Below, one piece after another: positions 1 through 64,000 of a stretch of 64,000 nt of DNA. The translations under genes were made by a program, and so were the position numbers. The notes under the pieces are model-generated. The model worked only from the letters and a program-made list of their open reading frames with translations, was not told the DNA's origin and made no database searches. Positions within the stretch are counted from its first letter, which is position 1. Every line of letters starts with the position of its first letter. The stretch spans positions 571,798-635,797 of the forward strand of contig NZ_JH379029.1 in assembly GCF_000235505.1 (NCBI RefSeq). The letters are read 5' to 3'. The stretch is from Hungatella hathewayi WAL-18680 (GTDB lineage Bacteria; Bacillota; Clostridia; Lachnospirales; Lachnospiraceae).

Positions 1-107
1 GGAACCACGTCATCTGCGGCAGCCGCCTCCATGGGAAATGCCACCGATGCCAGAAGTATCCATGTCGAGACGGTCAAACCGTTCATCCACATCTTCAATT
101 TCATCAT
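1..107 (-). CDS. Secreted or surface protein, N-terminal fragment cut by the window edge
   Basis: Only the first 35 codons are inside the window; the gene runs off the left end. Two adjacent ATG codons (107 and 104) follow a GAGGGG ribosome site at 115-120. The start reads MMKLKMWMNGLTVSTWILLA, then SVAFPMEAAAADD: a basic N-region, a hydrophobic core and an A-x-A-like cleavage site, so it looks like an exported protein with a cleavable signal peptide. No mature domain is visible and no function can be given. It lies directly downstream of the small membrane protein gene on the same strand, so the two may be co-transcribed. Confidence 0.5.
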   Translation of the reverse strand, partial: MMKLKMWMNGLTVSTWILLASVAFPMEAAAADDVV

Positions 108-129
108 TTACAGGCCCCTCTTACTTCTC

Positions 130-252
130 TTAAAAAATACCGGCGCTCATCAGTGCGCCTGCCACAGTCGGCACTACCATGGCCAATACGAGTAAAACAA
201 TAATTATCGTCGATACAATTTTCTTGTTCTTCTTATTATTAAAGTCTATCAT
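130..252 (-). CDS. Small single-pass membrane protein (40 aa), function unknown
   Basis: ATG at 252 is preceded by AAAGAGG at good spacing and followed by a 40-codon frame ending in TAA. Residues 1-12 are polar and lysine-rich (MIDFNNKKNKK) and residues 13-36 form one continuous hydrophobic segment with small residues near the end, so it should insert once with the basic end in the cytoplasm. It follows the exonuclease gene by 5 bases and probably shares its transcript. The layout resembles tiny Firmicutes membrane proteins such as Prli42, but that is only similarity of form; I do not recognise the family. Confidence 0.55.
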   Translation of the reverse strand: MIDFNNKKNKKIVSTIIIVLLVLAMVVPTVAGALMSAGIF

Positions 253-257
253 TGCAT

Positions 258-974
258 TCACCTCTTTACTATTCTTCCGTATTTGGAGATAATTTTATCC
301 GTCATTCTGGAAACTTCATTTCTGCTCAGATGGTCTATCTGCACAGCTATGTCTATTCTATGATATTTTAGCAATTCACGCAAGCCTTCTTTTTGTCTTT
401 TTGTGGCTGGCTGCTCCTTTTTTACTTTATAAATCAACGTTTTTGGCTCAAATGCTTCCGGCCGGTCTTTCCCGTGATGCCTCATCAGTTCCTGATACAA
501 TCCGCTGGCCGCCTGGGCATCCGACAGCGCCCGGTGGGCCGTCCCGGTCTCAACCCGGAAATAGCGGCAGGCCGCCCCCAGATTCTTCCGTTCCTCCTCC
601 GGCATAAACTTCCGGCAGAGCTCCAGTGTATCCACGCCTTCTTTTTCAAACTCCAGTCCCGCGTTCACCGCCGCCCGCTTTAAAAAGCTGTAATCAAACA
701 TGATGCGGTGCCCCACCAGTGGAAATCCCTCACAGAATGCCACAACCTGACCGATTATCTCCTCAATCCCCGGCGCGTCCCGCAGCATCTCATCCCCAAT
801 GCCGGTCAACTCCACAATCTCTTCCTCCAGCTGGCGTCTCGGATGAACCATGGTGTGAAACTCCTCCGCCACCTGGCCGTCAACCACCTTGATGGCCCCA
901 ATCTCCATGATTTTATCTGTCTTCGGGTTCAACCCGGTGGTCTCCAAATCAACTGCCACATAAGAATTCATCAT
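258..974 (-). CDS. 3'-5' exonuclease, DnaQ-like DEDD family
   Basis: 238 aa. The N-terminus carries Exo I (VAVDLETTG, giving the D and E), followed by an Exo II-type region (VGHRIMFDYSFLK) and an Exo III region (HRALSDAQAASGLYQEL), the layout of the proofreading-type exonuclease fold that removes 3' nucleotides with two metal ions. A C-terminal tail of about 60 basic residues (from about residue 175) lies outside the nuclease fold. The start at 974 is chosen because AAAGGAG sits 7 bases upstream and its ATG overlaps the endonuclease III stop (ATGA), implying translational coupling; a longer in-frame extension to 1052 lies inside the nth gene and lacks a ribosome site. It is a stand-alone exonuclease, probably in repair or RNA/DNA turnover, rather than the polymerase III subunit itself. 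Confidence 0.85.
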   Translation of the reverse strand: MMNSYVAVDLETTGLNPKTDKIMEIGAIKVVDGQVAEEFHTMVHPRRQLEEEIVELTGIGDEMLRDAPGIEEIIGQVVAFCEGFPLVGHRIMFDYSFLKRAAVNAGLEFEKEGVDTLELCRKFMPEEERKNLGAACRYFRVETGTAHRALSDAQAASGLYQELMRHHGKDRPEAFEPKTLIYKVKKEQPATKRQKEGLRELLKYHRIDIAVQIDHLSRNEVSRMTDKIISKYGRIVKR

Positions 975-1669
975 GATGACTCTCCTTTGCGGGATTTGGG
1001 CTTCGCCGTCTCTTTCGTCTCCGCGCTGGGACAGTACTCTCTCAAAAAACACTCCTCACATTTGGGGCTTCTGGCGAAACAGATGCTTCTCCCCAGTGTG
1101 ATAATCTGGATATTCCATAAAATCCAGTGGTCCTTGGGAATCACCTTCATTAACTCGTACTCTATTTTCTCCGGGTCTTCCTCTTTTGCAAATCCCAGCT
1201 TCCTGGATATCCGCTTGACATGGGTGTCCACCACAATGCTGGGCTCCCCGTAGATATTTCCACGGATGACATTGGCCGTCTTTCGTCCCACACCGGCCAG
1301 GGACGTCAGTTCCTCGATAGTGCTTGGCACCTCCCCGTTATACCGCTCCACAAGCTCCTTGCAGCATGCGATAATGTTCTTGGCCTTGTTGTGATAGAAG
1401 CCGGTGGAATGGATATCCCGCTCCAGCTCCTTTAAATCCGCCTCCGCAAATTTCTCCAGCGTGTCATATTTCTGAAATAAATCCTTCGTCACAATGTTCA
1501 CCCTGGCATCCGTGCACTGGGCGCTCATGATAACCGCTATCAACAGCTGCCAGGGCGTCTCATGGTTTAAGTAGCACCGGTACTCCGTGCCATACTCCCT
1601 GTCCATTGCCTCCAGCACCTTTAACACCCGCTCTGCCCGCTGCGCTTTTGTCTCTCTCTTTGCCATCAT
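971..1669 (-). CDS. nth: Endonuclease III, DNA glycosylase/AP lyase
   Basis: 232 aa, slightly longer than the usual 210-220. It excises oxidised pyrimidines and nicks the abasic site. Visible features are the helix-hairpin-helix LAGVGRKTANV (residues 124-134) with catalytic Lys130, catalytic Asp148 in VVDTHVKR, and the four cluster cysteines C197, C204, C207 and C213 in the C-x6-C-x2-C-x5-C spacing that holds a [4Fe-4S] cluster. The C-terminal 15 residues are a basic extension. The stop overlaps the start of the exonuclease gene by 4 bases, so the pair forms a small DNA-repair operon. Confidence 0.95.
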   Translation of the reverse strand: MMAKRETKAQRAERVLKVLEAMDREYGTEYRCYLNHETPWQLLIAVIMSAQCTDARVNIVTKDLFQKYDTLEKFAEADLKELERDIHSTGFYHNKAKNIIACCKELVERYNGEVPSTIEELTSLAGVGRKTANVIRGNIYGEPSIVVDTHVKRISRKLGFAKEEDPEKIEYELMKVIPKDHWILWNIQIITLGRSICFARSPKCEECFLREYCPSAETKETAKPKSRKGESS

Positions 1670-1732
1670 ATCCTCCCTGGCTGTTCTTCGGCACGCTCCC
1701 GCCTGCCTTAATACTGTATCTCTCCTTTAAGT

Positions 1733-3508
1733 TTACATAACGTTTATTTTAACCGCTTTTGCATTATAATTCAATGGGTCTCTGTTCAAATAATCAAATA
1801 AAATCAGACTTCCATCTCCCATCGCCTCCACATGTGCCATTTTACTCATCTGTTTGGAATCATATGACTCATATCCCATCAGATAATGGGGATTTTCCGC
1901 TTCTTTGATAAAGAAATCCCGCACAATTGTCTTGTACGCCGTCTGCTCCCTGGCAAAGGACGGGCGGCTTTTCACATTTTCCCGAAGGTACAAGTCATAC
2001 ATGAGACTGTCCCGGTACTGCTCCAACCGGTGATACCGCTTCTCAATAAACTGAAAGAGAATCTCATACCGGGCCAGACGGTTGTGGCTCACGTCGAAGA
2101 GGCCAAGAGACTCGTACTCCCCGGCCAATTCCTCGTACATCCGGAAGGGGGAGTCAAATTCCTCCTCCAGCATAGCCATCGTCGTCCGAAACTGCCCGCT
2201 GTTATAATAGACCTCCACCATCTCCTCGACCGCTTTCAATTTCAGGATTTCCCCATAATTCAGCCATCTGGTGGACAGCACCTCGTAAGGCGGCTTCTCC
2301 TTGTAAATGAGGCCGTAAGTCCCAGCCATCTCTTCCATATAAGAGCCCTTCAAGACCTTCAGGAAACCAAGCTGAAGCTGCTCCGGTCTCATGGCGTACA
2401 CATCGTCAAAGGATTGCTGAAACCGCTCATATCCCTCATAGGGAAGCCCCGCAATCAAATCCAGATGCTGGTGGACATTGCCAAACCCGTTGATTCTCGC
2501 CACCACCGCAGACAATTTCTCCAAATCCATCGTTCGTCGTATCTCCCGGATGGTATCCGGGTTGGTGGTCTGCACGCCAATCTCCAGCTGGATCAGCCCT
2601 GGCCGCATCCGCTCTATGAGGGACAATTCCTCCTCGTCCAACAAATCGGCGGATATCTCAAAATGAAAATTGGTCACCCCGTTGTCATGCTCCAGCAGAT
2701 ACTGCCAGATGGCCATGGCATGGCTCTTCTTGCAGTTGAAGGTTCGGTCGACGAATTTCACCTGTGGCACCTTGTGCTCCAGAAAGAACGCAAGCTCTCT
2801 CTTCACCAGTTCCAAATCCCGAAACCGGACCGACTTGTCAATGGAGGACAGACAGTAGCTGCAGGAAAATGGACAGCCGCGGCTGCTCTCATAGTAGATA
2901 ATCTTGTGCTCATACCCGGTCAAATCCCCGTAGGAAAAGGGTATCCGGCTCATATCCATCACCGGCTGGATGGAATTCTCTCTTATGGTTCCCTCCTCGC
3001 CGCGAAACGCCAGTCCGGCAATGCCGGCCAGTGCACTGGTTCCGGTCTGCTCCGTGTCTTGGTTTACATAATATTCCACCAGCCGGGTGAAGGTCTCTTC
3101 CCCCTCCCCCTTCATGATGCCGGTCACCGCCGGCTCCCTGCGAAGAACTGCCCCAGCGTCATAGGAAACCTCAGGACCTCCCAGCCAGATATCGCATCCG
3201 GGCAGAACCTTATGGATATCGTGAACCAGTTCCATCACATAGTCGATATTCCAGATATAGCAGGAAAATCCCAGCGCATCCGGCTGTCTTTGGTAAATAT
3301 CCTTCAGCACCATATCCATCTGGTTGTTAATCGTATATTCGCCTATCTCAATCGTCAACTCATCCGCCGAAACAGCAGACGGGAGAAAGCCCTCTTTCCC
3401 CCGTCCGTCTTCCCATTTCAATCTCATTTCCGCATACGCCTTCAGGCTGTATACTCCCAGATTGGAATGAATATATTTGGCATTCACTGCCACCAGCAAA
3501 AACTTCAT
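1733..3508 (-). CDS. B12-binding-domain radical SAM protein (DUF4080-type)
   Basis: 591 aa. Residues 1-140 form a cobalamin-binding-like Rossmann region (start MKFLLVAVNAKYIHSNLGV, and DIWLGGPEVS near 106-115), followed by a radical SAM domain with the cluster motif C212-x3-C216-x2-C219 (SRGCPFSCSYC). The C-terminal ~200 residues match the style of the DUF4080 extension seen on this family. The N-terminal region lacks an obvious DxHxxG base-off motif, so cobalamin may bind base-on or not at all. The substrate is unknown; members are widespread in Clostridia. The start at 3508 lies 2 bases after the dCMP deaminase stop, so the two are co-transcribed. Confidence 0.85.
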   Translation of the reverse strand: MKFLLVAVNAKYIHSNLGVYSLKAYAEMRLKWEDGRGKEGFLPSAVSADELTIEIGEYTINNQMDMVLKDIYQRQPDALGFSCYIWNIDYVMELVHDIHKVLPGCDIWLGGPEVSYDAGAVLRREPAVTGIMKGEGEETFTRLVEYYVNQDTEQTGTSALAGIAGLAFRGEEGTIRENSIQPVMDMSRIPFSYGDLTGYEHKIIYYESSRGCPFSCSYCLSSIDKSVRFRDLELVKRELAFFLEHKVPQVKFVDRTFNCKKSHAMAIWQYLLEHDNGVTNFHFEISADLLDEEELSLIERMRPGLIQLEIGVQTTNPDTIREIRRTMDLEKLSAVVARINGFGNVHQHLDLIAGLPYEGYERFQQSFDDVYAMRPEQLQLGFLKVLKGSYMEEMAGTYGLIYKEKPPYEVLSTRWLNYGEILKLKAVEEMVEVYYNSGQFRTTMAMLEEEFDSPFRMYEELAGEYESLGLFDVSHNRLARYEILFQFIEKRYHRLEQYRDSLMYDLYLRENVKSRPSFAREQTAYKTIVRDFFIKEAENPHYLMGYESYDSKQMSKMAHVEAMGDGSLILFDYLNRDPLNYNAKAVKINVM

Positions 3509-3510
3509 CT

Positions 3511-4005
3511 TCAGACCTCAATCTCTATCTTTCTTCCCGTCGGCTCATAGCGGTAATAGCGGACGCCAGCCGCATTCAGCATCCGCTTGGACGCCCGGAC
3601 CGCCGGTGTATCCGCATATTTATCTTCGCCATAAATCAGGGTCTTGATACCCGCCTGGATAATCGCTTTCGCACATTCATTGCAGGGAAACAGGGTCACA
3701 TAGAGCTTACTGCCTTCCAGGCTGCCGCCCCGGTAATTTAAAATGGCATTCAGCTCGCTGTGGGTGGAATAAAAATATTTGGCATTGTAAGGGTCGTCCG
3801 CCTCGTGGGTCTTGTCCCACGGAAACTCGTCGTCGGAACAGCCTTTTGGAAATCCATTGTATCCCATGGACAAAATCTTGTTGTCCTCGCTGACAATACA
3901 GGCTCCCACCTGGGTGCTCGGGTCCTTGGAGCGCTGGGCCGACAGCCGTGCTACACCCATGAAATACTCATCCCACGTGATATATTCTGCTCTCTTTTGT
4001 GTCAT
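3511..4005 (-). CDS. Deoxycytidylate (dCMP) deaminase family protein
   Basis: 164 aa, the usual size. The zinc site of the cytidine/dCMP deaminase fold is complete: H82-x-E84 (STHSELNAI) and C108-x2-C111 (PCNECAK). It converts dCMP to dUMP to feed dTMP synthesis, although in Firmicutes close relatives include the competence protein ComEB. The N-terminal WDEYFMGVARLSAQRSKDP region is characteristic of the dCMP branch. It sits between the Sua5 gene and the radical SAM gene on the same strand with 38- and 2-base gaps. Confidence 0.9.
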   Translation of the reverse strand: MTQKRAEYITWDEYFMGVARLSAQRSKDPSTQVGACIVSEDNKILSMGYNGFPKGCSDDEFPWDKTHEADDPYNAKYFYSTHSELNAILNYRGGSLEGSKLYVTLFPCNECAKAIIQAGIKTLIYGEDKYADTPAVRASKRMLNAAGVRYYRYEPTGRKIEIEV

Positions 4006-4043
4006 AACTGTATCCTCCCCTTATTATGATATATTTGTTAACT

Positions 4044-5114
4044 CTACAACTTCAGTACATGATATCCTGCCGCCTTGGTCAGCCTGTTCATAATGGCCTG
4101 TCCCAGCGCCTCTTTGGAAAAGCTCTCCGAGAAAATGTAATCCACCGCCAAATCGTCGTACTCCCGCAGCACAGCAAACAGGTTGTGGGCAATCGTCTCC
4201 TCCTTGGCTCGAAGCCCCAGACTTCTCACGATTCCTTCCGTATAATACTCCCGGCTCTCGTCGGTGCAGATAATCCCAACCCGGTAGCCGGCCTCCAGTT
4301 TTTCCTTCGCCAGCTCCATGATTTTCTCCGCCACCCGCTTCTGTCCGTCCACTTCCTCACTGCTTTCCACCAGCATCAGCTCCGCCTTCGGCGCGTAGTG
4401 TCGGTATTTCATCCCCGGCGCCTTGGGTTTCACATCTGCCTTCAACGGGCCGGTAATCGCCGGGTCAATCTCCACCGTTCCCAGCGTCTCCCTCAGCATC
4501 TCTATGGTGACCGCCCCCGGCCGCAGCATGGAGGGGACATCCCCGGACACATCTACAATCGTGGATTCCAGACCGATTCCAACCGGCCCTCCGTCCACTA
4601 TCATCTCTATCTTTCCATTCATATCCTGATACACATGCTCCGCCGTCGTCGGGCTTGGCCGCCCTGACGTGTTGGCGCTGGGTGCAGCTATGGGCACCCC
4701 TGCAAGAGCAATCAGGCGGTTTGCTATGGTGTCGCTTGGCATCCGGATGGCCACGGTTTCCAGCCCCCCGGTTGTCCCGTATGGCACGATACCGCTCTTT
4801 GGAAACACCAGAGTCAGCGGCCCCGGCCAGTAGGCGTCCATCAGCTTTTGTCCCGCTTCCGGGATATGGGAAACCAGCTGTTCCACATCCTCCTTCCGGG
4901 CCACATGGGCAATCAGCGGATTGTCGGAAGGTCGTCCTTTCGCCTCATAGATTTTTCTGGCGGCCTCCTCGTCCAGCGCGTTGGCTCCCAGCCCGTAGAC
5001 CGTCTCCGTCGGAAATGCCACCAGCCCGCCGTTTCGCAGTATCCGGGCCGCCTCCTCCAGCTGGCTGTCCTCTATCTGCTCTCTGTCATTTATAGTTATT
5101 ACTTTCGTCTTCAT
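4044..5114 (-). CDS. L-threonylcarbamoyladenylate synthase (Sua5/YwlC type)
   Basis: 356 aa, the long Sua5 form rather than the ~190-aa TsaC form. It makes threonylcarbamoyl-AMP from threonine, bicarbonate and ATP for the t6A37 modification of ANN-decoding tRNAs. The N-terminal YrdC-like domain shows FPTETVYGLGANA (residues ~34-46), KGRPSDNPLIAHV (~59-71) and APSANTSGRPSPT (~144-156), the nucleotide and threonine pocket. From about residue 225 there is a second domain (Sua5 C-terminal Rossmann-like) joined by a linker with APGMKYRHYAP. It precedes the dCMP deaminase gene and may share a transcript. Confidence 0.92.
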   Translation of the reverse strand: MKTKVITINDREQIEDSQLEEAARILRNGGLVAFPTETVYGLGANALDEEAARKIYEAKGRPSDNPLIAHVARKEDVEQLVSHIPEAGQKLMDAYWPGPLTLVFPKSGIVPYGTTGGLETVAIRMPSDTIANRLIALAGVPIAAPSANTSGRPSPTTAEHVYQDMNGKIEMIVDGGPVGIGLESTIVDVSGDVPSMLRPGAVTIEMLRETLGTVEIDPAITGPLKADVKPKAPGMKYRHYAPKAELMLVESSEEVDGQKRVAEKIMELAKEKLEAGYRVGIICTDESREYYTEGIVRSLGLRAKEETIAHNLFAVLREYDDLAVDYIFSESFSKEALGQAIMNRLTKAAGYHVLKL

Positions 5115-5241
5115 CCTGTCTCTTCAGCTTTCTGTTCTCTGTCTTACCTGTTATGGTTATCAACATTTTCCGTCAAAAAAATCGACGTTATCCCCATAAT
5201 AGCACACCCATCCGCCCGGTGCAACCGTTCTCTTTGTTTTG

Positions 5242-5937
5242 TCAGCCGCCGTTTAAATACTGCATGATTCCCATGTGGATGGTCCACGCCATTTTATCCT
5301 GGTATTCCTCCGAATTTAGGGAGGCCGCTTCTTTCCAGTTACTCAAAAAACCGCATTCCACAATGACGATCGGCTCCTTGACGTGGAGCAGCAGATAGTA
5401 GTTGTCATTGGATTTCGCCACCCGTCGGTTTCCGGCCCCCAGCACATAATCGAACCGCTTCTGCAGGATTTCCGCCAGGCGTTTCCCCTTATCGGAACCC
5501 TTGTAGTAAAAGACCTGCCCGCCGGAAATGGCTTCCTCGTGGTAGCTGTTCTGGTGAATGCTGACGGCCAGGGCCGGTTTGGTGTCATTGATGATTTCAC
5601 ACCGCTTCCGCATGTCCGCCATCTTCTTATTGTTGTCGCCGGAGTTGTACAGTCCGGTGTCATCGTTCCTCGTCATCACCACCTCCACGTCGGAGGCCTC
5701 CAAATATGCCTTCAGCCGGGTGGCTATCTGAAGATTGATGTCCTTTTCCAGACTGCCGTCCACACCCACTTTTCCAGGGTCATTTCCCCCGTGGCCGCTG
5801 TCAATCACCACCACCGGTCTCTCCTTTTTTGTGATTCCCACCGCATTTGCCTGCATCATCCCCGCCTGCCCCGCGATTCCATAGACAAGAACCAGCAGGC
5901 ACAGGGCCATGAGCAGTTCTATTTTTTCCATTTTCAA
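5242..5937 (-). CDS. cwlD: N-acetylmuramoyl-L-alanine amidase, CwlD-like
   Basis: About 231 aa with the chosen start. Amidase_3 motifs are visible: VVVIDSGHGGNDPG (zinc His), the acidic SLEKDINLQIA (zinc Glu), AVSIHQNSY (zinc His) and VECGFLSN (catalytic Glu). An N-terminal hydrophobic segment (ELLMALCLLVLVYGIAG) acts as signal or anchor. Length and layout match CwlD, which with PdaA makes the muramic delta-lactam of spore cortex, so the organism is probably a spore former. The start is uncertain: TTG 5937 has AGG 8 bases upstream, whereas ATG 5985 sits on the tail of the preceding terminator and has no ribosome site. Confidence 0.7.
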   Translation of the reverse strand: MKMEKIELLMALCLLVLVYGIAGQAGMMQANAVGITKKERPVVVIDSGHGGNDPGKVGVDGSLEKDINLQIATRLKAYLEASDVEVVMTRNDDTGLYNSGDNNKKMADMRKRCEIINDTKPALAVSIHQNSYHEEAISGGQVFYYKGSDKGKRLAEILQKRFDYVLGAGNRRVAKSNDNYYLLLHVKEPIVIVECGFLSNWKEAASLNSEEYQDKMAWTIHMGIMQYLNGG

Positions 5938-5986
5938 TATCGTTACCTGACACCCTCTTTTACTCCAATATATATTTTCCACCATC

Positions 5987-6014
5987 AAAAAAGAACCGCC
6001 AATCGAGGCGATTC
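5987..6014 (-). terminator. Rho-independent terminator after the phosphoesterase gene
   Basis: On the minus strand GAATCGCC, loop TCGATT, GGCGGTTC (one G-U pair) is followed by six T. It lies 25 bases after the phosphoesterase stop, and the longest possible CwlD frame begins within its T-run. Confidence 0.75.
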
Positions 6015-6039
6015 CTTTTGTTTGTTCTATCTGACTGTG

Positions 6040-7464
6040 TTATTTTCTCTCGAAGTGATTGTAATCCACCACGGCGTCCCGCACAATCTCCTGCATGTAC
6101 TGGTACAGGATATCATTTCCACCGTACTCCTCCCATAACTGGTAGGCCGGGTCCTCCACCACTTCCGAGACGATCTCCACCGCCTTGCCGGCATAGGAGT
6201 AGACATTGAGTTTGGCGTAGAGATTGGCCATCTGCGCTTTGTCGTGGCGGGGAATGTCGGAATTTTTGTAGGTATCCATCACCTTATTATAGAAGACCCG
6301 CTCCAGCATTTTCTTCGAATATTCGGGGAAATTCAGCAGATGGCGGTTCTTGTTTCCTGTCCGGCTGGCCCAGGCCGCCATATCCACGGTTTTGGTGTGA
6401 TACTCGAAACTCCCGTCGTCCCCGTAATCTAACACTCCATACTGACAGGGAGCCGTGGAAAGGGAGCTGGTGACGATCTCATCGATACCGTAGGATTCAC
6501 TGCTCTTAAAATGCTGTACGTGCAGATGTCCGCTCAAAAACCAGGGGACATGCCAGTCACACAGCTTCTGCTGCAATTCCTCGGAATGTTCAATGGTACA
6601 GTCATCCACGTATACCTGGCTCTCATCCATCAGGTTGTGATGGGACACGGGTATGATATTCATGCCCTCGTTCCAGGCGATATCCATCTGCTCCTCTATC
6701 CAGTCATAGGTCTCCAGCTTTATCATCCCGCCCACATGGTAGCCGTCATCGTACTGACAGCTGTCCAGCATCAGCAGCCGGTTGAAATCATCCAGCTGGT
6801 AGGTGTAGCTCAAGGAATGTTCGTCCCTGGACAGGGCTTCCCCGTAACCGAAATCATAGTAAATGGTTTCAAAATCCTCCGGTGTGGTCTGCTCCGCCGG
6901 GAAATGGTCCTCCCCCTGAAACTGGGCCGCCGCCGGGTTATTGATATCGTGATTGCCCGGAATCACCACCACCGGTATCCCGGCATCCTCCACTTTCACC
7001 AGCTTGGATGCCAGCTCTTCGTGGCTCAACTTCTCCCCGTTGAGAGATAAGTCCCCGCTGAGAATCAATGCCTGGGGCTTCTCCTCTATCACTTCGTCCA
7101 GAAACGCGTCGGTTATCTGCCGCACGTAGTTGGCCATCTTTCCGTCGCCGTGCTCTACCATGTAAGTGAACGCCTCTTTGCCGTCGGTCAGCTTCCTGGC
7201 CAGGTAGTGGATATCAGTCGCGACAATCAGGCGGTTATTCCGCTCCGCGGTTTCGTCGGGAGTTGTCTCCGGCGGTATCTCCGTGGACGGCTCAAGGGCT
7301 TCTATGGTCGTCTCTTCGGTGGGATTGGTGCTCTCCGTCTCTGTCTCGGTTTGTGTCTCTGTCTGTACCGGGGTCTCATCCACAGGCTTCTCTTTGGAAC
7401 ATCCTGCGATTCCTGCTGCCACACAGAGTGTCAGGAGGGTCATAACTGCCAGTTTTTTCTTCAT
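6040..7464 (-). CDS. Lipoprotein with calcineurin-like metallophosphoesterase domain
   Basis: 474 aa. A signal peptide ends in lipobox AGIA-GC with lipidated C22; residues ~25-75 are a Thr/Glu/Pro-rich spacer (TETQTETETE). The metallophosphoesterase motifs follow in order: ATDIHYL, LSGDLSLNG, PGNHDINN, VSHHN and SGHLHVQH, giving a two-metal phosphodiesterase or phosphatase site outside the membrane. The substrate is unknown; phosphate-ester scavenging or wall/teichoic-acid trimming are options. The start at 7464 is chosen because GAGG lies 9 bases upstream; an in-frame TTG at 7479 lacks one. It follows the GH18 gene by 15 bases, so both are probably one transcript ending at the hairpin at 5987-6014. 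Confidence 0.8.
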   Translation of the reverse strand: MKKKLAVMTLLTLCVAAGIAGCSKEKPVDETPVQTETQTETETESTNPTEETTIEALEPSTEIPPETTPDETAERNNRLIVATDIHYLARKLTDGKEAFTYMVEHGDGKMANYVRQITDAFLDEVIEEKPQALILSGDLSLNGEKLSHEELASKLVKVEDAGIPVVVIPGNHDINNPAAAQFQGEDHFPAEQTTPEDFETIYYDFGYGEALSRDEHSLSYTYQLDDFNRLLMLDSCQYDDGYHVGGMIKLETYDWIEEQMDIAWNEGMNIIPVSHHNLMDESQVYVDDCTIEHSEELQQKLCDWHVPWFLSGHLHVQHFKSSESYGIDEIVTSSLSTAPCQYGVLDYGDDGSFEYHTKTVDMAAWASRTGNKNRHLLNFPEYSKKMLERVFYNKVMDTYKNSDIPRHDKAQMANLYAKLNVYSYAGKAVEIVSEVVEDPAYQLWEEYGGNDILYQYMQEIVRDAVVDYNHFERK

Positions 7465-7479
7465 ATACTTAAGCCTCAA

Positions 7480-9141
7480 CTATTCATTTACTTTCACAAC
7501 ATCCCAGATGTCCGCCGGCTCAAATCCCAGCTTCCAGACGGCCACTCCGGCCAGTTCGGCATCTTTGATGGCGTCCATCTTCAGGCCTATGGATTTCTCC
7601 TCCTCCATCCAGACCATCTTTAAGCCTTCGTCTGTCTGAAGTTCTCCGTAGTACTGTCCCATCTCCTCCTGCCAGTAGAGGTCTACCTGTTTTTCTTCCA
7701 CCCAGGCTTTGGCCGCCGCGATTCCGAGGGCGGAGGAGGATATCTTGCCGTTGTTGTCCGTCCATACCCGGGTGTAAAGCGGGATGGCGTTGATGACCTT
7801 TTCTTTTGGAACGATGCTGCATGTGTCCTCGATTCCCTTTTTCACATAGGGCAGGGAAGCCACGGAACCGGCATCTCCTCCGGCGTAGTGCTCGTCGTAA
7901 CCCATGATGATGACATAGTCCGCAACACGGCCCTGCTCGGCACGGTTGTAGAAGGAGGTGTAGTCCGTGGGGACATAGTTGTCTACGGACAGGATGATGC
8001 CGTTCTTCCGGCACTCGATGGAGAGTTCACGGATGAACTGTACGTAATGAGGACCGGCGGAGGGTTTGATTCCCTCGATGTCCAGGTTGATGCCGTCCAG
8101 TCCCAGGCTTTCCACCTCGGCCATCAGATTGCTGATAAGGTCTTTGCGGACGGATGTCTGGGCGAATAGGATTCCGGAGTTTACGTCATCCCCTTTGTTG
8201 AAGTTGTCAAGTACGCCCCACACCTGCATGCCCATGGCGTGGGCTTTGTCGACGTATTCTCTGCTCCCGTAGGAGTGATAATTGCCTTTGTTGTCTGTCA
8301 GGGCGAACCAGGTGGGCGCGATGACATTGACGCCCTTTGTGTTGGCGATGAGCGTCTCCATGGCGTCATTGGCGTCGTCCGACATCACCTGGTGGAAGGC
8401 AAGGCTGACTTTCTCATCCAGGGAAATGTTGGTGTAGACGGGTGTTTCAAACATACTTATCTGTGGGACCTGCCGGATGTTTCCGATAGTGCGGTTCTCC
8501 ACGTAGCCGATGTAGCCGTCGGAGGTCTCCACGCGGGACCAGTCTTCTAACTGCTCTAAGATGCGAAGCTCCGCTCCCTTGGGGACATTGGTGATGATGG
8601 GGCTTTTGATGCCGCCTTTGACTCTGGCCTCGGTTTCTTTTTTGGACGTGGCCAAAGTCCACTCGCCCCAGGTATTGTCGATAAAGGCGCGGTTTACGCC
8701 GTCATTTTCGTAGGCTTTTACCTGGACATCGGTGTAGTTGCTGATGAGGCCCAGGGACAGGTATACATCGGTGTCCTCCACAAGAAGAAGGGGGGCGCCG
8801 GTGCTGCCGGTGGTTCGCTTGTCGGCATAGACGATGGTTTCCGGAAGGGTGTAGACTAAGAGTTTTTCTATGTCGTCCCAGTAGAAACGCTCGTTGATAT
8901 TCTCGTTTACCCAGGTGATAGGGAGATAGGTCTGGCCGTCACGGGTGATGGCCTTGGACTCCTGGAGTTCGCTGTTGAAATAAATGGCGGTTTGCTCTCC
9001 CTGGACCTGTAATAGTTGTTGTTTGTCTGCCATCTCGTTGGATGGGAGGTATTTTATGATGAAATATGCTCCGATAAAGCCGGTAATGATTAGTAGTATA
9101 GCTCCGATTGCCGCGATGATTGGTGCCAGTCTGCGTTTCAA
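7480..9141 (-). CDS. Membrane-anchored GH18-family glycosidase with SH3-like domain (spore-wall hydrolase type)
   Basis: 553 aa. One N-terminal membrane segment (about residues 5-27) is followed by a ~150-residue region, a bacterial SH3-like domain (GAELRILEQLEDWSRV, GYIGYVE), then a GH18 catalytic domain. The GH18 signature D-x-x-D-x-D-x-E is D349-GINL-D354-I-E356; GYDEHYAG and the terminal GVAVWKLGFE also fit. This architecture matches clostridial relatives of the spore-germination YaaH/YdhD chitinase-like family, so peptidoglycan or another GlcNAc polymer is the likely substrate. The start is TTG 9141 because AGGAGG (9151-9156) stands 8 bases upstream; the frame stays open to 9330 through a repeat-like leader that I regard as untranslated. 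Confidence 0.82.
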   Translation of the reverse strand: MKRRLAPIIAAIGAILLIITGFIGAYFIIKYLPSNEMADKQQLLQVQGEQTAIYFNSELQESKAITRDGQTYLPITWVNENINERFYWDDIEKLLVYTLPETIVYADKRTTGSTGAPLLLVEDTDVYLSLGLISNYTDVQVKAYENDGVNRAFIDNTWGEWTLATSKKETEARVKGGIKSPIITNVPKGAELRILEQLEDWSRVETSDGYIGYVENRTIGNIRQVPQISMFETPVYTNISLDEKVSLAFHQVMSDDANDAMETLIANTKGVNVIAPTWFALTDNKGNYHSYGSREYVDKAHAMGMQVWGVLDNFNKGDDVNSGILFAQTSVRKDLISNLMAEVESLGLDGINLDIEGIKPSAGPHYVQFIRELSIECRKNGIILSVDNYVPTDYTSFYNRAEQGRVADYVIIMGYDEHYAGGDAGSVASLPYVKKGIEDTCSIVPKEKVINAIPLYTRVWTDNNGKISSSALGIAAAKAWVEEKQVDLYWQEEMGQYYGELQTDEGLKMVWMEEEKSIGLKMDAIKDAELAGVAVWKLGFEPADIWDVVKVNE

Positions 9142-9254
9142 AGAGTTGTTCCTCCTATGTGTGGTGTTGTTGATGTGGGTGAGAGGTGCGGATGCTGAGT
9201 CCGCAGTGCGCTCGACTCCGCTGCGCTGCGTCTCGCTCACGGGCTTCGCCCTAT

Positions 9255-9319
9255 AAAAACGTGCAACAGCAAATTTGCTTATGTGCGAGCACAACGCAAA
9301 TTTGCTGTTGCGCGTTTTT
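9255..9319. repeat. Long inverted repeat in the GH18 leader
   Basis: The arms 9255-9278 and 9296-9319 pair over 24 positions with one G-T wobble; the inner 16 (GCAACAGCAAATTTGC) are perfect. The 17-base loop itself contains TGTGC-GA-GCACA. Either strand gives a stem followed by TTTTT, so it could end transcription in both directions, yet it lies between the predicted promoter and the GH18 start. It may be an attenuator or a dispersed palindromic repeat. Confidence 0.8.
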
Positions 9320-9343
9320 GCACTGCTCATTGCCTACGTGGAC

Positions 9344-9352
9344 ATTATACCA
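9344..9352 (-). promoter_or_regulatory. Extended -10 promoter for GH18-phosphoesterase genes
   Basis: Minus strand reads TGGTATAAT, an extended -10 element without a recognisable -35. Transcription from here would pass through the 65-base hairpin before reaching the GH18 ribosome site. Confidence 0.45.
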
Positions 9353-9519
9353 CACCCCCCGCCACTTTGTGCCTTAAAATTCTATTAACTACGAAATTCC
9401 CCTTACCCACCCTCAGAACTGCTCTCAATCCCTATTTCCTGGCTGAAAATGGTATCTCTCCTTGCAGTTCTGCCTAGACTTTTCTATATCAAAAGCCCTT
9501 AGTATTACAATACTACCTT

Positions 9520-9762
9520 CTAACGATTATAAACCCTGTCAAAATGAATCTCACGCAGGGCGCCTTCTTCCATCCCTACGTAGTCGCTCATGTAAAAAGA
9601 ACCATCTTCCCTGACCATAAAAATTTTATCCCAGTCTTCCTCACTTGCTCTCTCACCGTCAATAAAAACCGGGATTCCTTTGGCCTGGAAACGTTTTAAT
9701 CCGTTGACATATTCCTGCCTTTCCTGCTCCTCCAAATACTCATCACTATTAAACTTCTCCAT
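9520..9762 (-). CDS. Small acidic hypothetical protein (80 aa)
   Basis: ATG 9762 has AGG 7 bases upstream. The protein begins MEKFNSDEYLEEQERQEYV and ends GALREIHFDRVYNR; it is rich in Glu, Asp and Tyr with no membrane segment, cysteine or known motif. It is the last gene of the kinase/ParA cluster, 119 bases after the ParA-like gene, and may be a target or partner of the kinase. I do not recognise it. In-frame codons extend back to 9831 but without a better ribosome site. Confidence 0.6.
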   Translation of the reverse strand: MEKFNSDEYLEEQERQEYVNGLKRFQAKGIPVFIDGERASEEDWDKIFMVREDGSFYMSDYVGMEEGALREIHFDRVYNR

Positions 9763-9881
9763 AGTACAACCTAACCTCTTCCGTATTTTCTTCGGCGGCA
9801 ATCCGGCTCCGGAGGATATGTCGTGACACATAATCGGCTTTCTGCCTGTTCCTCATCCGGAGTGCGGACTGCCCTCTGCTT

Positions 9882-10463
9882 TCAGATGCGCGCTGTCAGC
9901 AATTCCTCAAACCAGCGCATCATCTCCCGGGTCACAGTGAACGCATCTACTGAAAGTGGGATTCTCACAATGGGAAGTTTCAGCCTCCGCACAATTTCTA
10001 TTCTGGTCTCTTCACTGCCAAATGCAGTCAGATATGTCCAGCTCCTCTTTCCGGCCTTCCCTTCCTGTCGCAAAAACTCCCAAAACGCTTCTATCTGCCA
10101 CTCGCTAAGCGATGCAACCACAAGTTTCCTGTCGCACCTGAAAAATTCCGTCCTGTTTTCTACACTGATGCCGCCAAAGTCGATGATGATATGTTGATAG
10201 TTCAGATTTATGCAGGCAGTTAATACCCGTTCATCCGCCCCGGCGTAATAATCCACGTCGAGCACGGTGAAAGGACGTCCCCCCATCTGTCTGCCAAGAC
10301 ATTCCTGTTCCATCTTTTTAAAATCCCTCTGCCCGTTCCACTCCAGAACCGCCGTCTTGAGCCCGCAGGCTCCGCTCAGATAGTTTCCCATCATGACAGC
10401 CAGGTGAGTCACCCCTGCTCCATGGCCCAGTCCCACAATGCCGATAATCCGATTCTCCGACAA
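9882..10463 (-). CDS. ParA/MinD-like ATPase lacking a canonical Walker A lysine
   Basis: About 193 aa from TTG 10463; the frame is open to 10550. The N-terminal loop GIVGLGHGAGVTHLAVMMG has the shape of a deviant Walker A of the ParA/MinD/CpaE group, but the signature lysines are missing (GHGAGVTH). Later come DVDYYAGAD and HIIIDFGGIS, the Walker B-like strand. It resembles the ATPase module at the end of the upstream kinase gene and overlaps that gene. It may localise or scaffold membrane or surface machinery. The start is unclear: GGGGGAGG occurs at the right distance from ATC or ACG codons but not from ATG/GTG/TTG. Confidence 0.65.
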   Translation of the reverse strand: MSENRIIGIVGLGHGAGVTHLAVMMGNYLSGACGLKTAVLEWNGQRDFKKMEQECLGRQMGGRPFTVLDVDYYAGADERVLTACINLNYQHIIIDFGGISVENRTEFFRCDRKLVVASLSEWQIEAFWEFLRQEGKAGKRSWTYLTAFGSEETRIEIVRRLKLPIVRIPLSVDAFTVTREMMRWFEELLTARI

Positions 10464-11929
10464 ATCTTTCCGGCCGTTCTTCTTATTCCATTTCGTAGAG
10501 ATGCCTCCCCCTTTCCTGTCCTGATAAAAGGTCCCGTCACCGCGTCCCAAAATCTTGTGACCAGAATTCCCGGCAGAAACGGGTCACAAAAATAAGGCAC
10601 AAAGAAACAGCGCATGTTCTCTGCTCCTTCCGGCGCTTTTAAGGAAATGCCGGGCAGAGTGTGGTTGTACAGCACGACTAAATCCGGACAGCCGCTAAAT
10701 GCCTTGAATGCCCTGTCCCCGTCCGCCGCGTCCCACCATTTTCCTCCATGTACCAGAATCCTCACCTGAATGTCCGTCTGACGCGCCATCTCTTCCCAGT
10801 CTGTCCCGTAGTCACGGACAACCACCCGGTAAGGATGTTCTTTCAGTCTGACGGCTTCCCCGTAGGCCGGCTTACACAGAATGTTCTGCATGTTGAAGAT
10901 GCCATAAGAATCCGATTCCAGGCCCATGTAACGTGCTGTCTGCCACACGGCGCCGGAGCGGTTATGCTCTTCATATAAATTGGGATATCCCTGATGTCTT
11001 AGATAACCTGATAAGCTGATACTCAGATGGGTTGTTCCTACCCCGGATTTGCTCCCTGCGAGAGCAATAACAAGAGATGATATATTATTTTTACTGAAAA
11101 CACCGATTCCGGACATGTGGATTTTCTTCCGATTGTCTACATGCCCTGTCAATGCCAGAAGCGCCAGTTTTATTTCCCCGGCCGACTGATACCGCTCTTC
11201 TTTCTTTTCTCTCAGACAGGTACGGATAATCCGGGCAAGCTCCCGCTCACAGAAATCTCCGTTCTGCGCAACATCCCCGTCCTGGTAAACGCCGGTCCGC
11301 ATAAAATACAGAATACAGCCAATGGCGTAGACATCCGTGCGGATATCCAGTTCCTGTTCTCCGTTCATCTGTTCCGGAGCACAGCAGCCTGGCGTTCCAT
11401 ATCGTTTTGTGTCCTCATTGGCGTCCAAAAGCCGTGCGGAATGGTCAAAATCAATCAGTTTTACCACTTCATGACATAACAAAAGATTTTTCGGTTGTAA
11501 ATCCAAATATAAAATTGGGTCTTGTCCTGCGGAATGTGAATGCAGGTATTGGACCAGGTCACAGATTTGAATTCCATAACGGATAACTGTGTCCTGATTC
11601 AGATGACGCTGGTGTCTCACCACGTCATAGAGAGAGTTTCCTTCCAGATACTCTTCAATCAGATAACAATAAGAATTATCTTCTTCCAGGTCGTACACAA
11701 TAGGGATGCCGGGATGACGAAGTTCTTTCAGCAGCAGCGCCTCCCGCCGGAACCTGTCGTAATCCTCCAGTTCCTTCGGTACCCGCTTGATGGCCCGCCT
11801 CTCCTCCAAACCAAGATGCGTCGCCAGCCAGACTGTGCCGCTTCGTCCCTGCCCTATCACAGGACCTAATTGATATTTTCCAAACAGAATGGTGTTTTCG
11901 ATTCCCACACCTCCTTTTTTCAATATCAT
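10409..11929 (-). CDS. Ser/Thr protein kinase fused to a ParA/MinD-like ATPase domain
   Basis: 506 aa. Residues ~17-260 are a Hanks-type kinase: glycine loop IGQGRSGTVW, Lys48 (AIKRV), catalytic loop YLDLQPKN with Asp143 (the HRD His/Arg are replaced), metal Asp160 in DFD instead of DFG, and CAPEQ for APE. Residues ~280-460 are a ParA/CpaE-like domain with AGSKSGVGTTH (291-301). There is no transmembrane segment and no PASTA repeats, unlike PrkC. The key catalytic residues are present, so it may be active. It overlaps the next ParA-like gene. ATG 11929 lies about 6 bases from the predicted transcription start; a GGAGG at 11910-11914 instead points to an ATC codon at 11902. Confidence 0.8.
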   Translation of the reverse strand: MILKKGGVGIENTILFGKYQLGPVIGQGRSGTVWLATHLGLEERRAIKRVPKELEDYDRFRREALLLKELRHPGIPIVYDLEEDNSYCYLIEEYLEGNSLYDVVRHQRHLNQDTVIRYGIQICDLVQYLHSHSAGQDPILYLDLQPKNLLLCHEVVKLIDFDHSARLLDANEDTKRYGTPGCCAPEQMNGEQELDIRTDVYAIGCILYFMRTGVYQDGDVAQNGDFCERELARIIRTCLREKKEERYQSAGEIKLALLALTGHVDNRKKIHMSGIGVFSKNNISSLVIALAGSKSGVGTTHLSISLSGYLRHQGYPNLYEEHNRSGAVWQTARYMGLESDSYGIFNMQNILCKPAYGEAVRLKEHPYRVVVRDYGTDWEEMARQTDIQVRILVHGGKWWDAADGDRAFKAFSGCPDLVVLYNHTLPGISLKAPEGAENMRCFFVPYFCDPFLPGILVTRFWDAVTGPFIRTGKGEASLRNGIRRTAGKICRRIGLSALWDWAMEQG

Positions 11930-11940
11930 CTCTTGCCCCT

Positions 11941-11969
11941 ATCTTAATATAAAAAATCCCGCTTTGCAA
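11941..11969 (-). promoter_or_regulatory. Sigma-A-type promoter for the kinase/ParA cluster
   Basis: Minus strand TTGCAA (11964-11969), 17-base spacer, TAAGAT (11941-11946). Transcription should begin near 11934, leaving almost no leader before ATG 11929. Confidence 0.55.
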
Positions 11970-12215
11970 CGACTTTCTTCGATTTTTTTCATCTTTTCAA
12001 GATATGATTGCCAATAGGAAAATAAGCTAAATCAATGGTGTAATTTCTACTATCATCCCCCGCTCTCCGCCCTCACTCCCCCCTTCTTGTCCATAATTCC
12101 ATAAATTTTTCATAAATTTTGTGCTTAGTAATTGCTATTTGGTCATAAAATATAGTATAGTTATATTGAAGAATTATATCCATTCTTACTTTATGATAGA
12201 AAAGGAAGTGATGCT

Positions 12216-12944
12216 ATGAAGATAGAACGTATCAATGACAACCAGATTCGCTGTACTCTCACAAGTTTTGATTTAAGTGTACGCAACTTAAATCTGGGCG
12301 AGCTGGCTTACGGAAGTGAGAAGGCCCGCAGTCTTTTTCGCGAGATGATTCAGAAAGCATCCAACGAAGTGGGATTTGAAGCCGAGGATATTCCTCTCAT
12401 GGTAGAAGCCATTCCGTTATCCAATGAGAGCGTGATGCTGGTGATTACCAAGATAGAAGACCCAGAGGAACTGGATACCAGATTTGCAAGATTTTCACCG
12501 ATGTCAGAGGAGGACTCCGATTCCCTCTCCGACCTGGCCAGCGAACTGCTGGAAGGGGCGGACGGACTTTTGAACCTTCTAAGCGGCAATACCCTGTCCG
12601 TATCGGAGGATTTGGAATCTCCGGACAAGAAGACGGAAGCATCGCGGACATCCTCCATCCGTGTCTATACCTTTGAGAGTCTGGACCGCATTTCAGAGGC
12701 CGCCAGAGCGGTTGGAGGTCTCTATCAGGGACAGAATACCTTATATAAAAAGCCGGGAACCTTCCGCTATTTTCTGGTATTGACAGACGACGGTTCCGAT
12801 TCCCTTGATTTCAGCCGGGTATGCAATATCCTGGCGGAATACGGTACGAAGATACATCACGAGTACTCCAGTGAATCCTACTACCAGGAGCATTATGAGG
12901 TGGTTGCCAGAAATCGTGCACTTCAGATTATGGCCGGCATCTAA
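12216..12944 (+). CDS. mecA: Adaptor protein MecA
   Basis: 242 aa. The N-terminal MKIERINDNQIRCTLTSFDLSVRNLNLGELAYGSEKARSLFREM pattern is the substrate-binding domain of MecA; an acidic/serine-rich linker (about 95-140, SEEDSDSLSDLA) leads to a C-terminal domain (about 147-242) that in the family docks on ClpC and delivers proteins for ClpCP proteolysis. The length is near the B. subtilis protein. The ribosome site AAAGGAAG lies 7-8 bases upstream. The gene is divergent from the kinase cluster, with 286 bases of AT-rich spacer holding both promoters, and ends at a hairpin shared with the convergent DUF1858 gene. Confidence 0.9.
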   Translation: MKIERINDNQIRCTLTSFDLSVRNLNLGELAYGSEKARSLFREMIQKASNEVGFEAEDIPLMVEAIPLSNESVMLVITKIEDPEELDTRFARFSPMSEEDSDSLSDLASELLEGADGLLNLLSGNTLSVSEDLESPDKKTEASRTSSIRVYTFESLDRISEAARAVGGLYQGQNTLYKKPGTFRYFLVLTDDGSDSLDFSRVCNILAEYGTKIHHEYSSESYYQEHYEVVARNRALQIMAGI

Positions 12945-12966
12945 ACATAGCATAAAATTAAAAGAG

Positions 12967-12993
12967 GCCGCCTGCGCAATATGCGCAGACGGC
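12967..12993. terminator. Bidirectional terminator between mecA and the DUF1858 gene
   Basis: A 12-position stem with one weak pair (GCCGcCTGCGCA / TGCGCAGaCGGC) and an ATA loop lies between convergent genes. The minus-strand side is followed by CTCTTTTAATTTT, the plus side only by TTT. Confidence 0.7.
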
Positions 12994-13007
12994 TTTCCCA
13001 TCACAGA

Positions 13008-13208
13008 CTATCTGTCCGCAAGAATCTCATTCATTTTGGATACCAAGTCATCACAGTCGATTCCGTGAACGAAGCATGCCTCCTCCAGAGACTCACCCTG
13101 AGCGGAAGGACATCCGAGACAGTGCATGCCGGCAGCCATCAACATCTGAGGAATCAAATCGTCCATACCAATCATCTGGCCGATTAACATATCTTTACTT
13201 ATCTGCAT
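13008..13208 (-). CDS. DUF1858 domain protein (small CxxC redox-type protein)
   Basis: 66 aa, the full length of the DUF1858 fold. It starts MQISKDMLIGQMIGM and holds C30-x2-C33 in GMHCLGCPSA, the conserved cysteine pair of this family, which also occurs fused to hybrid-cluster and NAD(P)H-dependent redox proteins. The role is unproven; a thiol or metal redox switch is the usual suggestion. AAGGAGG stands 10 bases before the ATG. The gene is alone on its strand and convergent with mecA, upstream of and divergent from the pyruvate formate-lyase block. Confidence 0.85.
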   Translation of the reverse strand: MQISKDMLIGQMIGMDDLIPQMLMAAGMHCLGCPSAQGESLEEACFVHGIDCDDLVSKMNEILADR

Positions 13209-13306
13209 CGCTTTATAACCTCCTTTTCAATATATTAGTACTATAATACTTTTCTCTTTTTTTGGCAAGGCAGGAAATCAATACATAGCAATTTCATGGC
13301 CCCATA

Positions 13307-13324
13307 TTGTTAAAACTTTATCAA
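13307..13324. promoter_or_regulatory. Candidate Rex (NADH-responsive repressor) operator
   Basis: TTGTTAAAACTTTATCAA matches the clostridial Rex palindrome TTGTTAA-N4-TTAACAA at all but one position of its half-sites. It ends 8 bases before the -35 box of the formate-lyase promoter. Rex represses fermentation genes when NADH/NAD is low, so placement before a pyruvate formate-lyase is sensible. Confidence 0.6.
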
Positions 13325-13332
13325 TAAGCCTC

Positions 13333-13361
13333 TTGACTTGTATACAGTATTCATATATAAT
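13333..13361 (+). promoter_or_regulatory. Sigma-A promoter of the split pfl operon
   Basis: TTGACT (13333-13338), exactly 17 bases, TATAAT (13356-13361). This is among the best promoters in the window, as expected for a highly expressed fermentation enzyme. Confidence 0.75.
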
Positions 13362-13537
13362 ACATTCATACAAACTTCCTAGGATATGAATTTGCAATTC
13401 CAACTCTTCCACTTATAATTGTTTATTATTACTTATAATAATTGGAAAAGTTGTAATCCTATGATTATAGTATTATAGTAATAAAGAGTCATTTTTTGTC
13501 ACATGATGTTTCAACCAACATTTTCAGGAGGTACTAC

Positions 13538-15592
13538 ATGTTAAAGAAAGAATGGGCTGGATTTACCCCCGGCGTCTGGGAAAGAGAGATTAACGTTCGG
13601 GATTTTATCCAGAAAAATTATACCCCATACGATGGTGATGACGCATTTTTAGCAGGACCGACTCAGAACACCAAGGATTTATGGGACCAGGTTATGGATT
13701 TATCAAGACAGGAGAGAGAAGCCGGCGGCGTCCTGGATATGGACACGAAGATTATCTCCACCATCACATCCCACGGACCTGGATATTTAGATAAAGAAAA
13801 AGAGACCATCGTCGGTTTTCAGACGGACAAGCCGTTCAAGCGTTCTCTTCAGCCATATGGCGGTATCCGCATGGCGGAGAAAGCCTGCTCGGACAACGGC
13901 TACACCGTGGACCCGGAAATCAGTGAATTCTTCACCGTACACAGAAAGACCCACAACGCAGGCGTTTTCGACGCTTACACACCGGAGATGCGGGCCTGCC
14001 GTTCCAGTCACATTATCACCGGACTTCCGGATGCTTACGGCCGTGGACGTATCATCGGCGACTACCGCAGAATTGCTCTGTACGGGATTGACCGGCTGAT
14101 TGAGGATAAGGAGGAGCAGAAGGCGACGACACGTACCATCATGTACTCCGACGTTATCCGCGACAGGGAGGAGCTGTCCGAGCAGATTCGCGCGCTGAAG
14201 GATTTGAAGAAGCTGGGCGAAATCTATGGCTACGACATTTCCAGACCGGCCAATGACGTGAGAGAGGCCATCCAGTGGACCTACTTCGGTTATCTGGCGG
14301 CTGTGAAGGAGCAGAACGGAGCTGCCATGTCCCTGGGGCGTACTTCTACATTTATTGATATCTATGCGGAGAGAGATTTGGCCGCCGGCACTTACACCGA
14401 GGAACAGATTCAGGAGTTTGTGGACCATTTCATCATGAAGCTCCGTCTCGTGAAATTTGCGAGAACTCCGGAATACAACGAGCTGTTCTCCGGCGACCCT
14501 ACCTGGGTGACCGAGTCCATCGGCGGCGTGGGAATCGACGGACGCCACATGGTGACCAAGATGTCCTACCGCTACCTGCACACGTTAAAGAACTTAGGAA
14601 CCGCTCCGGAGCCGAACTTAACCGTCCTCTGGTCCACCCGTCTTCCACAGAACTTCAAACGGTTCTGCGCCAAGACCTCCATCGAGTCCTCCTCCATCCA
14701 GTATGAGAATGATGACCTGATGCGTGTGACCCACGGTGACGACTACGCCATCGCCTGCTGCGTTTCCTCCATGAGACTGGGCAAGGAGATGCAGTTCTTC
14801 GGCGCCCGCGCCAACCTGGCAAAATGCCTCCTGTACGCTATCAACGGCGGCGTGGATGAGGTGTCCAAGAAGCAGGTTGGACCGAAATACCGTCCTATCA
14901 CCTCCGAGTATCTGGATTACGACGAGGTCATGGACGCTTACAAGGATATGATGAGATGGCTGGCCCGCGTGTATGTCAACGCACTGAACATCATCCATTA
15001 CATGCATGACAAATACTGCTACGAGAAAGTACAGATGGCCCTTCACGACAAGAAGGTCACCCGCTGGTTTGCAACCGGTATCGCCGGTCTCTCCGTTGTG
15101 GCCGACTCCTTGTCCGCCATCAAGTACGCGAAAGTAAAAACCATCCGTGATGAAAATGGAATCGTGGTGGACTACGAAGTGGAAGGCGATTTCCCGAAAT
15201 ACGGCAACAACGATGACCGTGTTGACCAGATTGCAAGCGATTTGGTGCACACCTTCATGAACTGCATCAAGGGGAACCACACCTACCGCGGCGGTATTCC
15301 AACAACCTCCATCTTGACAATCACCTCCAATGTCGTTTATGGTAAAGCTACCGGCTCCACTCCTGACGGAAGAAAAGCCGGAGAGCCATTCGCACCGGGC
15401 GCCAACCCGATGCACAGGCGTGATTCCCACGGCGCTGTCGCTTCTCTTGCCTCAGTGGCCAAGCTGCCATTCAAGGATGCACAGGACGGTATCTCCAATA
15501 CCTTCTCCATCATCCCCGGCGCCCTCGGCAAGGAGGACCAGATATTCGCCGGCGACCTGGAAGTGGAACTGAATCTGGATTCCGACAACTAA
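13538..15592 (+). CDS. Pyruvate formate-lyase core subunit lacking the glycyl-radical domain
   Basis: 684 aa against about 760 for the E. coli PflB. It has the ten-stranded barrel core of formate C-acetyltransferase: [12 protein letters not shown], the SRP-type stretch [26 protein letters not shown] and the catalytic pair C407-C408 in [20 protein letters not shown]. The sequence tracks PflB up to [18 protein letters not shown], then stops after a short acidic tail exactly where the glycyl-radical domain should begin; that domain is encoded 280 bases downstream as its own gene. ATG 13538 has AGGAGGT 5 bases upstream. The enzyme should convert pyruvate and CoA to acetyl-CoA and formate once the radical subunit is bound and activated. 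Not a frameshift: both small genes after it have their own ribosome sites. Confidence 0.9.
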
Positions 15593-15616
15593 GATTCCGG
15601 AGAAAAGGAGCGCCCT

Positions 15617-15859
15617 ATGGATGACAAAAAAATAGATGATATTGTTTCCATGATTGACCAGTTCATGTCCCAAAATGGGGGCCATATGAACGTCATTGTG
15701 GATGATGACGGAACCGTCAACACCAAGGAAACATTTTCAAAAACAGTAACCCAGATGAATTCGCTGGACTGCGCCGCAGGTGATTTGGCCTGCGGGGTGC
15801 CCACTCTCTTTGAGGGACTGGACGCCGCAGATGACCCGGATTCAGACGTAGATGAGTAA
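15617..15859 (+). CDS. Small acidic protein resembling the start of a glycyl-radical domain but without the radical glycine
   Basis: 80 aa, AAAAGGAG 6 bases before the ATG, 24 bases after the lyase stop. Residues 5-28 ([20 protein letters not shown] plus NVIV) align with [20 protein letters not shown] plus NVNV of the next gene. After that the radical loop is replaced by a different segment with C51-x6-C58 ([12 protein letters not shown]) and a very acidic end ([12 protein letters not shown]). There is no RVSGY motif, so it cannot carry the radical. It may hold the empty site of the core subunit, help the activating enzyme reach the radical subunit, or bind metal or a disulfide partner. I do not recognise a named family. 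Confidence 0.85.
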
Positions 15860-15873
15860 GGAGGATTTCTATT

Positions 15874-16119
15874 ATGGCAAATGTAAGTGAAGCTCAAATT
15901 GATAACCTGGTATCTTTGCTGGATGGATACGCCGAGGAAGGCGGACATCATCTGAATGTCAACGTATTTTCTAAAGAAACGCTGCTGGACGCTCAGGCCC
16001 ATCCTGAGAACTATCCTCAGCTGACAGTCCGGGTATCCGGATATGCGGTGAACTTTATCAAGCTGACGAAGGCACAGCAGGATGAGGTTATCTCCCGCAC
16101 GTTCCACACCGATATCTAA
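15874..16119 (+). CDS. Separate glycyl-radical subunit of pyruvate formate-lyase
   Basis: 81 aa with AAGGAGG before the ATG. Residues 9-81 correspond to the C-terminal domain of PflB and to the spare-part protein GrcA (YfiD): [26 protein letters not shown], then [11 protein letters not shown] with the radical Gly56 and the ending [14 protein letters not shown]. In full-length PFL this segment is covalently attached; here it is made from its own gene 14 bases after the preceding one, with no other copy of the domain on the core protein. GrcA in E. coli is about 127 aa and only replaces a damaged domain, whereas this is short and is the only radical domain of its operon, so it must act as an obligatory subunit. 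Confidence 0.9.
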
Positions 16120-16132
16120 AGAGTGACTGCTT

Positions 16133-16168
16133 AAGGACTGTCCCAAATGTACCGGGACAGTCCTTTTT
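16133..16168 (+). terminator. Strong terminator after the glycyl-radical subunit gene
   Basis: AAGGACTGTCCC, 9-base loop, GGGACAGTCCTT and TTTTT: a perfect 12-base stem. It separates the three lyase genes from the activating enzyme gene, so read-through or a separate weak promoter would give less activase than lyase. Confidence 0.9.
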
Positions 16169-16223
16169 ACCCGCTTGATACACGTTTCTTACACAGCCGC
16201 TAAAGAAAGGAAGGGATTCCCCT

Positions 16224-16982
16224 ATGTTGAAAGGTCATGTACATTCCATAGAAAGCTTCGGGACCGTGGACGGTCCCGGTATCCGCATGGTAGTCTTCTT
16301 AAAAGGCTGTCCCATGCGGTGCCTGTACTGCCACAACCCGGATACCTGGGAGATGGAGGGCGGCACCGACATGAGCGTGGAGGAGATTCTGCGTCAGTAT
16401 GAAGCCTCCAGGCATTTCTATACCAATGGCGGCATTACCGTTACCGGCGGGGAGCCCCTGATGCAGATAGACTTTGTCACCGAACTGTTCCAGACCGCCT
16501 CCCACCGGGGAATTCACACCTGCCTTGACACCTCAGGCATCACCTTTAACCCGGACAGTCCTGCTTCCATGGAGAAGATGGACAAGCTGATGACCGTCAC
16601 GGACCTGGTCATGCTGGATATCAAGCACATCAACCTGGAGGAGCACCGGAAGCTGACCGGCCAGTCCAACGAGCGCATCTTACAGTTTGCCCGCTATCTG
16701 GATGAGAAGCTGATTCCCGTCTGGATCCGCCACGTGGTGGTGCCGGGCATCACGGACAACCGGGATTACCTCTATCAGCTGGGAACCTTCATCGGCGGTC
16801 TTCACAACGTCAAAGCCCTGGATGTTCTGCCCTATCACGATATGGGAAAAATGAAATACGAAAACCTGGGGATCGACTACCCGCTGAACGACACACCGCC
16901 TCTCACCAAAGAGGAGGGAATCGAAGCACGAAAAGTCATATTAAGTGGTATCAGGGACAAGCGGTTAGGCAAAGCTAACTGA
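16224..16982 (+). CDS. pflA: Pyruvate formate-lyase activating enzyme (radical SAM)
   Basis: 252 aa, the usual length of PflA. The cluster motif is C29-x3-C33-x2-C36 (KGCPMRCLYCHNPDTW), followed by GGITVTGGEPLMQ (the GGE motif binding the SAM amino group) and the substrate-side HVVVPGITD. It uses SAM and an electron from ferredoxin or flavodoxin to abstract hydrogen from the radical glycine. It has only the core domain with no extra ferredoxin insert, typical of the PFL-AE branch. AAAGGAAGGG precedes the ATG. Its natural substrate here should be Gly56 of the separate 81-residue subunit rather than a domain on the core chain. Confidence 0.93.
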   Translation: MLKGHVHSIESFGTVDGPGIRMVVFLKGCPMRCLYCHNPDTWEMEGGTDMSVEEILRQYEASRHFYTNGGITVTGGEPLMQIDFVTELFQTASHRGIHTCLDTSGITFNPDSPASMEKMDKLMTVTDLVMLDIKHINLEEHRKLTGQSNERILQFARYLDEKLIPVWIRHVVVPGITDNRDYLYQLGTFIGGLHNVKALDVLPYHDMGKMKYENLGIDYPLNDTPPLTKEEGIEARKVILSGIRDKRLGKAN

Positions 16983-17087
16983 CATTGCTCTGAATTTTAA
17001 ACAATTGTCCTACATTTTCCACTTGAATATTTAAAGAAGATAGTATAAAATGATAGCAAATGTATAGAATATAAGGAGGTATTTATC

Positions 17088-17258
17088 ATGGCATATGTAA
17101 TTTCTGACGCTTGTGTATCCTGTGGTACTTGCGAAGGCGAGTGTCCAGTTAACGCTATTTCTGAGGGAGAAGGCCAGTACGTTATCGACGCTGATACCTG
17201 CATTTCCTGCGGAACCTGTGCAGGCGCATGCCCAACAGGCGCAATCTCTGAGGAATAA
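17088..17258 (+). CDS. 2[4Fe-4S] bacterial ferredoxin
   Basis: 56 aa, clostridial ferredoxin size. Two C-x2-C-x2-C-x3-C-P motifs are visible: CVSCGTCEGECP (residues 9-20) and CISCGTCAGACP (38-49). ATAAGGAGG is 7 bases upstream. The acidic composition and two clusters fit a low-potential electron carrier; in this spot it could reduce the activating enzyme, although clostridial ferredoxins also serve pyruvate:ferredoxin oxidoreductase and hydrogenase. It is followed at once by a hairpin, so it is monocistronic or the last gene after pflA. Confidence 0.95.
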   Translation: MAYVISDACVSCGTCEGECPVNAISEGEGQYVIDADTCISCGTCAGACPTGAISEE

Positions 17259-17276
17259 TTCATTCAGTAACTACAT

Positions 17277-17314
17277 AAATGCCTCTTCCTCAGTGGGAGA
17301 GGCATTTATTTTTT
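17277..17314 (+). terminator. Terminator after the ferredoxin gene
   Basis: AAATGCCTCT / AGAGGCATTT with the inner TCC/GGG also pairing, followed by ATTTTTT. Confidence 0.88.
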
Positions 17315-17350
17315 CAGGATTGCAATCATGTGTATTGGAGGCACTGCATT

Positions 17351-18076
17351 ATGAAGAAACCACTTATCGGTCTTACTCCGTCCCACAACACGGAGAATCA
17401 GGACATCAGCATGCGGCCTACCTACTTGAAGGCCTTAAAAGCCGCAGGAGCCATTCCGGTGGTTCTGCCGCTGGAGATACCAAGAGAAGATTTGGCGCAG
17501 CTTGTGGGCGTTTTGGATGGCTTTCTCTTTGTGGGCGGACCGGACGTACACCCCTTCCTGTTTGGGGAGGAAACCATTGACGGGTGCGGCAGCGTATCTC
17601 TCCAGAGAGATACCATGGAGCTGAACCTGCTCTCACTTGCCATCAGCGTCAGGAAACCAATCCTTGGAATCTGCCGGGGTATCCAGCTCATCAACATCGG
17701 TCTGGGCGGCACCATCTATCAGGATATCAAAAGCCAGTATCAGGTCGCTGCGCCTATCGCCCACGACCAGCCTTTTTATTATGACATCCCCTGCCACACC
17801 GTGAACGTGACGGTAGGAACCATGCTTTCCCGGATCACCGGACTTTTGGAGGGCGGCTCCATTCAGGTCAACAGTATGCACCACCAGTCGGTCAGAAATC
17901 TCGCCCCGGGCCTGGTCGCCTGTGGACACTCCCCGGATGGTCTCATAGAAGCCGTGGAGAAACCCGACTACCCCTTCCTGATGGCAGTCCAGTGGCACCC
18001 GGAGTACCTTTGGGAGAAGGACAACGCCGCGGCGCAGATATTCCGCACATTTGTGGATGCCTGCAAAACTATTTAG
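17351..18076 (+). CDS. Gamma-glutamyl-gamma-aminobutyrate hydrolase family protein (peptidase C26, class I amidotransferase fold)
   Basis: 241 aa. The catalytic cysteine C108 lies in GICRGIQLINIGLGG and the His-Glu pair H216/E218 in QWHPEY, the triad of class I glutamine amidotransferase-like hydrolases. FVGGPDVHP and SMHHQSV are typical of the PuuD/YvdE-like branch, which cleaves gamma-glutamyl amides. The substrate here is not given by context. ATG 17351 has GGAGG 10 bases upstream; a longer frame from 17279 would begin in the ferredoxin terminator and is rejected. Confidence 0.87.
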   Translation: MKKPLIGLTPSHNTENQDISMRPTYLKALKAAGAIPVVLPLEIPREDLAQLVGVLDGFLFVGGPDVHPFLFGEETIDGCGSVSLQRDTMELNLLSLAISVRKPILGICRGIQLINIGLGGTIYQDIKSQYQVAAPIAHDQPFYYDIPCHTVNVTVGTMLSRITGLLEGGSIQVNSMHHQSVRNLAPGLVACGHSPDGLIEAVEKPDYPFLMAVQWHPEYLWEKDNAAAQIFRTFVDACKTI

Positions 18077-18113
18077 CCTGAAAACGAATACATACGTCTG
18101 TCAGACGAGCGAA

Positions 18114-18146
18114 AAAGAGACTGCCGCTTCCCGCGACAGCCTCTTT
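18114..18146. terminator. Bidirectional hairpin between convergent genes
   Basis: AAAGAG...CTCTTT outer stem with inner CTG/CAG and CGC/GCG pairs around TTCC. It serves the C26 peptidase gene from the left and the ABC transporter operon from the right. Confidence 0.65.
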
Positions 18147-18157
18147 CCTTTTAAAGA

Positions 18158-18907
18158 TTACCACCATTTAATCAAATCCGTAACCTGGTTTCTCAAGTTT
18201 ACAAACGCCTCGGATGCGATATCCCTGGGCCTTGGCAAATCATTCATGATTTCTTTTTTAATCTTCGTGGGCTTGTTGGTGAGCACCAGTATCCGCTCTC
18301 CCAAGTACACCGCCTCCTCAATATTGTGGGTGATGAAAATCACCGTGGTCCCATTGCGTTTCCACAAATTTAACAGTTCATCCTCCAGCTTGAACCGCAG
18401 CTCGATATCCAGCTGCCCGTAAGGCTCGTCCATCAAAAGCAGCTCCGGCTCCGTGGCGAAGGCCCTGGCAATCACCACTCTCTGAAGCATGCTGGCCGAA
18501 AGCTGGTCCGGATAATAATTGCGGTACTTCGTCAATCCCACGATATCCAGATACTCATTCACTTTCTTATCGGTAATGTCCTTGTCCGTATGCTTAATCT
18601 CAAGCCCGAACCTGACATTTTCCTCCACCGTCAGCCACGGCATAGTGGAGTACTCCTGAAATATATAGGCAACACTGTGTTTGTTCAAGTCCACCGGCTC
18701 GTTGTTAATCAGAATCTCCCCCGCCGTCGGCTTGTACAGCTTTGTGAGACTGTTTAAAAATGTGGTCTTGCCACAGCCGGTAGGCCCCACAATACACAGG
18801 AACTCTCCCTTTTTTACATCAAAGGATATATCGTCCAACACCAGAAGGTCGTCAAATTTTTTGGTCAGATTCATAACCTTTACTTTTGTCTCTCTGTTTT
18901 CTCCCAT
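18158..18907 (-). CDS. ABC transporter ATPase, sulfonate/nitrate type, with an altered signature motif
   Basis: 249 aa. Walker A is GPTGCGKTT, the Q-loop is FQEYSTMPWLTV, Walker B is LLLMDEPYGQLD and the switch is THN. The signature that is normally LSGGQQQR reads LSASMLQR, so the two glycines that contact ATP of the partner are replaced. It is the second of two ATPase genes in the operon, and the other has a normal signature, so the pair may form a heterodimer with one degenerate site. AAGGAGG lies 5 bases before ATG 18907. Family members energise uptake of sulfonates, nitrate or related small anions. Confidence 0.85.
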   Translation of the reverse strand: MGENRETKVKVMNLTKKFDDLLVLDDISFDVKKGEFLCIVGPTGCGKTTFLNSLTKLYKPTAGEILINNEPVDLNKHSVAYIFQEYSTMPWLTVEENVRFGLEIKHTDKDITDKKVNEYLDIVGLTKYRNYYPDQLSASMLQRVVIARAFATEPELLLMDEPYGQLDIELRFKLEDELLNLWKRNGTTVIFITHNIEEAVYLGERILVLTNKPTKIKKEIMNDLPRPRDIASEAFVNLRNQVTDLIKWW

Positions 18908-18917
18908 GACATCCTCC

Positions 18918-19673
18918 TTATAGCGATTTATCCATATTTTCCGTAATCTCCTGGCGCAGGCGGAGGAATTCGGCATCCACATAGCTTCTGGGATGGGGCA
19001 AATCAATCACATACTCTTTCTTGATGACAGAAGGACAATTCGTCATCAGGATAATGCGGTCCGCCAAAAACAGCGCCTCCTCAATATTGTTGGTGACAAA
19101 CACCACCGTCCGCTTTTCTTTCTGCCAGATTCTCTGCAGTTCATCCTCCATCATGTATCTCGTCTGCGCGTCCAGATGGCCAAATGGCTCATCCATCAGC
19201 AGGATATCCGGGTTGTTGCTGTACGCTCTGGCAATCCCCACTCTCTGGCGCATCCCGCCGGATAACTGGGATGGAAAGCTCTTCTCAAACCCTTTTAACC
19301 CCACCAGCTCAATATAGTGGTCCGCCGTCTTCTTTCTCTCTTCCCTGCTCTTCCCACAAACCTTCGGGCCAAACTCCACATTTCCCATCACGGTCAGCCA
19401 TGGAAACAGCGCCGTCTTCTGGTAGACGACTCCCCGCTCCGGCGATGGCGCCGTCACCGTCTTGTCATGGTCAATAACTTCCCCTGTGGTCGGCATTTCC
19501 AGCCCAGCCAGGATGTTGAGCAGTGTCGTCTTTCCGCACTGTCCCGGCCCAAACAGTACCAGGAATTCATTTTTATGTACCTTGAAGTTGATATCTCCCA
19601 AAACCTGATGCTTCCCTGAGCCGTCAAAACTGTCATACTCTTTGGATACGTGATTGCACTGAAGCACGTCCAT
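18918..19673 (-). CDS. ABC transporter ATPase, SsuB/TauB/NrtD type
   Basis: 251 aa. Walker A is GPGQCGKTT, the Q-loop is YQKTALFPWLTV, the signature is LSGGMRQRV, Walker B is LLMDEPFGHLD, and the switch position reads TNN instead of THN (VTNNIEEAL), so the H-loop histidine is missing. With the next gene it supplies the two ATPases for an uptake system. ATG 19673 shares one base with the stop of the upstream permease (TGATG), which fixes the start. Confidence 0.87.
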   Translation of the reverse strand: MDVLQCNHVSKEYDSFDGSGKHQVLGDINFKVHKNEFLVLFGPGQCGKTTLLNILAGLEMPTTGEVIDHDKTVTAPSPERGVVYQKTALFPWLTVMGNVEFGPKVCGKSREERKKTADHYIELVGLKGFEKSFPSQLSGGMRQRVGIARAYSNNPDILLMDEPFGHLDAQTRYMMEDELQRIWQKEKRTVVFVTNNIEEALFLADRIILMTNCPSVIKKEYVIDLPHPRSYVDAEFLRLRQEITENMDKSL

Positions 19674-20470
19674 CACAGTCCCTGCTGCTGATTCCATATG
19701 CACAACCTCCCCTCCAGTTTTGCCATCGCTGTGGCCAGCACATATCCGACAATGCCGATTGCCAGCATGCCCACCATAATCTGAACCGTGTTACCGTTTG
19801 TCATTCCCATGACAATCAGCCAGCCTACGCCCTCATCGGAGCGCACCATCTCCGCGCCAACCACGGCCGACCAGCCGGCGGTGATGGCAATCTGAAGTCC
19901 CGCAAAGATATAGGGAACCGATGACGGCAGCACCACCCGGAAGAACACCTGACGCTCCGACGCCCCAAGCATTCTGGCTGCTCCTAAAAGCACCGGGTCC
20001 ACGTTCTTCGTCCCGTCATAGGTATTTACCGTTATAAAACAGAAGCAGCCCAGGAAAATGATGAAGAATTTACTCTGGTCTCCAAGCCCAAACCACAGGA
20101 TAGACATGGGAATCCAGGCCAGCGGCGGGATAGGCCGGATAAATTCAAAGATTGGTTTTATAATCGCTTCCACCGTCTTTGAGTACCCCATGGACACGCC
20201 CAGCGCAATCCCCGTCAACGTAGCTATGATAAATGCAACTCCCACCCGGTACAGACTCACGCCGATATGCACCGGCATAGTATATTTGCCAATCGGCACC
20301 GTAAAGCTGCTGATAAATTTCGTAATGATTTCCGATGCAGGCGGAAGAAACATTCCGGCTTTGGTAAAGCGGGATACCAGCTCCCATACAATCAAAAGGG
20401 ACGCAAATGCCACGACTGTCATGAATGCCGCCATGTGTTTCCGCATAAAACGCTCTGCCTTACTCTCCAT
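19673..20470 (-). CDS. ABC transporter permease, SsuC/TauC type
   Basis: 265 aa with about six membrane segments. The cytoplasmic coupling loop is MLGASERQVFFRVVLPSSVPYIFAGL, the EAA-type motif of BPD importers of sulfonate, nitrate or thiamine-precursor type. Its start is 1 base after the other permease gene and its stop overlaps the ATPase gene, so translation is tightly coupled. Confidence 0.88.
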   Translation of the reverse strand: MESKAERFMRKHMAAFMTVVAFASLLIVWELVSRFTKAGMFLPPASEIITKFISSFTVPIGKYTMPVHIGVSLYRVGVAFIIATLTGIALGVSMGYSKTVEAIIKPIFEFIRPIPPLAWIPMSILWFGLGDQSKFFIIFLGCFCFITVNTYDGTKNVDPVLLGAARMLGASERQVFFRVVLPSSVPYIFAGLQIAITAGWSAVVGAEMVRSDEGVGWLIVMGMTNGNTVQIMVGMLAIGIVGYVLATAMAKLEGRLCIWNQQQGL

Positions 20471-20471
20471 G

Positions 20472-21257
20472 TTAACGTCCCCCCTTCACATATTTGTTCT
20501 GAAGCTTTTCAAGAATTGCTGACAACAGATACCCAATCACTCCGATGGTAATCATACCAACCAGAATCACATCCGGCCGTCCAAGCATTCTGGCAACCTG
20601 AATCATGTAGCCTAACCCTCTGGTGGCCGCCAGCAGCTCCGCCGCCACAAGAGCCACCCAGGAGGACCCCAGCGCCAGCCGCAGTCCCGTAAATATCATG
20701 GGAAGGGCGGTAGGTATCGCGACTTTAAAAAGCATCTGCCGGTTGGACGCCCCGAAGGTCCTCGCCACCCACAGATGAACCTGTGTGGTCCGCTTAATCC
20801 CCGTATAGGAATTGATGGTGGCGCTGATGAAGGCCGCAAAGAAGATGATGCCCACCTTGGACCAGTAGCCGATTCCCAGCCACAGAATCATCAGCGGAAT
20901 CCAGGCCAGCGCCGGGATAGGCCGTATCACGTCAAACAACGGTTTCGCAAACATTTCAAACTTTCTGTTCCATGCCATGGCAATCCCTAAGGGGACACCA
21001 ATCACCACACCCACGATGTAGCCTCCAAGAGCTATCTTCATACTGGCCGCTATATGCTGGAGAAGGGTCGCTCCATCCGGATTGACCCCTCCTGTCAGTT
21101 TGTAGATAAATGTGTGAAACACCTTGGCCGGACTTGGAAGCATCATGGGAGATATCAGATGCAAAATATCTGTTGCCATTTCCCAGATAAACAGTACTGC
21201 CACAACAGAGCATACGGATATCAGGCGATATTTATACTTTGCAATTATCTCTTTCAT
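20472..21257 (-). CDS. ABC transporter permease, SsuC/TauC type (second copy)
   Basis: 261 aa, six predicted membrane segments and the coupling motif TFGASNRQMLFKVAIPTALPMIFTGL. It is clearly related to the neighbouring permease, so the channel is probably a heterodimer, in line with the two different ATPases. The gene starts 17 bases after the binding-protein gene. Confidence 0.88.
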   Translation of the reverse strand: MKEIIAKYKYRLISVCSVVAVLFIWEMATDILHLISPMMLPSPAKVFHTFIYKLTGGVNPDGATLLQHIAASMKIALGGYIVGVVIGVPLGIAMAWNRKFEMFAKPLFDVIRPIPALAWIPLMILWLGIGYWSKVGIIFFAAFISATINSYTGIKRTTQVHLWVARTFGASNRQMLFKVAIPTALPMIFTGLRLALGSSWVALVAAELLAATRGLGYMIQVARMLGRPDVILVGMITIGVIGYLLSAILEKLQNKYVKGGR

Positions 21258-21274
21258 CTGCCTGTCCTCCCCGG

Positions 21275-22372
21275 TTAATTTCCGCTTTTCACAAAATCAG
21301 ATACAATGTTGCTGTTGAATTTGTCAATCAACTCCGGTTCCAGCTGTCCAAGGCTGATGTAGAACTCACCCAGTTCTCTTGCAAAATTGCCCACTTCACG
21401 GTCCTTCCAGTCCTCCGCCGTGATAAAGCGCACTCTGCCCAAATCACTGACACAGCTCTCTCTGCTGGCCTCCGCGCCGGCATCCTTTAAAAAGTCCACC
21501 ATAAGGTCGGCCGCCATATCCGGGTCATCATTGAGGGCCTTGCATGCTTCCTTCACACAGTCGATGTACTTCTGCACCAGCTCCTGCTTGCCTTCCACTG
21601 CCTTCCTGTTCGCCACTACCATGTCCACATATCTGGTGCCCAAATCAGCCAGGTTGCCTACCTGTACCATACCGTCATCCACCGCCTCAAAAAACGTTGG
21701 AACATTCAATGCAACCGCGTCACACTGGTTGGCCTGAAGCGCCTGATAGGCCTGGGCCGTATCCATATTTACAATGTTGACGTCCGTAATGCCAAGTCCC
21801 AGCTTCTCCAGCCATTTTAACGTGGTAAAATGCTGTGCCGTTCCGATAGGCAGAAGAATCGTCGCGCCTTTTACGGTCTCCGGGTCGCCCAGCACATTGG
21901 GATAGGACGGATTATAGCCCTTTGCCTGGGCAATAGGAGAATCTGGTTTTACAAAAACGCCAAGTCCGTCCGTGGACTCCAGAACCTCGCCGATAATCAT
22001 CATATCGTAGTTTGCCACGCCAGTCACGGCCGCCGCTCCCATGGCTCCTACATCCCACAAATCGGCTGCCAGTGCTTCATTCATAGGCGCCCCCGTGGCA
22101 AACATGATGGTGTCCATCTTGAAGCCCGCCTTCTCATCCAGCTTGTTTTTCCTGATATATTCCGTAGGAAGACTTGTGATAAATGGCATCATGGCGACTC
22201 TCAGTGTTGGCAAATCTGCTGTGCCGGCATCTCCTCCTGCCGCCTCCGTTTTGGCGTCCTGTCCCTGTCCGGCGGTGCTCTGTGATGACGTTCCTGATGC
22301 CCCGCAGCCGGTTAACGCAAGCGCCAGACCGACTGCCGCCACTCTTTTTAATGCCTTCATTCCCTTTTTCAT
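21275..22372 (-). CDS. Lipoprotein substrate-binding protein of an NMT1/SsuA-type ABC importer
   Basis: 365 aa. Signal peptide with lipobox ALALTGC (lipidated C23), then a Ser/Gly/Ala linker and a two-lobed binding fold starting LPTLRVAMMPFITSLPTEYI. GATILLPIGTAQHFTTLKWLEKLGL and GQLEPELIDKF are typical of the sulfonate/nitrate/taurine group. The ligand cannot be read from sequence, but the adjacent sulfatase genes suggest a sulfated or sulfonated small molecule. ATG 22372 is fixed by GGAGGAG; an in-frame start 21 bases upstream has none. Confidence 0.85.
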   Translation of the reverse strand: MKKGMKALKRVAAVGLALALTGCGASGTSSQSTAGQGQDAKTEAAGGDAGTADLPTLRVAMMPFITSLPTEYIRKNKLDEKAGFKMDTIMFATGAPMNEALAADLWDVGAMGAAAVTGVANYDMMIIGEVLESTDGLGVFVKPDSPIAQAKGYNPSYPNVLGDPETVKGATILLPIGTAQHFTTLKWLEKLGLGITDVNIVNMDTAQAYQALQANQCDAVALNVPTFFEAVDDGMVQVGNLADLGTRYVDMVVANRKAVEGKQELVQKYIDCVKEACKALNDDPDMAADLMVDFLKDAGAEASRESCVSDLGRVRFITAEDWKDREVGNFARELGEFYISLGQLEPELIDKFNSNIVSDFVKSGN

Positions 22373-22600
22373 GTTGACTCCTCCTCTTCTCATTGCCTCT
22401 TCTCATTGTCATGTTCCAGGAAAACACAAAAACGTTTGACTTGCCGCAACCAACTCCGAACTTCCCGTGTTTTCCTTTTATGAGTTGATTATAAAGCAGC
22501 AAAGGAATCAATATTTTTCTGATATTTTACTTTTCTTTTGCTTTTTACAACAATTTAACATCTATTTGATTTCTGGCTTTCACTTATCTGACATTTGTTT
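22373..22600 (-). promoter_or_regulatory. Leader and promoter region of the ABC importer operon
   Basis: A TATAAT -10 box (minus strand, 22488-22493) lacks a -35, as expected of an activator-dependent promoter. Downstream, a perfect 9-base inverted repeat GGAAAACAC / GTGTTTTCC (22419-22427 with 22467-22475) encloses a 20-base element (22430-22449) that recurs upstream of the sulfatase operon. Confidence 0.5.
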
Positions 22601-24115
22601 TTATATTTTGACATCCCCGTCCTGAAAGCCGTACCGGATCAGCAGCTCCTCCGGACATTCGTTCTCTATCATCCGGGACTTCATCAGCACTTCCATCCGC
22701 ATTCTGGCCTTCTCATCCTGACATGGCCGTTCCTGGCATGGGTCCTGCTCTAAGTCAAACAGCATGGTCTCATACTCCGCCTGGGCTGGCAACTGTCTGC
22801 AGGGAATCTTCATAAGCGGCAGCCCTTTTGTGAAAGAAAATCCCTCTGCCAGCGTCATTTCCCCCAATTCCTCCGGCGGGATAAATGCCCGGCGGCCGCC
22901 GTGGCGGGTGGGCATCAGCGTATACTGATAAATCTCCTGCTCCCGGCAGACCGGACTCTTCATATAGACATAGCGCCCGTCCGTACAGTTCATCTGTCCG
23001 CCAAAAATGCCAAAAAGAGCCGCTTCCCTGACCGGCTTATCCTCCTTTATGACTCCCTGAAGCGGAATTCCCTCCATATGCTCCGGCCGTTCGATATCAA
23101 ACTGCTTCAATATGGTGGCGGGCAGATCGATGGTCTGCACCAGACTCTTCACATGTTTTCCCCTCTCCTGGCTCACCGGGTCCCAGATAAACAGCGGGAT
23201 TCTCGCCACCTCATTGTAGAAGGGGCAGTGGCATTTGGCCCACTGTCCATGCTCCGAGAGCAGAAAGCCGTGGTCCGTGTTGACTATCAGCATGGTGTCC
23301 TTCCACATATCATACCTGTCCATCAAATCCAGAATCTCACCCAGCTTTTCGTCGCACATGGCCAGCAGAGCCGCATATTCGCAGCGCAGATGGCGGATGA
23401 TTTCCGGGGTATCCTTATCGTCCACCTTTCGGTAATCCGGCCAGTCATAGATTGCCCCCTCGTAGTGGTGGGGCATTAGCTTCTGAAACCGTTCCTGGGA
23501 AAAAAACGGCTCATGGGGGTCAAAGGTCTCTATCTGGAGAAACCACTGGTCCGCTTCATGATTCGTCTCGATAAATTCCTTTCCCGCGTCAAAGGTCTGG
23601 CTCTGGGGCTGTAAACGTTCCTCCCCCATATACGTCCGGTTTATCAAATCCTGGGGCACCCAGTTGTGTTCCCAGCTGTCGTCCACGCCATCACAGCGGT
23701 TTTCATAGGCGGGAAGCTGCTCTCTGTAATTCACAACGCCCTTCCACGCATCCCCCTCCTGTCCCCGGAATCCCTCCCAGGTTCTGTATCTGGTATGATA
23801 GGTCGCCCCACCATCCTCAAAGTAGTGATAGTGGTCGGTGGCCAGATGGGAGTGGATGCCGTGATGATTCAGGATTTCCGGCATGGAATCATCGAAGGGC
23901 TCCAGCGGCCCCCAGCTTCTGTGCATAAAATTATAACGGCCGGTGTGCAGCTCCCGCCTGGCCGGCATGCAGGGCAGACTCCCCGCATAACAGTTGTCAA
24001 ACGTCACCGACCGCTCTGCCAGTCTGTTAAAATTCGGAGTTGCCGCCAGCCCTCCCCCGTAAGGCTCCAGCATGTTCCGATTCAATGAATCATACATTAC
24101 CATAATGACTCTCAT
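22601..24115 (-). CDS. Cysteine-type sulfatase (alkaline-phosphatase superfamily)
   Basis: 504 aa. The formylglycine motif C-x-P-x-R is C49-MPAR in SLPCMPARRELHTGR, so C49 must be oxidised to formylglycine, in anaerobes usually by a radical SAM maturase (none is seen in this window). Metal-binding MVMYDSLNRN and NTDHGFLLSEHGQW also match. There is no signal peptide, so it acts in the cytoplasm on imported sulfate esters. ATG 24115 has GGAGAGGGG upstream and begins right after the response regulator stop. It is the last gene of the sulfatase/two-component operon. Confidence 0.9.
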   Translation of the reverse strand: MRVIMVMYDSLNRNMLEPYGGGLAATPNFNRLAERSVTFDNCYAGSLPCMPARRELHTGRYNFMHRSWGPLEPFDDSMPEILNHHGIHSHLATDHYHYFEDGGATYHTRYRTWEGFRGQEGDAWKGVVNYREQLPAYENRCDGVDDSWEHNWVPQDLINRTYMGEERLQPQSQTFDAGKEFIETNHEADQWFLQIETFDPHEPFFSQERFQKLMPHHYEGAIYDWPDYRKVDDKDTPEIIRHLRCEYAALLAMCDEKLGEILDLMDRYDMWKDTMLIVNTDHGFLLSEHGQWAKCHCPFYNEVARIPLFIWDPVSQERGKHVKSLVQTIDLPATILKQFDIERPEHMEGIPLQGVIKEDKPVREAALFGIFGGQMNCTDGRYVYMKSPVCREQEIYQYTLMPTRHGGRRAFIPPEELGEMTLAEGFSFTKGLPLMKIPCRQLPAQAEYETMLFDLEQDPCQERPCQDEKARMRMEVLMKSRMIENECPEELLIRYGFQDGDVKI

Positions 24116-24118
24116 ATT

Positions 24119-25630
24119 TTATTCCCCTCTCCGATATTCATAGGGATTAATCCCATAACGCTTTTTAAATGTAGTTGAAAAATAGCTTACGTTGGGATAG
24201 CCCACCTGCTCCGCGATTTTCTGCACCCGCTCCGAGGTGTGTGACAGCAGGTATGCCGCCTTTTTCAGTCTTGTCTCCGAGAGAAACGCGCTGTAAGTAC
24301 ATCCCACCTCCTCCTTGAAGATGCGGGACAGATACTCGCTGTTTAAGTGGACCTCCTGGGACACCTGCTCCAGACTGATGGCCTCGCTGTAATGCTTTCT
24401 GACGTAATCCATGGCGGCTGCGACTCCTTTGGACAGCTTGCTCTCATCCACATTCTGATAGGACAGAATATTTCTGGCAAAATCCAGTATCTTCTCCTTG
24501 ACCTCCTGAAAACAGGTGGATTGAAGCGCCTCTGTCTTTAAGTCCGCCATCATCCGGTACATCAGCTCGGCATCCTCGTGTCCAAACCGCACATGAGCCA
24601 TCTCCATGGCATCGCAGCAAAAAGCAAGCAGTTCCGGCACCAGTATGGATTCCTCCTCCTCAGACTTATCCATCACTTCTTCCAGCTTCTGATAAAAGGC
24701 GTGTCCGTCCAGCTCATAGAGTTCCCGGCGCTGCCTTCTGTAATATTCTCTCCACTGCTCATAAGTCTCCTGAATCTCTCCCCCGCGCACCGGAGTTCCC
24801 CATGCTTTCACTTTTCCGGAGTAGTAGCCGCAGTTTAATCCGCAGACCGCCTCCTCCACCACGGTTGTCACGTGGGAAAGATTGTCGGTTATGGTGCTCA
24901 CTCCCACCATACATCGATTTTTCGCCCCAATCGATGCCACATAGTCGTGAAGAAGCTGAATCTTCTTCAGTTCCGACAGATTCCGCACCAGATTTCCGGC
25001 CATGACGTAGGTCCGGCTGTCATACTCAAATCCCATCATATGGTGAATCATCGAATTTTCCGGAAGCGTAAATCCCTGCAAAAGCTCCTGCTTCCACACC
25101 GCCACCGCAAACAGGCCGTCGTCCCGCCATCTGATATGACAGTCCCTCAGCTTTCGGATATCCTCCTCCTTCAACGTCCGGTTTCCCTTTAAGATATCGC
25201 TGATGATGGAATGCTGCTGCCCCGTACTCTCCACCTCCACACTGCTGTGGCTTCCGTTTTCCGATATCCGCTGTTCCAGGCGTTTTAGCACCTCCCGGAA
25301 TGTCTGATTGTTCATTTCCGTTTTTATGAGATAATCATCTCCCCCCAGACGGATGGCCTCTCTGGCAAGGTCAAACTCCGCAAAGGCAGTCAGCATAACC
25401 ACGACCGTCTTAGGCGCCAGCTCCTTAATCTTCTTTAACAGCTCCAGCCCCCCCATAACCGGCATCTTAATATCGGTGAAAACCACATCCACGTCCGTCT
25501 GTTTGAACAGCGCCAGCGCCTGCTCCCCATTGTGGGCACAGCCGGCCAGCTCACATCCCGGATTGTTCTGGATACAGTATTCAAGCCATTCACATATCAT
25601 TCTCTCATCATCCACAACCAGTATTTTCAT
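24119..25630 (-). CDS. Response regulator with C-terminal AraC-type DNA-binding domain (YesN-like)
   Basis: 503 aa. Receiver domain residues 1-120 with D7, D8 and phospho-acceptor D53 (VVFTDIKMPV) and K103-type lysine (DYLIKTEM). The long middle region (about 130-390) is the usual YesN linker, and residues ~400-503 form two helix-turn-helix units (ISLEQVSQEVHLNSEYLSRIFKEEVG; VQKIAEQVGYPNVSYFSTTFKKRYG). It pairs with the kinase encoded 4 bases upstream and should activate sugar- or sulfate-ester-related promoters, probably of its own operon and the transporter. Confidence 0.92.
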   Translation of the reverse strand: MKILVVDDERMICEWLEYCIQNNPGCELAGCAHNGEQALALFKQTDVDVVFTDIKMPVMGGLELLKKIKELAPKTVVVMLTAFAEFDLAREAIRLGGDDYLIKTEMNNQTFREVLKRLEQRISENGSHSSVEVESTGQQHSIISDILKGNRTLKEEDIRKLRDCHIRWRDDGLFAVAVWKQELLQGFTLPENSMIHHMMGFEYDSRTYVMAGNLVRNLSELKKIQLLHDYVASIGAKNRCMVGVSTITDNLSHVTTVVEEAVCGLNCGYYSGKVKAWGTPVRGGEIQETYEQWREYYRRQRRELYELDGHAFYQKLEEVMDKSEEEESILVPELLAFCCDAMEMAHVRFGHEDAELMYRMMADLKTEALQSTCFQEVKEKILDFARNILSYQNVDESKLSKGVAAAMDYVRKHYSEAISLEQVSQEVHLNSEYLSRIFKEEVGCTYSAFLSETRLKKAAYLLSHTSERVQKIAEQVGYPNVSYFSTTFKKRYGINPYEYRRGE

Positions 25631-25634
25631 TCTT

Positions 25635-27431
25635 TCATCCCCTGTCTGCACGCTCTATGGCCGGAAGCCTCATGGTAACAGTGGTTCCGATTCCCACTTC
25701 GCTCTCAACCGTCAATCCGTATTCGTCTCCAAAGTTAATCTTAATCCGGTTGCTCACATTGCTGATTCCAATGGAGCGGCCACTCTGGTATTTTCTGTCA
25801 TCAAAGCTCTTTCGAAGCTGCTCCAATTCCTCCTCATCCATGCCGATTCCGTCATCCGACACCGTGATGAACAACATATCGTCCGATACCGATGATTCCA
25901 CAATAATCAGCCCCGGGTCCTCCTTCGCCTCCAGCCCGTGGAAAATCGCGTTCTCCACTATGGGCTGAATCATCAGCGCCGGCACCAGACAGGTTTCCGT
26001 CTCCCGTCCCATATCGCACTCGAAATGTATTTTCTCCCCATACCGAATCTGCTGCAAGACCAGATATTTCTCCGTACTCTCAAATTCTTCTTTTAATGGG
26101 ATGAGCTCCGTGTCCACCGACAGTGTCTTTTTCAGCAAGTCGATAAGCGCCGCCATCATATGGACCGCCTGGTCATTCTTTCCAAGCTCCGTCATACACT
26201 GAATCGAGAAAAGAGTGTTGTACAGAAAGTGCGGATTAATCTGCGCCCGCAGAAAATCCATTTCCGACTTTCGTTTTAGAATCTCCTTCTTCTGAATACT
26301 CTCCATCAGATTGCGGATTTCTCCCGCCATATCATTGAAGCTGTCCTTCAACTGGATGACTTCCTCATAACCGCCAATGTCGCTAATCACGTCAAAATCT
26401 CCCTGGCGGACCTGGTTCATGGAGCTGCACAGCTTTAACACCGGCTTGGCCAGCCGCTCGGCCACATAGTAGGATACTCCGGCTCCGGCAATCAGGCAGG
26501 CCAAAAGAATCGCCATCAGGATGAGCAGAAACCGGTTCATAGGTTTCATAATCAACGCCCCCGGCATTTCCTCCACGATGGTCCAGCCGGTCTGTGGGTC
26601 ATAACAATTGGATAGCAGATATTCTTTCCCCAGTTTTTTGATCATATGGGTCTGATTCTCCCCATAAAGCGTCCGGAAATTGTCTACCCCGATATAATTT
26701 TTGCCCAGCAGGGATTTCTCCTTGCTGGAGACGATATTTCCCTTGCTGTCAAAAATGTAGATGTTGCTGTTCTGTCCCGGCAGTTCGTACAGCTCATATA
26801 AATACTTTTCATCCACATTTACAAGGATTGTGCCGAGTTCTTTTCCGTTCTGGTCCGTAATTCTACTGAACGCGCTGAATACATACCGCTCCTTCTGGCT
26901 GGCCCGGTCAAATTTCTCCCGGAAGCTGCTGATAAAGACGATATCTCCCTGGGCATCATAGCTTTTCCGAAACCACAGCTGATTCTTGAGACCTTCGAAA
27001 TCGTAGGATTCCTCCCCGTTTGAGGAGTAGCGGAATCCATCGTTTCCGATAATCACCACATCGTATGAAAGCCCCACGTCGTGAAACACCTTATCGTATA
27101 TGTCCTTCAGTCCGTCCAGATACTGCTGGGACTCCTCCCCGGCCGCCTCCCCCGTCAGGCAGTCATATACCATCTGGTTGTAGCGGTACAGGTTGGAAAT
27201 CGTAATGGTGCTGTTCTTTATGGAGTTTGACCGCTCCGATATCTGTTTCAGCACATCGAGGCGGCTTTCTCCGATCTGGCTGACCATCATTTTTCTGACC
27301 CCAAAAAACATGACGGAGAATATCAGAACCGATATCACCGCAAAGGTCACCGCGTAGCCCAGGTACAACTGCACTTTCAATTTTCCAAACGCTTTTTTTA
27401 TCTTACTGAGGTATGTTTTTATCTCACTCAC
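25635..27431 (-). CDS. Membrane sensor histidine kinase (YesM-like)
   Basis: 598 aa. A membrane segment near residues 22-48, an extracellular ~240-residue sensor (CACHE-like; TGWTIVEEMPG near its end), a second membrane segment near 287-312, a HAMP region, a His_kinase domain with H401 in QINPHFLYNTL, and an HATPase domain (PALMIQPIVENAIFHG, DDGIGM, SIGISNV). It senses an extracellular ligand and phosphorylates the adjacent AraC-type regulator. The GTG start at 27431 overlaps the upstream sulfatase stop by 8 bases. Confidence 0.92.
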   Translation of the reverse strand: MSEIKTYLSKIKKAFGKLKVQLYLGYAVTFAVISVLIFSVMFFGVRKMMVSQIGESRLDVLKQISERSNSIKNSTITISNLYRYNQMVYDCLTGEAAGEESQQYLDGLKDIYDKVFHDVGLSYDVVIIGNDGFRYSSNGEESYDFEGLKNQLWFRKSYDAQGDIVFISSFREKFDRASQKERYVFSAFSRITDQNGKELGTILVNVDEKYLYELYELPGQNSNIYIFDSKGNIVSSKEKSLLGKNYIGVDNFRTLYGENQTHMIKKLGKEYLLSNCYDPQTGWTIVEEMPGALIMKPMNRFLLILMAILLACLIAGAGVSYYVAERLAKPVLKLCSSMNQVRQGDFDVISDIGGYEEVIQLKDSFNDMAGEIRNLMESIQKKEILKRKSEMDFLRAQINPHFLYNTLFSIQCMTELGKNDQAVHMMAALIDLLKKTLSVDTELIPLKEEFESTEKYLVLQQIRYGEKIHFECDMGRETETCLVPALMIQPIVENAIFHGLEAKEDPGLIIVESSVSDDMLFITVSDDGIGMDEEELEQLRKSFDDRKYQSGRSIGISNVSNRIKINFGDEYGLTVESEVGIGTTVTMRLPAIERADRG

Positions 27432-28863
27432 CCACTTTTGTTTTTTGCAATTTTTCTTTTATGTAATCATCACAGCTGTGGGACGGTTCCCCATGACTCC
27501 ACATTCCCGCAAGCTGAATCTGTCCGGAGCCGTACACAGCTTCCCTGGCCCCGTCAATTTCCGGATTGACGTATTTTAAAAACCATTGTTCCAACTCGTA
27601 GTCCAACTGCTGACGGATAAGGGCGCTGTCCCCCTCCCCGCCGAGAAGCAGATTCCTTCGCTCTTTCGGGTCCTTCTCTAAGTCATACAGCTCGTTTGGA
27701 CCGTAGGGATACCGCTTGATATACTTGTACCTTCTCCCCCGTATCATCCGGTTTGGGCCATATTCATCCATCACGACCACATGCTCGTCCTGCTGGAACG
27801 CTTCTCCCCTCAGGGCCGGCAGAAAACTTCTGCCTGGAAGCGTCTCCTGGCTTCCCCACCCTATCCCCACATAATCCAGCAGTGTGGGCATAAAATCGTA
27901 GGCCGATACCAGGGAATCATTCACCACACCCGCCGGAATGACGCCGGGCTGGCTGGCAATAAAGGGGACTTTCACGGAGGACTCGTACATATTGATGGGG
28001 AATGTTCCATTTCCCTTGCCCCAGAATCCGTGATGCCCACAGCTGAAACCGTTGTCGCTGCTGAATATAACCAGCGTCTCCTCACGGATTCCCAGCTCCT
28101 CAATCTGCTCCAGAATTCTCCCGATATTTCTGTCCATGGCCGTTGCTGCCGCGTAATATCCTATCTGATTGGACCTCAAATCCTTCAGCACCTCTTCCGT
28201 CAGATAAATGCTGTCAGGGTGTTCCTCCTCCATGGGACATGACTCAAAGGGACATTTTTCATATAAATCCGTATATTCTTTGGGGTGATTGTTCAGCCAC
28301 GGCGCATGAGGTGCCGTATAGCCGACTTGAAGATAGAAAGGCTGCCTGTTGGCATACTCTTTCATAAAAGATATGGCGTCATCCGTGATGACATCGGTGA
28401 CATAACCTGGCTCGGTCACAAGCTGGCCCTCTCGATAAAACGGCGCACCATAATAAGGGCCTCCGCCAGACTTGTGCGCAAACCAGTGTGTAAAATTTTT
28501 TTGAGGTACAGAACTTTTCCCAAGATGCCATTTCCCTGACAGCCCACACACATAACCATGTTCGCTCAAGAGGTCCGTGTAGGCCAGCTGCCCTTTCAAG
28601 TATTCTATATCCTCCTGTTTTTTATTATCATCCCTAAGCCAGTCATGAACTCCATGCTGAGATGGAATCCGCCCCGTCAAAAGAGACGCTCTCGCCGGTG
28701 AACATACCGGTGAAGCGCAGAAAAAATTCTCAAAGCGCATCCCCTCTCTGGCAAGTCTGTCCATATTCGGCGTGATAATCTCCTGATTACCGGAGCACCC
28801 CATCGCCCACGCACCCTGGTCGTCTGATAATATAAAAACAATATTTGGTTTTTTATAACTCAT
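27424..28863 (-). CDS. Cysteine-type sulfatase, arylsulfatase/choline-sulfatase-like
   Basis: 479 aa. Formylglycine motif C54-SPAR in SPVCSPARASLLTGR; metal site NIVFILSDDQG; catalytic region GKWHLGKSS; second metal site IFSSDNGFSCGHHGFWGKG. No signal peptide, hence cytoplasmic. It heads the operon sulfatase - kinase - regulator - sulfatase. ATG 28863 follows AAGGAG; the longer frame to 28911 crosses the leader and is unlikely. It differs greatly from the other sulfatase, so two different sulfated positions may be served. Confidence 0.9.
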   Translation of the reverse strand: MSYKKPNIVFILSDDQGAWAMGCSGNQEIITPNMDRLAREGMRFENFFCASPVCSPARASLLTGRIPSQHGVHDWLRDDNKKQEDIEYLKGQLAYTDLLSEHGYVCGLSGKWHLGKSSVPQKNFTHWFAHKSGGGPYYGAPFYREGQLVTEPGYVTDVITDDAISFMKEYANRQPFYLQVGYTAPHAPWLNNHPKEYTDLYEKCPFESCPMEEEHPDSIYLTEEVLKDLRSNQIGYYAAATAMDRNIGRILEQIEELGIREETLVIFSSDNGFSCGHHGFWGKGNGTFPINMYESSVKVPFIASQPGVIPAGVVNDSLVSAYDFMPTLLDYVGIGWGSQETLPGRSFLPALRGEAFQQDEHVVVMDEYGPNRMIRGRRYKYIKRYPYGPNELYDLEKDPKERRNLLLGGEGDSALIRQQLDYELEQWFLKYVNPEIDGAREAVYGSGQIQLAGMWSHGEPSHSCDDYIKEKLQKTKVGE

Positions 28864-28893
28864 GCTGTTCTCCTTACTATTACATGGTAATAG

Positions 28894-28918
28894 CTGCGGC
28901 AAGTCGAACATTTGACTT
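28894..28918. promoter_or_regulatory. Palindromic element shared with the ABC importer leader
   Basis: CTGCGGCAAGTCGAACATTT on the plus strand matches, in opposite orientation, 17 of 20 positions of the element at 22430-22449. Here it also extends to the dyad AAGTC-N8-GACTT (28901-28918). It sits just downstream of the predicted -10 box, so a repressor site or a leader RNA element is possible as well as an activator site. Confidence 0.5.
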
Positions 28919-28919
28919 T

Positions 28920-28948
28920 AGTATATAAAAAATAATTTAAAAAGTAAA
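28920..28948 (-). promoter_or_regulatory. Promoter of the sulfatase/two-component operon
   Basis: Minus strand TTTACT (28943-28948), 17 bases, TATACT (28920-28925). Confidence 0.5.
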
Positions 28949-28957
28949 GCCTTTTCT

Positions 28958-29006
28958 AAAACAGGCCGCCCCCGAAGAAAGCTCCCCTTCCTCCGGTGAC
29001 GGCCTG
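28958..29006 (-). terminator. Compound-hairpin terminator after the MerR-like gene
   Basis: CAGGCCG pairs with CGGCCTG, enclosing a second stem (CCGGAGGAAGG with CTTTCTTCGG), followed by TTTT on the minus strand. Confidence 0.65.
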
Positions 29007-29011
29007 CCATC

Positions 29012-29677
29012 TTAATTTATTTTTTTCCCGCTGCGCCCAAACTTTTTCTTTTTGAAGAACGGCACCTTGGTGGCGGCGGCTTCCGCGCGGCCTTTTCCGC
29101 TCTTCTGGTAGGAGCGGATGGTCTCGTCCAGCTGCTTGAACCGCTCCTCCTCCTTCTCGTCATTGACCCGCATCAGATACTCAAATTCCTTCATCACCTT
29201 GTCCGATACGATCTCTCCCACATCGTTGCTCAGCTTCTCCCGGTTGGCATCCAGGGCTTGTCCAATCACGTGATTCATAATCGTCTGGAACTGCTCCATC
29301 TTCTCCTCATTGATCACAATCTGGGCCTGGGCCGGCTCCACTTTGCTGATTCCCGTCTCTTTGCTGTCCGGCTCGTTCTTGCTGTCCTTCCAGGCCGTCT
29401 TCATATCCTCTTCCATGATATCCTCCGACACCACAATTTCCCCCATTACCCCCGTCATCTTGTCCAGGGCATTCTTAATCGCCTTCAATTGATATCCCTT
29501 CTCCTTCAATTCTTTTATTTGCCGGAAAAGACGGATATGGAATTCCGTATAATAGCGGTGCCCCATCTCGTTTCTCGGAATCTCCAGTTCCAATTCCTCT
29601 TCCCAATATCGCAGGACGTGGGATTCTACATCCACTTTTTTCGACGCATCCGATATTAAATAATGTATTTCAGCCAT
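29012..29677 (-). CDS. MerR-type winged-helix protein with long C-terminal extension
   Basis: 221 aa. Residues 1-75 are a MerR-type helix-turn-helix (LISDASKKVDVESHVLRYWEEEL; HRYYTEFHIRLFRQIKELKEKGYQLKAIKNAL). The rest is charged, partly coiled-coil (about 110-190), and ends in a very basic tail (PFFKKKKFGRSGKK). It lacks the usual effector-binding domain and cysteines, so it is not a metal sensor; the shape recalls RacA-like chromosome-associated proteins or ORFs near dnaB. No target is evident. Confidence 0.75.
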   Translation of the reverse strand: MAEIHYLISDASKKVDVESHVLRYWEEELELEIPRNEMGHRYYTEFHIRLFRQIKELKEKGYQLKAIKNALDKMTGVMGEIVVSEDIMEEDMKTAWKDSKNEPDSKETGISKVEPAQAQIVINEEKMEQFQTIMNHVIGQALDANREKLSNDVGEIVSDKVMKEFEYLMRVNDEKEEERFKQLDETIRSYQKSGKGRAEAAATKVPFFKKKKFGRSGKKIN

Positions 29678-29763
29678 ATCAGTATCCTCTCCTTTGATTC
29701 ACAATATTTGTACTTTATTTAAGTCTATGCCTTGAGAATCAGGATTATGATAAAATACCATAA

Positions 29764-29795
29764 AAAAAGAAGACTTTTTTTCAAGTCCTCTTTTT
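29764..29795 (-). terminator. Terminator after dnaB
   Basis: AAAAAGAAGACTT and AAGTCCTCTTTTT form a 13-position stem with T-rich flanks on both strands. Confidence 0.8.
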
Positions 29796-29825
29796 CTAAA
29801 TTCACTTTCTGAATCAACGATTTGT

Positions 29826-31172
29826 CTACTGCTCATAAGGCTGTCGCACCGCGTTGGCGAACTTGGTATACTGCGGCATCCATACCAGATTGACCGTGCC
29901 GATAGGGCCGTTACGCTGTTTGGCGATAATTACCTCGGCGATATCTTTATCCTCGGTATCTTTATTATAATAATCATCACGGTACAGGAACATTACCACG
30001 TCGGCATCCTGCTCGATGGCTCCCGACTCTCGAAGGTCGGAAAGCATAGGGCGGTGGTCCTGTCTCGTCTCACAGGCACGGCTCAACTGGGACAGCGCAA
30101 TCACCGGCGCCTGCATCTCCCTGGCCAGAGCCTTCAGAGAACGGGAAATCTCGGAAATCTCCTGCTGACGGTTGTCCCCGTTTTTGCCGTTACCGGACAT
30201 CAACTGCAAGTAATCGATGATAACCAGGCTCAGTCCGTGCTCCAGTTTCATCTTCCGGCACTTGGAGCGCAGCTCCGTGATGGAGATACCCGGAGTATCG
30301 TCAATAATCAGTTTGGAATTGCCGATGACACCGATTCCTTCCACAACCGCATCCCAGTCGGAATCTGTCAGGGCCCCCACTCGCAGCTTCTGGGAATCCA
30401 CGTTGGACTCCATAGAAAGCATACGGTTGACCAGCTGCTCCTTGGACATCTCCAGACTGAAGACCATGCAGGGAAGTCCCTTCTTCACCGCCACATTATC
30501 CACCACATTTAAGACAAAAGCGGTCTTACCCATGGAAGGACGGGCCGCAATCAGAATAAAATCCGAGGGCTGAAAGCCCGATGTCTTATAATCCAAATCG
30601 ATAAACCCGGAGGGCACGCCTGTCACCGTATCTTTATTCTTAGACGCCCTCTCAATATTCTCAAGCACATTGAGAGCCACCCGGCGGATGGGCACAAACT
30701 CCCCGGAAGTACGGCTCTGGAGCAAGTCAAATATGGTCTTCTCCGTGTGAGCCAGAATATCCTCCAGCTTATCTTTCCCCACGTAACAGGTGTTGGCAAT
30801 CTCTTCATTTACCTTAATCAGTCTTCTCAGAACTGCTTTCTCACGCACAATGTTGGCATAGGACTTCACGTTTGCGGAAGTGGGAACCGTTGTAATGATA
30901 TCCCGGACGAACTCCAGACTGCTGACCTCCGGAGGCACGTCTTTCTCCTTTAAACGATTTTGAAGGGTAACCAGATCAACCGGTTTCCCTTCATTGAATA
31001 ATTCCACCATGGATTCAAACATCACACCGTACTGGTGCTGGTAAAAATCATCGGCAGTCACAATCTCCGAGGCCGAGATAATGGCCTCCTTGTCCATCAG
31101 CATGGAGCCGATCACCGACTGCTCTGCCTCAATGCTGTGAGGTAGCACCCTTTTTAACAGGGCTTCATCCAT
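29826..31172 (-). CDS. dnaB: Replicative DNA helicase DnaB
   Basis: 448 aa, normal length. N-terminal DnaB domain (LPHSIEAEQSVIGSMLMD), linker, then a RecA-like helicase core with Walker A ARPSMGKTAF, Walker B LVIIDYLQLM and the arginine-finger region SDLRESGAIEQDADVVMF. It unwinds the fork in the 5'-3' direction as a hexamer loaded by DnaC/DnaI-type loaders. It lies 12 bases after rplI, the common gdpP-rplI-dnaB order in Firmicutes. There is no intein. Confidence 0.97.
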   Translation of the reverse strand: MDEALLKRVLPHSIEAEQSVIGSMLMDKEAIISASEIVTADDFYQHQYGVMFESMVELFNEGKPVDLVTLQNRLKEKDVPPEVSSLEFVRDIITTVPTSANVKSYANIVREKAVLRRLIKVNEEIANTCYVGKDKLEDILAHTEKTIFDLLQSRTSGEFVPIRRVALNVLENIERASKNKDTVTGVPSGFIDLDYKTSGFQPSDFILIAARPSMGKTAFVLNVVDNVAVKKGLPCMVFSLEMSKEQLVNRMLSMESNVDSQKLRVGALTDSDWDAVVEGIGVIGNSKLIIDDTPGISITELRSKCRKMKLEHGLSLVIIDYLQLMSGNGKNGDNRQQEISEISRSLKALAREMQAPVIALSQLSRACETRQDHRPMLSDLRESGAIEQDADVVMFLYRDDYYNKDTEDKDIAEVIIAKQRNGPIGTVNLVWMPQYTKFANAVRQPYEQ

Positions 31173-31184
31173 ATGTTACGCCTC

Positions 31185-31631
31185 CTAAGCCTCGACTACC
31201 TTCACGGCCAGCTTGGCTGTGACATCCTTGTGTAACTTCACCGGCACCTCGTGGGTTCCGAAGGTTTTTAACGGCTCCGGCAGAACCAGTTTCTTCTTGT
31301 CAATATCCAGCCCCAGCTGCTCCGTAATCGCCTTGCCAATCTCCTTGCTGGACACGGAGCCGAATGCCCTGCCGTTTTCTCCAGCTTTGATAGACAGTGT
31401 CACGGAAGACTTCTCTAACTTCTCTCCCAGTTCCTTTGCCGCCGCCAGCTGCTCCGCCGCAATCTTATCCGCGTTGGCTTTCTGTAACTTCAAGTCATTT
31501 AAGTTCTTCGGAGTCGCCTCCACACCCAGCTTTTTGGGCAGGATAAAGTTTCTGGCATAGCCCTCATTGACCTTTACAATCTGTCCTTTTTTTCCTAATG
31601 CTTTCACATCTTCCAGTAATACGATTTCCAT
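31185..31631 (-). CDS. rplI: 50S ribosomal protein L9
   Basis: 148 aa, the standard size. N-terminal L9 signature [19 protein letters not shown] and [16 protein letters not shown], then the long connecting helix and the C-terminal domain. It binds 23S rRNA near the L1 stalk. ATG 31631 follows the gdpP stop by a single base; the longer frame to 31655 overlaps gdpP and is not needed. Confidence 0.97.
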
Positions 31632-31632
31632 G

Positions 31633-33684
31633 TTATGATATGTCTCCCTTCTCAAGCATTTCTATAATAACGGTTTTTAACCGCTCTATGGCTTCCTCAA
31701 TCGTGATGCCGGGGAGCTGCGCTCCTGCGATCGTCCTGTGGCCGCCGCCGCCCAGCTTCTCCATCATCACCTGCACATTGACCTCGTCAATGGAGCGGGC
31801 GCTTAAGTAAATCGTGCCATTATACTGCGACAGCACAACCGACGCCTTCATTCCGTTGATGCCCAGCAGCTCGTTGGCCGCCTGGGCCGCCACGATGGTG
31901 GGGTTCTCCACCCCTTCCGCCGGACACACGCTGATTGCAAAGGCGCCCTCGAACACCTCCGCCATCCGCACCGCCTCGGCCTTGGCCTTGTAATCATTCA
32001 TATCGTCCCTGAACAGCTTGCGGACTCTTGTAATATCGGCACCGCTTCGTCTTAAATAAGCCGCCGCCTCAAAGGTCCTCACGCCGGTCTGGTTGGTAAA
32101 GTTGTTGGTATCGATGACGATACCGGCATACATGGCATCCGCCTCCGGCGATTTGATCTTGATGCCATCCGCGATGTACTGCAACACCTCCGCCACCATC
32201 TCACAGGTGGATGACGCATAAGGTTCCACATAGGACAGTACGGCATTGTCTATAATCTCACTGCTCTGTCTGTGATGGTCAAGCACCACAATGGTCTTCA
32301 CCATGCGAAGCAGTGCCGGAGCATCCGTGATACTGGGACGATTCACGTCCACCACCACCAGAATCGTGTTGGCGTCCACCCGCTCCGCCGCCTGGTCGCC
32401 CGTCAGGAACAAGTCCTCCGGGTAATCCGGGTTATTCATAAACCGCTCCATCATCGGCCGCACCGACGATGTCACTTCGTTGATGACAATATTGGCCTTT
32501 TTATTCAGGGAAGTCGCTATCCGGTAGATACCGACGGCCGCGCCGAAGGAATCGATATCCGACAGCTTGTGTCCCATAATCAGCAGACGGTCTTTGGTCT
32601 CCATCAGCTCCCGGAGGGCGTGGGCCTTCACCCGGGCCTTCACCCGCGTGGTCTTCTCTAACTGCTGGGATTTGCCGCCGTAATACTGAATCTTCTCCGC
32701 ATCCTTCACCACCGCCTGGTCGCCTCCGCGCCCCAGCGCCATGTCAATCGCCATGCGGGCAAAATCATAGTTCTGGCTGTACGTCTCGCCGTTCATGCCC
32801 ATACCGATACTTAAGGTGACCGCCATCTCGTTGCCGATATTGACCGTCTTTACCTCCTCCAATATGGAGAACCGGCTGTCCTGCAATTCCTGCACATACT
32901 GCTGCTTGATGGTAAAGAAATATTTATCCTTCTCCAGCTTTTTCACCACGCCGTTCATTCCGGCAATGTACTTGCTGATTTTACGGTCTATCAGCGCCAT
33001 CAATAGGGAGCGTCTCACTTCCTCCACACTCTCCAGCGCTTCCTCGTAGTTGTCCAGATAGATAAGACCCGCCACCATCTTCTGGTCGTTAATCTCCTGT
33101 CTGTATTTGAGTATCTCCGTCTCGTCAAACAGGTAAATGGCAATCAGTTTCTGTCTGTCGGCCTCCGAGCCCAGCACATCCGTGGCCTCCGCCCCGTCCT
33201 CTTCCATAAGCACCGGCTTCAAATCAATCCTGTATTTGCTCTCCCCGTACTCACAGTGTACGCTGACCGTCTCTTTTAGTTCAGCCAGAGTCTCCTTCGT
33301 CACCTCCGGAAAAAGCGATATCAGGTTCCTGCCGGACCCCTTCTCTTCTTTGGAAATGCGCAGAAACTCCCGGTTCATCCACAAGATACGCCCCGTCTCA
33401 TCCGCCACCGCATAGGGCAGATTCAAATCCGCCAGCAGCTTCTTCTGGACCCAGGCATACTCCGCGGAAAACTCCACAAGCCCCGCCATGAGACGTCTGC
33501 GCTTATACACATAAATCCACAGTGCAATGACAATATAAATCAGCGTCAGGCCGCACATCACAAGACCCGCCGTTAAATTCACCGCACCGATAATCAGATT
33601 CATGATGACAAGCAAAACGGACAGAATCACCGGCCACTGAAGATAGAGTCCCAGCTGTCCTTTTACTTTTATCTTTTCTTTCAT
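31633..33684 (-). CDS. gdpP: Cyclic-di-AMP phosphodiesterase GdpP
   Basis: 683 aa. Two membrane segments (about 14-60), a PAS-like domain (about 80-140), a degenerate GGDEF-like domain (about 175-300), then DHH/DHHA1 domains: [33 protein letters not shown] and the DHHA1 loop [12 protein letters not shown]. It hydrolyses c-di-AMP to pApA and so tunes potassium, osmotic and wall homeostasis. First gene of the gdpP-rplI-dnaB cluster. Confidence 0.95.
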
Positions 33685-33834
33685 ATACGTCTCCTTATCT
33701 AAAGAGCAAAGCTCACACGTGCTTATATTATAACATAAAGGCAGGGGTTAGTCTATGGGGACGGTAGGAAATGAAAGAAAAGCCGGATACCCCTCCCTCA
33801 CGGAGGCCGCACCCAGCCTGTCTGTCACTGTCAT

Positions 33835-34689
33835 TTATTGTAAATCCAAACGCCTCTCTCTCAACCGGTACTGAAATCCATCTCCCGATTGAATAAAATG
33901 AATCGGGATACTGTCTGTGCCAATCGCCTCCGGCAGCCACTGAGCCATGTACTTCATACCGGGCTCCTCCACATTGAAATGTCCCATCTCCAGAATTGCC
34001 TTTTTCTCTCCCGATTCCACCGCATCCCGCACATAAGCCGAGACAGTCCAGTCACAGATTTCCAGTGGGATTATCACATCCGCTTCTGCCGCCTCCCTTA
34101 TGATTGCGTCATCCCCCTTCTCCCCGCTGCAATGCTCCGCCATGAACACCGTGGAAACTGTCATGTCCTGCTCCCCGACGATGCGAATTCCATTTAAGTT
34201 TAGTTTATCCATCAAAAAATCCGCCAGCTCTTTTAAAGAAATCTCAGGAATCCGGTACCACAGAGGTTTTAACTGATCACCGATTACATAGTTCTCCCAT
34301 CCCATCTCTTTCATGAAACCATAATAGATATAATCTTTCCGAATCCGCTCCGGAACCCAGGGTTTTCCCTTCCCGTGCATATGGTCATGATCCCGGAACA
34401 CCACCATTTGTGAATTCTTTAACAAATCTGTTTTCTTCTGATACGCCGGCAAGTCCCAAAATGCTTTCGTATCATAGGAATCCCCATAAAACAGAGATTC
34501 ATGTACAATCAGTAAGTTACAATGTTTCTCCACGGCCTTCCGTATCACAGACGGCGTGGCATAACAGGTGATTGCAATACCCGTGCACTCCTGCTCCACA
34601 TCCCCGCATTTCACCGTGTCCCTCGTTCTCGGATTCTCATAGGGCTGGTGCCACGCAATCAGACTGGATATGATTTCCCCTATCTTCAT
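33835..34689 (-). CDS. Nif3-like dinuclear-metal protein (DUF34 family)
   Basis: 284 aa. Begins MKIGEIISSLIAWHQPYENP, with LLIVHESLFYGD and FRDHDHMHGKG supplying the metal-binding histidines, and a C-terminal GHFNVEEPGMKYMAQWL matching the second metal half-site of Nif3/YbgI proteins. Family members have no settled function. Its ATG overlaps the EIIA stop (ATGA), so it is part of the PTS operon, where it could be a hydrolase acting on the imported phospho-sugar; that is inference from position. Confidence 0.8.
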   Translation of the reverse strand: MKIGEIISSLIAWHQPYENPRTRDTVKCGDVEQECTGIAITCYATPSVIRKAVEKHCNLLIVHESLFYGDSYDTKAFWDLPAYQKKTDLLKNSQMVVFRDHDHMHGKGKPWVPERIRKDYIYYGFMKEMGWENYVIGDQLKPLWYRIPEISLKELADFLMDKLNLNGIRIVGEQDMTVSTVFMAEHCSGEKGDDAIIREAAEADVIIPLEICDWTVSAYVRDAVESGEKKAILEMGHFNVEEPGMKYMAQWLPEAIGTDSIPIHFIQSGDGFQYRLRERRLDLQ

Positions 34690-35030
34690 GGGTTCACCGC
34701 CCTTGAAAGCTCATCAATTCTTCGATTCAAATCAATTGACATATTTGCCATATCCACGGCCATAAGCGCCATCGTATAATGGTCATAAGCATGCATCAGA
34801 ATGGGCGTTACCTCCACTGCTGCCCCGCCGGCCTCTCTGCTCATTATCTCCGTCTGGTCATTGTGAGCCCGTTTCAGACATTCTTTCGCCTCTTTGATGA
34901 GAACATCCGCCTTCTCAAAGTCATATTCCGCCGCCGCGCTGATCGCCTTCATGGCCGCGTTCTGCGCGTCGCCTGCATTCATAATAATCTGAAAGCTGGT
35001 CTCATACGTCTTTTCTTTATTGATTTCCAT
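34686..35030 (-). CDS. PTS lactose/cellobiose-family EIIA component
   Basis: 114 aa. The phospho-accepting histidine is H80 in VTPILMHAYDHYT, the hallmark of the Lac/Cel IIA family; the fold is a trimeric helical bundle, and the length is typical. It passes phosphate from HPr to the EIIB encoded at the head of the operon. It overlaps the regulator gene by 14 bases and has GGGAGG upstream. Confidence 0.92.
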   Translation of the reverse strand: MEINKEKTYETSFQIIMNAGDAQNAAMKAISAAAEYDFEKADVLIKEAKECLKRAHNDQTEIMSREAGGAAVEVTPILMHAYDHYTMALMAVDMANMSIDLNRRIDELSRAVNP

Positions 35031-36978
35031 GATTATGTTCCTCCCTTATGAACTCCTGATACAGACCAATCAGAGTCCCAATTTCCGGTTCCGTTTTTAA
35101 TTTATTCACCATACCCTGTTTTTTAATAAGCTCCAGCACAAATTCAAAAAAGGTATCATGTTTTTTTACAAAGTCCTCCCTGTAAGACACCAGAATGACA
35201 ATCTGCACTCTGGAATTTCCCCAGTTCACCGGCTGGGGCAGAACCGCACAGGATATAATATCTTCATTGCTGATAATCCCGTTGGTGTGCGGAAATGCCA
35301 CACTGCCAAAGCTGGTATCCTGCATCTGCTCCCGCTCCAGAACAGAAGCCAGAAAATCATCCGAAATCGTTCTGACACGGCTGATGCGGGCTACCATTTC
35401 CCGGATAATTTCATCTTTATCCGCCGCCTGGATATCATTAAAAAACAACTCTTTTTGAAACAGCTCTTCGTTACCGGCCATATTGCTGATAGCCCGCAGC
35501 GCCTGTCCCACATGTTTAGAACTGCTGTCATCAAAAAATGTCTTAATCTGGAATACCGGAATCGGCAGCTTCGCATTGATGGGAACCGTGCTGAAAATAC
35601 AGTCAAACGCACCGATATCCTTCGTTTCCAGTTCAAACAGATTGCAGGTATCAATTGACTCAATCTGGTCTCCAAATTTATTACAGATATTGATTCGCAG
35701 TATCTGGGAAGTGGCTTTCCCACTGGTACATACAATCAGAATTTTCTTCTTTTCCTTCGCCTTCAGGCTGTCTAACGCTATTTTAAAATGCAGCGCATAA
35801 TACGCCACCTCATCCTCCGCCACCTTGCACTGATAACGCCTTCCTATCACGTCACACGCATGCAGCGCGATGTCATACTCTCTGAAATACTGCATCTGTA
35901 TCTCTTCCGTAAACGGATTGTGGCACACCTGATGAAATTGAATCCGTTTTAACAGCGGCACCGTATGCAGACTCAGCGCAATACGCAAATCAAGATTATC
36001 GGAAAAATCATAGTGATACTTCTCCTGAATAACCGCAAACATTTCATCTATGATGTTGGTCACATCGGAATTAATTTCATCCTGCACCGCAATCTGTTTC
36101 GTTGATAAATGTAAAATGATATAGCAAAGTTCATCGATGGAACAGGTAATCCGAAACTTTTTCTGCAATTGATGCATGATTTGGGCGGCAAGCTGCCGGT
36201 GCGGCTCCTCCAGCAGCGCATGTTTCATGTCCTCATCGAGAACAATCCCTTTGCCCTCCTCCATCCGAATCATGGCAATATATAAGTGAAGAACAATGTC
36301 CTGAATCAGTAAATCCGTCAGCGAATATCCGTATTCTCCGGCCGCCGACAGCACAATCTCCCTGATATCATCCAGCTTCTCCATATATTTGGCCACTGCC
36401 CCGGAATACATCATCATCCCATTTTCTTCATCTACCCCGATATCACTGCGAAGAATATTCGCCAGACATTTCCGCCTGGAAATCTCATCCGCGATAATCC
36501 GGCTTCCATGATGAGGTTTACTCTGTATCTCAATTCCATAATTACGGAAAAATGCTTTCACCACGGACATATCTTTGTTCAGCTGGGATTTCGAAATCGC
36601 AAGCATTTCCGCCAAATCATCCATGCTGATCTCATGATCCAATAACAGAAACCGCTTCTCAATCTGTCTGACACGGTTCTTCTGGTCGTTTAAGCTGGTC
36701 AATTGATTCATACGCTGCTGTGGAAGAATCTCATTGCGGTACTTCCAGTATTTATCCGTATCCTCAATCACAATCGTCAGCCCATTGCCGTGGCCCGTCT
36801 TACCCTGGATTTTAAATCCATTCTTTTCAAATACGGGTTTCAGCTGCTGCAACTGCTTTTTCAAGGTGCTGACATTGGTTCCGAGTAACGCCGCACAGTC
36901 ACTGCATGTCAGCGGTTTTTCACTGTCGCTGACACACTGAATCAATTTTAAGATTTGGTTTTCGTTCAACCGTGCCAT
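35017..36978 (-). CDS. PRD-containing transcription activator with EIIB- and EIIA-like domains (LicR/MtlR type)
   Basis: 653 aa. Two N-terminal helix-turn-helix units (about 1-150), two PTS regulation domains (about 175-400), a GatB-like EIIB domain with ILIVCTSGKATSQIL, and a C-terminal fructose/mannitol-type EIIA domain with the histidine in FGSVAFPHTNG. Such activators read the phosphorylation state of HPr and EIIB and switch on the PTS operon. ATG 36978 has GAGAGG 8 bases upstream. It lies inside the operon it probably controls, between the deacetylase and EIIA genes. Confidence 0.9.
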   Translation of the reverse strand: MARLNENQILKLIQCVSDSEKPLTCSDCAALLGTNVSTLKKQLQQLKPVFEKNGFKIQGKTGHGNGLTIVIEDTDKYWKYRNEILPQQRMNQLTSLNDQKNRVRQIEKRFLLLDHEISMDDLAEMLAISKSQLNKDMSVVKAFFRNYGIEIQSKPHHGSRIIADEISRRKCLANILRSDIGVDEENGMMMYSGAVAKYMEKLDDIREIVLSAAGEYGYSLTDLLIQDIVLHLYIAMIRMEEGKGIVLDEDMKHALLEEPHRQLAAQIMHQLQKKFRITCSIDELCYIILHLSTKQIAVQDEINSDVTNIIDEMFAVIQEKYHYDFSDNLDLRIALSLHTVPLLKRIQFHQVCHNPFTEEIQMQYFREYDIALHACDVIGRRYQCKVAEDEVAYYALHFKIALDSLKAKEKKKILIVCTSGKATSQILRINICNKFGDQIESIDTCNLFELETKDIGAFDCIFSTVPINAKLPIPVFQIKTFFDDSSSKHVGQALRAISNMAGNEELFQKELFFNDIQAADKDEIIREMVARISRVRTISDDFLASVLEREQMQDTSFGSVAFPHTNGIISNEDIISCAVLPQPVNWGNSRVQIVILVSYREDFVKKHDTFFEFVLELIKKQGMVNKLKTEPEIGTLIGLYQEFIREEHNHGNQ

Positions 36979-36999
36979 GTCAAACACCTCTCTTCACCG

Positions 37000-37851
37000 C
37001 TATTTTTCAAGATAAAGCGGACTGCCAGTCTCCTTTAAATGCTCCTGATACTCGTTTGTTCCATACAAGGCATCCCGGTGATTCACCAGTTCAATCCTGT
37101 TGTCGATAATCCACTGTATCACCCTCTCATCGCACAATGCCTCCACATCCTTCACACGGGGAAGAGTACAGCTGGATTCCGCCAGCACATAATCATCCAG
37201 AAAACCGGGATGCCGTGAAAACATGGCAATCTTATCCTCCTCAACAGGCATCGCCATCATCGCCTCCGCCGGATGATAAAAAGGAAAATCTTCCACCTTT
37301 AACGATTTGATATAGGAATTATCCTTCAGCGTAATTTCATACAGACGTTTATCCAGATACTCTTCTTTACATACAATCTTTTTTCCATTATAACCGATTC
37401 CCTGCAAAAAATCATGGGCAATTCCATATTCATCACACACGGTTTCGATGGCCTTATTCAGTGGATTGTGAAAGCCCCCCATAGACCAGGTATCCGGGAT
37501 TCTTCCCAGCAAATCCCTGCACCTCTCTAACTGGGCGCGGCATTCCCTGACCGCCTCATCATAGTCAACCGTCTGCGTCAATGTCCGGTCTTTTCTCCAT
37601 TTAAACCGCCCGGCTTCATCCACCATGGACGGCACTTCACTGGCGGACAGAACAGGTCTTCCCCAAAAATGCGTATGCCACCCAATACTAATCCACGGAT
37701 AATCTCTCAGTCTCCGGCAGGCGTCCGCAAAACCGGGTGTATCCAGCATCAAATCACAGGAAGTCGTGATTCCATGTTCCAGTGTCCGAAATGTCCCCTC
37801 ATTGTGTATGACGGTATATCCCACATCATCCGCTCTTACAATTAACTTCAT
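37000..37851 (-). CDS. ChbG/YdjC-family carbohydrate deacetylase
   Basis: 283 aa. The metal and catalytic motif LIVRADDVGYT opens the protein; the metal-binding HTHF (IGWHTHFWG) and NHRDALYG near the end also fit YdjC-like deacetylases. In E. coli ChbG removes the acetyl group from chitobiose-6-phosphate, so its presence between a Lac/Cel-type EIIC and the regulator suggests that the incoming sugar carries an N-acetyl group. GAGAACGGACATG precedes it; the gene follows EIIC by 55 bases. Confidence 0.85.
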   Translation of the reverse strand: MKLIVRADDVGYTVIHNEGTFRTLEHGITTSCDLMLDTPGFADACRRLRDYPWISIGWHTHFWGRPVLSASEVPSMVDEAGRFKWRKDRTLTQTVDYDEAVRECRAQLERCRDLLGRIPDTWSMGGFHNPLNKAIETVCDEYGIAHDFLQGIGYNGKKIVCKEEYLDKRLYEITLKDNSYIKSLKVEDFPFYHPAEAMMAMPVEEDKIAMFSRHPGFLDDYVLAESSCTLPRVKDVEALCDERVIQWIIDNRIELVNHRDALYGTNEYQEHLKETGSPLYLEK

Positions 37852-37906
37852 GTCCGTTCTCCTTGTATACAGGGTACTGATTGCTCAGTACCCTGCCTGA
37901 TTATCA

Positions 37907-39427
37907 CTATTTAATCTGCACCATCAGACCGCTGAAGTACGTATCACTCTTCATGAATTTCTTCAGCGCCCCCATCGTCTCTTTTTTACTGTTCTTTGTA
38001 TTGTCAAACTTCACCGTCACACTGCGCTCCTTCTGTGAAACCACCTCAAACGCAATACCGGCAACTTCCTTACCTGCAAACAGCTCGATCACTTTCTCCG
38101 GCTTTGCGCAGGTAATAGTAATCGTATCTTCCGTATTGCTGGCATCTACGATACTTTCCTGTGCATTTTGCAGAACTGTCGCTCTGCTTTCTTCTTTCAC
38201 GTACTGCTTATCCAGCGCTCTGACAAACGGCAGATAAATCAGACAGCAGATGATAAACAGCACAATCCACCAGAACAATCCCACAAATCCGCCAAACTGG
38301 ATAAAGGCCAGAATGAAATAAGGGCAGTTACGGATTTGTGTTCCGTTACAATAGGGAAGCCATCCCACCACATTCAGGAAATATGTAAAAAATACGGAAA
38401 CCGGATATGCAATAATCGTCGGTATCGCCATAATCGGGTTCAATACGGTAGGAAGTCCAAAATTAATCGGCTCCGAGATACCAAAGATGGCAGGCACGGC
38501 CGCAACCCTGGTTACGCTCTTTGTTCTGTGAGACCTTCCAACTACAAAACACATAAAGATCAGCGGTAACACACCCGGCGTCAGGAAAAGCCCTGTCACG
38601 ATGCTTGTCATCTGCTGCCCGGCTGCATACTGAGCCAGGTTTCCGAGACGGGCTTCCGCAAACAGAATATTTTTCATCTGATATGTCACAGCGCCGCCAT
38701 GAATTCCCAGCCACCACAGTGTCATGGAAATTGTCTCAATCACCGCAACTCCCCACGGTCCCGAAGTAACGATGCTTAACGGTTTCTGTAACAGTGTATA
38801 GAACGCGGTAAATACATCCCCCCAGGGTGTAAATGTAAACACGTAGCGGATAATGATAAAAACAAACGCCACCAAAAACGCCGGAATCAGCGAGGAAAAT
38901 GAATTTGATACAAACGGCGGCACCGAATCCGGCATTTTAATCGTCCACTTTTTCTTATTCGCATAGGTACACAGGGCGCCCACGCCAAACCCTACAAAAA
39001 GTGCAATAAACATCCCCTTGGCACCCGTATAGGTAAACGGAATTGATGTCACGGCATCCCAGCTCTCCCCAACCGTCTGATACGGAACAAGAATCACAAA
39101 GGCAAACAGTGCAATCAGTCCTGTCACAATGGCATTTTTCTTATTTCCTTTTTCCACACAGTAATAATAGGCGACTGCAAATACCAGATAAATTGAAATA
39201 AATTCTGTCGTATACTGCACCGGAATATTCAGAATGGTGTCAAGTCCCGTACTCGCCAGCAATCCCGTCCACGCCGCACTTGGAAACCCTGCAATCAGAG
39301 CAAAAATAGAACCAATCATCATAAACGGGAATATCAGCATAAACGAGTGCTGTATCACATTTAACACCGTAGCTCTTGATATCTTCCCGGCCCACTCAAT
39401 TAATTTTTCTTCAAAGTTTTTCCACAT
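37907..39427 (-). CDS. PTS Lac/Cel-family EIIC permease with an extra C-terminal domain
   Basis: 506 aa, longer than the usual 410-450. Residues 1-412 are the ten-helix EIIC channel (WLGIHGGAVTYQMKN and GISEPINFGLP are family motifs). From about residue 413 a soluble tail of ~94 residues follows (ITITCAKPEKVIELF, VTVKFDNTKNSKK). The tail has no EIIB cysteine loop or EIIA histidine and I do not recognise it. ATG 39427 has AAGGGAG upstream; it follows the EIIB gene by 22 bases. Confidence 0.9.
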   Translation of the reverse strand: MWKNFEEKLIEWAGKISRATVLNVIQHSFMLIFPFMMIGSIFALIAGFPSAAWTGLLASTGLDTILNIPVQYTTEFISIYLVFAVAYYYCVEKGNKKNAIVTGLIALFAFVILVPYQTVGESWDAVTSIPFTYTGAKGMFIALFVGFGVGALCTYANKKKWTIKMPDSVPPFVSNSFSSLIPAFLVAFVFIIIRYVFTFTPWGDVFTAFYTLLQKPLSIVTSGPWGVAVIETISMTLWWLGIHGGAVTYQMKNILFAEARLGNLAQYAAGQQMTSIVTGLFLTPGVLPLIFMCFVVGRSHRTKSVTRVAAVPAIFGISEPINFGLPTVLNPIMAIPTIIAYPVSVFFTYFLNVVGWLPYCNGTQIRNCPYFILAFIQFGGFVGLFWWIVLFIICCLIYLPFVRALDKQYVKEESRATVLQNAQESIVDASNTEDTITITCAKPEKVIELFAGKEVAGIAFEVVSQKERSVTVKFDNTKNSKKETMGALKKFMKSDTYFSGLMVQIK

Positions 39428-39449
39428 AATTCTCCCTTCCCGTACCCGC

Positions 39450-39755
39450 TTACACCCCTGCAATTTCTTCTGCAAATTTCAAGATGGCGGCTCCGTCCAC
39501 ATTACCGTAATCGGTTTTATTCATAATCGCAACCTTGGCATCCGTCCCACTGACCTGCTCCTGTACCTGTTTTAACGCATGTGCCACCTGCGGCCCAACA
39601 AGAACCACATCAGGCACCTCATCCTCCTCATCAACGGAATTGACATCCGTTGCACTGATTTGATAATTCTTCCCCTGCTCCGCAGCCGCCCGTTTCATCG
39701 CGGCCACCACAATACTGGTAGACATTCCCATTGAACAGCACAGTAAAATCCTCAT
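39450..39755 (-). CDS. PTS Lac/Cel-family EIIB component
   Basis: 101 aa. The phosphocysteine loop is MRILLCCSMGMSTSIVV, with C7 as the likely phosphorylated residue; VVLVGPQVAH is the conserved second strand. It accepts phosphate from EIIA and passes it to the sugar in EIIC. AGGAGGGTGACAA precedes the ATG. First gene of the PTS operon. Confidence 0.93.
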   Translation of the reverse strand: MRILLCCSMGMSTSIVVAAMKRAAAEQGKNYQISATDVNSVDEEDEVPDVVLVGPQVAHALKQVQEQVSGTDAKVAIMNKTDYGNVDGAAILKFAEEIAGV

Positions 39756-39789
39756 TTGTCACCCTCCTGACTATTTTCTTTATAGTTCT

Positions 39790-39846
39790 ATTATAAATCA
39801 TGGCATTTGGTTTACAATTTGCACTTTGGCACTAATATTAGGTCCC
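39790..39846 (-). promoter_or_regulatory. Promoter and upstream palindrome of the PTS operon
   Basis: Minus strand TTGTAA (39812-39817), 16 bases, TATAAT (39790-39795). Just upstream lies the perfect palindrome CTAATATTAG (39832-39841) within a looser 18-base dyad (39829-39846), placed as an activator site for the PRD regulator. I looked for a sigma-54 TGGCAC-N5-TTGC promoter and found none. Confidence 0.5.
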
Positions 39847-39870
39847 AACATACAGTCAAAACAGTATATA

Positions 39871-39917
39871 AAAAGAGCCGCCGCGCATCCATCATCCCTG
39901 ATGATACGCAGCAGCTC
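39871..39917 (-). terminator. Terminator of the DeoR-controlled operon
   Basis: A long stem (GAGCTGCTGCG / CGCGGCGGCTC with G-U pairs, plus inner ATCATC/GATGAT) followed by TTTTTAT on the minus strand, 31 bases after the last gene. Confidence 0.8.
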
Positions 39918-39948
39918 GTTCCTAAACCCAGCTTCTGTACAAAAATCA

Positions 39949-40896
39949 CTATAAAATAATATTCCTCTGTTTCCCGTCCATCCAAAGTTCCAAACTCTCA
40001 AACACAATCTTCGCCCGCAGCTCCATGGATTCCTCCGAGGCAAACGCGATGTGAGGGGTCACAATGGTGTTGGGGGTGTGTAGCAGCGGGTGATCGGTGT
40101 TCAGCGGCGGCTCTGTCTCGAACACGTCTATGCCGGCGCCGCCGACGGTTCCCTCGTGGAGCGCTTTGGCCAGCGCCTCGGAATCTACCACAGGGCCTCT
40201 GGACGCGTTGATGAGGATGGCGCCCTTCTTCATCTTTCCTATGGTCTCCTGGTTTATGAGGCCGGTGGACTCCGATGTCAGTGGGCAGTGGAGAGTCACG
40301 ATGTCAGAGCCTGCCAGCAGTTCCTCCATCTCCACATAGTGAAGGTATTCCGGCGCGTCCTTCTTAGGGTACAAGTCATAGGCCAGAATCTTACAGCCAA
40401 ATGCATGATACAGCTCCGCCACCCGGCTGCCGATGGCTCCGGTTCCGATGATTCCCACGGTCTTGCCGGCCAGCTCCCGTCCTACCAGTCCATCTTTCGT
40501 CTTGCCTTCCCGGCATCTCGCATCCACTTGGGGAACATTTCTCAAGAGGGACAGCGTCATCCCGATCACCAGTTCCGCCACCGACTCGTTGGAGTAGCCG
40601 GACGCGTTGCTGACGGCAACCCCGTTCTCCTTTGCTGCTTCCAAATCCACATGGTCCACACCGGTAAACGCCACGTCGATAAATTTCAAATTCTTGCAGG
40701 CACGGATGACCTCCCCTTTCAAGGGCATATTGGCAATCATAATCACGTCGGCATCCTTGGCCCGCTCAATCTGGACAGCCGTATCCATGTCACGCCCATA
40801 AGCCTGGAACTCATGGCCCTCAGCCTTCAAATTTTGGGCATACCCCTCCAGCACCTCATCCTTTACTCCCAGTGATTCCAGCAGTACAATTTTCAT
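39949..40896 (-). CDS. D-2-hydroxyacid dehydrogenase, NAD-dependent
   Basis: 315 aa. Rossmann motif GKTVGIIGTGAIGSRV, and the catalytic Arg (NASRGPVVD), Glu (VFETEPP) and His (TPHIAFAS) of the D-lactate/glycerate dehydrogenase superfamily. It would reduce a 2-keto acid or oxidise a D-2-hydroxyacid formed by the pathway. Last gene of the long operon, 32 bases after the PdxA-like gene. ATG 40896 has AGGG 8 bases upstream. Confidence 0.88.
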   Translation of the reverse strand: MKIVLLESLGVKDEVLEGYAQNLKAEGHEFQAYGRDMDTAVQIERAKDADVIMIANMPLKGEVIRACKNLKFIDVAFTGVDHVDLEAAKENGVAVSNASGYSNESVAELVIGMTLSLLRNVPQVDARCREGKTKDGLVGRELAGKTVGIIGTGAIGSRVAELYHAFGCKILAYDLYPKKDAPEYLHYVEMEELLAGSDIVTLHCPLTSESTGLINQETIGKMKKGAILINASRGPVVDSEALAKALHEGTVGGAGIDVFETEPPLNTDHPLLHTPNTIVTPHIAFASEESMELRAKIVFESLELWMDGKQRNIIL

Positions 40897-40928
40897 GTTT
40901 CTATCCCTCTCCTTCTCTCTTCTTTCAC

Positions 40929-41936
40929 TCAACAGATTCCCGGTTTATAAGTGACGGAATACTCCGCCGCCAGACGAATGGCCTCGCACATGCTGACCTC
41001 GCTGGCCAGATTTTTACCCGCTATATCAAAGGCGGTCCCATGGTCCACGGATGTGCGGATATAAGGCATTCCCACCGTCACCGAGATGGTCCGCTCAAAG
41101 TCCACCATCTTCGTTGCAATATGCCCCTGGTCATGATACAGGGAAATGACGGCGTCAAAGTTTCCCTTCAGGGCCAGATAAAATACGGAGTCCGCCCCAA
41201 TCGGCCCCTCTATATTGATTCCCTCTGCCCTGGCCCTCTCAATGGCCGGCGCCATCTCCCTGACCTCCTCCCAGCCAAACAGCCCGTGCTCCCCACTGTG
41301 AGGATTCAGCCCGGCGATAGCCAGCCGTGGGTTCTCAATACCGAGATTCTGCATTCCCTGATGAACCCTCTTGATATAACGGTATACATGCTCCTCCGTC
41401 ACAAACTCAATGGCCTGCTGCAACGACAGATGCCTGCTCAGAAAGAACACCCGGAGGTTCTGCACCTGGAACATGGTCATGGGGTCCTCCACGCCGAGAA
41501 GTCCGCCGATAATCTCCGTATGGCCGATATAATGGATATCCGCCGCCTTCAGCGCCTCCTTGTTGATGGTGGTGGTGGCAATGGCGTCCGCCTCCCCACT
41601 CTTTAACAGCTCCACCGATTTCTCTATAAACTCAAAGGCAGCCCGTCCCGCGTCCCGCTGCACCTTGCCAAATTCAATCTTACTGGCGTCCACATTTTTC
41701 AAATCAATCAAATCCAATATTCCAAATTCCGCATCCACCTCGCCCGGATGCTCCACACAGCGGATTTTAACCTTTGATTCCGTCACGGAAACCGCCCGTT
41801 CCATGGCTGACAGCTCTCCGACCACGATGGGCCGGCACCATTCATAGACCTCCGGATGCCCCATGGCCTTCACCACAATTTCCGGTCCCACACCGGCGAT
41901 ATCACCGACAGGAATCACCACAACTGCCTTTTTCAT
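40929..41936 (-). CDS. PdxA2-like 4-phospho-acid-sugar dehydrogenase
   Basis: 335 aa. PdxA fold with VVVIPVGDIAGVGPEIV at the start and the three metal histidines in IGHTEIIGG, NPHSGEHG and YHDQGHI. PdxA itself makes the vitamin B6 precursor, but the copy next to a DUF1537 kinase (PdxA2) oxidatively decarboxylates D-threonate- or D-erythronate-4-phosphate to dihydroxyacetone phosphate. The ATG overlaps the kinase stop by 4 bases, so the pair is translationally coupled; this strongly favours the catabolic role. Confidence 0.85.
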   Translation of the reverse strand: MKKAVVVIPVGDIAGVGPEIVVKAMGHPEVYEWCRPIVVGELSAMERAVSVTESKVKIRCVEHPGEVDAEFGILDLIDLKNVDASKIEFGKVQRDAGRAAFEFIEKSVELLKSGEADAIATTTINKEALKAADIHYIGHTEIIGGLLGVEDPMTMFQVQNLRVFFLSRHLSLQQAIEFVTEEHVYRYIKRVHQGMQNLGIENPRLAIAGLNPHSGEHGLFGWEEVREMAPAIERARAEGINIEGPIGADSVFYLALKGNFDAVISLYHDQGHIATKMVDFERTISVTVGMPYIRTSVDHGTAFDIAGKNLASEVSMCEAIRLAAEYSVTYKPGIC

Positions 41937-43264
41937 CCTTCTTCCTCCTGCACACTTATCTGATTTATCATTTTTACACAGGACAACATTTTATGTAAGG
42001 TCTCTCTATCTCCTATCATCCCGCCTTTGGTCAGGATTTTCATCCCTGACACCTCTCCGCCTGCCGCATATCCATACACCGCCAAAGGACTGATCTCCCC
42101 CTGGGGCTCCACTCCCTCCATTCCAGCCAGCCCGGCAAATGCTTTCGCAATATCGCCGCCGCTGAGATAGATGAGCTCGAATTTCGTTTCCCTCTGCTTC
42201 ACCAGTCCAAGAGCCAGACCGGCCACCGCCTCCGCGATCAGTTCCGCTGTCCTTCTTCCCTCGCCGGAATCGGAGGCCACATGAAACCGCTTGGAGTAAG
42301 CCGTGGTGATACAGAGATTCTCATGACCGGCCCCTTCCTCCCGGAAATACCGGTTTACCCGGCACATTTCCTCCGCCGGCTCCCGAAGCAGCCGTTCAAT
42401 GTCCACCGGATACAGACAGACATCTCCGTTCTCCTTCAAAAAATCCAGCTGCTCCCTCGACGTCTCCGACAGACTTCCGACTACCAGCAGATTCTTTCTC
42501 CCATCTTCACCGCTGCCCGCAAACCGCAGGGATGCCGTCTCCAGCGTAAAATCTCCCGGGTCCACACAGACATAAGCCACACCCGATTCCACGCACCCTC
42601 TGGCTATGGTCCGGATGTCATCCATGTCCGCGGCGTCCACCACCACGACGGAGCATTCCGAATCCCGCAGTCTCCCGGCGACCTCACCGGCACCCCGGTG
42701 TACCTCCTCCAGGGAAATCCAGTCCACCTGTCTCTCCGTCTGCTTCCGGATAATGTCCACCGCCCGGGACTCCGTCACCGGAGTTCTTGGGTCTCTGGCC
42801 GCCCCGCTTTTCTCCAGCGGAATTCCCTCCACCAGCACATACCCGCCCACGCAGATACGCCCAGCCCTGGGTCCCGCCGGAACCACCACGGCTTTCCAAT
42901 CCCTTGGAACTGCCTCCAGAATACCTTCTATCTCTTTCCCAATATTGCCTCTCAGGGTGCTGTCAATCCTCTTGCTGACAAGGACTCCCGTCTTTCCATC
43001 CTGTTCAAGCGTTGTTTCTCCATTCCATTTATGCGCCGCTTCCCCCAGACATCTCACCGCCGCCTGGTACACCCGCGCCTTTGCCTCCTGCCCCTCCTCG
43101 GAGCGGCTGTCCGTGTTGATGCACACCGCCTCATACCGGTTCCACGCGCCGTCCGGCAGCTCATCCCGGAAGCTGGAAAATGTGGAAAATCCCCGCTGTC
43201 GAAGCAGCGCCCCGGTATCGTTGGCCCCGGTAAAATCATCCGCAATCACCAAAACCTCAGCCAT
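41933..43264 (-). CDS. Four-carbon acid-sugar kinase family protein (DUF1537)
   Basis: 443 aa. Begins MAEVLVIADDFTGANDTGA, the signature of the DUF1537 N-terminal domain (sugar binding); the C-terminal half has the nucleotide-binding loop (LIYLSGGDIAKAFAG, ISPLAVYGYAAGGEVSGMKILTKGGMIGD). Characterised members phosphorylate D-threonate, D-erythronate, L-threonate or 3-oxo-tetronate at C4. Which acid is used here cannot be told from sequence. ATG 43264 overlaps the upstream hydrolase stop by 8 bases; AGGAGG is 11 bases upstream. Confidence 0.87.
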   Translation of the reverse strand: MAEVLVIADDFTGANDTGALLRQRGFSTFSSFRDELPDGAWNRYEAVCINTDSRSEEGQEAKARVYQAAVRCLGEAAHKWNGETTLEQDGKTGVLVSKRIDSTLRGNIGKEIEGILEAVPRDWKAVVVPAGPRAGRICVGGYVLVEGIPLEKSGAARDPRTPVTESRAVDIIRKQTERQVDWISLEEVHRGAGEVAGRLRDSECSVVVVDAADMDDIRTIARGCVESGVAYVCVDPGDFTLETASLRFAGSGEDGRKNLLVVGSLSETSREQLDFLKENGDVCLYPVDIERLLREPAEEMCRVNRYFREEGAGHENLCITTAYSKRFHVASDSGEGRRTAELIAEAVAGLALGLVKQRETKFELIYLSGGDIAKAFAGLAGMEGVEPQGEISPLAVYGYAAGGEVSGMKILTKGGMIGDRETLHKMLSCVKMINQISVQEEEG

Positions 43265-43946
43265 GCCTCCTGCCACCTCCTCTGTCGTTCATAATCAGAT
43301 TGTCGTGGCCCGGCACAATCACATCCGCCGTATCGGAAAGCATCCGTATGGTTTTAGCCGCCTCCTCACTGTCCTGCTCAAACATGGAGGTCTGATGCCT
43401 GAAATGGTCTCTGGTCATCACACCATCCCCCGCCACCACCACGCGCCGGCCATCCGCCCAGAAGGCGGCCCCGTGCAGGTGTCCCATATGGCCCGGCAGA
43501 GGTAACGCATAGACTCCCGGCAGAAATTCCCCTCTCACGCCCACCACACGGCCTCCGTCAATATGCTCGGAGCTTCTCAACTCCTCCGCCACCGGCTCCG
43601 CCGCATACCACACGGCCTCCGGAAAATAATTCAGTCCCGCCTGATGGTCATAATGGCTGTGGGTCACAAAACAATGGGTGATGTCTTCCCTGTGAAGCCC
43701 AGTCCGCCGGTTAATGTCAAAGTAATAATCCTCCGGTGTCACCCTCAGCGTCGGGTCAATCAGAAGCACAAACCGGCTCCCGTCCTCCATCCTTCCCCGC
43801 ACCATGGTAGAGGTGCAGGTGGACGGATTCCCCCTGGGCGGCGCCTCCTTCGTCTCACCAAAATATGGATTCCATTTCAGATGACCGATGACAATGATCT
43901 CAAAATCCTCAATCCGCCCCTGAATCTTATCAAATACATCCCCCAT
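43257..43946 (-). CDS. Metallo-beta-lactamase-fold hydrolase
   Basis: 229 aa. The metal motif HxHxDH is present (VTHSHYDHQAG), with PLPGHMGHLHG (third His), VVAGDGVMTRDHF (bridging Asp) and VIVPGHDN (last His). In this operon it could be a sugar lactonase that opens the lactone produced by the upstream dehydrogenases; family membership alone does not prove it. GGGGAGG lies 8 bases before ATG 43946. It overlaps its upstream neighbour by 17 bases. Confidence 0.82.
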   Translation of the reverse strand: MGDVFDKIQGRIEDFEIIVIGHLKWNPYFGETKEAPPRGNPSTCTSTMVRGRMEDGSRFVLLIDPTLRVTPEDYYFDINRRTGLHREDITHCFVTHSHYDHQAGLNYFPEAVWYAAEPVAEELRSSEHIDGGRVVGVRGEFLPGVYALPLPGHMGHLHGAAFWADGRRVVVAGDGVMTRDHFRHQTSMFEQDSEEAAKTIRMLSDTADVIVPGHDNLIMNDRGGGRRHG

Positions 43947-44943
43947 CTTCGTAACCTCCCCGCGAATCAACCGGAACACAGTGATCCCGAAGCTCCTCAT
44001 ACAGCTTCATGGTCTCCGCCGTATCCCCAAACGTCGCAGCCGGACTCACCAGCCCTCTCACTGCATCCACATAATGCTCCAGTTCCCGCTCAAATCCATA
44101 ATGTCCATACAGAGAGGAATGCCCCTGGTTATAATTCCACCCCTGCAAATCAAGTCCTGGTTCCAGCACCGGCGACAGCCCCCGCTTATCCGACACCGGC
44201 CGGTTGTACTCCAGGCCCTTCACGTTATCGACAATCACATTGCAGCCATCTCCCGTAATCTCCACCCGCTCCATGGGATAATCCTCCCGCTGAAACGACG
44301 ATGTCTCCAGAAATCCCAGCGCCCCGCTCTCCGTGACAAAGCGGATATGATACCCCGCTTTTCCCACACCGCGGACGACCTTTTCCCCATGGATTTCCCG
44401 GATTTCTCCCATCAGATACCGGGCCAAATCCAGATGATGGATGACATGGTTCAACAGGAAATATTCATCCGAAGGGTAAACTGAGGAGTGGTACTTGGCC
44501 ATATAAAGCATTTTCTCCCCGAATTCCCGTCTCTCCACAATCTCCTTTGCCATCTGGTAGGAGGTGGTAAACCGGCGGTTGAACCCCACCATGGTGAAGC
44601 ATCCGGAAGCCTTCTCCAACTCCCGAAGCTCCACCGCCTGTGCATAGGTCTCACACGGCGTCTTCTCCACAAACGGGCTGATGCCCCGCTCCATACAGGC
44701 TTTCGCCGCCCGGTAATGGAGCCCCGCATTTCCGGCGCAGAGCACGCCGTTCAGCTCTTCCCGGTCGAGCATTTCCTCCAAGTCCGTGTATACACGCTCC
44801 GCCGAAAATTTCTCCGTGAAGCGCCGGCACCGCTCCTCATTTCTGTCACAGACCGCCGGCAGATGAACCGGCAGTCCCACCGTCAGCGGATACAGTCTCC
44901 GATACATGTGGTCCCCCAGCCCGATAAGACCAAGCCTTAGCAT
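43930..44943 (-). CDS. Gfo/Idh/MocA-family NAD(P)-dependent oxidoreductase
   Basis: 337 aa. N-terminal Rossmann fold RLGLIGLGDHMYRRLYP, the active-site lysine motif FVEKTPCETYAQA (usual EKP) and the C-terminal substrate domain with NHVIHHLDLARYLMG, whose HHxxD is typical of the catalytic His/Asp. It oxidises a sugar or sugar acid ring hydroxyl. The start at 44943 is chosen because AAGGAG precedes it, right after the stop of the aldo/keto reductase gene. Confidence 0.85.
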   Translation of the reverse strand: MLRLGLIGLGDHMYRRLYPLTVGLPVHLPAVCDRNEERCRRFTEKFSAERVYTDLEEMLDREELNGVLCAGNAGLHYRAAKACMERGISPFVEKTPCETYAQAVELRELEKASGCFTMVGFNRRFTTSYQMAKEIVERREFGEKMLYMAKYHSSVYPSDEYFLLNHVIHHLDLARYLMGEIREIHGEKVVRGVGKAGYHIRFVTESGALGFLETSSFQREDYPMERVEITGDGCNVIVDNVKGLEYNRPVSDKRGLSPVLEPGLDLQGWNYNQGHSSLYGHYGFERELEHYVDAVRGLVSPAATFGDTAETMKLYEELRDHCVPVDSRGGYEDGGCI

Positions 44944-44950
44944 CTTCTCC

Positions 44951-45811
44951 TTATACATACCGTTTATGTACCTCATCCAAGTCTATTCTGCCTGTCATAT
45001 CATTGCAGATTTCCACATTTTCCACCACTCTCGCCGCGCTTCTCATGCCAATCAGCGCCACATCCACCAGCGGATTGGAGAGCACAAACTGAATCAATGC
45101 CCGGCTGTAATTGAAGGTATTTTCCGGGTTCACCATCTGAATCCATCTCTGGAAGGTGCCGGATGTGGGCGCCCGCATGGTGACAATCCCCATTCCCTTT
45201 TTCTCCGCCTCTATCATGCTTCCAAAGGGACGGCTCGGCTCATAAGGGTGCTGGAACAGAAAATTATAGCACATCTGCACCACGTCAAACTCCCCGCTGT
45301 CAATAAATTCGTACACCACGTCATTATTGTCCTCCGTGGTAAATCCCAGATATTTCACCATCCCGGACGCCTTCAGCTCTCTCATGGCCTCCAGCATACC
45401 GCCCAGCCCCAGGATGCTGTCACGCCGCTCTCTGCTGATGCTGTCCCCATGAATCTGAAGCAAATCCACACTGTCCCGTTTCAGGTTCTTAAGGCTGTTC
45501 TCCACCGAGCGCATCACTTCATCCCTGGTCCCAAAACTGGCCTTGGTAGCCAGGAAAATGGATTCCGGCTTCACTCCCTCAAGGGCCATGCCAAACATTT
45601 TCTCACTCTGACCGCCTCCGTAGCCAGGCGCCGTATCAAAGTAGTTGATCCCCAGCTCCAGCGCCTTCTCAATGGCTTCCACCACGCCCCGGATGCTCTC
45701 GTCGCTGGACGGATCGTACTCATGAAGATAATTTTTCAGTCCCGCTACCGCACCGCCGAACCCAATCCGGCTCACCGTTCTTCCCGTGTTCCCCAATTCT
45801 CTATATTCCAT
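44951..45811 (-). CDS. Aldo/keto reductase
   Basis: 286 aa. The catalytic tetrad is visible: Asp in NYFDTAPGYGGGQ, Tyr in the same loop, Lys in LATKASFG and His in LLQIHGDS. The C-terminal NADPH-binding part is degenerate-looking but present (PLVDVALIGMRSAARVVENV). Its partner role is probably interconversion of an aldose and a polyol or keto sugar within this pathway. It follows the MalG-type permease by 28 bases. Confidence 0.85.
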   Translation of the reverse strand: MEYRELGNTGRTVSRIGFGGAVAGLKNYLHEYDPSSDESIRGVVEAIEKALELGINYFDTAPGYGGGQSEKMFGMALEGVKPESIFLATKASFGTRDEVMRSVENSLKNLKRDSVDLLQIHGDSISRERRDSILGLGGMLEAMRELKASGMVKYLGFTTEDNNDVVYEFIDSGEFDVVQMCYNFLFQHPYEPSRPFGSMIEAEKKGMGIVTMRAPTSGTFQRWIQMVNPENTFNYSRALIQFVLSNPLVDVALIGMRSAARVVENVEICNDMTGRIDLDEVHKRYV

Positions 45812-45839
45812 CGCACACATTTCCCCCATGCTTTTCGTA

Positions 45840-46670
45840 TTATCCCTTCACCGCCGATGCCGCCATACCGTTGATAATCTTATCCTGCATAAACACATAG
45901 GCCACCACAATCGGCAGAAGTCCCACAATCACGCAGGCCGACAACAGGCCGTAATCCGTGAAGAATTCCCCTTTGAAAAATGCCAGCGCCACCGTCAGCG
46001 TCCTCTTCGATGCGGACGGAAGCAGAATCATGGACCATACGTAATCGTTCCAGACATTGATAAATGTCAGAATCAGCACAATCATCAGCCCATTTCTCGT
46101 CAGCGGCACAATGATTCTGGTAAACAGCTGTCCCGGGGTGCACCCGTCCAGCAGAGCCGCTTCCTTCACCGATTCCGGTATCGCCTTCATGAAGGATACC
46201 AGCAGGAAGATGGAGATTGCCATCCTGCCTGACGTGTAGAGAAGGACAATGCCGGTTCTCGTCCCCAGCAGATGAAAGCTCTGAAGCAGCTTATAAATCA
46301 TACCCATGGTCGTGGCTCCGGGAATGAAGATTCCCATGGTAAAGAGCAGGTACACAACCGAAGCCCCTTTAAACCGGTAGCTGCTCAGCACAAACGCCGC
46401 CATCATACTGAAGGCCGCTGTGAGAACCATGGTTCCCCCTGTCACCAGCACGGAGTTTCCAAAGGAGGTGATAATTGTCTTCTCCTTCAAAATCGAAATA
46501 TAATTGGAAAAGTCAAACTGCTCCGGTATCACCCGGAAGGTGCTCAGTATCTGTGTATTCGTCCGAAAAGAATTAACCAGCGTCCAGATAATCGGGTAGA
46601 CGGAGATCAACACAATCAGCACCAGAAAAATACCCTTTATAACAGAACCAATCCGTATTTTTTTCACCTT
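45840..46670 (-). CDS. Sugar ABC transporter permease, MalG/CUT1 type
   Basis: 276 aa, six membrane segments, and the EAA coupling loop EAALLDGCTPGQLFTRIIVPLTRNGL. It forms the channel with the MalF-type protein encoded just upstream. No ATPase gene is in this operon, so it must share a multi-sugar ATPase (MsmK/MsiK type) made elsewhere, as is common in Firmicutes. GAGGGG precedes ATG 46670. Confidence 0.92.
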   Translation of the reverse strand, partial: KVKKIRIGSVIKGIFLVLIVLISVYPIIWTLVNSFRTNTQILSTFRVIPEQFDFSNYISILKEKTIITSFGNSVLVTGGTMVLTAAFSMMAAFVLSSYRFKGASVVYLLFTMGIFIPGATTMGMIYKLLQSFHLLGTRTGIVLLYTSGRMAISIFLLVSFMKAIPESVKEAALLDGCTPGQLFTRIIVPLTRNGLMIVLILTFINVWNDYVWSMILLPSASKRTLTVALAFFKGEFFTDYGLLSACVIVGLLPIVVAYVFMQDKIINGMAASAVKG

Positions 46671-46687
46671 CATGTCATCCCCTCCTC

Positions 46688-47566
46688 TCAATCCGTAGTG
46701 AATCTGGAATTCAGACCTTTTCTCACACAACTGGTCACCACCATGGTCAGCACAAACAGGATCAGCGCCGCCGCGCTTCCATAACCGTACTCTCCATTTA
46801 CAAAAATGGATTTGTACATGTAAGTGGCGGGAACCTCGCTGGCATGTCCCGGGCCGCCGTAGGTCATAATAAAGATATAGTCAAAGTTCTGGAACGCCCC
46901 GTTGATGGCAAGGATGATGCAGACCACCAGGGTGGGCCACACGGTCGGCAGCGTGATTAGGAAAAATTCTGTCAGAGAGTTGGTGCCGTCCATTTTCCCC
47001 GCCTCATAGAGGTCTGATGGAATATCCTTCATCGCCGCAAACAGGATGACGAAGAAATATCCGATTGCCTGGTAGATGGGAATCAGGATAACCGCATAGA
47101 AGGCGGTTTTCGGGTCGCTCAACCAGTATTTTGCATATTTCCCCAGCCCCACCGCTTTGAGCAGCATGTTAATCAGGCCGATATCTTTGTCATACATGAT
47201 GGTGAACATCAGACACATGGCCGATGCCGATATGATGTAGGGCAGAAACACCACGGAGCGGAAGAATCCGATTCCCCGTATGGCTTTTGTCAGCACATAG
47301 GCAATCACCAGCGCCATTCCCACTTTAAACAGGATGGAGAGCACTGCCCAGATGAAAATCCGGATAACCGCCTCCCTGAAAACCTGGTCTGTTAAAATCC
47401 GTTTGAAGTTCTCTATTCCAACCCATGCTGGAGCCGTAAATCCATCCCAGTCCGTCAGACTGTAAGCCGCCGTTTCCAAAAACGGATAAATGAAAAACAC
47501 ACAATATAATGCAAGTCCAGGTACCAGGAATAGTAATGCTTTTTTATTACACCGCAGTGTCCCCAT
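46688..47566 (-). CDS. Sugar ABC transporter permease, MalF/CUT1 type
   Basis: 292 aa with six membrane segments; EAA motif YEAGKMDGTNSLTEFFLITLPTVWPTL. It lies between the binding-protein gene and the other permease, the usual CUT1 order. Confidence 0.92.
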   Translation of the reverse strand: MGTLRCNKKALLFLVPGLALYCVFFIYPFLETAAYSLTDWDGFTAPAWVGIENFKRILTDQVFREAVIRIFIWAVLSILFKVGMALVIAYVLTKAIRGIGFFRSVVFLPYIISASAMCLMFTIMYDKDIGLINMLLKAVGLGKYAKYWLSDPKTAFYAVILIPIYQAIGYFFVILFAAMKDIPSDLYEAGKMDGTNSLTEFFLITLPTVWPTLVVCIILAINGAFQNFDYIFIMTYGGPGHASEVPATYMYKSIFVNGEYGYGSAAALILFVLTMVVTSCVRKGLNSRFTTD

Positions 47567-47612
47567 ACGCCCTTCTCCCTTCTGTCATTTTCCCCTATAA
47601 AACATGAAATTC

Positions 47613-48971
47613 TTATTTCTGGTACAGTGCGTTATCGAGGGCCACAGCCATCTCCGCGCCGGTCTTGTAGGTTCCATACCAGCTCTCATTGATCACAATG
47701 CGGAAATTGTCAACAGGTCCCGGTTTTGCAAAGGACAGAAGCCATTTATCACCAGGCGCTTTCTCCGCAAGGGCGGATGCTTCACGCTGTAAATCCGTTA
47801 CCTTTGACGGGTCCACATCCAGATTCAGATGGGGAACTGCCATACGCTCTTCTTCCACATAGCGTTTCGCCGTCTCTTTGGAGACGATTCGCTTCATCAA
47901 CTCTACCACATACTGCTGTTTGTCCGCGTCAGCATAGGCGTCCGCGCTGATATAAACCAGGTTGGTCAAATCCTGTTCCAGTGATGGTTTCTCAATAACG
48001 GACACTGGCGTCAGTGGCAGGTCCATTACCACCAAATCTTTTAAAATGTCATCGGTCAGGTTCTTGTCAATCACGGTACAGTTGGACAGCACCATGCCTG
48101 CTTTTCCCGTATTTAAATATTTGGTAACCGCCTGGCTGATACTGAGAACCGGTCCGTCCTCAGGAGCGTAGCCACTGGAAACCTCCAGGAAATAATCAAG
48201 GGCCCGGATAACATCCTCCTGCTGGAAGGATTCATTTCCCTTCAACAGTTCAAGTCCCTTCTCATTGCCAACCGCGCGGTTGATAATGGCATTGAACAGA
48301 CGGGAGGAGTCATCCATCCCCTCTTTGGTATCAACACACCACGGAATGATGCCGTTTTCTTTCAGCTTCACACAAGCCTCTTTTAACTTATCCCAGTCTG
48401 TGGGAAGGTCCACGCCGTACTGGTCGAACACCGCTTTGTTCACCAGGAACTCAATGTAGAAATTACTTCTCGGGATACAGTATACTTTTCCGTCCACCGT
48501 TGCGGTCTTCCACGCATACTCCGGGAACAAATCTTCAAAGAATGGGTCTGTATTCACCATCTCCGTCAAATCGGCAATAGCGCCCTTTTCAATATACTTG
48601 TCCACATTCCATTTTGATTCCGGTCTCCAGAATGTGAAAATGTCGGGTGTGTTGTCCCCCATAATGTCCGTATTAATCTTGGTAATCAAATCGTTGCCCG
48701 GACTCTCCTCGATTTCCAGTTTTACATTGGGATAATCCTTCTGAAACTGGTCCAGGATGGATAAAAGTACCGGTGCCGTGGTGTCTGTCATAGACTGTGT
48801 TGCAAAACGGATTGTCACGTTCTTTCCGGACGCTCCCGTTGTTTCCCCGTTTGTGGCCGCCTGGCTGCTGCCGGCCGGCGCCTGTGTCTCTGAAGCTGTG
48901 TTACTGCCGCACCCTGATAACATGGTCCCCACCATCGCGGCTGTCAACATGATTGCTGTCAACTTTCTCAT
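47613..48971 (-). CDS. Extracellular sugar-binding lipoprotein of a CUT1 ABC importer
   Basis: 452 aa. Signal peptide with lipobox TMLSGC (lipidated C21), a Ser/Thr/Ala-rich linker, then a type-1 sugar-binding fold (VTIRFATQSMTDTTAPVLLSILDQF; IMGDNTPDIFTFWRPES). It captures an oligosaccharide or glycoside for the two permeases. The substrate is unknown; the neighbouring cytosolic glycosidase and acid-sugar enzymes suggest a uronic- or aldonic-acid-containing glycoside. Confidence 0.9.
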   Translation of the reverse strand: MRKLTAIMLTAAMVGTMLSGCGSNTASETQAPAGSSQAATNGETTGASGKNVTIRFATQSMTDTTAPVLLSILDQFQKDYPNVKLEIEESPGNDLITKINTDIMGDNTPDIFTFWRPESKWNVDKYIEKGAIADLTEMVNTDPFFEDLFPEYAWKTATVDGKVYCIPRSNFYIEFLVNKAVFDQYGVDLPTDWDKLKEACVKLKENGIIPWCVDTKEGMDDSSRLFNAIINRAVGNEKGLELLKGNESFQQEDVIRALDYFLEVSSGYAPEDGPVLSISQAVTKYLNTGKAGMVLSNCTVIDKNLTDDILKDLVVMDLPLTPVSVIEKPSLEQDLTNLVYISADAYADADKQQYVVELMKRIVSKETAKRYVEEERMAVPHLNLDVDPSKVTDLQREASALAEKAPGDKWLLSFAKPGPVDNFRIVINESWYGTYKTGAEMAVALDNALYQK

Positions 48972-49016
48972 AATGATTCCTCCAATTCATTTATAGTTTT
49001 TGCTTATTTGTATCTG

Positions 49017-51161
49017 CTAATTTGTTTTTATGTAAACCGATGTGAACTCCTGCAGTTTCTCCAATTCCACAGAAATAACCAGCTTCCCTCCTTCCCGCTC
49101 ACTTGAAATCGATACTTTCCCTTCCTGTCTCAATGTTTTCCACTTCACCACGGATTTCGCATCCAGCGATATCCTGATTTTCGTGTGAAATACCGGCAGT
49201 ACTTCTCTCACCGGCCTTGCCGTACCGGATGTGGTGTTTACCACAGACAGCACCAGTTCCTCCGGCGAAGAGACTTTTCTTGTTAAAACCACATGGACGC
49301 TTTCCGGAGCGTCAGTCTCTATCACTGCGTCCCCTCTCATCACCCAGTTACATGCCCCCAGATACAGGTTCAGAAAATCCTCATGGCCGTTGGTATAACA
49401 GAGTTTGTCTGTCTGGTTTGCGAAATAGACCACCCGGCCGCTGCCATATTCACCGGCCATCACGGTAGGATATTCCGTGTCCAGATTCGCCCTCCAGGCA
49501 AATTCCGGCGGCTGGTTGAATATCATTGGAATATAGGTACACACCGCCGTCATGCGCTCGCTGCCACATTCCGTACACAGAAGCGTCCGTCCCTCGTTCA
49601 TCAGGACCTCCGTCCGCTCCGGTTCACATTGATGCAATATCTCATGATGATTTCTGATTTTCTGATAGCAGTCCAGGGAAGTATCCTTCTCTATACCGGT
49701 GTAGCTGCAGCCGAACATATCTCTGAGTCCAAAGTCCGCCCTCTGCCGTCCTGTCTCATCGTAGAGGGATGTTCGGCCGGAAGCGATGAGGCCGCCGCCA
49801 TTTTTCACATATTCCCTGATGATATCCATGTGTTCGCCGCTGATGCAGGCCGCGTTCGGCAGTACCAGCATTTTTAGCTGCCGGATCTTCTCATAGGAAA
49901 ATTCCAAATCCGGAATGAACTGATACTGAACATGGTTTCGGGTAAATGCCCGCTCCACCCCTTTTATAAAGACGCCGTATTCGTCCAGTTCTTCCCTGTC
50001 GCTGCCAAACCTGTCTCTGCTCGACTTGGAATAATAGATGCCTGCATCCATCCAGGGAACCAGCCCGTCCAAAATGTCCTCATGTTCTTTCAGATATGTA
50101 TAAGCCTCTGTCTCAAGCCCCGCATTCCGCTTATCATGGGTAGCTCCCGGATGCTGTCCGTTGAACATACAGTTCCAGTAACCGGCCCCCACGCTGGCAG
50201 CCTCCCAGAGCCAGATTTTCGTCTCCTGCTTCGGCGCCATCACATAGCGCCATTTGGTTCCGTTATTCCCGTACAGCAGCACCGCCTGTTTCCCAGGATC
50301 AATGGCCTTCAGGAAACGCATGCTGGATGCCGCATATGTCAAGTCGTCATACTTCCGGTCCGGCTGGGCGCTTCCGTCCAGAAATGCCGGGCTCACCAGG
50401 AAGTCGAACATATCCTTCGCATCGTATAAATCAATCCCGGTCATCAGCGCGTTGGACGCATGGAACATGCCAAATATCTCGGCGCAGTAGGCCTTGTCCT
50501 CCCCGAAGCTCTTCACCGCGTCCCGCATTCTCCTCAAATGCTCTCTGGCGCAGGATGCCTTCCAGACACGGTACTCCCGAAACTCCTCCGACGCGTAATC
50601 GTCTCCCGTCGGAATCTCTTTCCCCGTATCCTCCCGGTATTTATCACGGCAGACCCTGCAGTAACAGGGACCGTCGCCGAACCCCACGCTGTTCTCCCAT
50701 ATTCCGTCCACCGGATAACGGCTCATCATATTTTTTATGTACTGAATGGCGTGGTCGTTGGCGTAAATGCCGTTGTAGCAGGGCTTGTGAATCCTTCCGC
50801 CCCAGCCCGCCTTCGCCTTCCCGTTCTTGTCCTGGGCAAACCAGTCCGGACGCTCCTCATACCGCTCCGCTTCCACGCCGCGAAAGTCCACCCGGACCAT
50901 CACCGCGATGTCATGGGCGTGGCATTCCTCCACAAGCTCCTTTAAAATATCTCTGTCCCCCATAAAGATATTCTTTCGCCCCAATGGTTCCTCAATCGGG
51001 AAAAAATCAATGATTCCCCCCGCATTGATGATAATGCTGTTGGAGTTTGTCTTCACCAGATACTCCACCACCTGCTTCGCGTCATAACCCACCATATCCG
51101 ATTCTCTGAGAACCGTTTGCAGCATCCGCAGCTGCTTCTGATACCAATACTTTTCTCCCAC
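49017..51161 (-). CDS. Cytosolic glycoside hydrolase-like protein with beta-galactosidase trimerisation-type domain
   Basis: 714 aa without a signal peptide. Residues ~15-340 look like a TIM barrel of the alpha-amylase-like GHL6 group: DIAVMVRVDFRG, YPVDGIWENSVGF followed by the small cysteine cluster CYCRVC (residues ~172-177), and YCAEIFGMF. Residues ~380-610 resemble a Rossmann-like trimerisation domain (LVLPNAACISGEHMDIIREY, GGGLIASGRTSLYDETG), and the end is a small beta domain. Substrate and mechanism are unknown. It is the first structural gene after the DeoR regulator and probably hydrolyses the imported glycoside inside the cell. Confidence 0.75.
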   Translation of the reverse strand: MGEKYWYQKQLRMLQTVLRESDMVGYDAKQVVEYLVKTNSNSIIINAGGIIDFFPIEEPLGRKNIFMGDRDILKELVEECHAHDIAVMVRVDFRGVEAERYEERPDWFAQDKNGKAKAGWGGRIHKPCYNGIYANDHAIQYIKNMMSRYPVDGIWENSVGFGDGPCYCRVCRDKYREDTGKEIPTGDDYASEEFREYRVWKASCAREHLRRMRDAVKSFGEDKAYCAEIFGMFHASNALMTGIDLYDAKDMFDFLVSPAFLDGSAQPDRKYDDLTYAASSMRFLKAIDPGKQAVLLYGNNGTKWRYVMAPKQETKIWLWEAASVGAGYWNCMFNGQHPGATHDKRNAGLETEAYTYLKEHEDILDGLVPWMDAGIYYSKSSRDRFGSDREELDEYGVFIKGVERAFTRNHVQYQFIPDLEFSYEKIRQLKMLVLPNAACISGEHMDIIREYVKNGGGLIASGRTSLYDETGRQRADFGLRDMFGCSYTGIEKDTSLDCYQKIRNHHEILHQCEPERTEVLMNEGRTLLCTECGSERMTAVCTYIPMIFNQPPEFAWRANLDTEYPTVMAGEYGSGRVVYFANQTDKLCYTNGHEDFLNLYLGACNWVMRGDAVIETDAPESVHVVLTRKVSSPEELVLSVVNTTSGTARPVREVLPVFHTKIRISLDAKSVVKWKTLRQEGKVSISSEREGGKLVISVELEKLQEFTSVYIKTN

Positions 51162-51188
51162 TGTCTTCTCCCCGTATCGTTCTGCTGT

Positions 51189-51950
51189 TTATACTTCTAT
51201 CACGTTGATGTTCAGTTCCCGGATTTTCTCCCATTCCTTCTCATTAAACTTCTTGTCCGTTATGACACCGGCAAACTCGCTGAGACAGCCCACCAGACAC
51301 ATGGCCTGGCTGTAAAACTTGCTGGAATCCACCACCAGATATACCTGGGATGCCAGTCCCATCACCGTCTGCTTCAGATATGCCTTATCCGGAGTCGGAG
51401 AAAATACCTCAAAATTGTAGTTCACCGATGACGTCCCCAGAAATGCCTTCGAAAAGCGGAACTGTTTTAAAAACTCTTCCCCGGCATGGCCGATGACACT
51501 CTTTGTCTTCTTGTGAACCGTCCCTCCCAGTATGGTCAAATCCACATCGGAGTCCGTCAATATGGTCGCTATATTCAACTCGTTGGTCACCACCGACAGA
51601 TGCTTGGAATCCTCGCAGAGCAGTTTGGCAATCTCTCCGATGGTCGTGCCGCTGTCCAGGTAGATCGTGTCGTTCTCGCTGATTAATTCCACCGCTTTTT
51701 GGGCGATTTTCTGCTTTTCTTCCCGCTGGTATTCCTTTTTTACGTTGTAGTCAATCTCCATAATGGTGTCTTCCGGTATCTTCGCCCCACCGTGACACCG
51801 CTCCAGAAGATGCTGCTCACAAAGCATGTTCAAGTCTCTCCGGATTGTCACCAGACTCACATGAAACATCTGGGCCAGCTCCTCCACTGTGATGAAATTC
51901 TGTTCCTGCACTTTGTTCAATATCATCTGTAAACGTTCCGCCTGTAGCAT
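51189..51950 (-). CDS. DeoR-family transcriptional repressor
   Basis: 253 aa. N-terminal DeoR helix-turn-helix (ITVEELAQMFHVSLVTIRRDLNML) and a C-terminal DeoRC sensor domain with the phospho-sugar loop YLDSGTTIGEIAKLL and VVTNELNIATIL. Such proteins repress catabolic operons until a phosphorylated sugar binds, which fits an operon that makes acid-sugar phosphates. First gene of the operon, 27 bases before the glycosidase gene, so it is probably autoregulated through the repeats at 51992-52065. Confidence 0.92.
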   Translation of the reverse strand: MLQAERLQMILNKVQEQNFITVEELAQMFHVSLVTIRRDLNMLCEQHLLERCHGGAKIPEDTIMEIDYNVKKEYQREEKQKIAQKAVELISENDTIYLDSGTTIGEIAKLLCEDSKHLSVVTNELNIATILTDSDVDLTILGGTVHKKTKSVIGHAGEEFLKQFRFSKAFLGTSSVNYNFEVFSPTPDKAYLKQTVMGLASQVYLVVDSSKFYSQAMCLVGCLSEFAGVITDKKFNEKEWEKIRELNINVIEV

Positions 51951-51991
51951 GTCATCACTCCTCTTTTTCTATTTTTACTTTCGATTACTTC

Positions 51992-52065
51992 CGATTTTGT
52001 TCGTTCTTGAATTTATTATATCATTGCTTTTCCCTTTGTCAAGATGTTTTTCGTCGATATTGTTC
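51992..52065 (-). promoter_or_regulatory. Promoter of the acid-sugar operon flanked by direct repeats (putative DeoR operators)
   Basis: Minus strand TTGACA (52037-52042), 16 bases, TATAAT (52015-52020). The 11-base direct repeat GAACAA(T/A)ATCG occurs once upstream of the -35 (52055-52065) and once downstream of the -10 (51992-52002); extra TCG(A/G)AAGT-like copies follow. The placement fits a looping or blocking repressor. Confidence 0.65.
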
Positions 52066-52167
52066 TTTTCTGTTCGTAAATCGAAGTTTTTCAGTCATTT
52101 TTCCTATATTTTACGTCAGACGTCTGATTGTTTGTGTTCTTCATTCGTCTTTTTTCGATATGGCAGC

Positions 52168-52201
52168 AAAAAAGAACCCCATATCAACCGATACGGAGCT
52201 C
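52168..52201 (-). terminator. Terminator after rpsR
   Basis: A 12-position stem with three G-U pairs (GAGCTCCGTATC / GATATGGGGTTC, loop GGTT) followed by TTTTTT on the minus strand. Confidence 0.8.
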
Positions 52202-52215
52202 TTCTAATATTTCAT

Positions 52216-52485
52216 TTATTCCATTGTGTATGGCATTAAAGCGATATGACGCGCTCTCTTGATTGCTACCGTAAGAGCTCTCTGATGCTTTGCACAGTTG
52301 CCTGTGATTCTTCTCGGAAGAATTTTGCCTCTCTCAGATACGTATCTCTTTAACTTGTTTACGTCCTTGTAATCAATGTCGCCATTCTTCTCGCCACAGA
52401 ATACACAGACTTTTTTTCTTCTACGCATACCGCCGCCTCTTCTCATCTTAGCGCCGTCTGCTCTATCATTTTTATTGAATGCCAT
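52216..52485 (-). CDS. rpsR: 30S ribosomal protein S18
   Basis: 89 aa. S18 core [32 protein letters not shown] and the ending [12 protein letters not shown] are clear. The start has a zinc-type CVFCGEK. It binds S6 and 16S rRNA on the platform. Last gene of rpsF-ssb-rpsR. Confidence 0.97.
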
Positions 52486-52516
52486 TGCCTAAGTACCTCC
52501 TTCTTCAAAATTATTC

Positions 52517-52978
52517 CTAGTTGAATGGAAGACCCTCGTCCTCTACCCCGTCCGGAATGTTCATAAATCCATCGCCGATAGCGCTGGTAGGAGCTGGTCT
52601 GGAGGCTGGCTGATAACTTCCACCGCCGCCTTCGCCTGCAGCACCCTTGCTGTCCGCGAATTCCTGGTCATCTACGATAACGTCAGTTGTGTAAACCTTT
52701 TGTCCGTCTTTATTTGTATAGCTGCCCGTCTGAATTCTACCGGAGACCAATACTCTCATGCCCTGACGGAAATATTTCTCCGCAAACTCACCTGCTCTGT
52801 CAAATGCCACGATGTTAATAAAATCAGCGGTCTGCTGGTCACTGCCGCCGTCCTGGCTTCTGCGGCCTCTTCTGTCCACTGCAAGTGTATATCTTGCGAT
52901 AGCCATGGAGCGCTCGCCCTGGGAATATCTTACTTCGGGGTCTCTGGTTAATCTACCCATAAGGATTACTCTATTCAT
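52517..52978 (-). CDS. ssb: Single-stranded DNA-binding protein
   Basis: 153 aa. OB fold with MNRVILMGRLTRDPEVRYS, a Gly/Ser-rich linker (about 110-140) and the acidic interaction tip EDEGLPFN (usual DDDIPF), which recruits repair and replication proteins. It lies between the S6 and S18 genes, its usual position in Firmicutes. Confidence 0.97.
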   Translation of the reverse strand: MNRVILMGRLTRDPEVRYSQGERSMAIARYTLAVDRRGRRSQDGGSDQQTADFINIVAFDRAGEFAEKYFRQGMRVLVSGRIQTGSYTNKDGQKVYTTDVIVDDQEFADSKGAAGEGGGGSYQPASRPAPTSAIGDGFMNIPDGVEDEGLPFN

Positions 52979-52997
52979 ACGTTCACACTTTCTTTAT

Positions 52998-53285
52998 CTA
53001 TGCTTCTTGTCTTACGCATAAGTATCTGATAACCGGCTCCATAATACGAACGTGTGCTTCCACTTCGTTCGGACAAACCGAATCAGACTCGAACTGGATG
53101 AAGTAATAGAAACCTTCTTTCATCTTCTGAATCTCGTAAGCTAATCTCTTCTTACCCCATTCATCAATGTTGGTCACAGTGCCACCGAAACGGGTAATAT
53201 ACCCTGTAACTTTCTCGATAGCTGCTGCTCTTTCTTCATCTTCGAGCTTTACGCTAAGAACAACTGCTAATTCATATTTGTTCAT
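52998..53285 (-). CDS. rpsF: 30S ribosomal protein S6
   Basis: 95 aa. S6 fold: MNKYELAVVLSVKLEDEER, GTVTNIDEWGKKRLAYEI and FYYFIQFES. It pairs with S18. AAGGAGG stands 10 bases before the ATG and is part of the leader hairpin that may control it. Confidence 0.97.
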   Translation of the reverse strand: MNKYELAVVLSVKLEDEERAAAIEKVTGYITRFGGTVTNIDEWGKKRLAYEIQKMKEGFYYFIQFESDSVCPNEVEAHVRIMEPVIRYLCVRQEA

Positions 53286-53298
53286 AGTTGCTTTACCT

Positions 53299-53340
53299 CC
53301 TTGTGGTCTCTGGCCCCCGCTTTCAGTTTCGGGAGCAAGG
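53299..53340 (-). ncRNA. Probable S6:S18 leader RNA (autoregulatory hairpin of rpsF)
   Basis: On the minus strand CCTTG pairs with CAAGG, whose AGG belongs to the ribosome site, and within it CTCCCG pairs with CGGGGG around AAACTGAAAG. The hairpin would hide the ribosome site. Bacterial rpsF leaders commonly carry an S6:S18-binding stem with a CCG bulge mimicking the 16S site; the CCCG here is consistent. Confidence 0.5.
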
Positions 53341-53363
53341 AATTTTATGTGTCACGGATTAAT

Positions 53364-53392
53364 ATTTTACCAGAAAAATGGAGGGAATGCAA
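53364..53392 (-). promoter_or_regulatory. Promoter of rpsF-ssb-rpsR
   Basis: Minus strand TTGCAT (53387-53392), 17 bases, TAAAAT (53364-53369), with an extra TG one base before the -10 (TGGTAAAAT). Confidence 0.7.
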
Positions 53393-53448
53393 GTCCTTAT
53401 TGACTTTTTTTGCGATTTCTTCTATACTTATATAAAAAGAAGCGGGTT

Positions 53449-54012
53449 TTATACCATTTGACAGTTTGTCCATAGTGGGGTACTCGTTTCTTTTTTTATA
53501 TTTTGTACATCATAGAGGTACATCTTATCATTCGCCGCGCGTCTGATTATTAGCGTAGCATTAAAAATATTGAAATGTTCTATGACCCCGTCATTATTGA
53601 TTACCGGCATGGCAAACCTTGTTGTATAGCGATACCATCCATACTTTGCCTTCTTTTTGTTTTTCTGTTTATAATTTTCCTGCCACCGTTTATTTTCGGC
53701 AATTTCTATTAACTCTGGGATTCCCTGCGATAAATTGGCCTTTACTTTAGCAATTGGCCCACCTCTTAATTTTGCACTATACTCGGAACCCGTATACTCA
53801 TCCGGAAAGTCCTTTCCAATATAAATAATATCCTCCGAATCCGTTATTTGAACAATCTCTCCTACATATTTCAGTAAATATTTTTCCACCTCCCTCCAAT
53901 CAATACTTCGTTTTCCCTTAAAGATGATTTTCGGTATTACAACAATTCTTTTTCCGGTTTCGTCTACCGAAATGATAACCTGATTGATTTCTTTCATTTT
54001 TCTTTTGTTCAA
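53449..54012 (-). CDS. Orphan AT-rich gene, possibly a phage/polymorphic-protein-associated domain
   Basis: 187 aa from TTG 54012, which has AGGAGG 6 bases upstream. No signal or membrane segment. Visible: DWREVEKYLLKYVGEIV, DEYTGSEYSAKLRG, and a C-terminal block YGWYRYTTRFAMPV...FNATLIIR...KMYLYDVQNIKKETSTPL. That block recalls, from memory, a domain at the end of large phage or mobile-element proteins (LPD3-like) in Clostridia, here alone and without phage neighbours. Base composition and lysine-rich codons are more AT-rich than the surroundings, suggesting transfer. It may be a remnant or an immunity-like free copy. Confidence 0.6.
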   Translation of the reverse strand: MNKRKMKEINQVIISVDETGKRIVVIPKIIFKGKRSIDWREVEKYLLKYVGEIVQITDSEDIIYIGKDFPDEYTGSEYSAKLRGGPIAKVKANLSQGIPELIEIAENKRWQENYKQKNKKKAKYGWYRYTTRFAMPVINNDGVIEHFNIFNATLIIRRAANDKMYLYDVQNIKKETSTPLWTNCQMV

Positions 54013-54097
54013 ACAGTTCCTCCTCTGCATACGTTTAAAATTTTACGGGACAACTAAGGGAATTTTAAAAACCATTTAGAAAACAGATTATAAAATA

Positions 54098-54133
54098 AAA
54101 ATAAGACTACTCTGAATCGAGTAATCTTATTTT
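54098..54133. terminator. Hairpin terminator between DUF951 and the orphan gene
   Basis: AAAATAAGAcTACTC and GAGTAaTCTTATTTT form a stem with one mismatch and T-rich flank on both strands. It ends the DUF951 transcript on the minus strand. Confidence 0.75.
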
Positions 54134-54143
54134 ATGTCACACG

Positions 54144-54347
54144 TTACTTTTTGTCAATATCCGGTTTCCTAAGCCCTCTGGTATTCTTCTCCACCAGTCT
54201 CCGCTCCACCATAATCTGGTGGCCGCAGCCCATGCATTTTAGGCGGAAATCGGCGCCTACGCGTAGAATCTCCCATTCCTGGCTGCCGCAGGGATGGGGT
54301 TTTTTCAGTTTTACAATATCTCCTACTTCATATACTATCTGGCCCAT
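54144..54347 (-). CDS. DUF951 zinc-ribbon-like protein
   Basis: 67 aa. Matches the small Firmicutes DUF951 proteins: YEVGDIVKLKKPHPCGSQEW, then FRLKCMGCGHQIMVERR with a CxxC pair plus the earlier cysteine. Nucleic acid or ribosome binding is guessed for the family and not proven. GGGGAAG precedes ATG 54347; the gene follows the aldo/keto reductase stop by 11 bases. Confidence 0.85.
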   Translation of the reverse strand: MGQIVYEVGDIVKLKKPHPCGSQEWEILRVGADFRLKCMGCGHQIMVERRLVEKNTRGLRKPDIDKK

Positions 54348-54358
54348 TTTACTTCCCC

Positions 54359-55354
54359 TCAATGATTCCCCAGTATCGTCTCTATTGCGGTAAGCTCCTC
54401 CGCACGAAACTCCAGATTTTCAATGGCTGCAATGTTGGCGGACAGCTGCTCCGGGCTGCTGGCTCCGACCAGTACGGAGGTTACCTCCGGCCTTCTGAGA
54501 ACCCACGCAAGAGCCATCTGCGCCAGTGCCTGCCCACGCTCCTCTGCCAACTGGTTGAGCGCCCGAATCTGCTCCATTTTCTCCTCAGTCAGATATCTGC
54601 CGCCTATGGTGGTCCCTTTTCTGGCCGCTCTGGAATCCGCCGGGATGCCCTTTAGGTATCTGTCAGTCAGCGCTCCCTGCGCCAGCGGGCTGTACGCGAT
54701 ACATCCCACGCCCTCTTTCTCCAGCACATTCAGCAGACCATCCTCCACCCAGCGCTCAAACATATTGTAGCGGGGCTGGTGAATCAGGCACGGGGTTCCA
54801 TTCTCTTTCAGAATGTGGATGGCACGCTCCGCCTCCTCCGCCTGATAATTGGAAATCCCCACATACAGAGCCTTTCCCTGTCTCACAATATCCGACAGCG
54901 CTCCCATAGTCTCCTCAAGCGGCGTCTCCGGGTCCGGTCTGTGATGGTAGAAAATGTCTACGTAATCCAGCCCCATCCTCTTTAAACTCTGGTCCAGGCT
55001 GGCCATCAGATACTTTCTGGAACCCCAGTTTCCATAAGGCCCCGGCCACATATCATAGCCGGCCTTCGTGGAAATCATCATCTCATCCCGGTACGCCCCC
55101 AGCTCCTCATGGAGAATCTTCCCAAAATTCTCCTCCGCCTTACCGCCCGCCGGAAATCCATAGTTATTCGCTAAATCAAAATGGGTAATCCCGCTGTCAA
55201 ATGCCCGAAACAGAATCTGCTTCTGCTCATCCAGCGTCTTTTCCAGCCCAAAGTTCTGCCACAGTCCCAGTGACACCTTGGGAAGCAATACACCGCTTCT
55301 CCCACATCTTTTATACTGCATCGTCTCATATCTTGTCTCATCTGCTTTATGCAT
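54359..55354 (-). CDS. Aldo/keto reductase, YghZ/Kv-beta-like
   Basis: 331 aa. Catalytic residues in FDLANNYG (Asp, Tyr), STKAGYDMWPGPYG (Lys) and IFYHHRPD (His). The GSRKYLMASLDQSLKRMGLDYVD and WVLRRPEVTSVLVGASSPEQL (NADPH loop) stretches place it with YghZ (methylglyoxal or general aldehyde reductase). GGAGGAATGG precedes the ATG. Confidence 0.9.
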   Translation of the reverse strand: MHKADETRYETMQYKRCGRSGVLLPKVSLGLWQNFGLEKTLDEQKQILFRAFDSGITHFDLANNYGFPAGGKAEENFGKILHEELGAYRDEMMISTKAGYDMWPGPYGNWGSRKYLMASLDQSLKRMGLDYVDIFYHHRPDPETPLEETMGALSDIVRQGKALYVGISNYQAEEAERAIHILKENGTPCLIHQPRYNMFERWVEDGLLNVLEKEGVGCIAYSPLAQGALTDRYLKGIPADSRAARKGTTIGGRYLTEEKMEQIRALNQLAEERGQALAQMALAWVLRRPEVTSVLVGASSPEQLSANIAAIENLEFRAEELTAIETILGNH

Positions 55355-55393
55355 GCTTCCATTCCTCCTGCTCTCACCGTTCTCGCTCTTCCG

Positions 55394-56119
55394 TCACAGT
55401 TCCCCGACAACACTCCCAAGCACTTCCCCCAGCTTATCATTTATCACCAGGTCCGCCTGGGAATCCATCGGCGTCACCGTCTTATTAATCAGCACCAGCT
55501 TCCGCCCTCTGTAATAATCAATCAGCCCGGCCGCCGGGTACACCGTCAGGGAAGTCCCGCCTACAATCAGCATATCCGCATGACTGATGTAATACACCGC
55601 CTTCTGCAGCGTCTCCTGGTCCAGCCCCTCCTCATACAGCACCACATCCGGCTTCACCATCCCGCCGCAGCTGCATTTCGGGACTCCGTCCGACTTCGTC
55701 ACCACATCAAGCCCATAAAACTTCCCGCATCTGGTACAGTAATTCCGATGGATAGAGCCGTGCAGTTCCAGCACTTCCCTGCTCCCCGCCGCCTGATGCA
55801 GACCGTCGATATTCTGGGTGATAACTGCCTTCAGCTTCCCCTGCTTCTCCAGCCTTGCAAGGGCCAGATGGGCCGGATTGGGCTTCGCATCCTCAAATAT
55901 CATCTTATTCTTATAGAACCTGTAAAACTCCTCCGGATTTTTCATGTAGAAACTGTGGCTGATAATCGTCTCTGGCGGATACTGATACTGCTGGCGGTAG
56001 AGCCCGTCCTCACTCCGAAAGTCCGGAATTCCACTCTCCGTCGACACGCCCGCGCCGCCAAAAAACACGATATTATCACTGCCATCTATCCAGGTTTTCA
56101 ACTGCTCCATTGCATTCAT
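55394..56119 (-). CDS. cobB: NAD-dependent protein deacylase, sirtuin
   Basis: 241 aa. NAD site FFGGAGVSTESGIPDFRS, TQNIDGLHQAAG, catalytic His in LELHGSIHR, and the zinc ribbon CTRC...CSCGG. It removes acetyl or other acyl groups from lysines using NAD. GAGGTGATAAA precedes the ATG. The gene is divergent from the M20 peptidase gene. Confidence 0.93.
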   Translation of the reverse strand: MNAMEQLKTWIDGSDNIVFFGGAGVSTESGIPDFRSEDGLYRQQYQYPPETIISHSFYMKNPEEFYRFYKNKMIFEDAKPNPAHLALARLEKQGKLKAVITQNIDGLHQAAGSREVLELHGSIHRNYCTRCGKFYGLDVVTKSDGVPKCSCGGMVKPDVVLYEEGLDQETLQKAVYYISHADMLIVGGTSLTVYPAAGLIDYYRGRKLVLINKTVTPMDSQADLVINDKLGEVLGSVVGEL

Positions 56120-56154
56120 TTTATCACCTCCAGAGAAAATGTCTCTCTTTCAAC

Positions 56155-56226
56155 AGTATAACAATCTTTAAGTCCAAACGCAATCAAATTACATGGATTG
56201 ACATCCCACCCAATCCGCCCTATACT
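56155..56226. promoter_or_regulatory. Back-to-back promoters between the sirtuin and M20 peptidase genes
   Basis: Plus strand TTGACA (56198-56203), 17 bases, TATACT (56221-56226) drives the peptidase. Minus strand TTGCGT (56178-56183), 17 bases, TATACT (56155-56160) drives the sirtuin. Confidence 0.65.
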
Positions 56227-56262
56227 CACACATAGAATGTATTTTACAGGGAGAAACCGATT

Positions 56263-57471
56263 ATGAACGAAAATAAAAATCATCAAGAACCTGACGCCGC
56301 CATTCCCACCGCTCCAGCATCACCGTCCCAGGCAACAGCCCTGACCCGCCAGCTGATCCAAATTGACAGCACGGACCCCGGAGCCTATGAGGGCGAAATA
56401 GGGCGTCATATCGCCTCTCAACTAACTGCCATGGGCGTTGAAGTTTCCACTGACCAGGTTCTTCCGGGCCGCTTCAACGTGATGGGCCGGATACCCGGCG
56501 AAACCGATGACCCGGCACTCATCTACATCTGCCACATGGATACCGTGGTTGTCGGGGACGGCTGGAGCGTCCCTCCCTTTTCCGCTCTGGAACGCGATGG
56601 CCGCATCTACGGCCGCGGCGCCTGTGATATGAAGTCCGGTCTGGCCTGCGCTCTGTCGGCCTTCTCGGAGATTGCCGCCAGAGCCGCAGCCGGCCAGAAG
56701 CCCCGCCACACCTTCTGTTTCATCGCCACCGTGGATGAAGAAGATTTCATGCGCGGTGTGGAAGCGGCCATACGGGCCGGCTGGGTCACGAAGGACAGCT
56801 GGATTCTGGACACCGAGCCCACCAACGGACAGATTCAGGTGGCCCACAAAGGCCGCACCTGGTTTGAACTGACCGTCACCGGCGCCACGGCCCACGCCAG
56901 CACTCCCTGGAAGGGCGCCGATGCCATTGCATCCATGGCCGAAATCATTGTAAAAATCCGGGAGCAGATAGCCGCCTGCCCCTCCCATCCGGAGCTGGGC
57001 AGTTCCACCGTCACCTTCGGACAGATAAACGGCGGCTACCGCCCCTACGTCGTCCCGGACAGCTGCACCGTCTGCATTGACATGCGTCTCGTTCCGCCCA
57101 CGGACACCCGGGCTGCGGCAGCCATCGTCGAAAACGCCATCCGCCACGGAGAAACCGCGGTTCCCGGCACTCACGGCGCCTACACCATCACAGGTGACCG
57201 CCCCTATGTCGAGAGAGACAACAATTCTTATCTCCTCGTCCAGCTGGCTGACGCCCACAAAACAATAACTGCATCCGAAGCCGATATCACATATTTCCCT
57301 GGCTATACCGACACTGCAGTTATCGCAGGTCTCCTGCACAACCACAACTGCATGTCCTACGGCCCAGGCGATTTGGAGCTGGCCCACAAGCCGGATGAAT
57401 CCGTTCCCATCGAAGATATCCTCCGATGCGAGCAGGTTTTAACAGCCCTGGCCAACCAAATCCTATATTAA
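56263..57471 (+). CDS. M20-family metallopeptidase/deacylase (ArgE/DapE-like)
   Basis: 402 aa. Metal motifs YICHMDTVV (His, Asp), GRGACDMKSGL (bridging Asp), TVDEEDF (catalytic and metal Glu) and the final His in MSYGPGDLELAHKPDE. The dimerisation domain is about residues 200-310 (VAHKGRTWFELTVTGATAHAS). It hydrolyses an N-acyl amino acid or dipeptide; the exact substrate is unknown. A 30-residue polar N-terminus (Ala/Pro/Thr-rich) precedes the fold. GGGAGAAACC precedes the ATG. Confidence 0.88.
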   Translation: MNENKNHQEPDAAIPTAPASPSQATALTRQLIQIDSTDPGAYEGEIGRHIASQLTAMGVEVSTDQVLPGRFNVMGRIPGETDDPALIYICHMDTVVVGDGWSVPPFSALERDGRIYGRGACDMKSGLACALSAFSEIAARAAAGQKPRHTFCFIATVDEEDFMRGVEAAIRAGWVTKDSWILDTEPTNGQIQVAHKGRTWFELTVTGATAHASTPWKGADAIASMAEIIVKIREQIAACPSHPELGSSTVTFGQINGGYRPYVVPDSCTVCIDMRLVPPTDTRAAAAIVENAIRHGETAVPGTHGAYTITGDRPYVERDNNSYLLVQLADAHKTITASEADITYFPGYTDTAVIAGLLHNHNCMSYGPGDLELAHKPDESVPIEDILRCEQVLTALANQILY

Positions 57472-57510
57472 AATTCTATTTTACTCTCAGAACTCCAATA
57501 CCTATACATC

Positions 57511-57548
57511 AAGAGGTACCGGCCACATTCCACGCCGGTACCTCTTTT
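57511..57548. terminator. Bidirectional terminator between convergent genes
   Basis: A perfect 13-base stem AAGAGGTACCGGC / GCCGGTACCTCTT with a 10-base loop and T-rich ends, between the M20 peptidase and acetyltransferase genes. Confidence 0.9.
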
Positions 57549-57569
57549 AACTTTCCTTCATTATCTTTC

Positions 57570-58610
57570 TTATACGATTTCGTCCAAAAATACACCCCTA
57601 AGCGGCTGTATCCACTCCGTCCACTCTGCCCCTTCCGGGATGTGATACCCGAACAGCCAGGAAGTCAGTTCCTGAATCGTCATGCGAATCTCATACTCCT
57701 GATTCCCGTCCGCCGTGCCATCCTCTATCTTCTCAAGCGTAGAACCGGTAGGCGTCAGATGCCAGCGCCAGTATCCCTGATTGCCCTCACAAAGCCTGTC
57801 CTCCACAACCAGTCTCACTGTAAACTCCATCTTCCCACAGCCCTTTTTCAGCCGTATCACCTTTATGAAGTTCGGAAGATTCACAATCCTCGCCATAATC
57901 GCCGGCGTGGCAGGGCTCTCCTCCTCACAGTATGCCTTCTCACAGAGAAATGCTCTCTGCTCCCGCTCGTTGACTCCCCACAGACATTCGATGCCAACCA
58001 GCCTGTCCGCATTATACAGAAGATTCAGTTCCCCCTGCTCGCTTCCAAGCTCCTTCAAAAACATCTCAATATACTCGTGGTCGCGGAACGCATAGACCTC
58101 ATAATGGTCGTGAAGCCACATATTCATCCAGTCCGCAATCTCCTGCACCGGATGATGCTCCGACCCCTTCACCAAATCATAGGGCACCTTCTCAATATCG
58201 GTCCCCGCCTTCAGCTTCAGATGGGGCTTATCAAAAATATAGGTGAAATCAAACGGTCGATAGATAGCCGGATCCGCCGGCATCAGGAAACAGAACTGTC
58301 TTCCCTCCTGATACATATCGGCCAGCATGTCCTTAAGCAGCGCTCTCATATGTCCCTTATGGCGCTGGGAAACCACCGTTCCCACCCCCACAATATAATC
58401 ACAGCGCCAAATCTGGTTTTTCACCATCACACGATAAGGGTTCAGATGGAGCATTGCCACCATCTGGTTTCCCTCCCGCCTGACCATAATCCGGTTGGAT
58501 TTAATCTTCTCCGTATAATAAAAATCGTTAAAGCCCTCCGAGTCCTCCGGAAATATCTCTTCCCACAGCTTCCTCGTCGCCAGCTTTTCTTCCTGAGTCA
58601 AATATGCCAT
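57570..58610 (-). CDS. GNAT acetyltransferase, Eis-like two-domain protein
   Basis: 346 aa. N-terminal GNAT fold with the acetyl-CoA loop VGVGTVVSQRHKGHMRALLKDML (V/I-x-x-x-Q/R-x-x-G/A pattern), then a second GNAT-like half and a sterol-carrier-like C-terminal domain (MTIQELTSWLFGY), the layout of Eis-type N-acetyltransferases. The substrate is unknown; relatives act on amines and aminoglycosides. It ends the two-gene unit with the DUF2156 gene, from which it is separated by 2 bases. Confidence 0.82.
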   Translation of the reverse strand: MAYLTQEEKLATRKLWEEIFPEDSEGFNDFYYTEKIKSNRIMVRREGNQMVAMLHLNPYRVMVKNQIWRCDYIVGVGTVVSQRHKGHMRALLKDMLADMYQEGRQFCFLMPADPAIYRPFDFTYIFDKPHLKLKAGTDIEKVPYDLVKGSEHHPVQEIADWMNMWLHDHYEVYAFRDHEYIEMFLKELGSEQGELNLLYNADRLVGIECLWGVNEREQRAFLCEKAYCEEESPATPAIMARIVNLPNFIKVIRLKKGCGKMEFTVRLVVEDRLCEGNQGYWRWHLTPTGSTLEKIEDGTADGNQEYEIRMTIQELTSWLFGYHIPEGAEWTEWIQPLRGVFLDEIV

Positions 58611-58612
58611 TC

Positions 58613-59524
58613 TTAAAAACCCTTCTGCTCTACATAATATTTTCTTGCGAATCCCACCGGATTGTAAGACATTTTCGCCTTCCGCAGTCCTTCCAGCCCC
58701 AGGTCATCCTCCCGGTTCACCAGCTTAACATCCGGAAACTCATTGATTAAAAACTGCTGGTTGATAAACTGATACAGTCCCCGCATCTGTGCGTTTGCCT
58801 TCTCAATATGGATAACCGCCATATTTTCATAGAAATTATAGCTGCCGATGGTAAATGCCTCCAGCTTCCCATCCACGTACACACCGCCCATTTTCACATT
58901 CAAGTCCGAGCAGTTTTTGAGGATTTCATGGATTCCCTCTACCTCCGGGTCCAGATGCTCGTCCACATCATCCCCTTTGTTGTCCCTCCAGGTGGACAGG
59001 AAATCCCACACATCGTATCGGTCTGAGCAGCAGAGTCTGCGGTATTCATATCTGCCCTCATACTCCTTCATAAATGCATTCAGGTGATTTTTCTTCTTGT
59101 GAAGTTTCTTCCCGGACAGAGTCCTCATGGCCTCCCCATCATAGAGATAATCCTTCAAATCTTCCTGCTCTCTCACCAGATATTTCTCCGGGTCCAGCTT
59201 TAAGAAGTTCACTGCCTCCTCGTCCGCCAGATAAATGCGAAGCGGCAGATTCAACTCCTCGTTAAAATATTTCTGGGTCTCCAGAAAATAATGCTCCAAA
59301 TCTTCTTCCTTGCACATAGGCATGGCGCTGTGTGGCACGCCGTCCAGCTCCATCAGCCACAGAATCGCCTTGTTGTCCCTGACTGCGTATCTGATATTAT
59401 AAAACGTTCTCCAGATAAAACTATCCAGAAAGACACTATCACATGTCTTATTGGGTCTGAGGCAGAAAAATGGCCTCAATTCTGATATATCCTCCGCCAT
59501 AACCGGCTGAAATTCTAAATCCAT
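58613..59524 (-). CDS. DUF2156 protein (phosphatidylglycerol lysyltransferase C-terminal-like fold)
   Basis: 303 aa without membrane segments. The double-GNAT DUF2156 pattern is visible: FLDSFIWRTFYNIRYAV, LHKKKNHLNAFMKEYEGRYEYRRL, GGVYVDGKLEAFTIGSY, HIEKANAQMRGLYQFINQQF and VNREDDLGLEGLRKAKMSYNP. MprF carries this domain after its flippase; stand-alone soluble versions have no known substrate but may use aminoacyl-tRNA. GAGAGG lies 8 bases before ATG 59524. Confidence 0.85.
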   Translation of the reverse strand: MDLEFQPVMAEDISELRPFFCLRPNKTCDSVFLDSFIWRTFYNIRYAVRDNKAILWLMELDGVPHSAMPMCKEEDLEHYFLETQKYFNEELNLPLRIYLADEEAVNFLKLDPEKYLVREQEDLKDYLYDGEAMRTLSGKKLHKKKNHLNAFMKEYEGRYEYRRLCCSDRYDVWDFLSTWRDNKGDDVDEHLDPEVEGIHEILKNCSDLNVKMGGVYVDGKLEAFTIGSYNFYENMAVIHIEKANAQMRGLYQFINQQFLINEFPDVKLVNREDDLGLEGLRKAKMSYNPVGFARKYYVEQKGF

Positions 59525-59600
59525 GTTATATTCCTCTCCTATCTTCCGTATCATACTGTATTCCTATCATACAAGTATAGTATACCACTGTTTCCCTATT

Positions 59601-59882
59601 TTAACAAATTTTCTGATTGATTTCCAGTTTACTCTGCTCATTCATCCACACCACCGCCTGTTTTAAACCGTCCTCAGAGAATTCAAATAATTCCGTTGTC
59701 TTCTTCTCCTCCGGCGTCGCGTCATAACAATACGATCCAGGCCACACCACCGCCGCCAGGCGGGTCACCTCTTCCTCACTCCGCTTTTCCAGCATGAAAC
59801 ACATGTGATTGTCACTGCCTGTAAACCGGCTTTTCTTGAGCAGCGGTATCCCCACAATTCCAGATAAATCTATCAAACCCAC
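59601..59882 (-). CDS. Small hypothetical protein (93 aa)
   Basis: Begins MGLIDLSGIVGIPLLKKSRF and contains MLEKRSEEEVTRLAAVVWPG and FEFSEDGLKQAVVWMNEQ. No recognisable domain, no signal peptide. The start is ambiguous between GTG 59882 (GAGG only 3 bases upstream) and TTG 59876 (9 bases). It precedes the DUF2156/acetyltransferase pair by 76 bases on the same strand and could share their transcript. Confidence 0.6.
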   Translation of the reverse strand: MGLIDLSGIVGIPLLKKSRFTGSDNHMCFMLEKRSEEEVTRLAAVVWPGSYCYDATPEEKKTTELFEFSEDGLKQAVVWMNEQSKLEINQKIC

Positions 59883-60011
59883 TCACCTCTTTAATCATCC
59901 TCGTCCATCCGTCACCTATGCCCCATTATATGCTTCTTCCCGCTTAGATGCAACCTTTATCTCCTCCGGCGCCTGCCCGCACCCGTGAAATCCTCTTCTA
60001 TTTCATACCAC

Positions 60012-60048
60012 AAAAAGAGCAGTCAACACGATATTATGTCAACTGCTC
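60012..60048 (-). terminator. Terminator after galE
   Basis: GAGCAGTTGACA and TGTTGACTGCTC form a stem with wobble pairs around TAATATCG, followed by TTTTT on the minus strand. The other 180 bases of this 59883-60100 gap hold no gene I can see. Confidence 0.8.
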
Positions 60049-60100
60049 CCCACTTATCTTTTATTTCTCAACAATACGTAACAACCACTTTATTTACTGT

Positions 60101-61117
60101 CTACTGCCGGTAACCATTCGGATTGTTGGACTGCCATCTCCAGCCGTCCTCGCACATTTCCTCAAGTCCACGCTCCGCCTCCCAGCCAAGCTCCTTCTTC
60201 GCCAGAGCCGGGTCCGCATAACAGGTTGCTATGTCGCCTGGTCTTCTAGGCTTGATGACATACGGAATCTCTTTCCCGCATGCCTTGGAAAATGCCTTAA
60301 TCATATCCAGAACACTGTATCCGTGACCGGTTCCCAGGTTGTAGATGCGGACTGCATTGTCCTCCATCAGCTTATCCAGCGCCTTCACGTGACCGATAGC
60401 CAAATCCACCACATGGATATAATCTCTCACACCTGTTCCATCCGGCGTGTCATAATCGTCGCCAAACACGCCCACTTCCTTCAACTTCCCTACGGCCACC
60501 TGGGTGATATAGGGCGTTAAGTTGTTGGGGATTCCCGCCGGGTCCTCGCCAATCAGACCGCTCTTGTGGGCGCCAACCGGGTTGAAGTAGCGAAGCAGAA
60601 TCACGCTCCACTCCGGGTCCGCCGTATGCAAATCCGTGAGAATCTGTTCCAGCATGCCCTTGGTCTGACCGTAAGGATTGGTAATCTTCCCCTTCGGACA
60701 GTCCTCCGTAATCGGCACAAATGCCGGGTCCCCGTATACCGTAGCCGATGAGCTGAAGATAATTCTCTTCACGCCATGATTTCTCATCACATCGCACAGA
60801 ATCAGCGTGCCGGTAATGTTGTTGTGATAATACTCCAGCGGCTTCGCCACAGACTCGCCAACTGCCTTTAATCCCGCGAAATGAATCACCGCATCCACTG
60901 TCTCCTTCGCAAACACGGCCTCCAGTCCCTCTTTATCCAGCAAATCCACCTGGTAAAACACCGGTCTCTTCCCGGTAATCTTCTCCACACGATTCAGAGA
61001 TTCCTCCGATGAATTGCACAGATTGTCAACCACCACAACCTCATGTCCCAGATTCAGCAATTCCACACAGGTATGACTTCCAATATATCCGGCGCCGCCG
61101 GTAACCAATATTCTCAT
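60101..61117 (-). CDS. galE: UDP-glucose/UDP-N-acetylglucosamine 4-epimerase
   Basis: 338 aa, standard GalE length. NAD site [16 protein letters not shown], catalytic YGQTK (Tyr-x3-Lys), SSATVYGDP, and [10 protein letters not shown]. It interconverts UDP-Glc and UDP-Gal and, in many members, UDP-GlcNAc and UDP-GalNAc. Its position directly after a HexNAc-1-kinase-like gene and a nucleotidyltransferase suggests the acetylated pair. It follows that kinase gene by 42 bases. Confidence 0.95.
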
Positions 61118-61159
61118 AGCGCTCTCCTCTTCTTATATGATTCGGTGACAAATGTCCAC

Positions 61160-62269
61160 TTACTGATATTTCTTCACAATGGCTTCCATCTCAGCCCACT
61201 TCTTCTCCATGTCGGCCACCAGCCCGAATTGGGTTCTGGTTCTGTCCAGATTGTGGTGCTCTCTGTGAATCTTAAAATAGGTATCCCCCTGAAGATAATC
61301 CGTCAGGAATCTGACGCCGCACTCCAGCGTCATCAGCTTTGCTCCCATAGGAAGCATCATCACTTCCGCCTCCGTCAGACTGCCATTACAGCCCTCCAGG
61401 AATCCCTTTGTGTAAATGTCAAACAGTGGCAGGGACAGAGATACCTTGCTCAAATCTGTCTCGTCCTCCTCTGCCGTATTGGCTCCGAACCGGATGGAAT
61501 CTCCGAAGTCAAAGATGGAAAGTCCCGGCATAATGGTATCCAAGTCGATGATGCACAGCGCCTCGCCGGTCACATCGTCAATCATGATATTGTTCAGCTT
61601 CGTGTCATTGTGGGTTACCCGCAGAGGAAGTCTTCCGTCCTCCAGCATGGTCTGCGCCGCTCCCATATCACCGGCTCTGTCCATCACAAATGCAATCTCT
61701 TCCTGCACGCTGGCCGCACGCCCGCACACATCCTCCTTCACCGCCTGCTTGAAGGTCTCAAACCGCACCGGTGTATTGTGGAAGTTTGGAATTGTCTCGG
61801 ACAGCTCCTTCGCCGGATAGTCCGCCAGCATTCTCTGGAAATGTCCAAACGCCTTTCCGCTCTGATAAAAGTCCTCCGGCTTCTCCACCAGATTGTAGCA
61901 GGTCGCCCCGCCGATAAAAAGATAGGCTCTCCAGTAATTGCCGTTGCTGTCTATGTAGTAGGTGCCGCCATCCTTCGTCCTCACCAGGTTTAAGGTCTCC
62001 CGGTACGGGTCCCCGCCATTGGCGATGATTTTCTCTCTTAAGAAGCTGGTCACGCCCTCCACATTTTTCATCAGAGAAACCGGGTCCTTGAAAATCTCAT
62101 GATTCATTCTCTGTAAAATATAGCGTTTCTCTTCCCCCGCATCCCTGTTGATAATCAGAAACGTATCATTGATATGACCGCTTCCATAGCGCTCATGGCT
62201 GATATGCTCCCCTGCAAAGTCAAAATTTTCGATGGCTTCCATAATTTTTGCCGTGTTATCGCACCCCAT
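61160..62269 (-). CDS. nahK: N-acetylhexosamine 1-kinase-like protein (NahK type)
   Basis: 369 aa, the size of bifidobacterial NahK. The aminoglycoside-phosphotransferase fold shows RYGSGHINDTFLI, a LRVTHNDTKLNNIM catalytic loop (Asp222) and IIDLDTIMPGLSIFDFGDSIRFGA (metal Asp242/Asp244), patterns I recall almost unchanged from Bifidobacterium NahK. That enzyme makes GlcNAc-1-P and GalNAc-1-P from the free sugars and ATP. The start lies 4 bases after the nucleotidyltransferase stop with GGGAGG upstream, so the two are coupled. Confidence 0.85.
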   Translation of the reverse strand: MGCDNTAKIMEAIENFDFAGEHISHERYGSGHINDTFLIINRDAGEEKRYILQRMNHEIFKDPVSLMKNVEGVTSFLREKIIANGGDPYRETLNLVRTKDGGTYYIDSNGNYWRAYLFIGGATCYNLVEKPEDFYQSGKAFGHFQRMLADYPAKELSETIPNFHNTPVRFETFKQAVKEDVCGRAASVQEEIAFVMDRAGDMGAAQTMLEDGRLPLRVTHNDTKLNNIMIDDVTGEALCIIDLDTIMPGLSIFDFGDSIRFGANTAEEDETDLSKVSLSLPLFDIYTKGFLEGCNGSLTEAEVMMLPMGAKLMTLECGVRFLTDYLQGDTYFKIHREHHNLDRTRTQFGLVADMEKKWAEMEAIVKKYQ

Positions 62270-62273
62270 GTTC

Positions 62274-63200
62274 TTAATCCTCCCACAATTTATCCGGATA
62301 TAACCCCTGATTCTTCAAATCCTGAATGGCTTTCACCACAGTCTCTTTATCTTCCTTATAGGTAACCCCATACCAGCGGTCCACACTCTTTAACACGGTG
62401 ACCTCCGCCTTGTCTTCCTTCAACAGCTCATCTACCACAAATGGAAGGAAATACTCACATTTCAGCGGGTTGCCAGCGACTTCTCTGTCCAGGAAAGCCG
62501 CAAACCGGCGGTCCAATTCTTCCAGCATACTCGCCGTGAACCCCCACATGTTCATGGACACAATGGTCTCCTCCGGAAGATACGTCCAGGTAGCGCCGTC
62601 ATCCTCAGTGTACTCCGCCCGCTCCCCATGCTTCTCAATTCTGGTTCTCTCATGGATATCGGTCAGCTTGCTGTTCTCGTCCGTGCTGCATACCCCTCTG
62701 GCTACGTGTCCATTTTCCGTCAGGGTGTTGTAAAGCTTGTAGCCAACCATGGTGTACTGGTATTTCTCATCATCCCCCACGGTAGACAGCTGGTCGTAGA
62801 TAGACTGGAATGCACTCTTTCCATAATAGTCATCCGCATTGATAACCGCAAACGGTCCGTCCACCACATCCTTGCAGCACAGAATCGCATGACCGGTTCC
62901 CCACGGTTTCTCCCGGCCTTCCGGAATCTGATAACCCGCCGGAATCTTGTCCAGCTCCTGGTACACATACTCAACCTGAACATGTTTGGAGATTCTGTCA
63001 CCAATCTGCTCCTTAAATTCTTTCTCAATCGCTTTCTTGATGATAAAAACCACCTTCTCGAAACCGGCCTGCACCGCGTCATAGATGGAGAAATCTATGA
63101 TTTTATCACCGTGCTCATCAATCGGGTCAATCTGTTTCAGACCACCATAACGGCTTCCCATTCCAGCTGCCATAATCACCAATACAGGTTTCTTACCCAT
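62274..63200 (-). CDS. Sugar-1-phosphate nucleotidyltransferase family protein
   Basis: 308 aa. N-terminal nucleotide-binding loop LVIMAAGMGSRYGGLKQIDPID and FAVINADDYYGKSAF (metal Asp) of the nucleotidyltransferase fold. C-terminal half with CEYFLPFVVDELL and VDRWYGVTYKED. With the kinase and GalE it would convert HexNAc-1-P to UDP-HexNAc; the nucleotide is not provable from the motif. First gene of the trio; GAGGAGGTACG precedes the ATG. Confidence 0.85.
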   Translation of the reverse strand: MGKKPVLVIMAAGMGSRYGGLKQIDPIDEHGDKIIDFSIYDAVQAGFEKVVFIIKKAIEKEFKEQIGDRISKHVQVEYVYQELDKIPAGYQIPEGREKPWGTGHAILCCKDVVDGPFAVINADDYYGKSAFQSIYDQLSTVGDDEKYQYTMVGYKLYNTLTENGHVARGVCSTDENSKLTDIHERTRIEKHGERAEYTEDDGATWTYLPEETIVSMNMWGFTASMLEELDRRFAAFLDREVAGNPLKCEYFLPFVVDELLKEDKAEVTVLKSVDRWYGVTYKEDKETVVKAIQDLKNQGLYPDKLWED

Positions 63201-63319
63201 TTTCGTACCTCCTCTTTTCTCACATATCTCTTACCCTTATCTTATTCCACAGCAGATGAATTTTCTTTGTACGATTTGCCACTGTTTTTGCACATTTGTC
63301 CACTTCTTGATTTTGCGGT

Positions 63320-64000
63320 TCAAACCAGTTCTTCCCCGACGGTGTCATACCACTCCATACAGCGCTCGTGCCACTCCTGCCAGGCATTTTCGTATTCTGT
63401 GCAAAGCTGCCTCCGAGCTTCATCCTGCCCCTGGTCTTTCGACCCATTTGTCCAAAATGCTTCCGATTCCAGCCAGGCCCGCTCCGCTGTCTCAAGCTCC
63501 TCCGCCAGTTGCTCTACCTTCGCCTCAAAAGGCTCCAGCATTTCCCCGGCCAGACGCAGTCTCCAGTCCAGATAGGCATCCTCCGTCGATATCTCCCGCA
63601 GCCGGTGGCGCTCCGCTTTCGGCACCGCCCGCATCCCGGCAATCAGCGCCTGTTCCTCCGCCTTAATCTGGGCCGGAATACTCTCGCCGGACGCCAGCTT
63701 CTCCCGCCGCTCCAGGTAATGCTCATATCCAAAGGGATAATACATCACACCCTGATTCTCAAATATCAGAATCGCATCCGCCACCTGCCGGATAAAATAC
63801 CGGTCGTGGGACACAAACAGAATGGTTCCCTGGTACGCCTGAAATGCCGATTCCAGCGTCTCCCTGGCCTGAATATCCATATGGTTGGTGGGCTCGTCCA
63901 AAATCAAGAAATTGGGCCGGCTCTGCAGAAGCTCCGCCAGCACCAGTCTGGCCTTCTCCCCTCCGGAGAGACTGTTCACCGTCTTCCCGGCATCCTTCCC
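63320..64000 (-). CDS. ABC-F family ATPase, C-terminal part (cut by the window edge)
   Basis: 227 codons inside the window; the N-terminal part lies beyond 64000. The signature LSGGEKARLVLAELL, Walker B LILDEPTNHMD and switch FVSHDRYF of the second ABC domain are intact, followed by a charged coiled-coil C-terminal extension (about 120 residues). ABC-F proteins bind the ribosomal E-site and act in translation or antibiotic protection. The stop lies 119 bases before the nucleotidyltransferase start, in the upstream promoter gap. Confidence 0.9.
   Translation of the reverse strand, partial: GKDAGKTVNSLSGGEKARLVLAELLQSRPNFLILDEPTNHMDIQARETLESAFQAYQGTILFVSHDRYFIRQVADAILIFENQGVMYYPFGYEHYLERREKLASGESIPAQIKAEEQALIAGMRAVPKAERHRLREISTEDAYLDWRLRLAGEMLEPFEAKVEQLAEELETAERAWLESEAFWTNGSKDQGQDEARRQLCTEYENAWQEWHERCMEWYDTVGEELV

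Follow-up and report, generated by a model that had tools for sequence, protein, structure and literature searches.

A conserved cysteine-pair protein of split PFL operons in Lachnospiraceae, a candidate trans-acting dithiol arm

Described systems and the split PFL locus

Many gut anaerobes make their formate mainly with pyruvate formate-lyase (PFL), an enzyme whose use is limited by its sensitivity to oxygen. In other glycyl radical enzymes, Fe-S clusters occur on small accessory subunits; those of benzylsuccinate synthase and 4-hydroxyphenylacetate decarboxylase are cysteine-bearing partners encoded beside the enzyme. In E. coli PFL, residues 696-733, which contain the strand matched by the protein described here, decide YfiD binding and activation (PMC8683613). 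In ribonucleotide reductase (RNR), a C-terminal cysteine pair enters the active site to reduce it; in class II enzymes the pair is carried either by a fused domain (NrdJd) or by a separate subunit, NrdJb (PMC5704485). The solved chains closest to the PFL core of our locus are 38lb_A (739 aa) and 38la_A (687 aa), both named 'formate acetyltransferase'; a glycyl domain was looked for in these two chains and found in neither. Chain 38lb_A extends past the core end and carries CDMC at 694-697, a cis-type tail, whereas the PFL studied here has the trans form; 38la_A stops just before the tail position. Tailed and tail-less split PFLs have therefore already been made by others, whose conclusions may overlap with ours. 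The open-access papers searched contained no text on split PFL, GrcA3 or the small protein analysed below, and nobody seems to have described a mobile cysteine arm of split PFL.

The locus lies in a 64,000-nucleotide stretch of Hungatella hathewayi WAL-18680 (the window), which contains a PFL-family core without glycyl radical domain, a stand-alone glycyl radical subunit, GrcA3, and a PFL activase (Table 1). The core aligned to positions 2-665 of 744 of the TIGR01255 model, so the glycyl radical domain is absent; the catalytic CC is present in all 117 PFL cores checked. The operon runs core, a gene for 80 amino acids, GrcA3, activase, the small gene lying between core and radical genes as the initial annotation had placed it. 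This open reading frame starts with ATG, has AAGGAG upstream and is a real and conserved gene. Stop-codon read-through from the core into it was considered and rejected, since the frame relation between the two differs among relatives.

The redox-disulfide gene is divergent from pfl, and a similar gene occurs in 27 of 54 long loci; its product is a possible redox partner of the arm proposed below, judged by position only. The small ferredoxin encoded after the activase, with a similar gene in 35 of the 54 long loci, is a candidate electron donor of the activase. Farther out in the window, a gene for a MecA-type adaptor (12216-12944) precedes the operon and is kept in a near-syntenic relative (L127). 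ABC transporter genes on the reverse strand (18158-24115) include one for a binding protein of the sulfonate or NMT1 type and adjoin a sulfatase-like gene.

Table 1. Features of the split PFL operon and its neighbours, in window coordinates
Feature	Position	Strand	Evidence or remark
Hybrid-cluster-protein-associated redox disulfide domain protein (DUF1858)	13008..13208	-	TIGR03980, 80.4 bits (cut-off 44.95)
PFL core, 684 aa, ends before glycyl radical domain	13538..15592	+	PF02901, E 6e-225
Active-site C407-C408 of PFL core	14756-14761	+	
Core C-terminal extension, 19 residues, no cysteine	15533..15589	+	Place of the Cys-pair tail in gene-less relatives
80-aa third component, candidate trans-acting dithiol arm of split PFL	15617..15859	+	ORF, conservation
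Putative docking half, residues 1-33: helix and GGHMNV strand	15617..15715	+	GrcA3-start homology
Dithiol motif C52-x6-C59-x-VPTL-x-x-G-x-D, residues 52-69	15770..15823	+	Invariance in alignment
C52 codon	15770-15772	+	
C59 codon	15791-15793	+	
GrcA3, stand-alone glycyl radical subunit, 81 aa, RVSGYA	15874..16119	+	NF038360, 165.7 bits (cut-off 158)
PFL activase (radical SAM)	16224..16982	+	TIGR02493, 299 bits (cut-off 231.75)
Small 2x[4Fe-4S] ferredoxin	17088..17258	+	NF058577, 93 bits (cut-off 65)

Sequence and conservation of the 80-residue protein

The initial annotation, made from the letters alone, had noticed that the protein shares its start with the radical subunit, and profile comparison bore this out. 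The N-terminal helix and GGHxxN strand of GrcA3 are present in residues 1-33 (family profile against GrcA3 residues 1-36: hhalign probability 95%, E 2.4e-8, 36 columns), and NF038360 was matched by all but one of 49 family members (48), the best at E 5e-8; the window's protein itself scores 18.9 bits over residues 2-31 only, below the cut-off of 158 bits. By way of the GrcA3-start alignment, this half corresponds to about residues 680-708 of E. coli PFL. Past the GGHMNV strand the two products of the same operon diverge: unlike members of the GrcA/YfiD group, including GrcA3 (NF038360), the 80-residue protein has neither the radical glycine loop nor the C-terminal helix, and has a cysteine pair and an acidic tail instead. 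The RVSGYA loop is found in none of the 81 family members, and their last 15 residues have a mean net charge of -4.1, so that the annotated lack of a radical glycine and the acidic end both hold. The annotated CX6C motif also stands, with its numbering corrected by one from C51 and C58 to C52 and C59.

When 49 diverse members are aligned, G22, H23, N25, C52, C59, P62 and G67 prove invariant, which gives the family the invariant cysteine pair near a flexible C-terminus that characterizes an RNR-type arm. The pair is spaced by six residues in 74 of 81 members, and about half of the members have a third cysteine in the form GC[TI]DC-x6-C. No Pfam or NCBIfam family covers the protein and no cut-off was passed; a search of solved structures with the family profile returned nothing under E 0.2. 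Modelled alone with AlphaFold2, the protein is mostly unstructured apart from a helix at residues 4-18, at low confidence (pTM 0.29).

A single scan with one genome per species retrieved at least 432 loci encoding a relative, a number far beyond chance, and the best 80 of these were read. Nearly all of the 80 come from Lachnospiraceae and other Clostridia, and the cysteine pair is complete in every one, in line with the conservation across relatives that had been named as a check. Wherever the contig reaches, the order in these best relatives is PFL core, 80-residue gene, GrcA3. Plasmids were also searched and none was found. Shortened homologues were seen in L169 (3264-3452) and L170 (2378-2617; reverse-complement coordinates), ending directly after a CxxC (GCTDCAK and GCTTCSQ, respectively), without the AC-x-VPTL part.

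We then considered the family at the level of genera, using 299 Lachnospiraceae genomes, one per genus and partly metagenome bins. Stand-alone GrcA3 was found in 113 of them and the 80-residue gene in 78, a count that includes one genome (G130) in which the motif actually sits on the tail of the core itself. GrcA3 accompanies the gene in 77 of the 78 (Fisher p = 4e-42), and the two are adjacent in 73. For a weak match in G168, reading of the region found no 80-residue gene there. Together with the lack of a family model and of an open-access description, this co-occurrence agrees with the earlier suggestion of an undescribed third component tied to the split lyase.

The gene is not bound to one position. 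In G334 and G319 it lies far from pfl, with riboflavin or proline genes as neighbours, and the pfl operon of these genomes consists of core, activase and GrcA3, the core having no cysteine pair; in G482, from another family, the order is core, GrcA3, 80-residue gene. Since orphan copies exist and the order in G482 differs, the protein appears able to act in trans from no fixed place. Orphan copies were read between ribE-like and proB genes (L118, 5952-6173), near proBA (L120, 5904-6122), before a moxR-like ATPase gene (L121, 5896-6198) and adjoining a cheC-like gene (L119, 5149-5388). Some genomes that already have a split PFL operon were also seen to encode further stand-alone GrcA3 proteins away from any PFL gene (L132, 2698-2970; L135, 4014-4262; L136, 3894-4229; L137, 2613-2894); these copies look like true spare parts.

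Distribution of the cysteine pair between gene and core tail

In split PFL loci without the gene, the core itself ends in a C-terminal tail with an equivalent cysteine pair, which often lies within the shared motif C-x(n)-AC-x-[VI]P[TN]-[LI] and is followed by an acidic end. Nearly all gene-less cores of the family have such an end, for example DRLEAECGNMACNIPNIEESIDRE (L165), DSMDGCGDMACKVPTLHKGIDDDDNN (L138) or ELEPDCACCEPNATLDEE (L146), and the near-syntenic relative (G209, L127) bears the cis tail ECGVDSACAIPNL. The spacing of the tail cysteines ranges from 0 to 6 residues, and some cis tails comprise just CxC, CC or DCACCEP, the PTL part being missing. Tail cysteines were counted after the ALGK anchor of the core over all split loci read; 36 genomes have a split PFL and no 80-residue gene, and their cores were read for all but one. 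Where the gene is present, tail cysteines occur in 0 of 80 cores (about 15 expected by chance); where it is absent, two or more occur in 35 of 38 (about 2 expected by chance), a mutual exclusion of gene and tail (Fisher p = 7e-27). As for the three leftover loci of the gene-absent class, one (L085) does have the gene, another (L171) comes from G334, where the gene is elsewhere in the genome, and L164 (G325) has neither form. Neither was found in five of about 130 split loci, namely G325 within the family and G485 (a genome 82% complete), G584, G684 and G522 outside it.

A quick maximum-likelihood tree of 86 PFL cores, with the tails left out, requires at least nine switches between tail and gene, and well-supported branches force at least six changes of gene label. 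Gain of one form accompanies lack of the other in all five independent well-supported pairs, with no contrary case; on well-supported branches alone a sign test has these five usable pairs and gives p = 0.0625. Outside the Lachnospiraceae but within the class, 16 split loci were read after the pattern was seen; nine had the tail, three the gene and four neither, so that the gene-or-tail rule holds there in 12 of 16 and is weaker than within the family.

Fused PFLs of the same family have a linker without cysteine in 15 of 16 cases, and six fused enzymes form one clade nested within the split enzymes in a fast tree. If that placement is right, the module would have been dropped when the radical domain rejoined the core, which we offer as a lead only, the tree having been fast. 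The exceptional fused enzyme (L166, 700-3021; 774 aa) has three linker cysteines before the glycyl domain (TCGCEEVTC) and may have arisen when a split enzyme with a tail was fused again.

These patterns make it very probable that the 80-residue protein is functionally equivalent to the cysteine-pair tail of sister split PFL cores. The split PFL of gut-type Clostridia nearly always has a short two-cysteine tail, on the core or on a separate protein. Function in the 80-residue protein seems to centre on the cysteines and not on its GrcA-like half, because gene-less split enzymes keep the cysteine pair alone, as a core tail.

Possible action of the arm

The 80-residue protein is best read as a detachable arm, consisting of a GrcA-derived docking half and a dithiol tail that is covalent in sister enzymes. 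It would be the trans form of an arm that split PFL needs, the glycyl domain being unattached, and the docking half would substitute for the covalent link to the core. We infer from sequence that the protein binds the core, and the GrcA-derived half probably docks at or near the edge used by the matching GrcA3 strand. Structure prediction, which had been named as a check, was uninformative on this docking: AlphaFold2, given core and 80-residue protein in frame as one chain with the stop read as a residue, returned a mean pLDDT of 62.8 from a shallow alignment, mostly below 40 in the 80-residue part, and fold searches with this model recovered PFL for the core part only.

What the arm does can be proposed more tentatively. 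When GrcA3 is away, its flexible acidic tail may carry the two thiols to the open active site, where they would keep or make C407-C408 reduced, or quench a stranded radical, as the cysteine pair of class I RNR serves its site; a cellular reductant would recharge the arm. Tail equivalence, docking and active-site dithiol service, taken jointly, are put forward with the same reserve. Its most likely mode of action on the open core would be that of the C-terminal cysteine arm of RNR, a view we draw from the RNR analogue and from the match of the docking half to the YfiD-binding part of E. coli PFL. What RNR (the class I tail and NrdJb) and split PFL share is a flexible C-terminal cysteine pair, attached or separate, on a ten-stranded-barrel radical enzyme, and we take the short PFL arm and tails to resemble those of RNR; the likeness is put forward as an analogy, and PFL has no net redox step. 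Against the redox role, PFL, unlike RNR, makes no disulfide per turnover, so that re-reduction of the arm would be occasional. We are more hesitant still about the general proposition that PFL has evolved a mobile dithiol arm of the RNR kind, which goes with the split state, can be either a covalent tail or a separate GrcA-derived carrier, and guards or recharges the catalytic cysteines while the radical subunit is off. On sequence evidence the arm may reduce, quench or cap.

Capping is what a plug or chaperone would do: tail or gene product would shield the open barrel while GrcA3 is away, and the cysteine pair would sit close to the active site as a cap, in the form of a disulfide or mixed disulfide, with no electron delivery. 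This would suit a docking half that copies the start of the glycyl domain, the lack of the module in most fused PFLs and the proteolysis-prone state of cleaved E. coli PFL (PMC8683613). A plain plug would have no need of two cysteines, however, yet these survive all the switches even as length, spacing and flanks change, and we consider it unlikely. The GrcA-like half might instead recruit GrcA3 or the activase, with the cysteines secondary; residues 696-733 of cleaved PFL are required for YfiD binding and for a 32-fold better activation (PMC8683613), and the docking half is homologous to the strand within them. Against such a recognition element, cis tails without the strand still replace the gene and the common feature is the cysteine pair, which makes it improbable. 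That gene-less cores keep just this pair also argues against two roles in the initial annotation, a pure decoy occupying the radical site and a protein that does no more than guide the radical subunit to the activase.

The redox or metal switch suggested at the same time survives, and its redox part fits better because a tail cysteine spacing of 0 to 6 would hardly be allowed by a fixed metal site. In the metal reading, Zn or an Fe-S cluster would be bound by the two cysteines, either by themselves or together with C407-C408 or a partner, and would act as a switch or a store. The CxC and CxxC forms, the third cysteine in about half of the members and the Fe-S clusters of small subunits in other glycyl radical enzymes speak for it, but only two cysteines are invariant, and the family taken as a whole has no match among ferredoxin or zinc families. 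The clusters of the benzylsuccinate synthase and 4-hydroxyphenylacetate decarboxylase subunits have more ligands, and the BssB/C and HpdC type of ligand set is absent from the 80-residue family, with no shared family match; we give a metal site little likelihood. Finally, homology to the first third of GrcA3 and the adjacent position might suggest a decayed GrcA3 duplicate under weak constraint. This reading is hardly credible and already refuted by conservation, as a new invariant motif absent from GrcA3 is kept in 80 of 80 relatives and exclusion with the core tail is strict.

PFL is split in about a third of the sampled genera of Lachnospiraceae, nearly all with the module in one of two interchangeable forms. 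The analysis provides names and a guess at function for hundreds of unannotated small genes and for the odd C-termini of many PFL records. Enzymes with the tail, enzymes with the gene and fused PFLs are ready-made natural experiments on what a split radical enzyme needs and a fused one does not, and the nearly constant presence of the two-cysteine tail, on the core or on a separate protein, points to a mobile cysteine arm as a probable need of the split enzyme.

What the first reader, a model, noticed from the sequence alone, without database searches (positions are those of the whole stretch)
39949..51950. Eleven-gene DeoR operon for an unknown acid-sugar glycoside
One strand, small gaps and overlaps link repressor, cytosolic GHL6-like glycosidase, CUT1 importer, aldo/keto reductase, Gfo/Idh enzyme, metallo-hydrolase, DUF1537 kinase, PdxA2 and 2-hydroxyacid dehydrogenase, with promoter and terminator at the ends. 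DUF1537 plus PdxA2 is the established threonate/erythronate route to DHAP, but the importer, glycosidase and extra redox steps suggest a longer substrate, perhaps a glycoside oxidised and cleaved to a tetronate.
Basis: partly seen in the sequence, partly recalled or inferred. Interest (0 to 1): 0.65.

Follow-up and report, generated by a model that had tools for sequence, protein, structure and literature searches.

The report
Acid-sugar operon with altered glycosidase
Eleven neighbouring genes form a rare, conserved bacterial pathway that appears to import an unknown sugar compound, oxidise it and turn a four-carbon acid into a glycolysis intermediate; its sugar-cutting enzyme belongs to an undescribed branch whose catalytic residue seems to have moved.

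Summary
In detail: 11 ORFs on one strand (39949-51950), a perfect sigma-70-type promoter, and a strong terminator-like hairpin. The same 11-gene set, reordered, lies in one run in a bacterium of another family, so it is a real functional unit. The set is rare. The kinase/PdxA2 end matches the known DeoR-DUF1537-PdxA2 tetronate operons; vitamin B6 synthesis is unlikely (no PdxJ in the genome). The front end is a conserved triad: GHL6 protein, aldo/keto reductase, metallo-hydrolase with a lactonase-like site. It also occurs in a draft genome where no DUF1537 or PdxA was found, so it is a separable module, best read as aldose to lactone to aldonate. The GHL6 protein is not GH151: the Asp nucleophile of GH151 is Asn157 here, while an Asp appears at position 92. 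This swap is complete (18 of 18 against 0 of 27 sampled relatives) and defines a clade often found beside 2-hydroxyacid dehydrogenases and glycerate kinases. Boldest unexcluded reading: the clade cleaves sugars off the 2-hydroxyl of short aldonates, such as glucosyl-erythronate from radically cleaved glucans.

The parts
52015..52042 (-). promoter TTGACA-16-TATAAT
   Evidence: 12 of 12 consensus
51998..52077 (-). pair of ACGAACA heptamers (52077-52071 and 52004-51998) bracketing the promoter, candidate DeoR operator
   Evidence: only exact ACGAACA-N45-75-ACGAACA match in the 5.7 Mb genome (reversed control 2); motif also upstream of the G532 cluster and of the short operon L075; chosen post hoc
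51189..51950 (-). DeoR-family repressor
   Evidence: PF00455/PF08220; 54% identical to G532 orthologue
49017..51161 (-). GHL6 + GH42M protein, N157/D92 clade
   Evidence: PF14871, PF08532
47613..48971 (-). lipoprotein-type sugar-binding protein of the importer
   Evidence: PF01547
46688..47566 (-). CUT1-type permease A
   Evidence: PF00528
45840..46730 (-). CUT1-type permease B (likely start near 46673)
   Evidence: PF00528
44951..45829 (-). aldo/keto reductase, candidate aldose 1-dehydrogenase
   Evidence: PF00248; L-galactose dehydrogenases among nearest solved relatives; 59-69% identical in L068/L069
43930..44976 (-). Gfo/Idh/MocA dehydrogenase
   Evidence: PF01408; 43% identical in G532
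43257..44000 (-). metallo-beta-lactamase-fold hydrolase, candidate aldonolactonase (likely start 43946)
   Evidence: HxHxDH...H...D...H invariant; fold model best matches lactonase AiiA
41933..43276 (-). DUF1537 four-carbon acid-sugar kinase
   Evidence: PF07005, PF17042; 45 positions invariant with 8 relatives
40929..41936 (-). PdxA2-type decarboxylating dehydrogenase
   Evidence: PF04166; PRK03743 517 bits over cut-off 470; aligned to 6e85
39949..40932 (-). D-2-hydroxyacid dehydrogenase (likely start 40896)
   Evidence: PF02826 and PF00389; R245, E274, H294 invariant in 5 homologues (catalytic role recalled)
39868..39935 (-). intrinsic terminator-like hairpin and T run

Best explanation
This is a DeoR-controlled catabolic operon for a sugar compound that contains or yields a four-carbon aldonic acid. 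Proposed order: the ABC importer takes up a small glycoside; the GHL6 protein and the AKR/metallo-hydrolase pair cleave it and oxidise a free aldehyde end (AKR: aldose to aldonolactone; metallo-hydrolase: lactone to aldonate), in an order that is not known; the 2-hydroxyacid dehydrogenase and the Gfo/Idh enzyme adjust oxidation state or stereochemistry; the DUF1537 kinase phosphorylates the tetronate at O4; PdxA2 oxidises C3 and releases CO2, giving dihydroxyacetone phosphate. Shown here: gene content, conserved linkage, complete metal site of the hydrolase, separable triad, exchange of catalytic-type Asp in the GHL6 protein. Inferred: every reaction, the C4 size of the acid (from the kinase/PdxA2 pair), and the glycosidic nature of the substrate.
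For: All 11 genes recur in one run in G532, of another family, in the order KIN-PdxA2-HADH-GH-AKR-MBL-Gfo-SBP-PermA-PermB-DeoR; its two contigs share an exact 36-nt end and split the GHL6 gene into complementary parts. Seven enzymes and the regulator are 32-69% identical, the importer only 26-28%. GH-AKR-MBL recurs in G1321 at 54/61/55%, with no DUF1537 or PdxA hit there; AKR-MBL occurs as a pair in L069. The metallo-hydrolase has all metal ligands in 4 of 4 homologues and its model best matches N-acyl homoserine lactonases and a lactonase ancestor. Kinase + PdxA2 match the short DeoR-DUF1537-PdxA2 operons at six loci examined, one checked to carry a GntP permease. PdxJ is absent and this is the only PdxA gene of the genome, so B6 synthesis is unlikely.
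Against: Kinase 219 of 450 bits and PdxA2 268 of 583 bits for the curated D-threonate models; short-operon kinases L074 and L075 also miss (228 and 280 bits). No natural tetrose glycoside is an obvious substrate. The GHL6 protein lacks the GH151 nucleophile. Gfo/Idh and 2HADH have no assigned step. In G460 the cluster is decayed: in-frame stop in GHL6, truncated AKR and 2HADH.
Confidence: 0.5

Rival explanations
1. Acid-aglycone model: the tetronate is the aglycone, linked through its 2-hydroxyl to a sugar. The GHL6 protein frees it; 2HADH, kinase and PdxA2 use the acid; AKR, metallo-hydrolase and Gfo/Idh oxidise the other half, or oxidise a tetrose reducing end to the acid before cleavage.
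For: 2HADH is near 10 of 18 loci of this GHL6 clade against 1 of 27 loci of the other clade (Fisher p 1.2e-4; 7 of 15 against 1 of 27, p 1.5e-3, without the three loci of this pathway). Three clade loci carry glycerate kinase (MOFRL) and a tartronate-semialdehyde-reductase-like gene (L078, L084, L085) and one carries a LarA-family gene (L073). Radical cleavage of beta-glucan gives Glc-erythrose and Glc-erythronic acid ends (PMC5673685 passages).
Against: 8 of 18 clade loci have no 2HADH nearby; loci are related by descent; I found no characterised enzyme of the clade.
Confidence: 0.3
2. GHL6 protein is an alpha-L-fucosidase-like GH151 enzyme and the operon degrades an L-fucoside or other D-threo aldose glycoside by oxidation at C1 through AKR and lactonase.
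For: Nearest solved relative of the GHL6 protein is the GH151 fucosidase 6tvk, E 7.9e-8; L-galactose dehydrogenases are among the nearest solved relatives of the AKR.
Against: GH151 nucleophile D154 is N157 here; no fuconate dehydratase or aldolase in the operon; 6-deoxy acids have no terminal hydroxyl for the kinase.
Confidence: 0.07
3. The kinase, PdxA2 and 2HADH are part of vitamin B6 synthesis (4-hydroxythreonine route).
For: NCBIfam names the PdxA2 match 4-hydroxythreonine-4-phosphate dehydrogenase; 2HADH resembles the PdxB family (recalled).
Against: No PdxJ in the genome while the control rang in 4 of 14 genomes; embedded in a sugar-import operon.
Confidence: 0.02
4. D-apiose type pathway: Gfo/Idh as apiose dehydrogenase, metallo-hydrolase as apionolactonase, DUF1537 as 3-oxo-isoapionate kinase (pathway recalled, no paper read).
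For: Family-level match of Gfo/Idh, lactonase and DUF1537.
Against: OiaK model 35 of 700 bits; PdxA2 cannot oxidise the tertiary C3 of apionate (chemical reasoning); an apiosidase-family gene lies at another DUF1537 locus of the genome (L072).
Confidence: 0.05

Closest known systems
DUF1537-PdxA2 tetronate catabolism (D-threonate kinase DtnK / D-erythronate kinase DenK with PdxA2; Zhang et al. 2016, cited through PMC10971088 and PMC7954711 passages, original not held; DtnK/DenK names read there, PdxA2 step recalled)
   Same: DeoR regulator, DUF1537 kinase and PdxA2 in one cluster; PdxA2 strongly similar to 6e85 D-threonate-4-phosphate dehydrogenase
   Different: five more enzyme genes and an ABC importer; kinase below equivalog cut-off
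GH151 alpha-L-fucosidases (ALfuk2, 6tvk; Mfuc3 carries GHL6)
   Same: GHL6 barrel with CxC..C motif and a following beta-galactosidase-like middle domain
   Different: nucleophile Asp replaced by Asn, an Asp present at position 92 where Asp157-type relatives have N/S/T/C; low similarity
AiiA-type lactonases of the metallo-beta-lactamase fold
   Same: dinuclear metal motif and best fold matches
   Different: far below every curated lactonase cut-off (30.6 of 375 bits at best)
GHL6-2HADH-glycerate kinase loci of related Clostridia (L078, L084, L085)
   Same: same GHL6 clade with 2HADH
   Different: C3-acid kinase and tartronate-semialdehyde-reductase-like gene instead of DUF1537/PdxA2; no AKR or metallo-hydrolase of this kind

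Membership tests
DUF1537-PdxA2 tetronate operon | DUF1537 kinase with both domains | tested here: met
   PF07005 183 bits, PF17042 82 bits
DUF1537-PdxA2 tetronate operon | PdxA2 adjacent and DeoR in the cluster as in short operons | tested here: met
DUF1537-PdxA2 tetronate operon | kinase over D-threonate kinase equivalog cut-off | tested here: not met
   219 of 450 bits; two short-operon kinases also miss
DUF1537-PdxA2 tetronate operon | PdxA2 over D-threonate-4-phosphate dehydrogenase cut-off | tested here: not met
   268 of 583 bits; PRK03743 517 of 470 met
DUF1537-PdxA2 tetronate operon | phosphorylates a tetronate | not testable with these tools
   needs assay
L-threonate/D-erythronate OtnK route | 3-oxo-tetronate kinase model, class II aldolase-type decarboxylase | tested here: not met
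   111.6 of 350 bits and no aldolase gene in the operon
GH151 | nucleophile Asp (D154 of ALfuk2) | tested here: not met
   aligned residue is N157; D154 from PMC10154630; numbering offset of 29 in the 6tvk chain is my count
GH151 | GHL6 domain and CxC..C motif | tested here: met
GH151 | acid/base E235 | tested here: inconclusive
   region does not align; fold model failed
AiiA-type lactonase | HxHxDH plus distal H, D, H ligands | tested here: met
AiiA-type lactonase | curated family score | tested here: not met
   30.6 of 375 bits
Vitamin B6 (DXP-dependent) pathway | PdxJ in the genome | tested here: not met
   0 matches
D-apiose pathway | OiaK-type kinase | tested here: not met
   35 of 700 bits

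The most novel reading that the evidence does not exclude
The GHL6 clade defined here (Asn157/Asp92) is an undescribed glycosidase family with a relocated catalytic Asp that removes sugars from the 2-hydroxyl of short aldonic acids (glycerate, tetronates, perhaps lactate). In this operon AKR and the metallo-hydrolase first oxidise the tetrose end of a glycosyl-tetrose, such as the glucosyl-erythrose left when radicals cut across a glucan ring, to the glycosyl-tetronate; the GHL6 enzyme splits it, and DUF1537/PdxA2 send the tetronate to DHAP. It would be a salvage route for oxidatively damaged polysaccharide ends.
Probability: 0.12. Interest if true: 0.7.

Novelty: new variant of a known kind. 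Interest (0 to 1): 0.45.

Why it matters
If right, it extends the tetronate pathway upstream to a real environmental substrate, gives a first function to a branch of GHL6 (a Pfam family still named hypothetical), and shows an Asp exchange between two barrel positions that can be tested by two mutations. It offers a compact 11-gene set with a predicted inducer class, importer and enzymes for assay.

Tried and rejected
Vitamin B6 role: rejected, no PdxJ. Apiose route: disfavoured (OiaK 35 of 700 bits). GH151 membership of the GHL6 protein: rejected on the nucleophile. Oxidation of the intact glycoside by Gfo/Idh followed by elimination in the GHL6 protein: considered, but only 3 of 16 GHL6-clade loci (window, L134, L137) have a Gfo/Idh hit nearby, and those of L134 and L137 are distant homologues (24%). 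Fold of the GHL6 protein: failed, mean pLDDT 37.5 with two rows, not searched. DeoR operator via CGAAA repeats: no shared signal; ACGAACA kept only as a post hoc candidate. The Fisher test used 26 in place of 27 for the second clade; repeated with 27. Papers: 'glucosyl-erythronic acid' found in 0 papers; a search for DUF1537/PdxA with glycoside hydrolase, lactonase and hydroxyacid dehydrogenase terms gave 2 papers, neither of which looked like this operon in the listing; GHL6 gave 3 papers, one on GHL6 in Mfuc3. The 2016 DUF1537 paper is not held.

Sampling limits: genomes are draws (299 family, 392 order, 398 phylum, 391 class), many are fragmented drafts. The genome-contig scan used two peptide patterns and did not return the G1321 homologue found, so '3 loci' is a lower bound. 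Weak GHL6 hits (for example L022, L027, L029-L032) and many were not fetched with neighbours and are outside the 27.

Full report
Observation. Eleven ORFs lie on the minus strand between 39949 and 51950 with gaps of -71 to +46 nt as listed. A perfect promoter-like site ends 65 nt upstream of the first gene and a hairpin with a T run follows the last gene (-33.8 kcal/mol, 0 of 194 tiles as low). Upstream lie an SSB gene and a short ORF that reads by eye like ribosomal protein S18 (recalled); downstream is a PTS IIB/IIC pair.

Conservation. The metallo-hydrolase was found in 3 of 392 genomes of the order, counting the window's own, and at 3 loci in a scan of 84,980 genomes with two peptide patterns. 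The AKR at E 1e-60 was found in 1 of 398 genomes of the phylum, the window's own. In G532 two contigs carry KIN-PdxA2-HADH-GH and GH-AKR-MBL-Gfo-SBP-PermA-PermB-DeoR. Their ends overlap exactly by 36 nt and the two GHL6 parts (433 and 278 residues) add up to about one protein of the window's length. So all 11 genes stand together in another family in a different order. Identities to the window: AKR 69, GH 62 (N part) and 45 (C part), DeoR 54, MBL 52, PdxA2 50, HADH 49, Gfo 43, KIN 32, importer 26-28%. In G460 the cluster is decayed (in-frame stop in the GHL6 gene, truncated AKR and 2HADH), and a 2HADH-metallo-hydrolase pair lies beside dihydroxyacetone-kinase-type genes.

Tetronate end. Six other loci carry DeoR, DUF1537 and PdxA2 without the GHL6, AKR or metallo-hydrolase genes (L074-L077, L080, L081; L081 has a distant 2HADH-like ORF, 31%, nearby); one was checked to carry a GntP permease. 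The window's PdxA2 is 53-58% identical to theirs. 45 kinase positions are invariant across 9 sequences and 104 PdxA2 positions across 9. The PdxA2 aligns end to end with 6e85, a D-threonate-4-phosphate dehydrogenase. Curated D-threonate cut-offs are not reached, nor by two short-operon kinases. PdxJ is absent and this PdxA is the only one in the genome, which argues against vitamin B6. That DUF1537 kinases act on four-carbon acid sugars, including D-threonate and D-erythronate, was read as passages of PMC10971088 and PMC7954711; PMC9997740 passages call PdxA2 a catabolic paralogue. The original is not held; the step to DHAP is recalled.

Oxidative triad. AKR and metallo-hydrolase are neighbours in L068 and L069 and, with GHL6 in front, in G1321. 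In the window the Gfo/Idh gene lies between AKR and metallo-hydrolase, and the importer between GHL6 and AKR. No DUF1537 or PdxA was found in G1321 (83% complete). The metallo-hydrolase has HxHxDH and the three distal ligands in 4 of 4 sequences. Its model (pLDDT 75) matches AiiA and lactonase-derived enzymes best, at modest TM-scores of about 0.5-0.6. L-galactose dehydrogenases, which make an aldonolactone (recalled), are among the nearest solved relatives of the AKR. Aldose to lactone to aldonate is therefore the natural reading, but not shown.

GHL6 clade. The nearest solved relative is the GH151 fucosidase 6tvk. In the alignment its DGIFLDIVG faces DGIWENSVG; the review PMC10154630 (passages) gives D154 as nucleophile, which matches that Asp after removing a 29-residue offset of the deposited chain (my count). 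Among 45 GHL6 proteins 18 have Asn and 27 have Asp at this place. Position 92 is Asp in 18 of 18 of the first group and in 0 of 27 of the second (N, S, T or C). With both columns removed, the 18 still form one clade (support 0.87). The exchange suggests that the catalytic Asp moved between two barrel positions; a fold model failed, so geometry is untested.

Context of the clade. A 2HADH gene lies near 10 of 18 clade loci: window, L073, L078, L079, L084, L085, L086, L138, G532 and G460. The window's 2HADH is 8.1 kb from the GHL6 gene, just outside the 8-kb radius, and was counted by hand as part of the operon. In the other clade the count is 1 of 27 (L142). Fisher p is 1.2e-4, or 1.5e-3 without the three loci of this pathway; shared ancestry makes both too small. 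L078, L084 and L085 add MOFRL glycerate kinase and a tartronate-semialdehyde-reductase-like gene; L073 adds a LarA-family gene. The common theme is a short 2-hydroxy acid. This favours, without proving, an acid aglycone. PMC5673685 (abstract and passages) reports erythrose and erythronic acid ends, including GlcEry1A, from radical oxidation of beta-glucan, so glycosyl-tetroses and glycosyl-erythronates do exist as oxidation products.

Regulation. ACGAACA occurs 3 times in 128 kb (both strands of the window), twice within 130 nt upstream of the DeoR gene, on either side of the promoter; it also occurs once upstream of the G532 kinase and twice upstream of the L075 operon. The spaced pair occurs once in the genome (reversed control 2). 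The motif was chosen after looking.

Verdict. A real, rare, conserved operon; the tetronate end is of known type, the front end is a new combination, and the GHL6 clade is the most original part. Substrate and reaction order remain open.

Noticed in passing
L073 (G000:C1:3188000-3207000): Second GHL6 locus of the same genome, same Asn/Asp clade, with GH1, 2HADH, LarA-family racemase, SDR, metallo-hydrolase, GH42 and a CUT1 importer.
   Followed up: partly
L072 (G000:C1:2276000-2295000): Second DUF1537 gene of the genome beside a two-component system, CUT1 importer, a mannosylglycerate-hydrolase-like gene, an apiosidase-family gene, and TRAP transporter, beta-keto-acid-cleavage-type and class II aldolase-like genes.
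   Followed up: partly
L070 (G460:C299): Decayed copy of the pathway: in-frame stop in the GHL6 gene, truncated AKR and 2HADH, kinase and PdxA2 open.
   Followed up: partly
L067:7108-10678: 2HADH and metallo-hydrolase homologues follow Dak1 and Dak2 (dihydroxyacetone-kinase-type) genes in G460, possibly a DHA variant of the same end.
   Followed up: no
L084, L085: Compact loci of AraC regulator, 2HADH, GHL6, tartronate-semialdehyde-reductase-like gene, MFS_2 symporter and glycerate kinase in two genera; candidate glycosylglycerate pathway.
   Followed up: partly
window 37907-39755: PTS IIC and IIB genes directly downstream on the same strand, behind the terminator.
   Followed up: no
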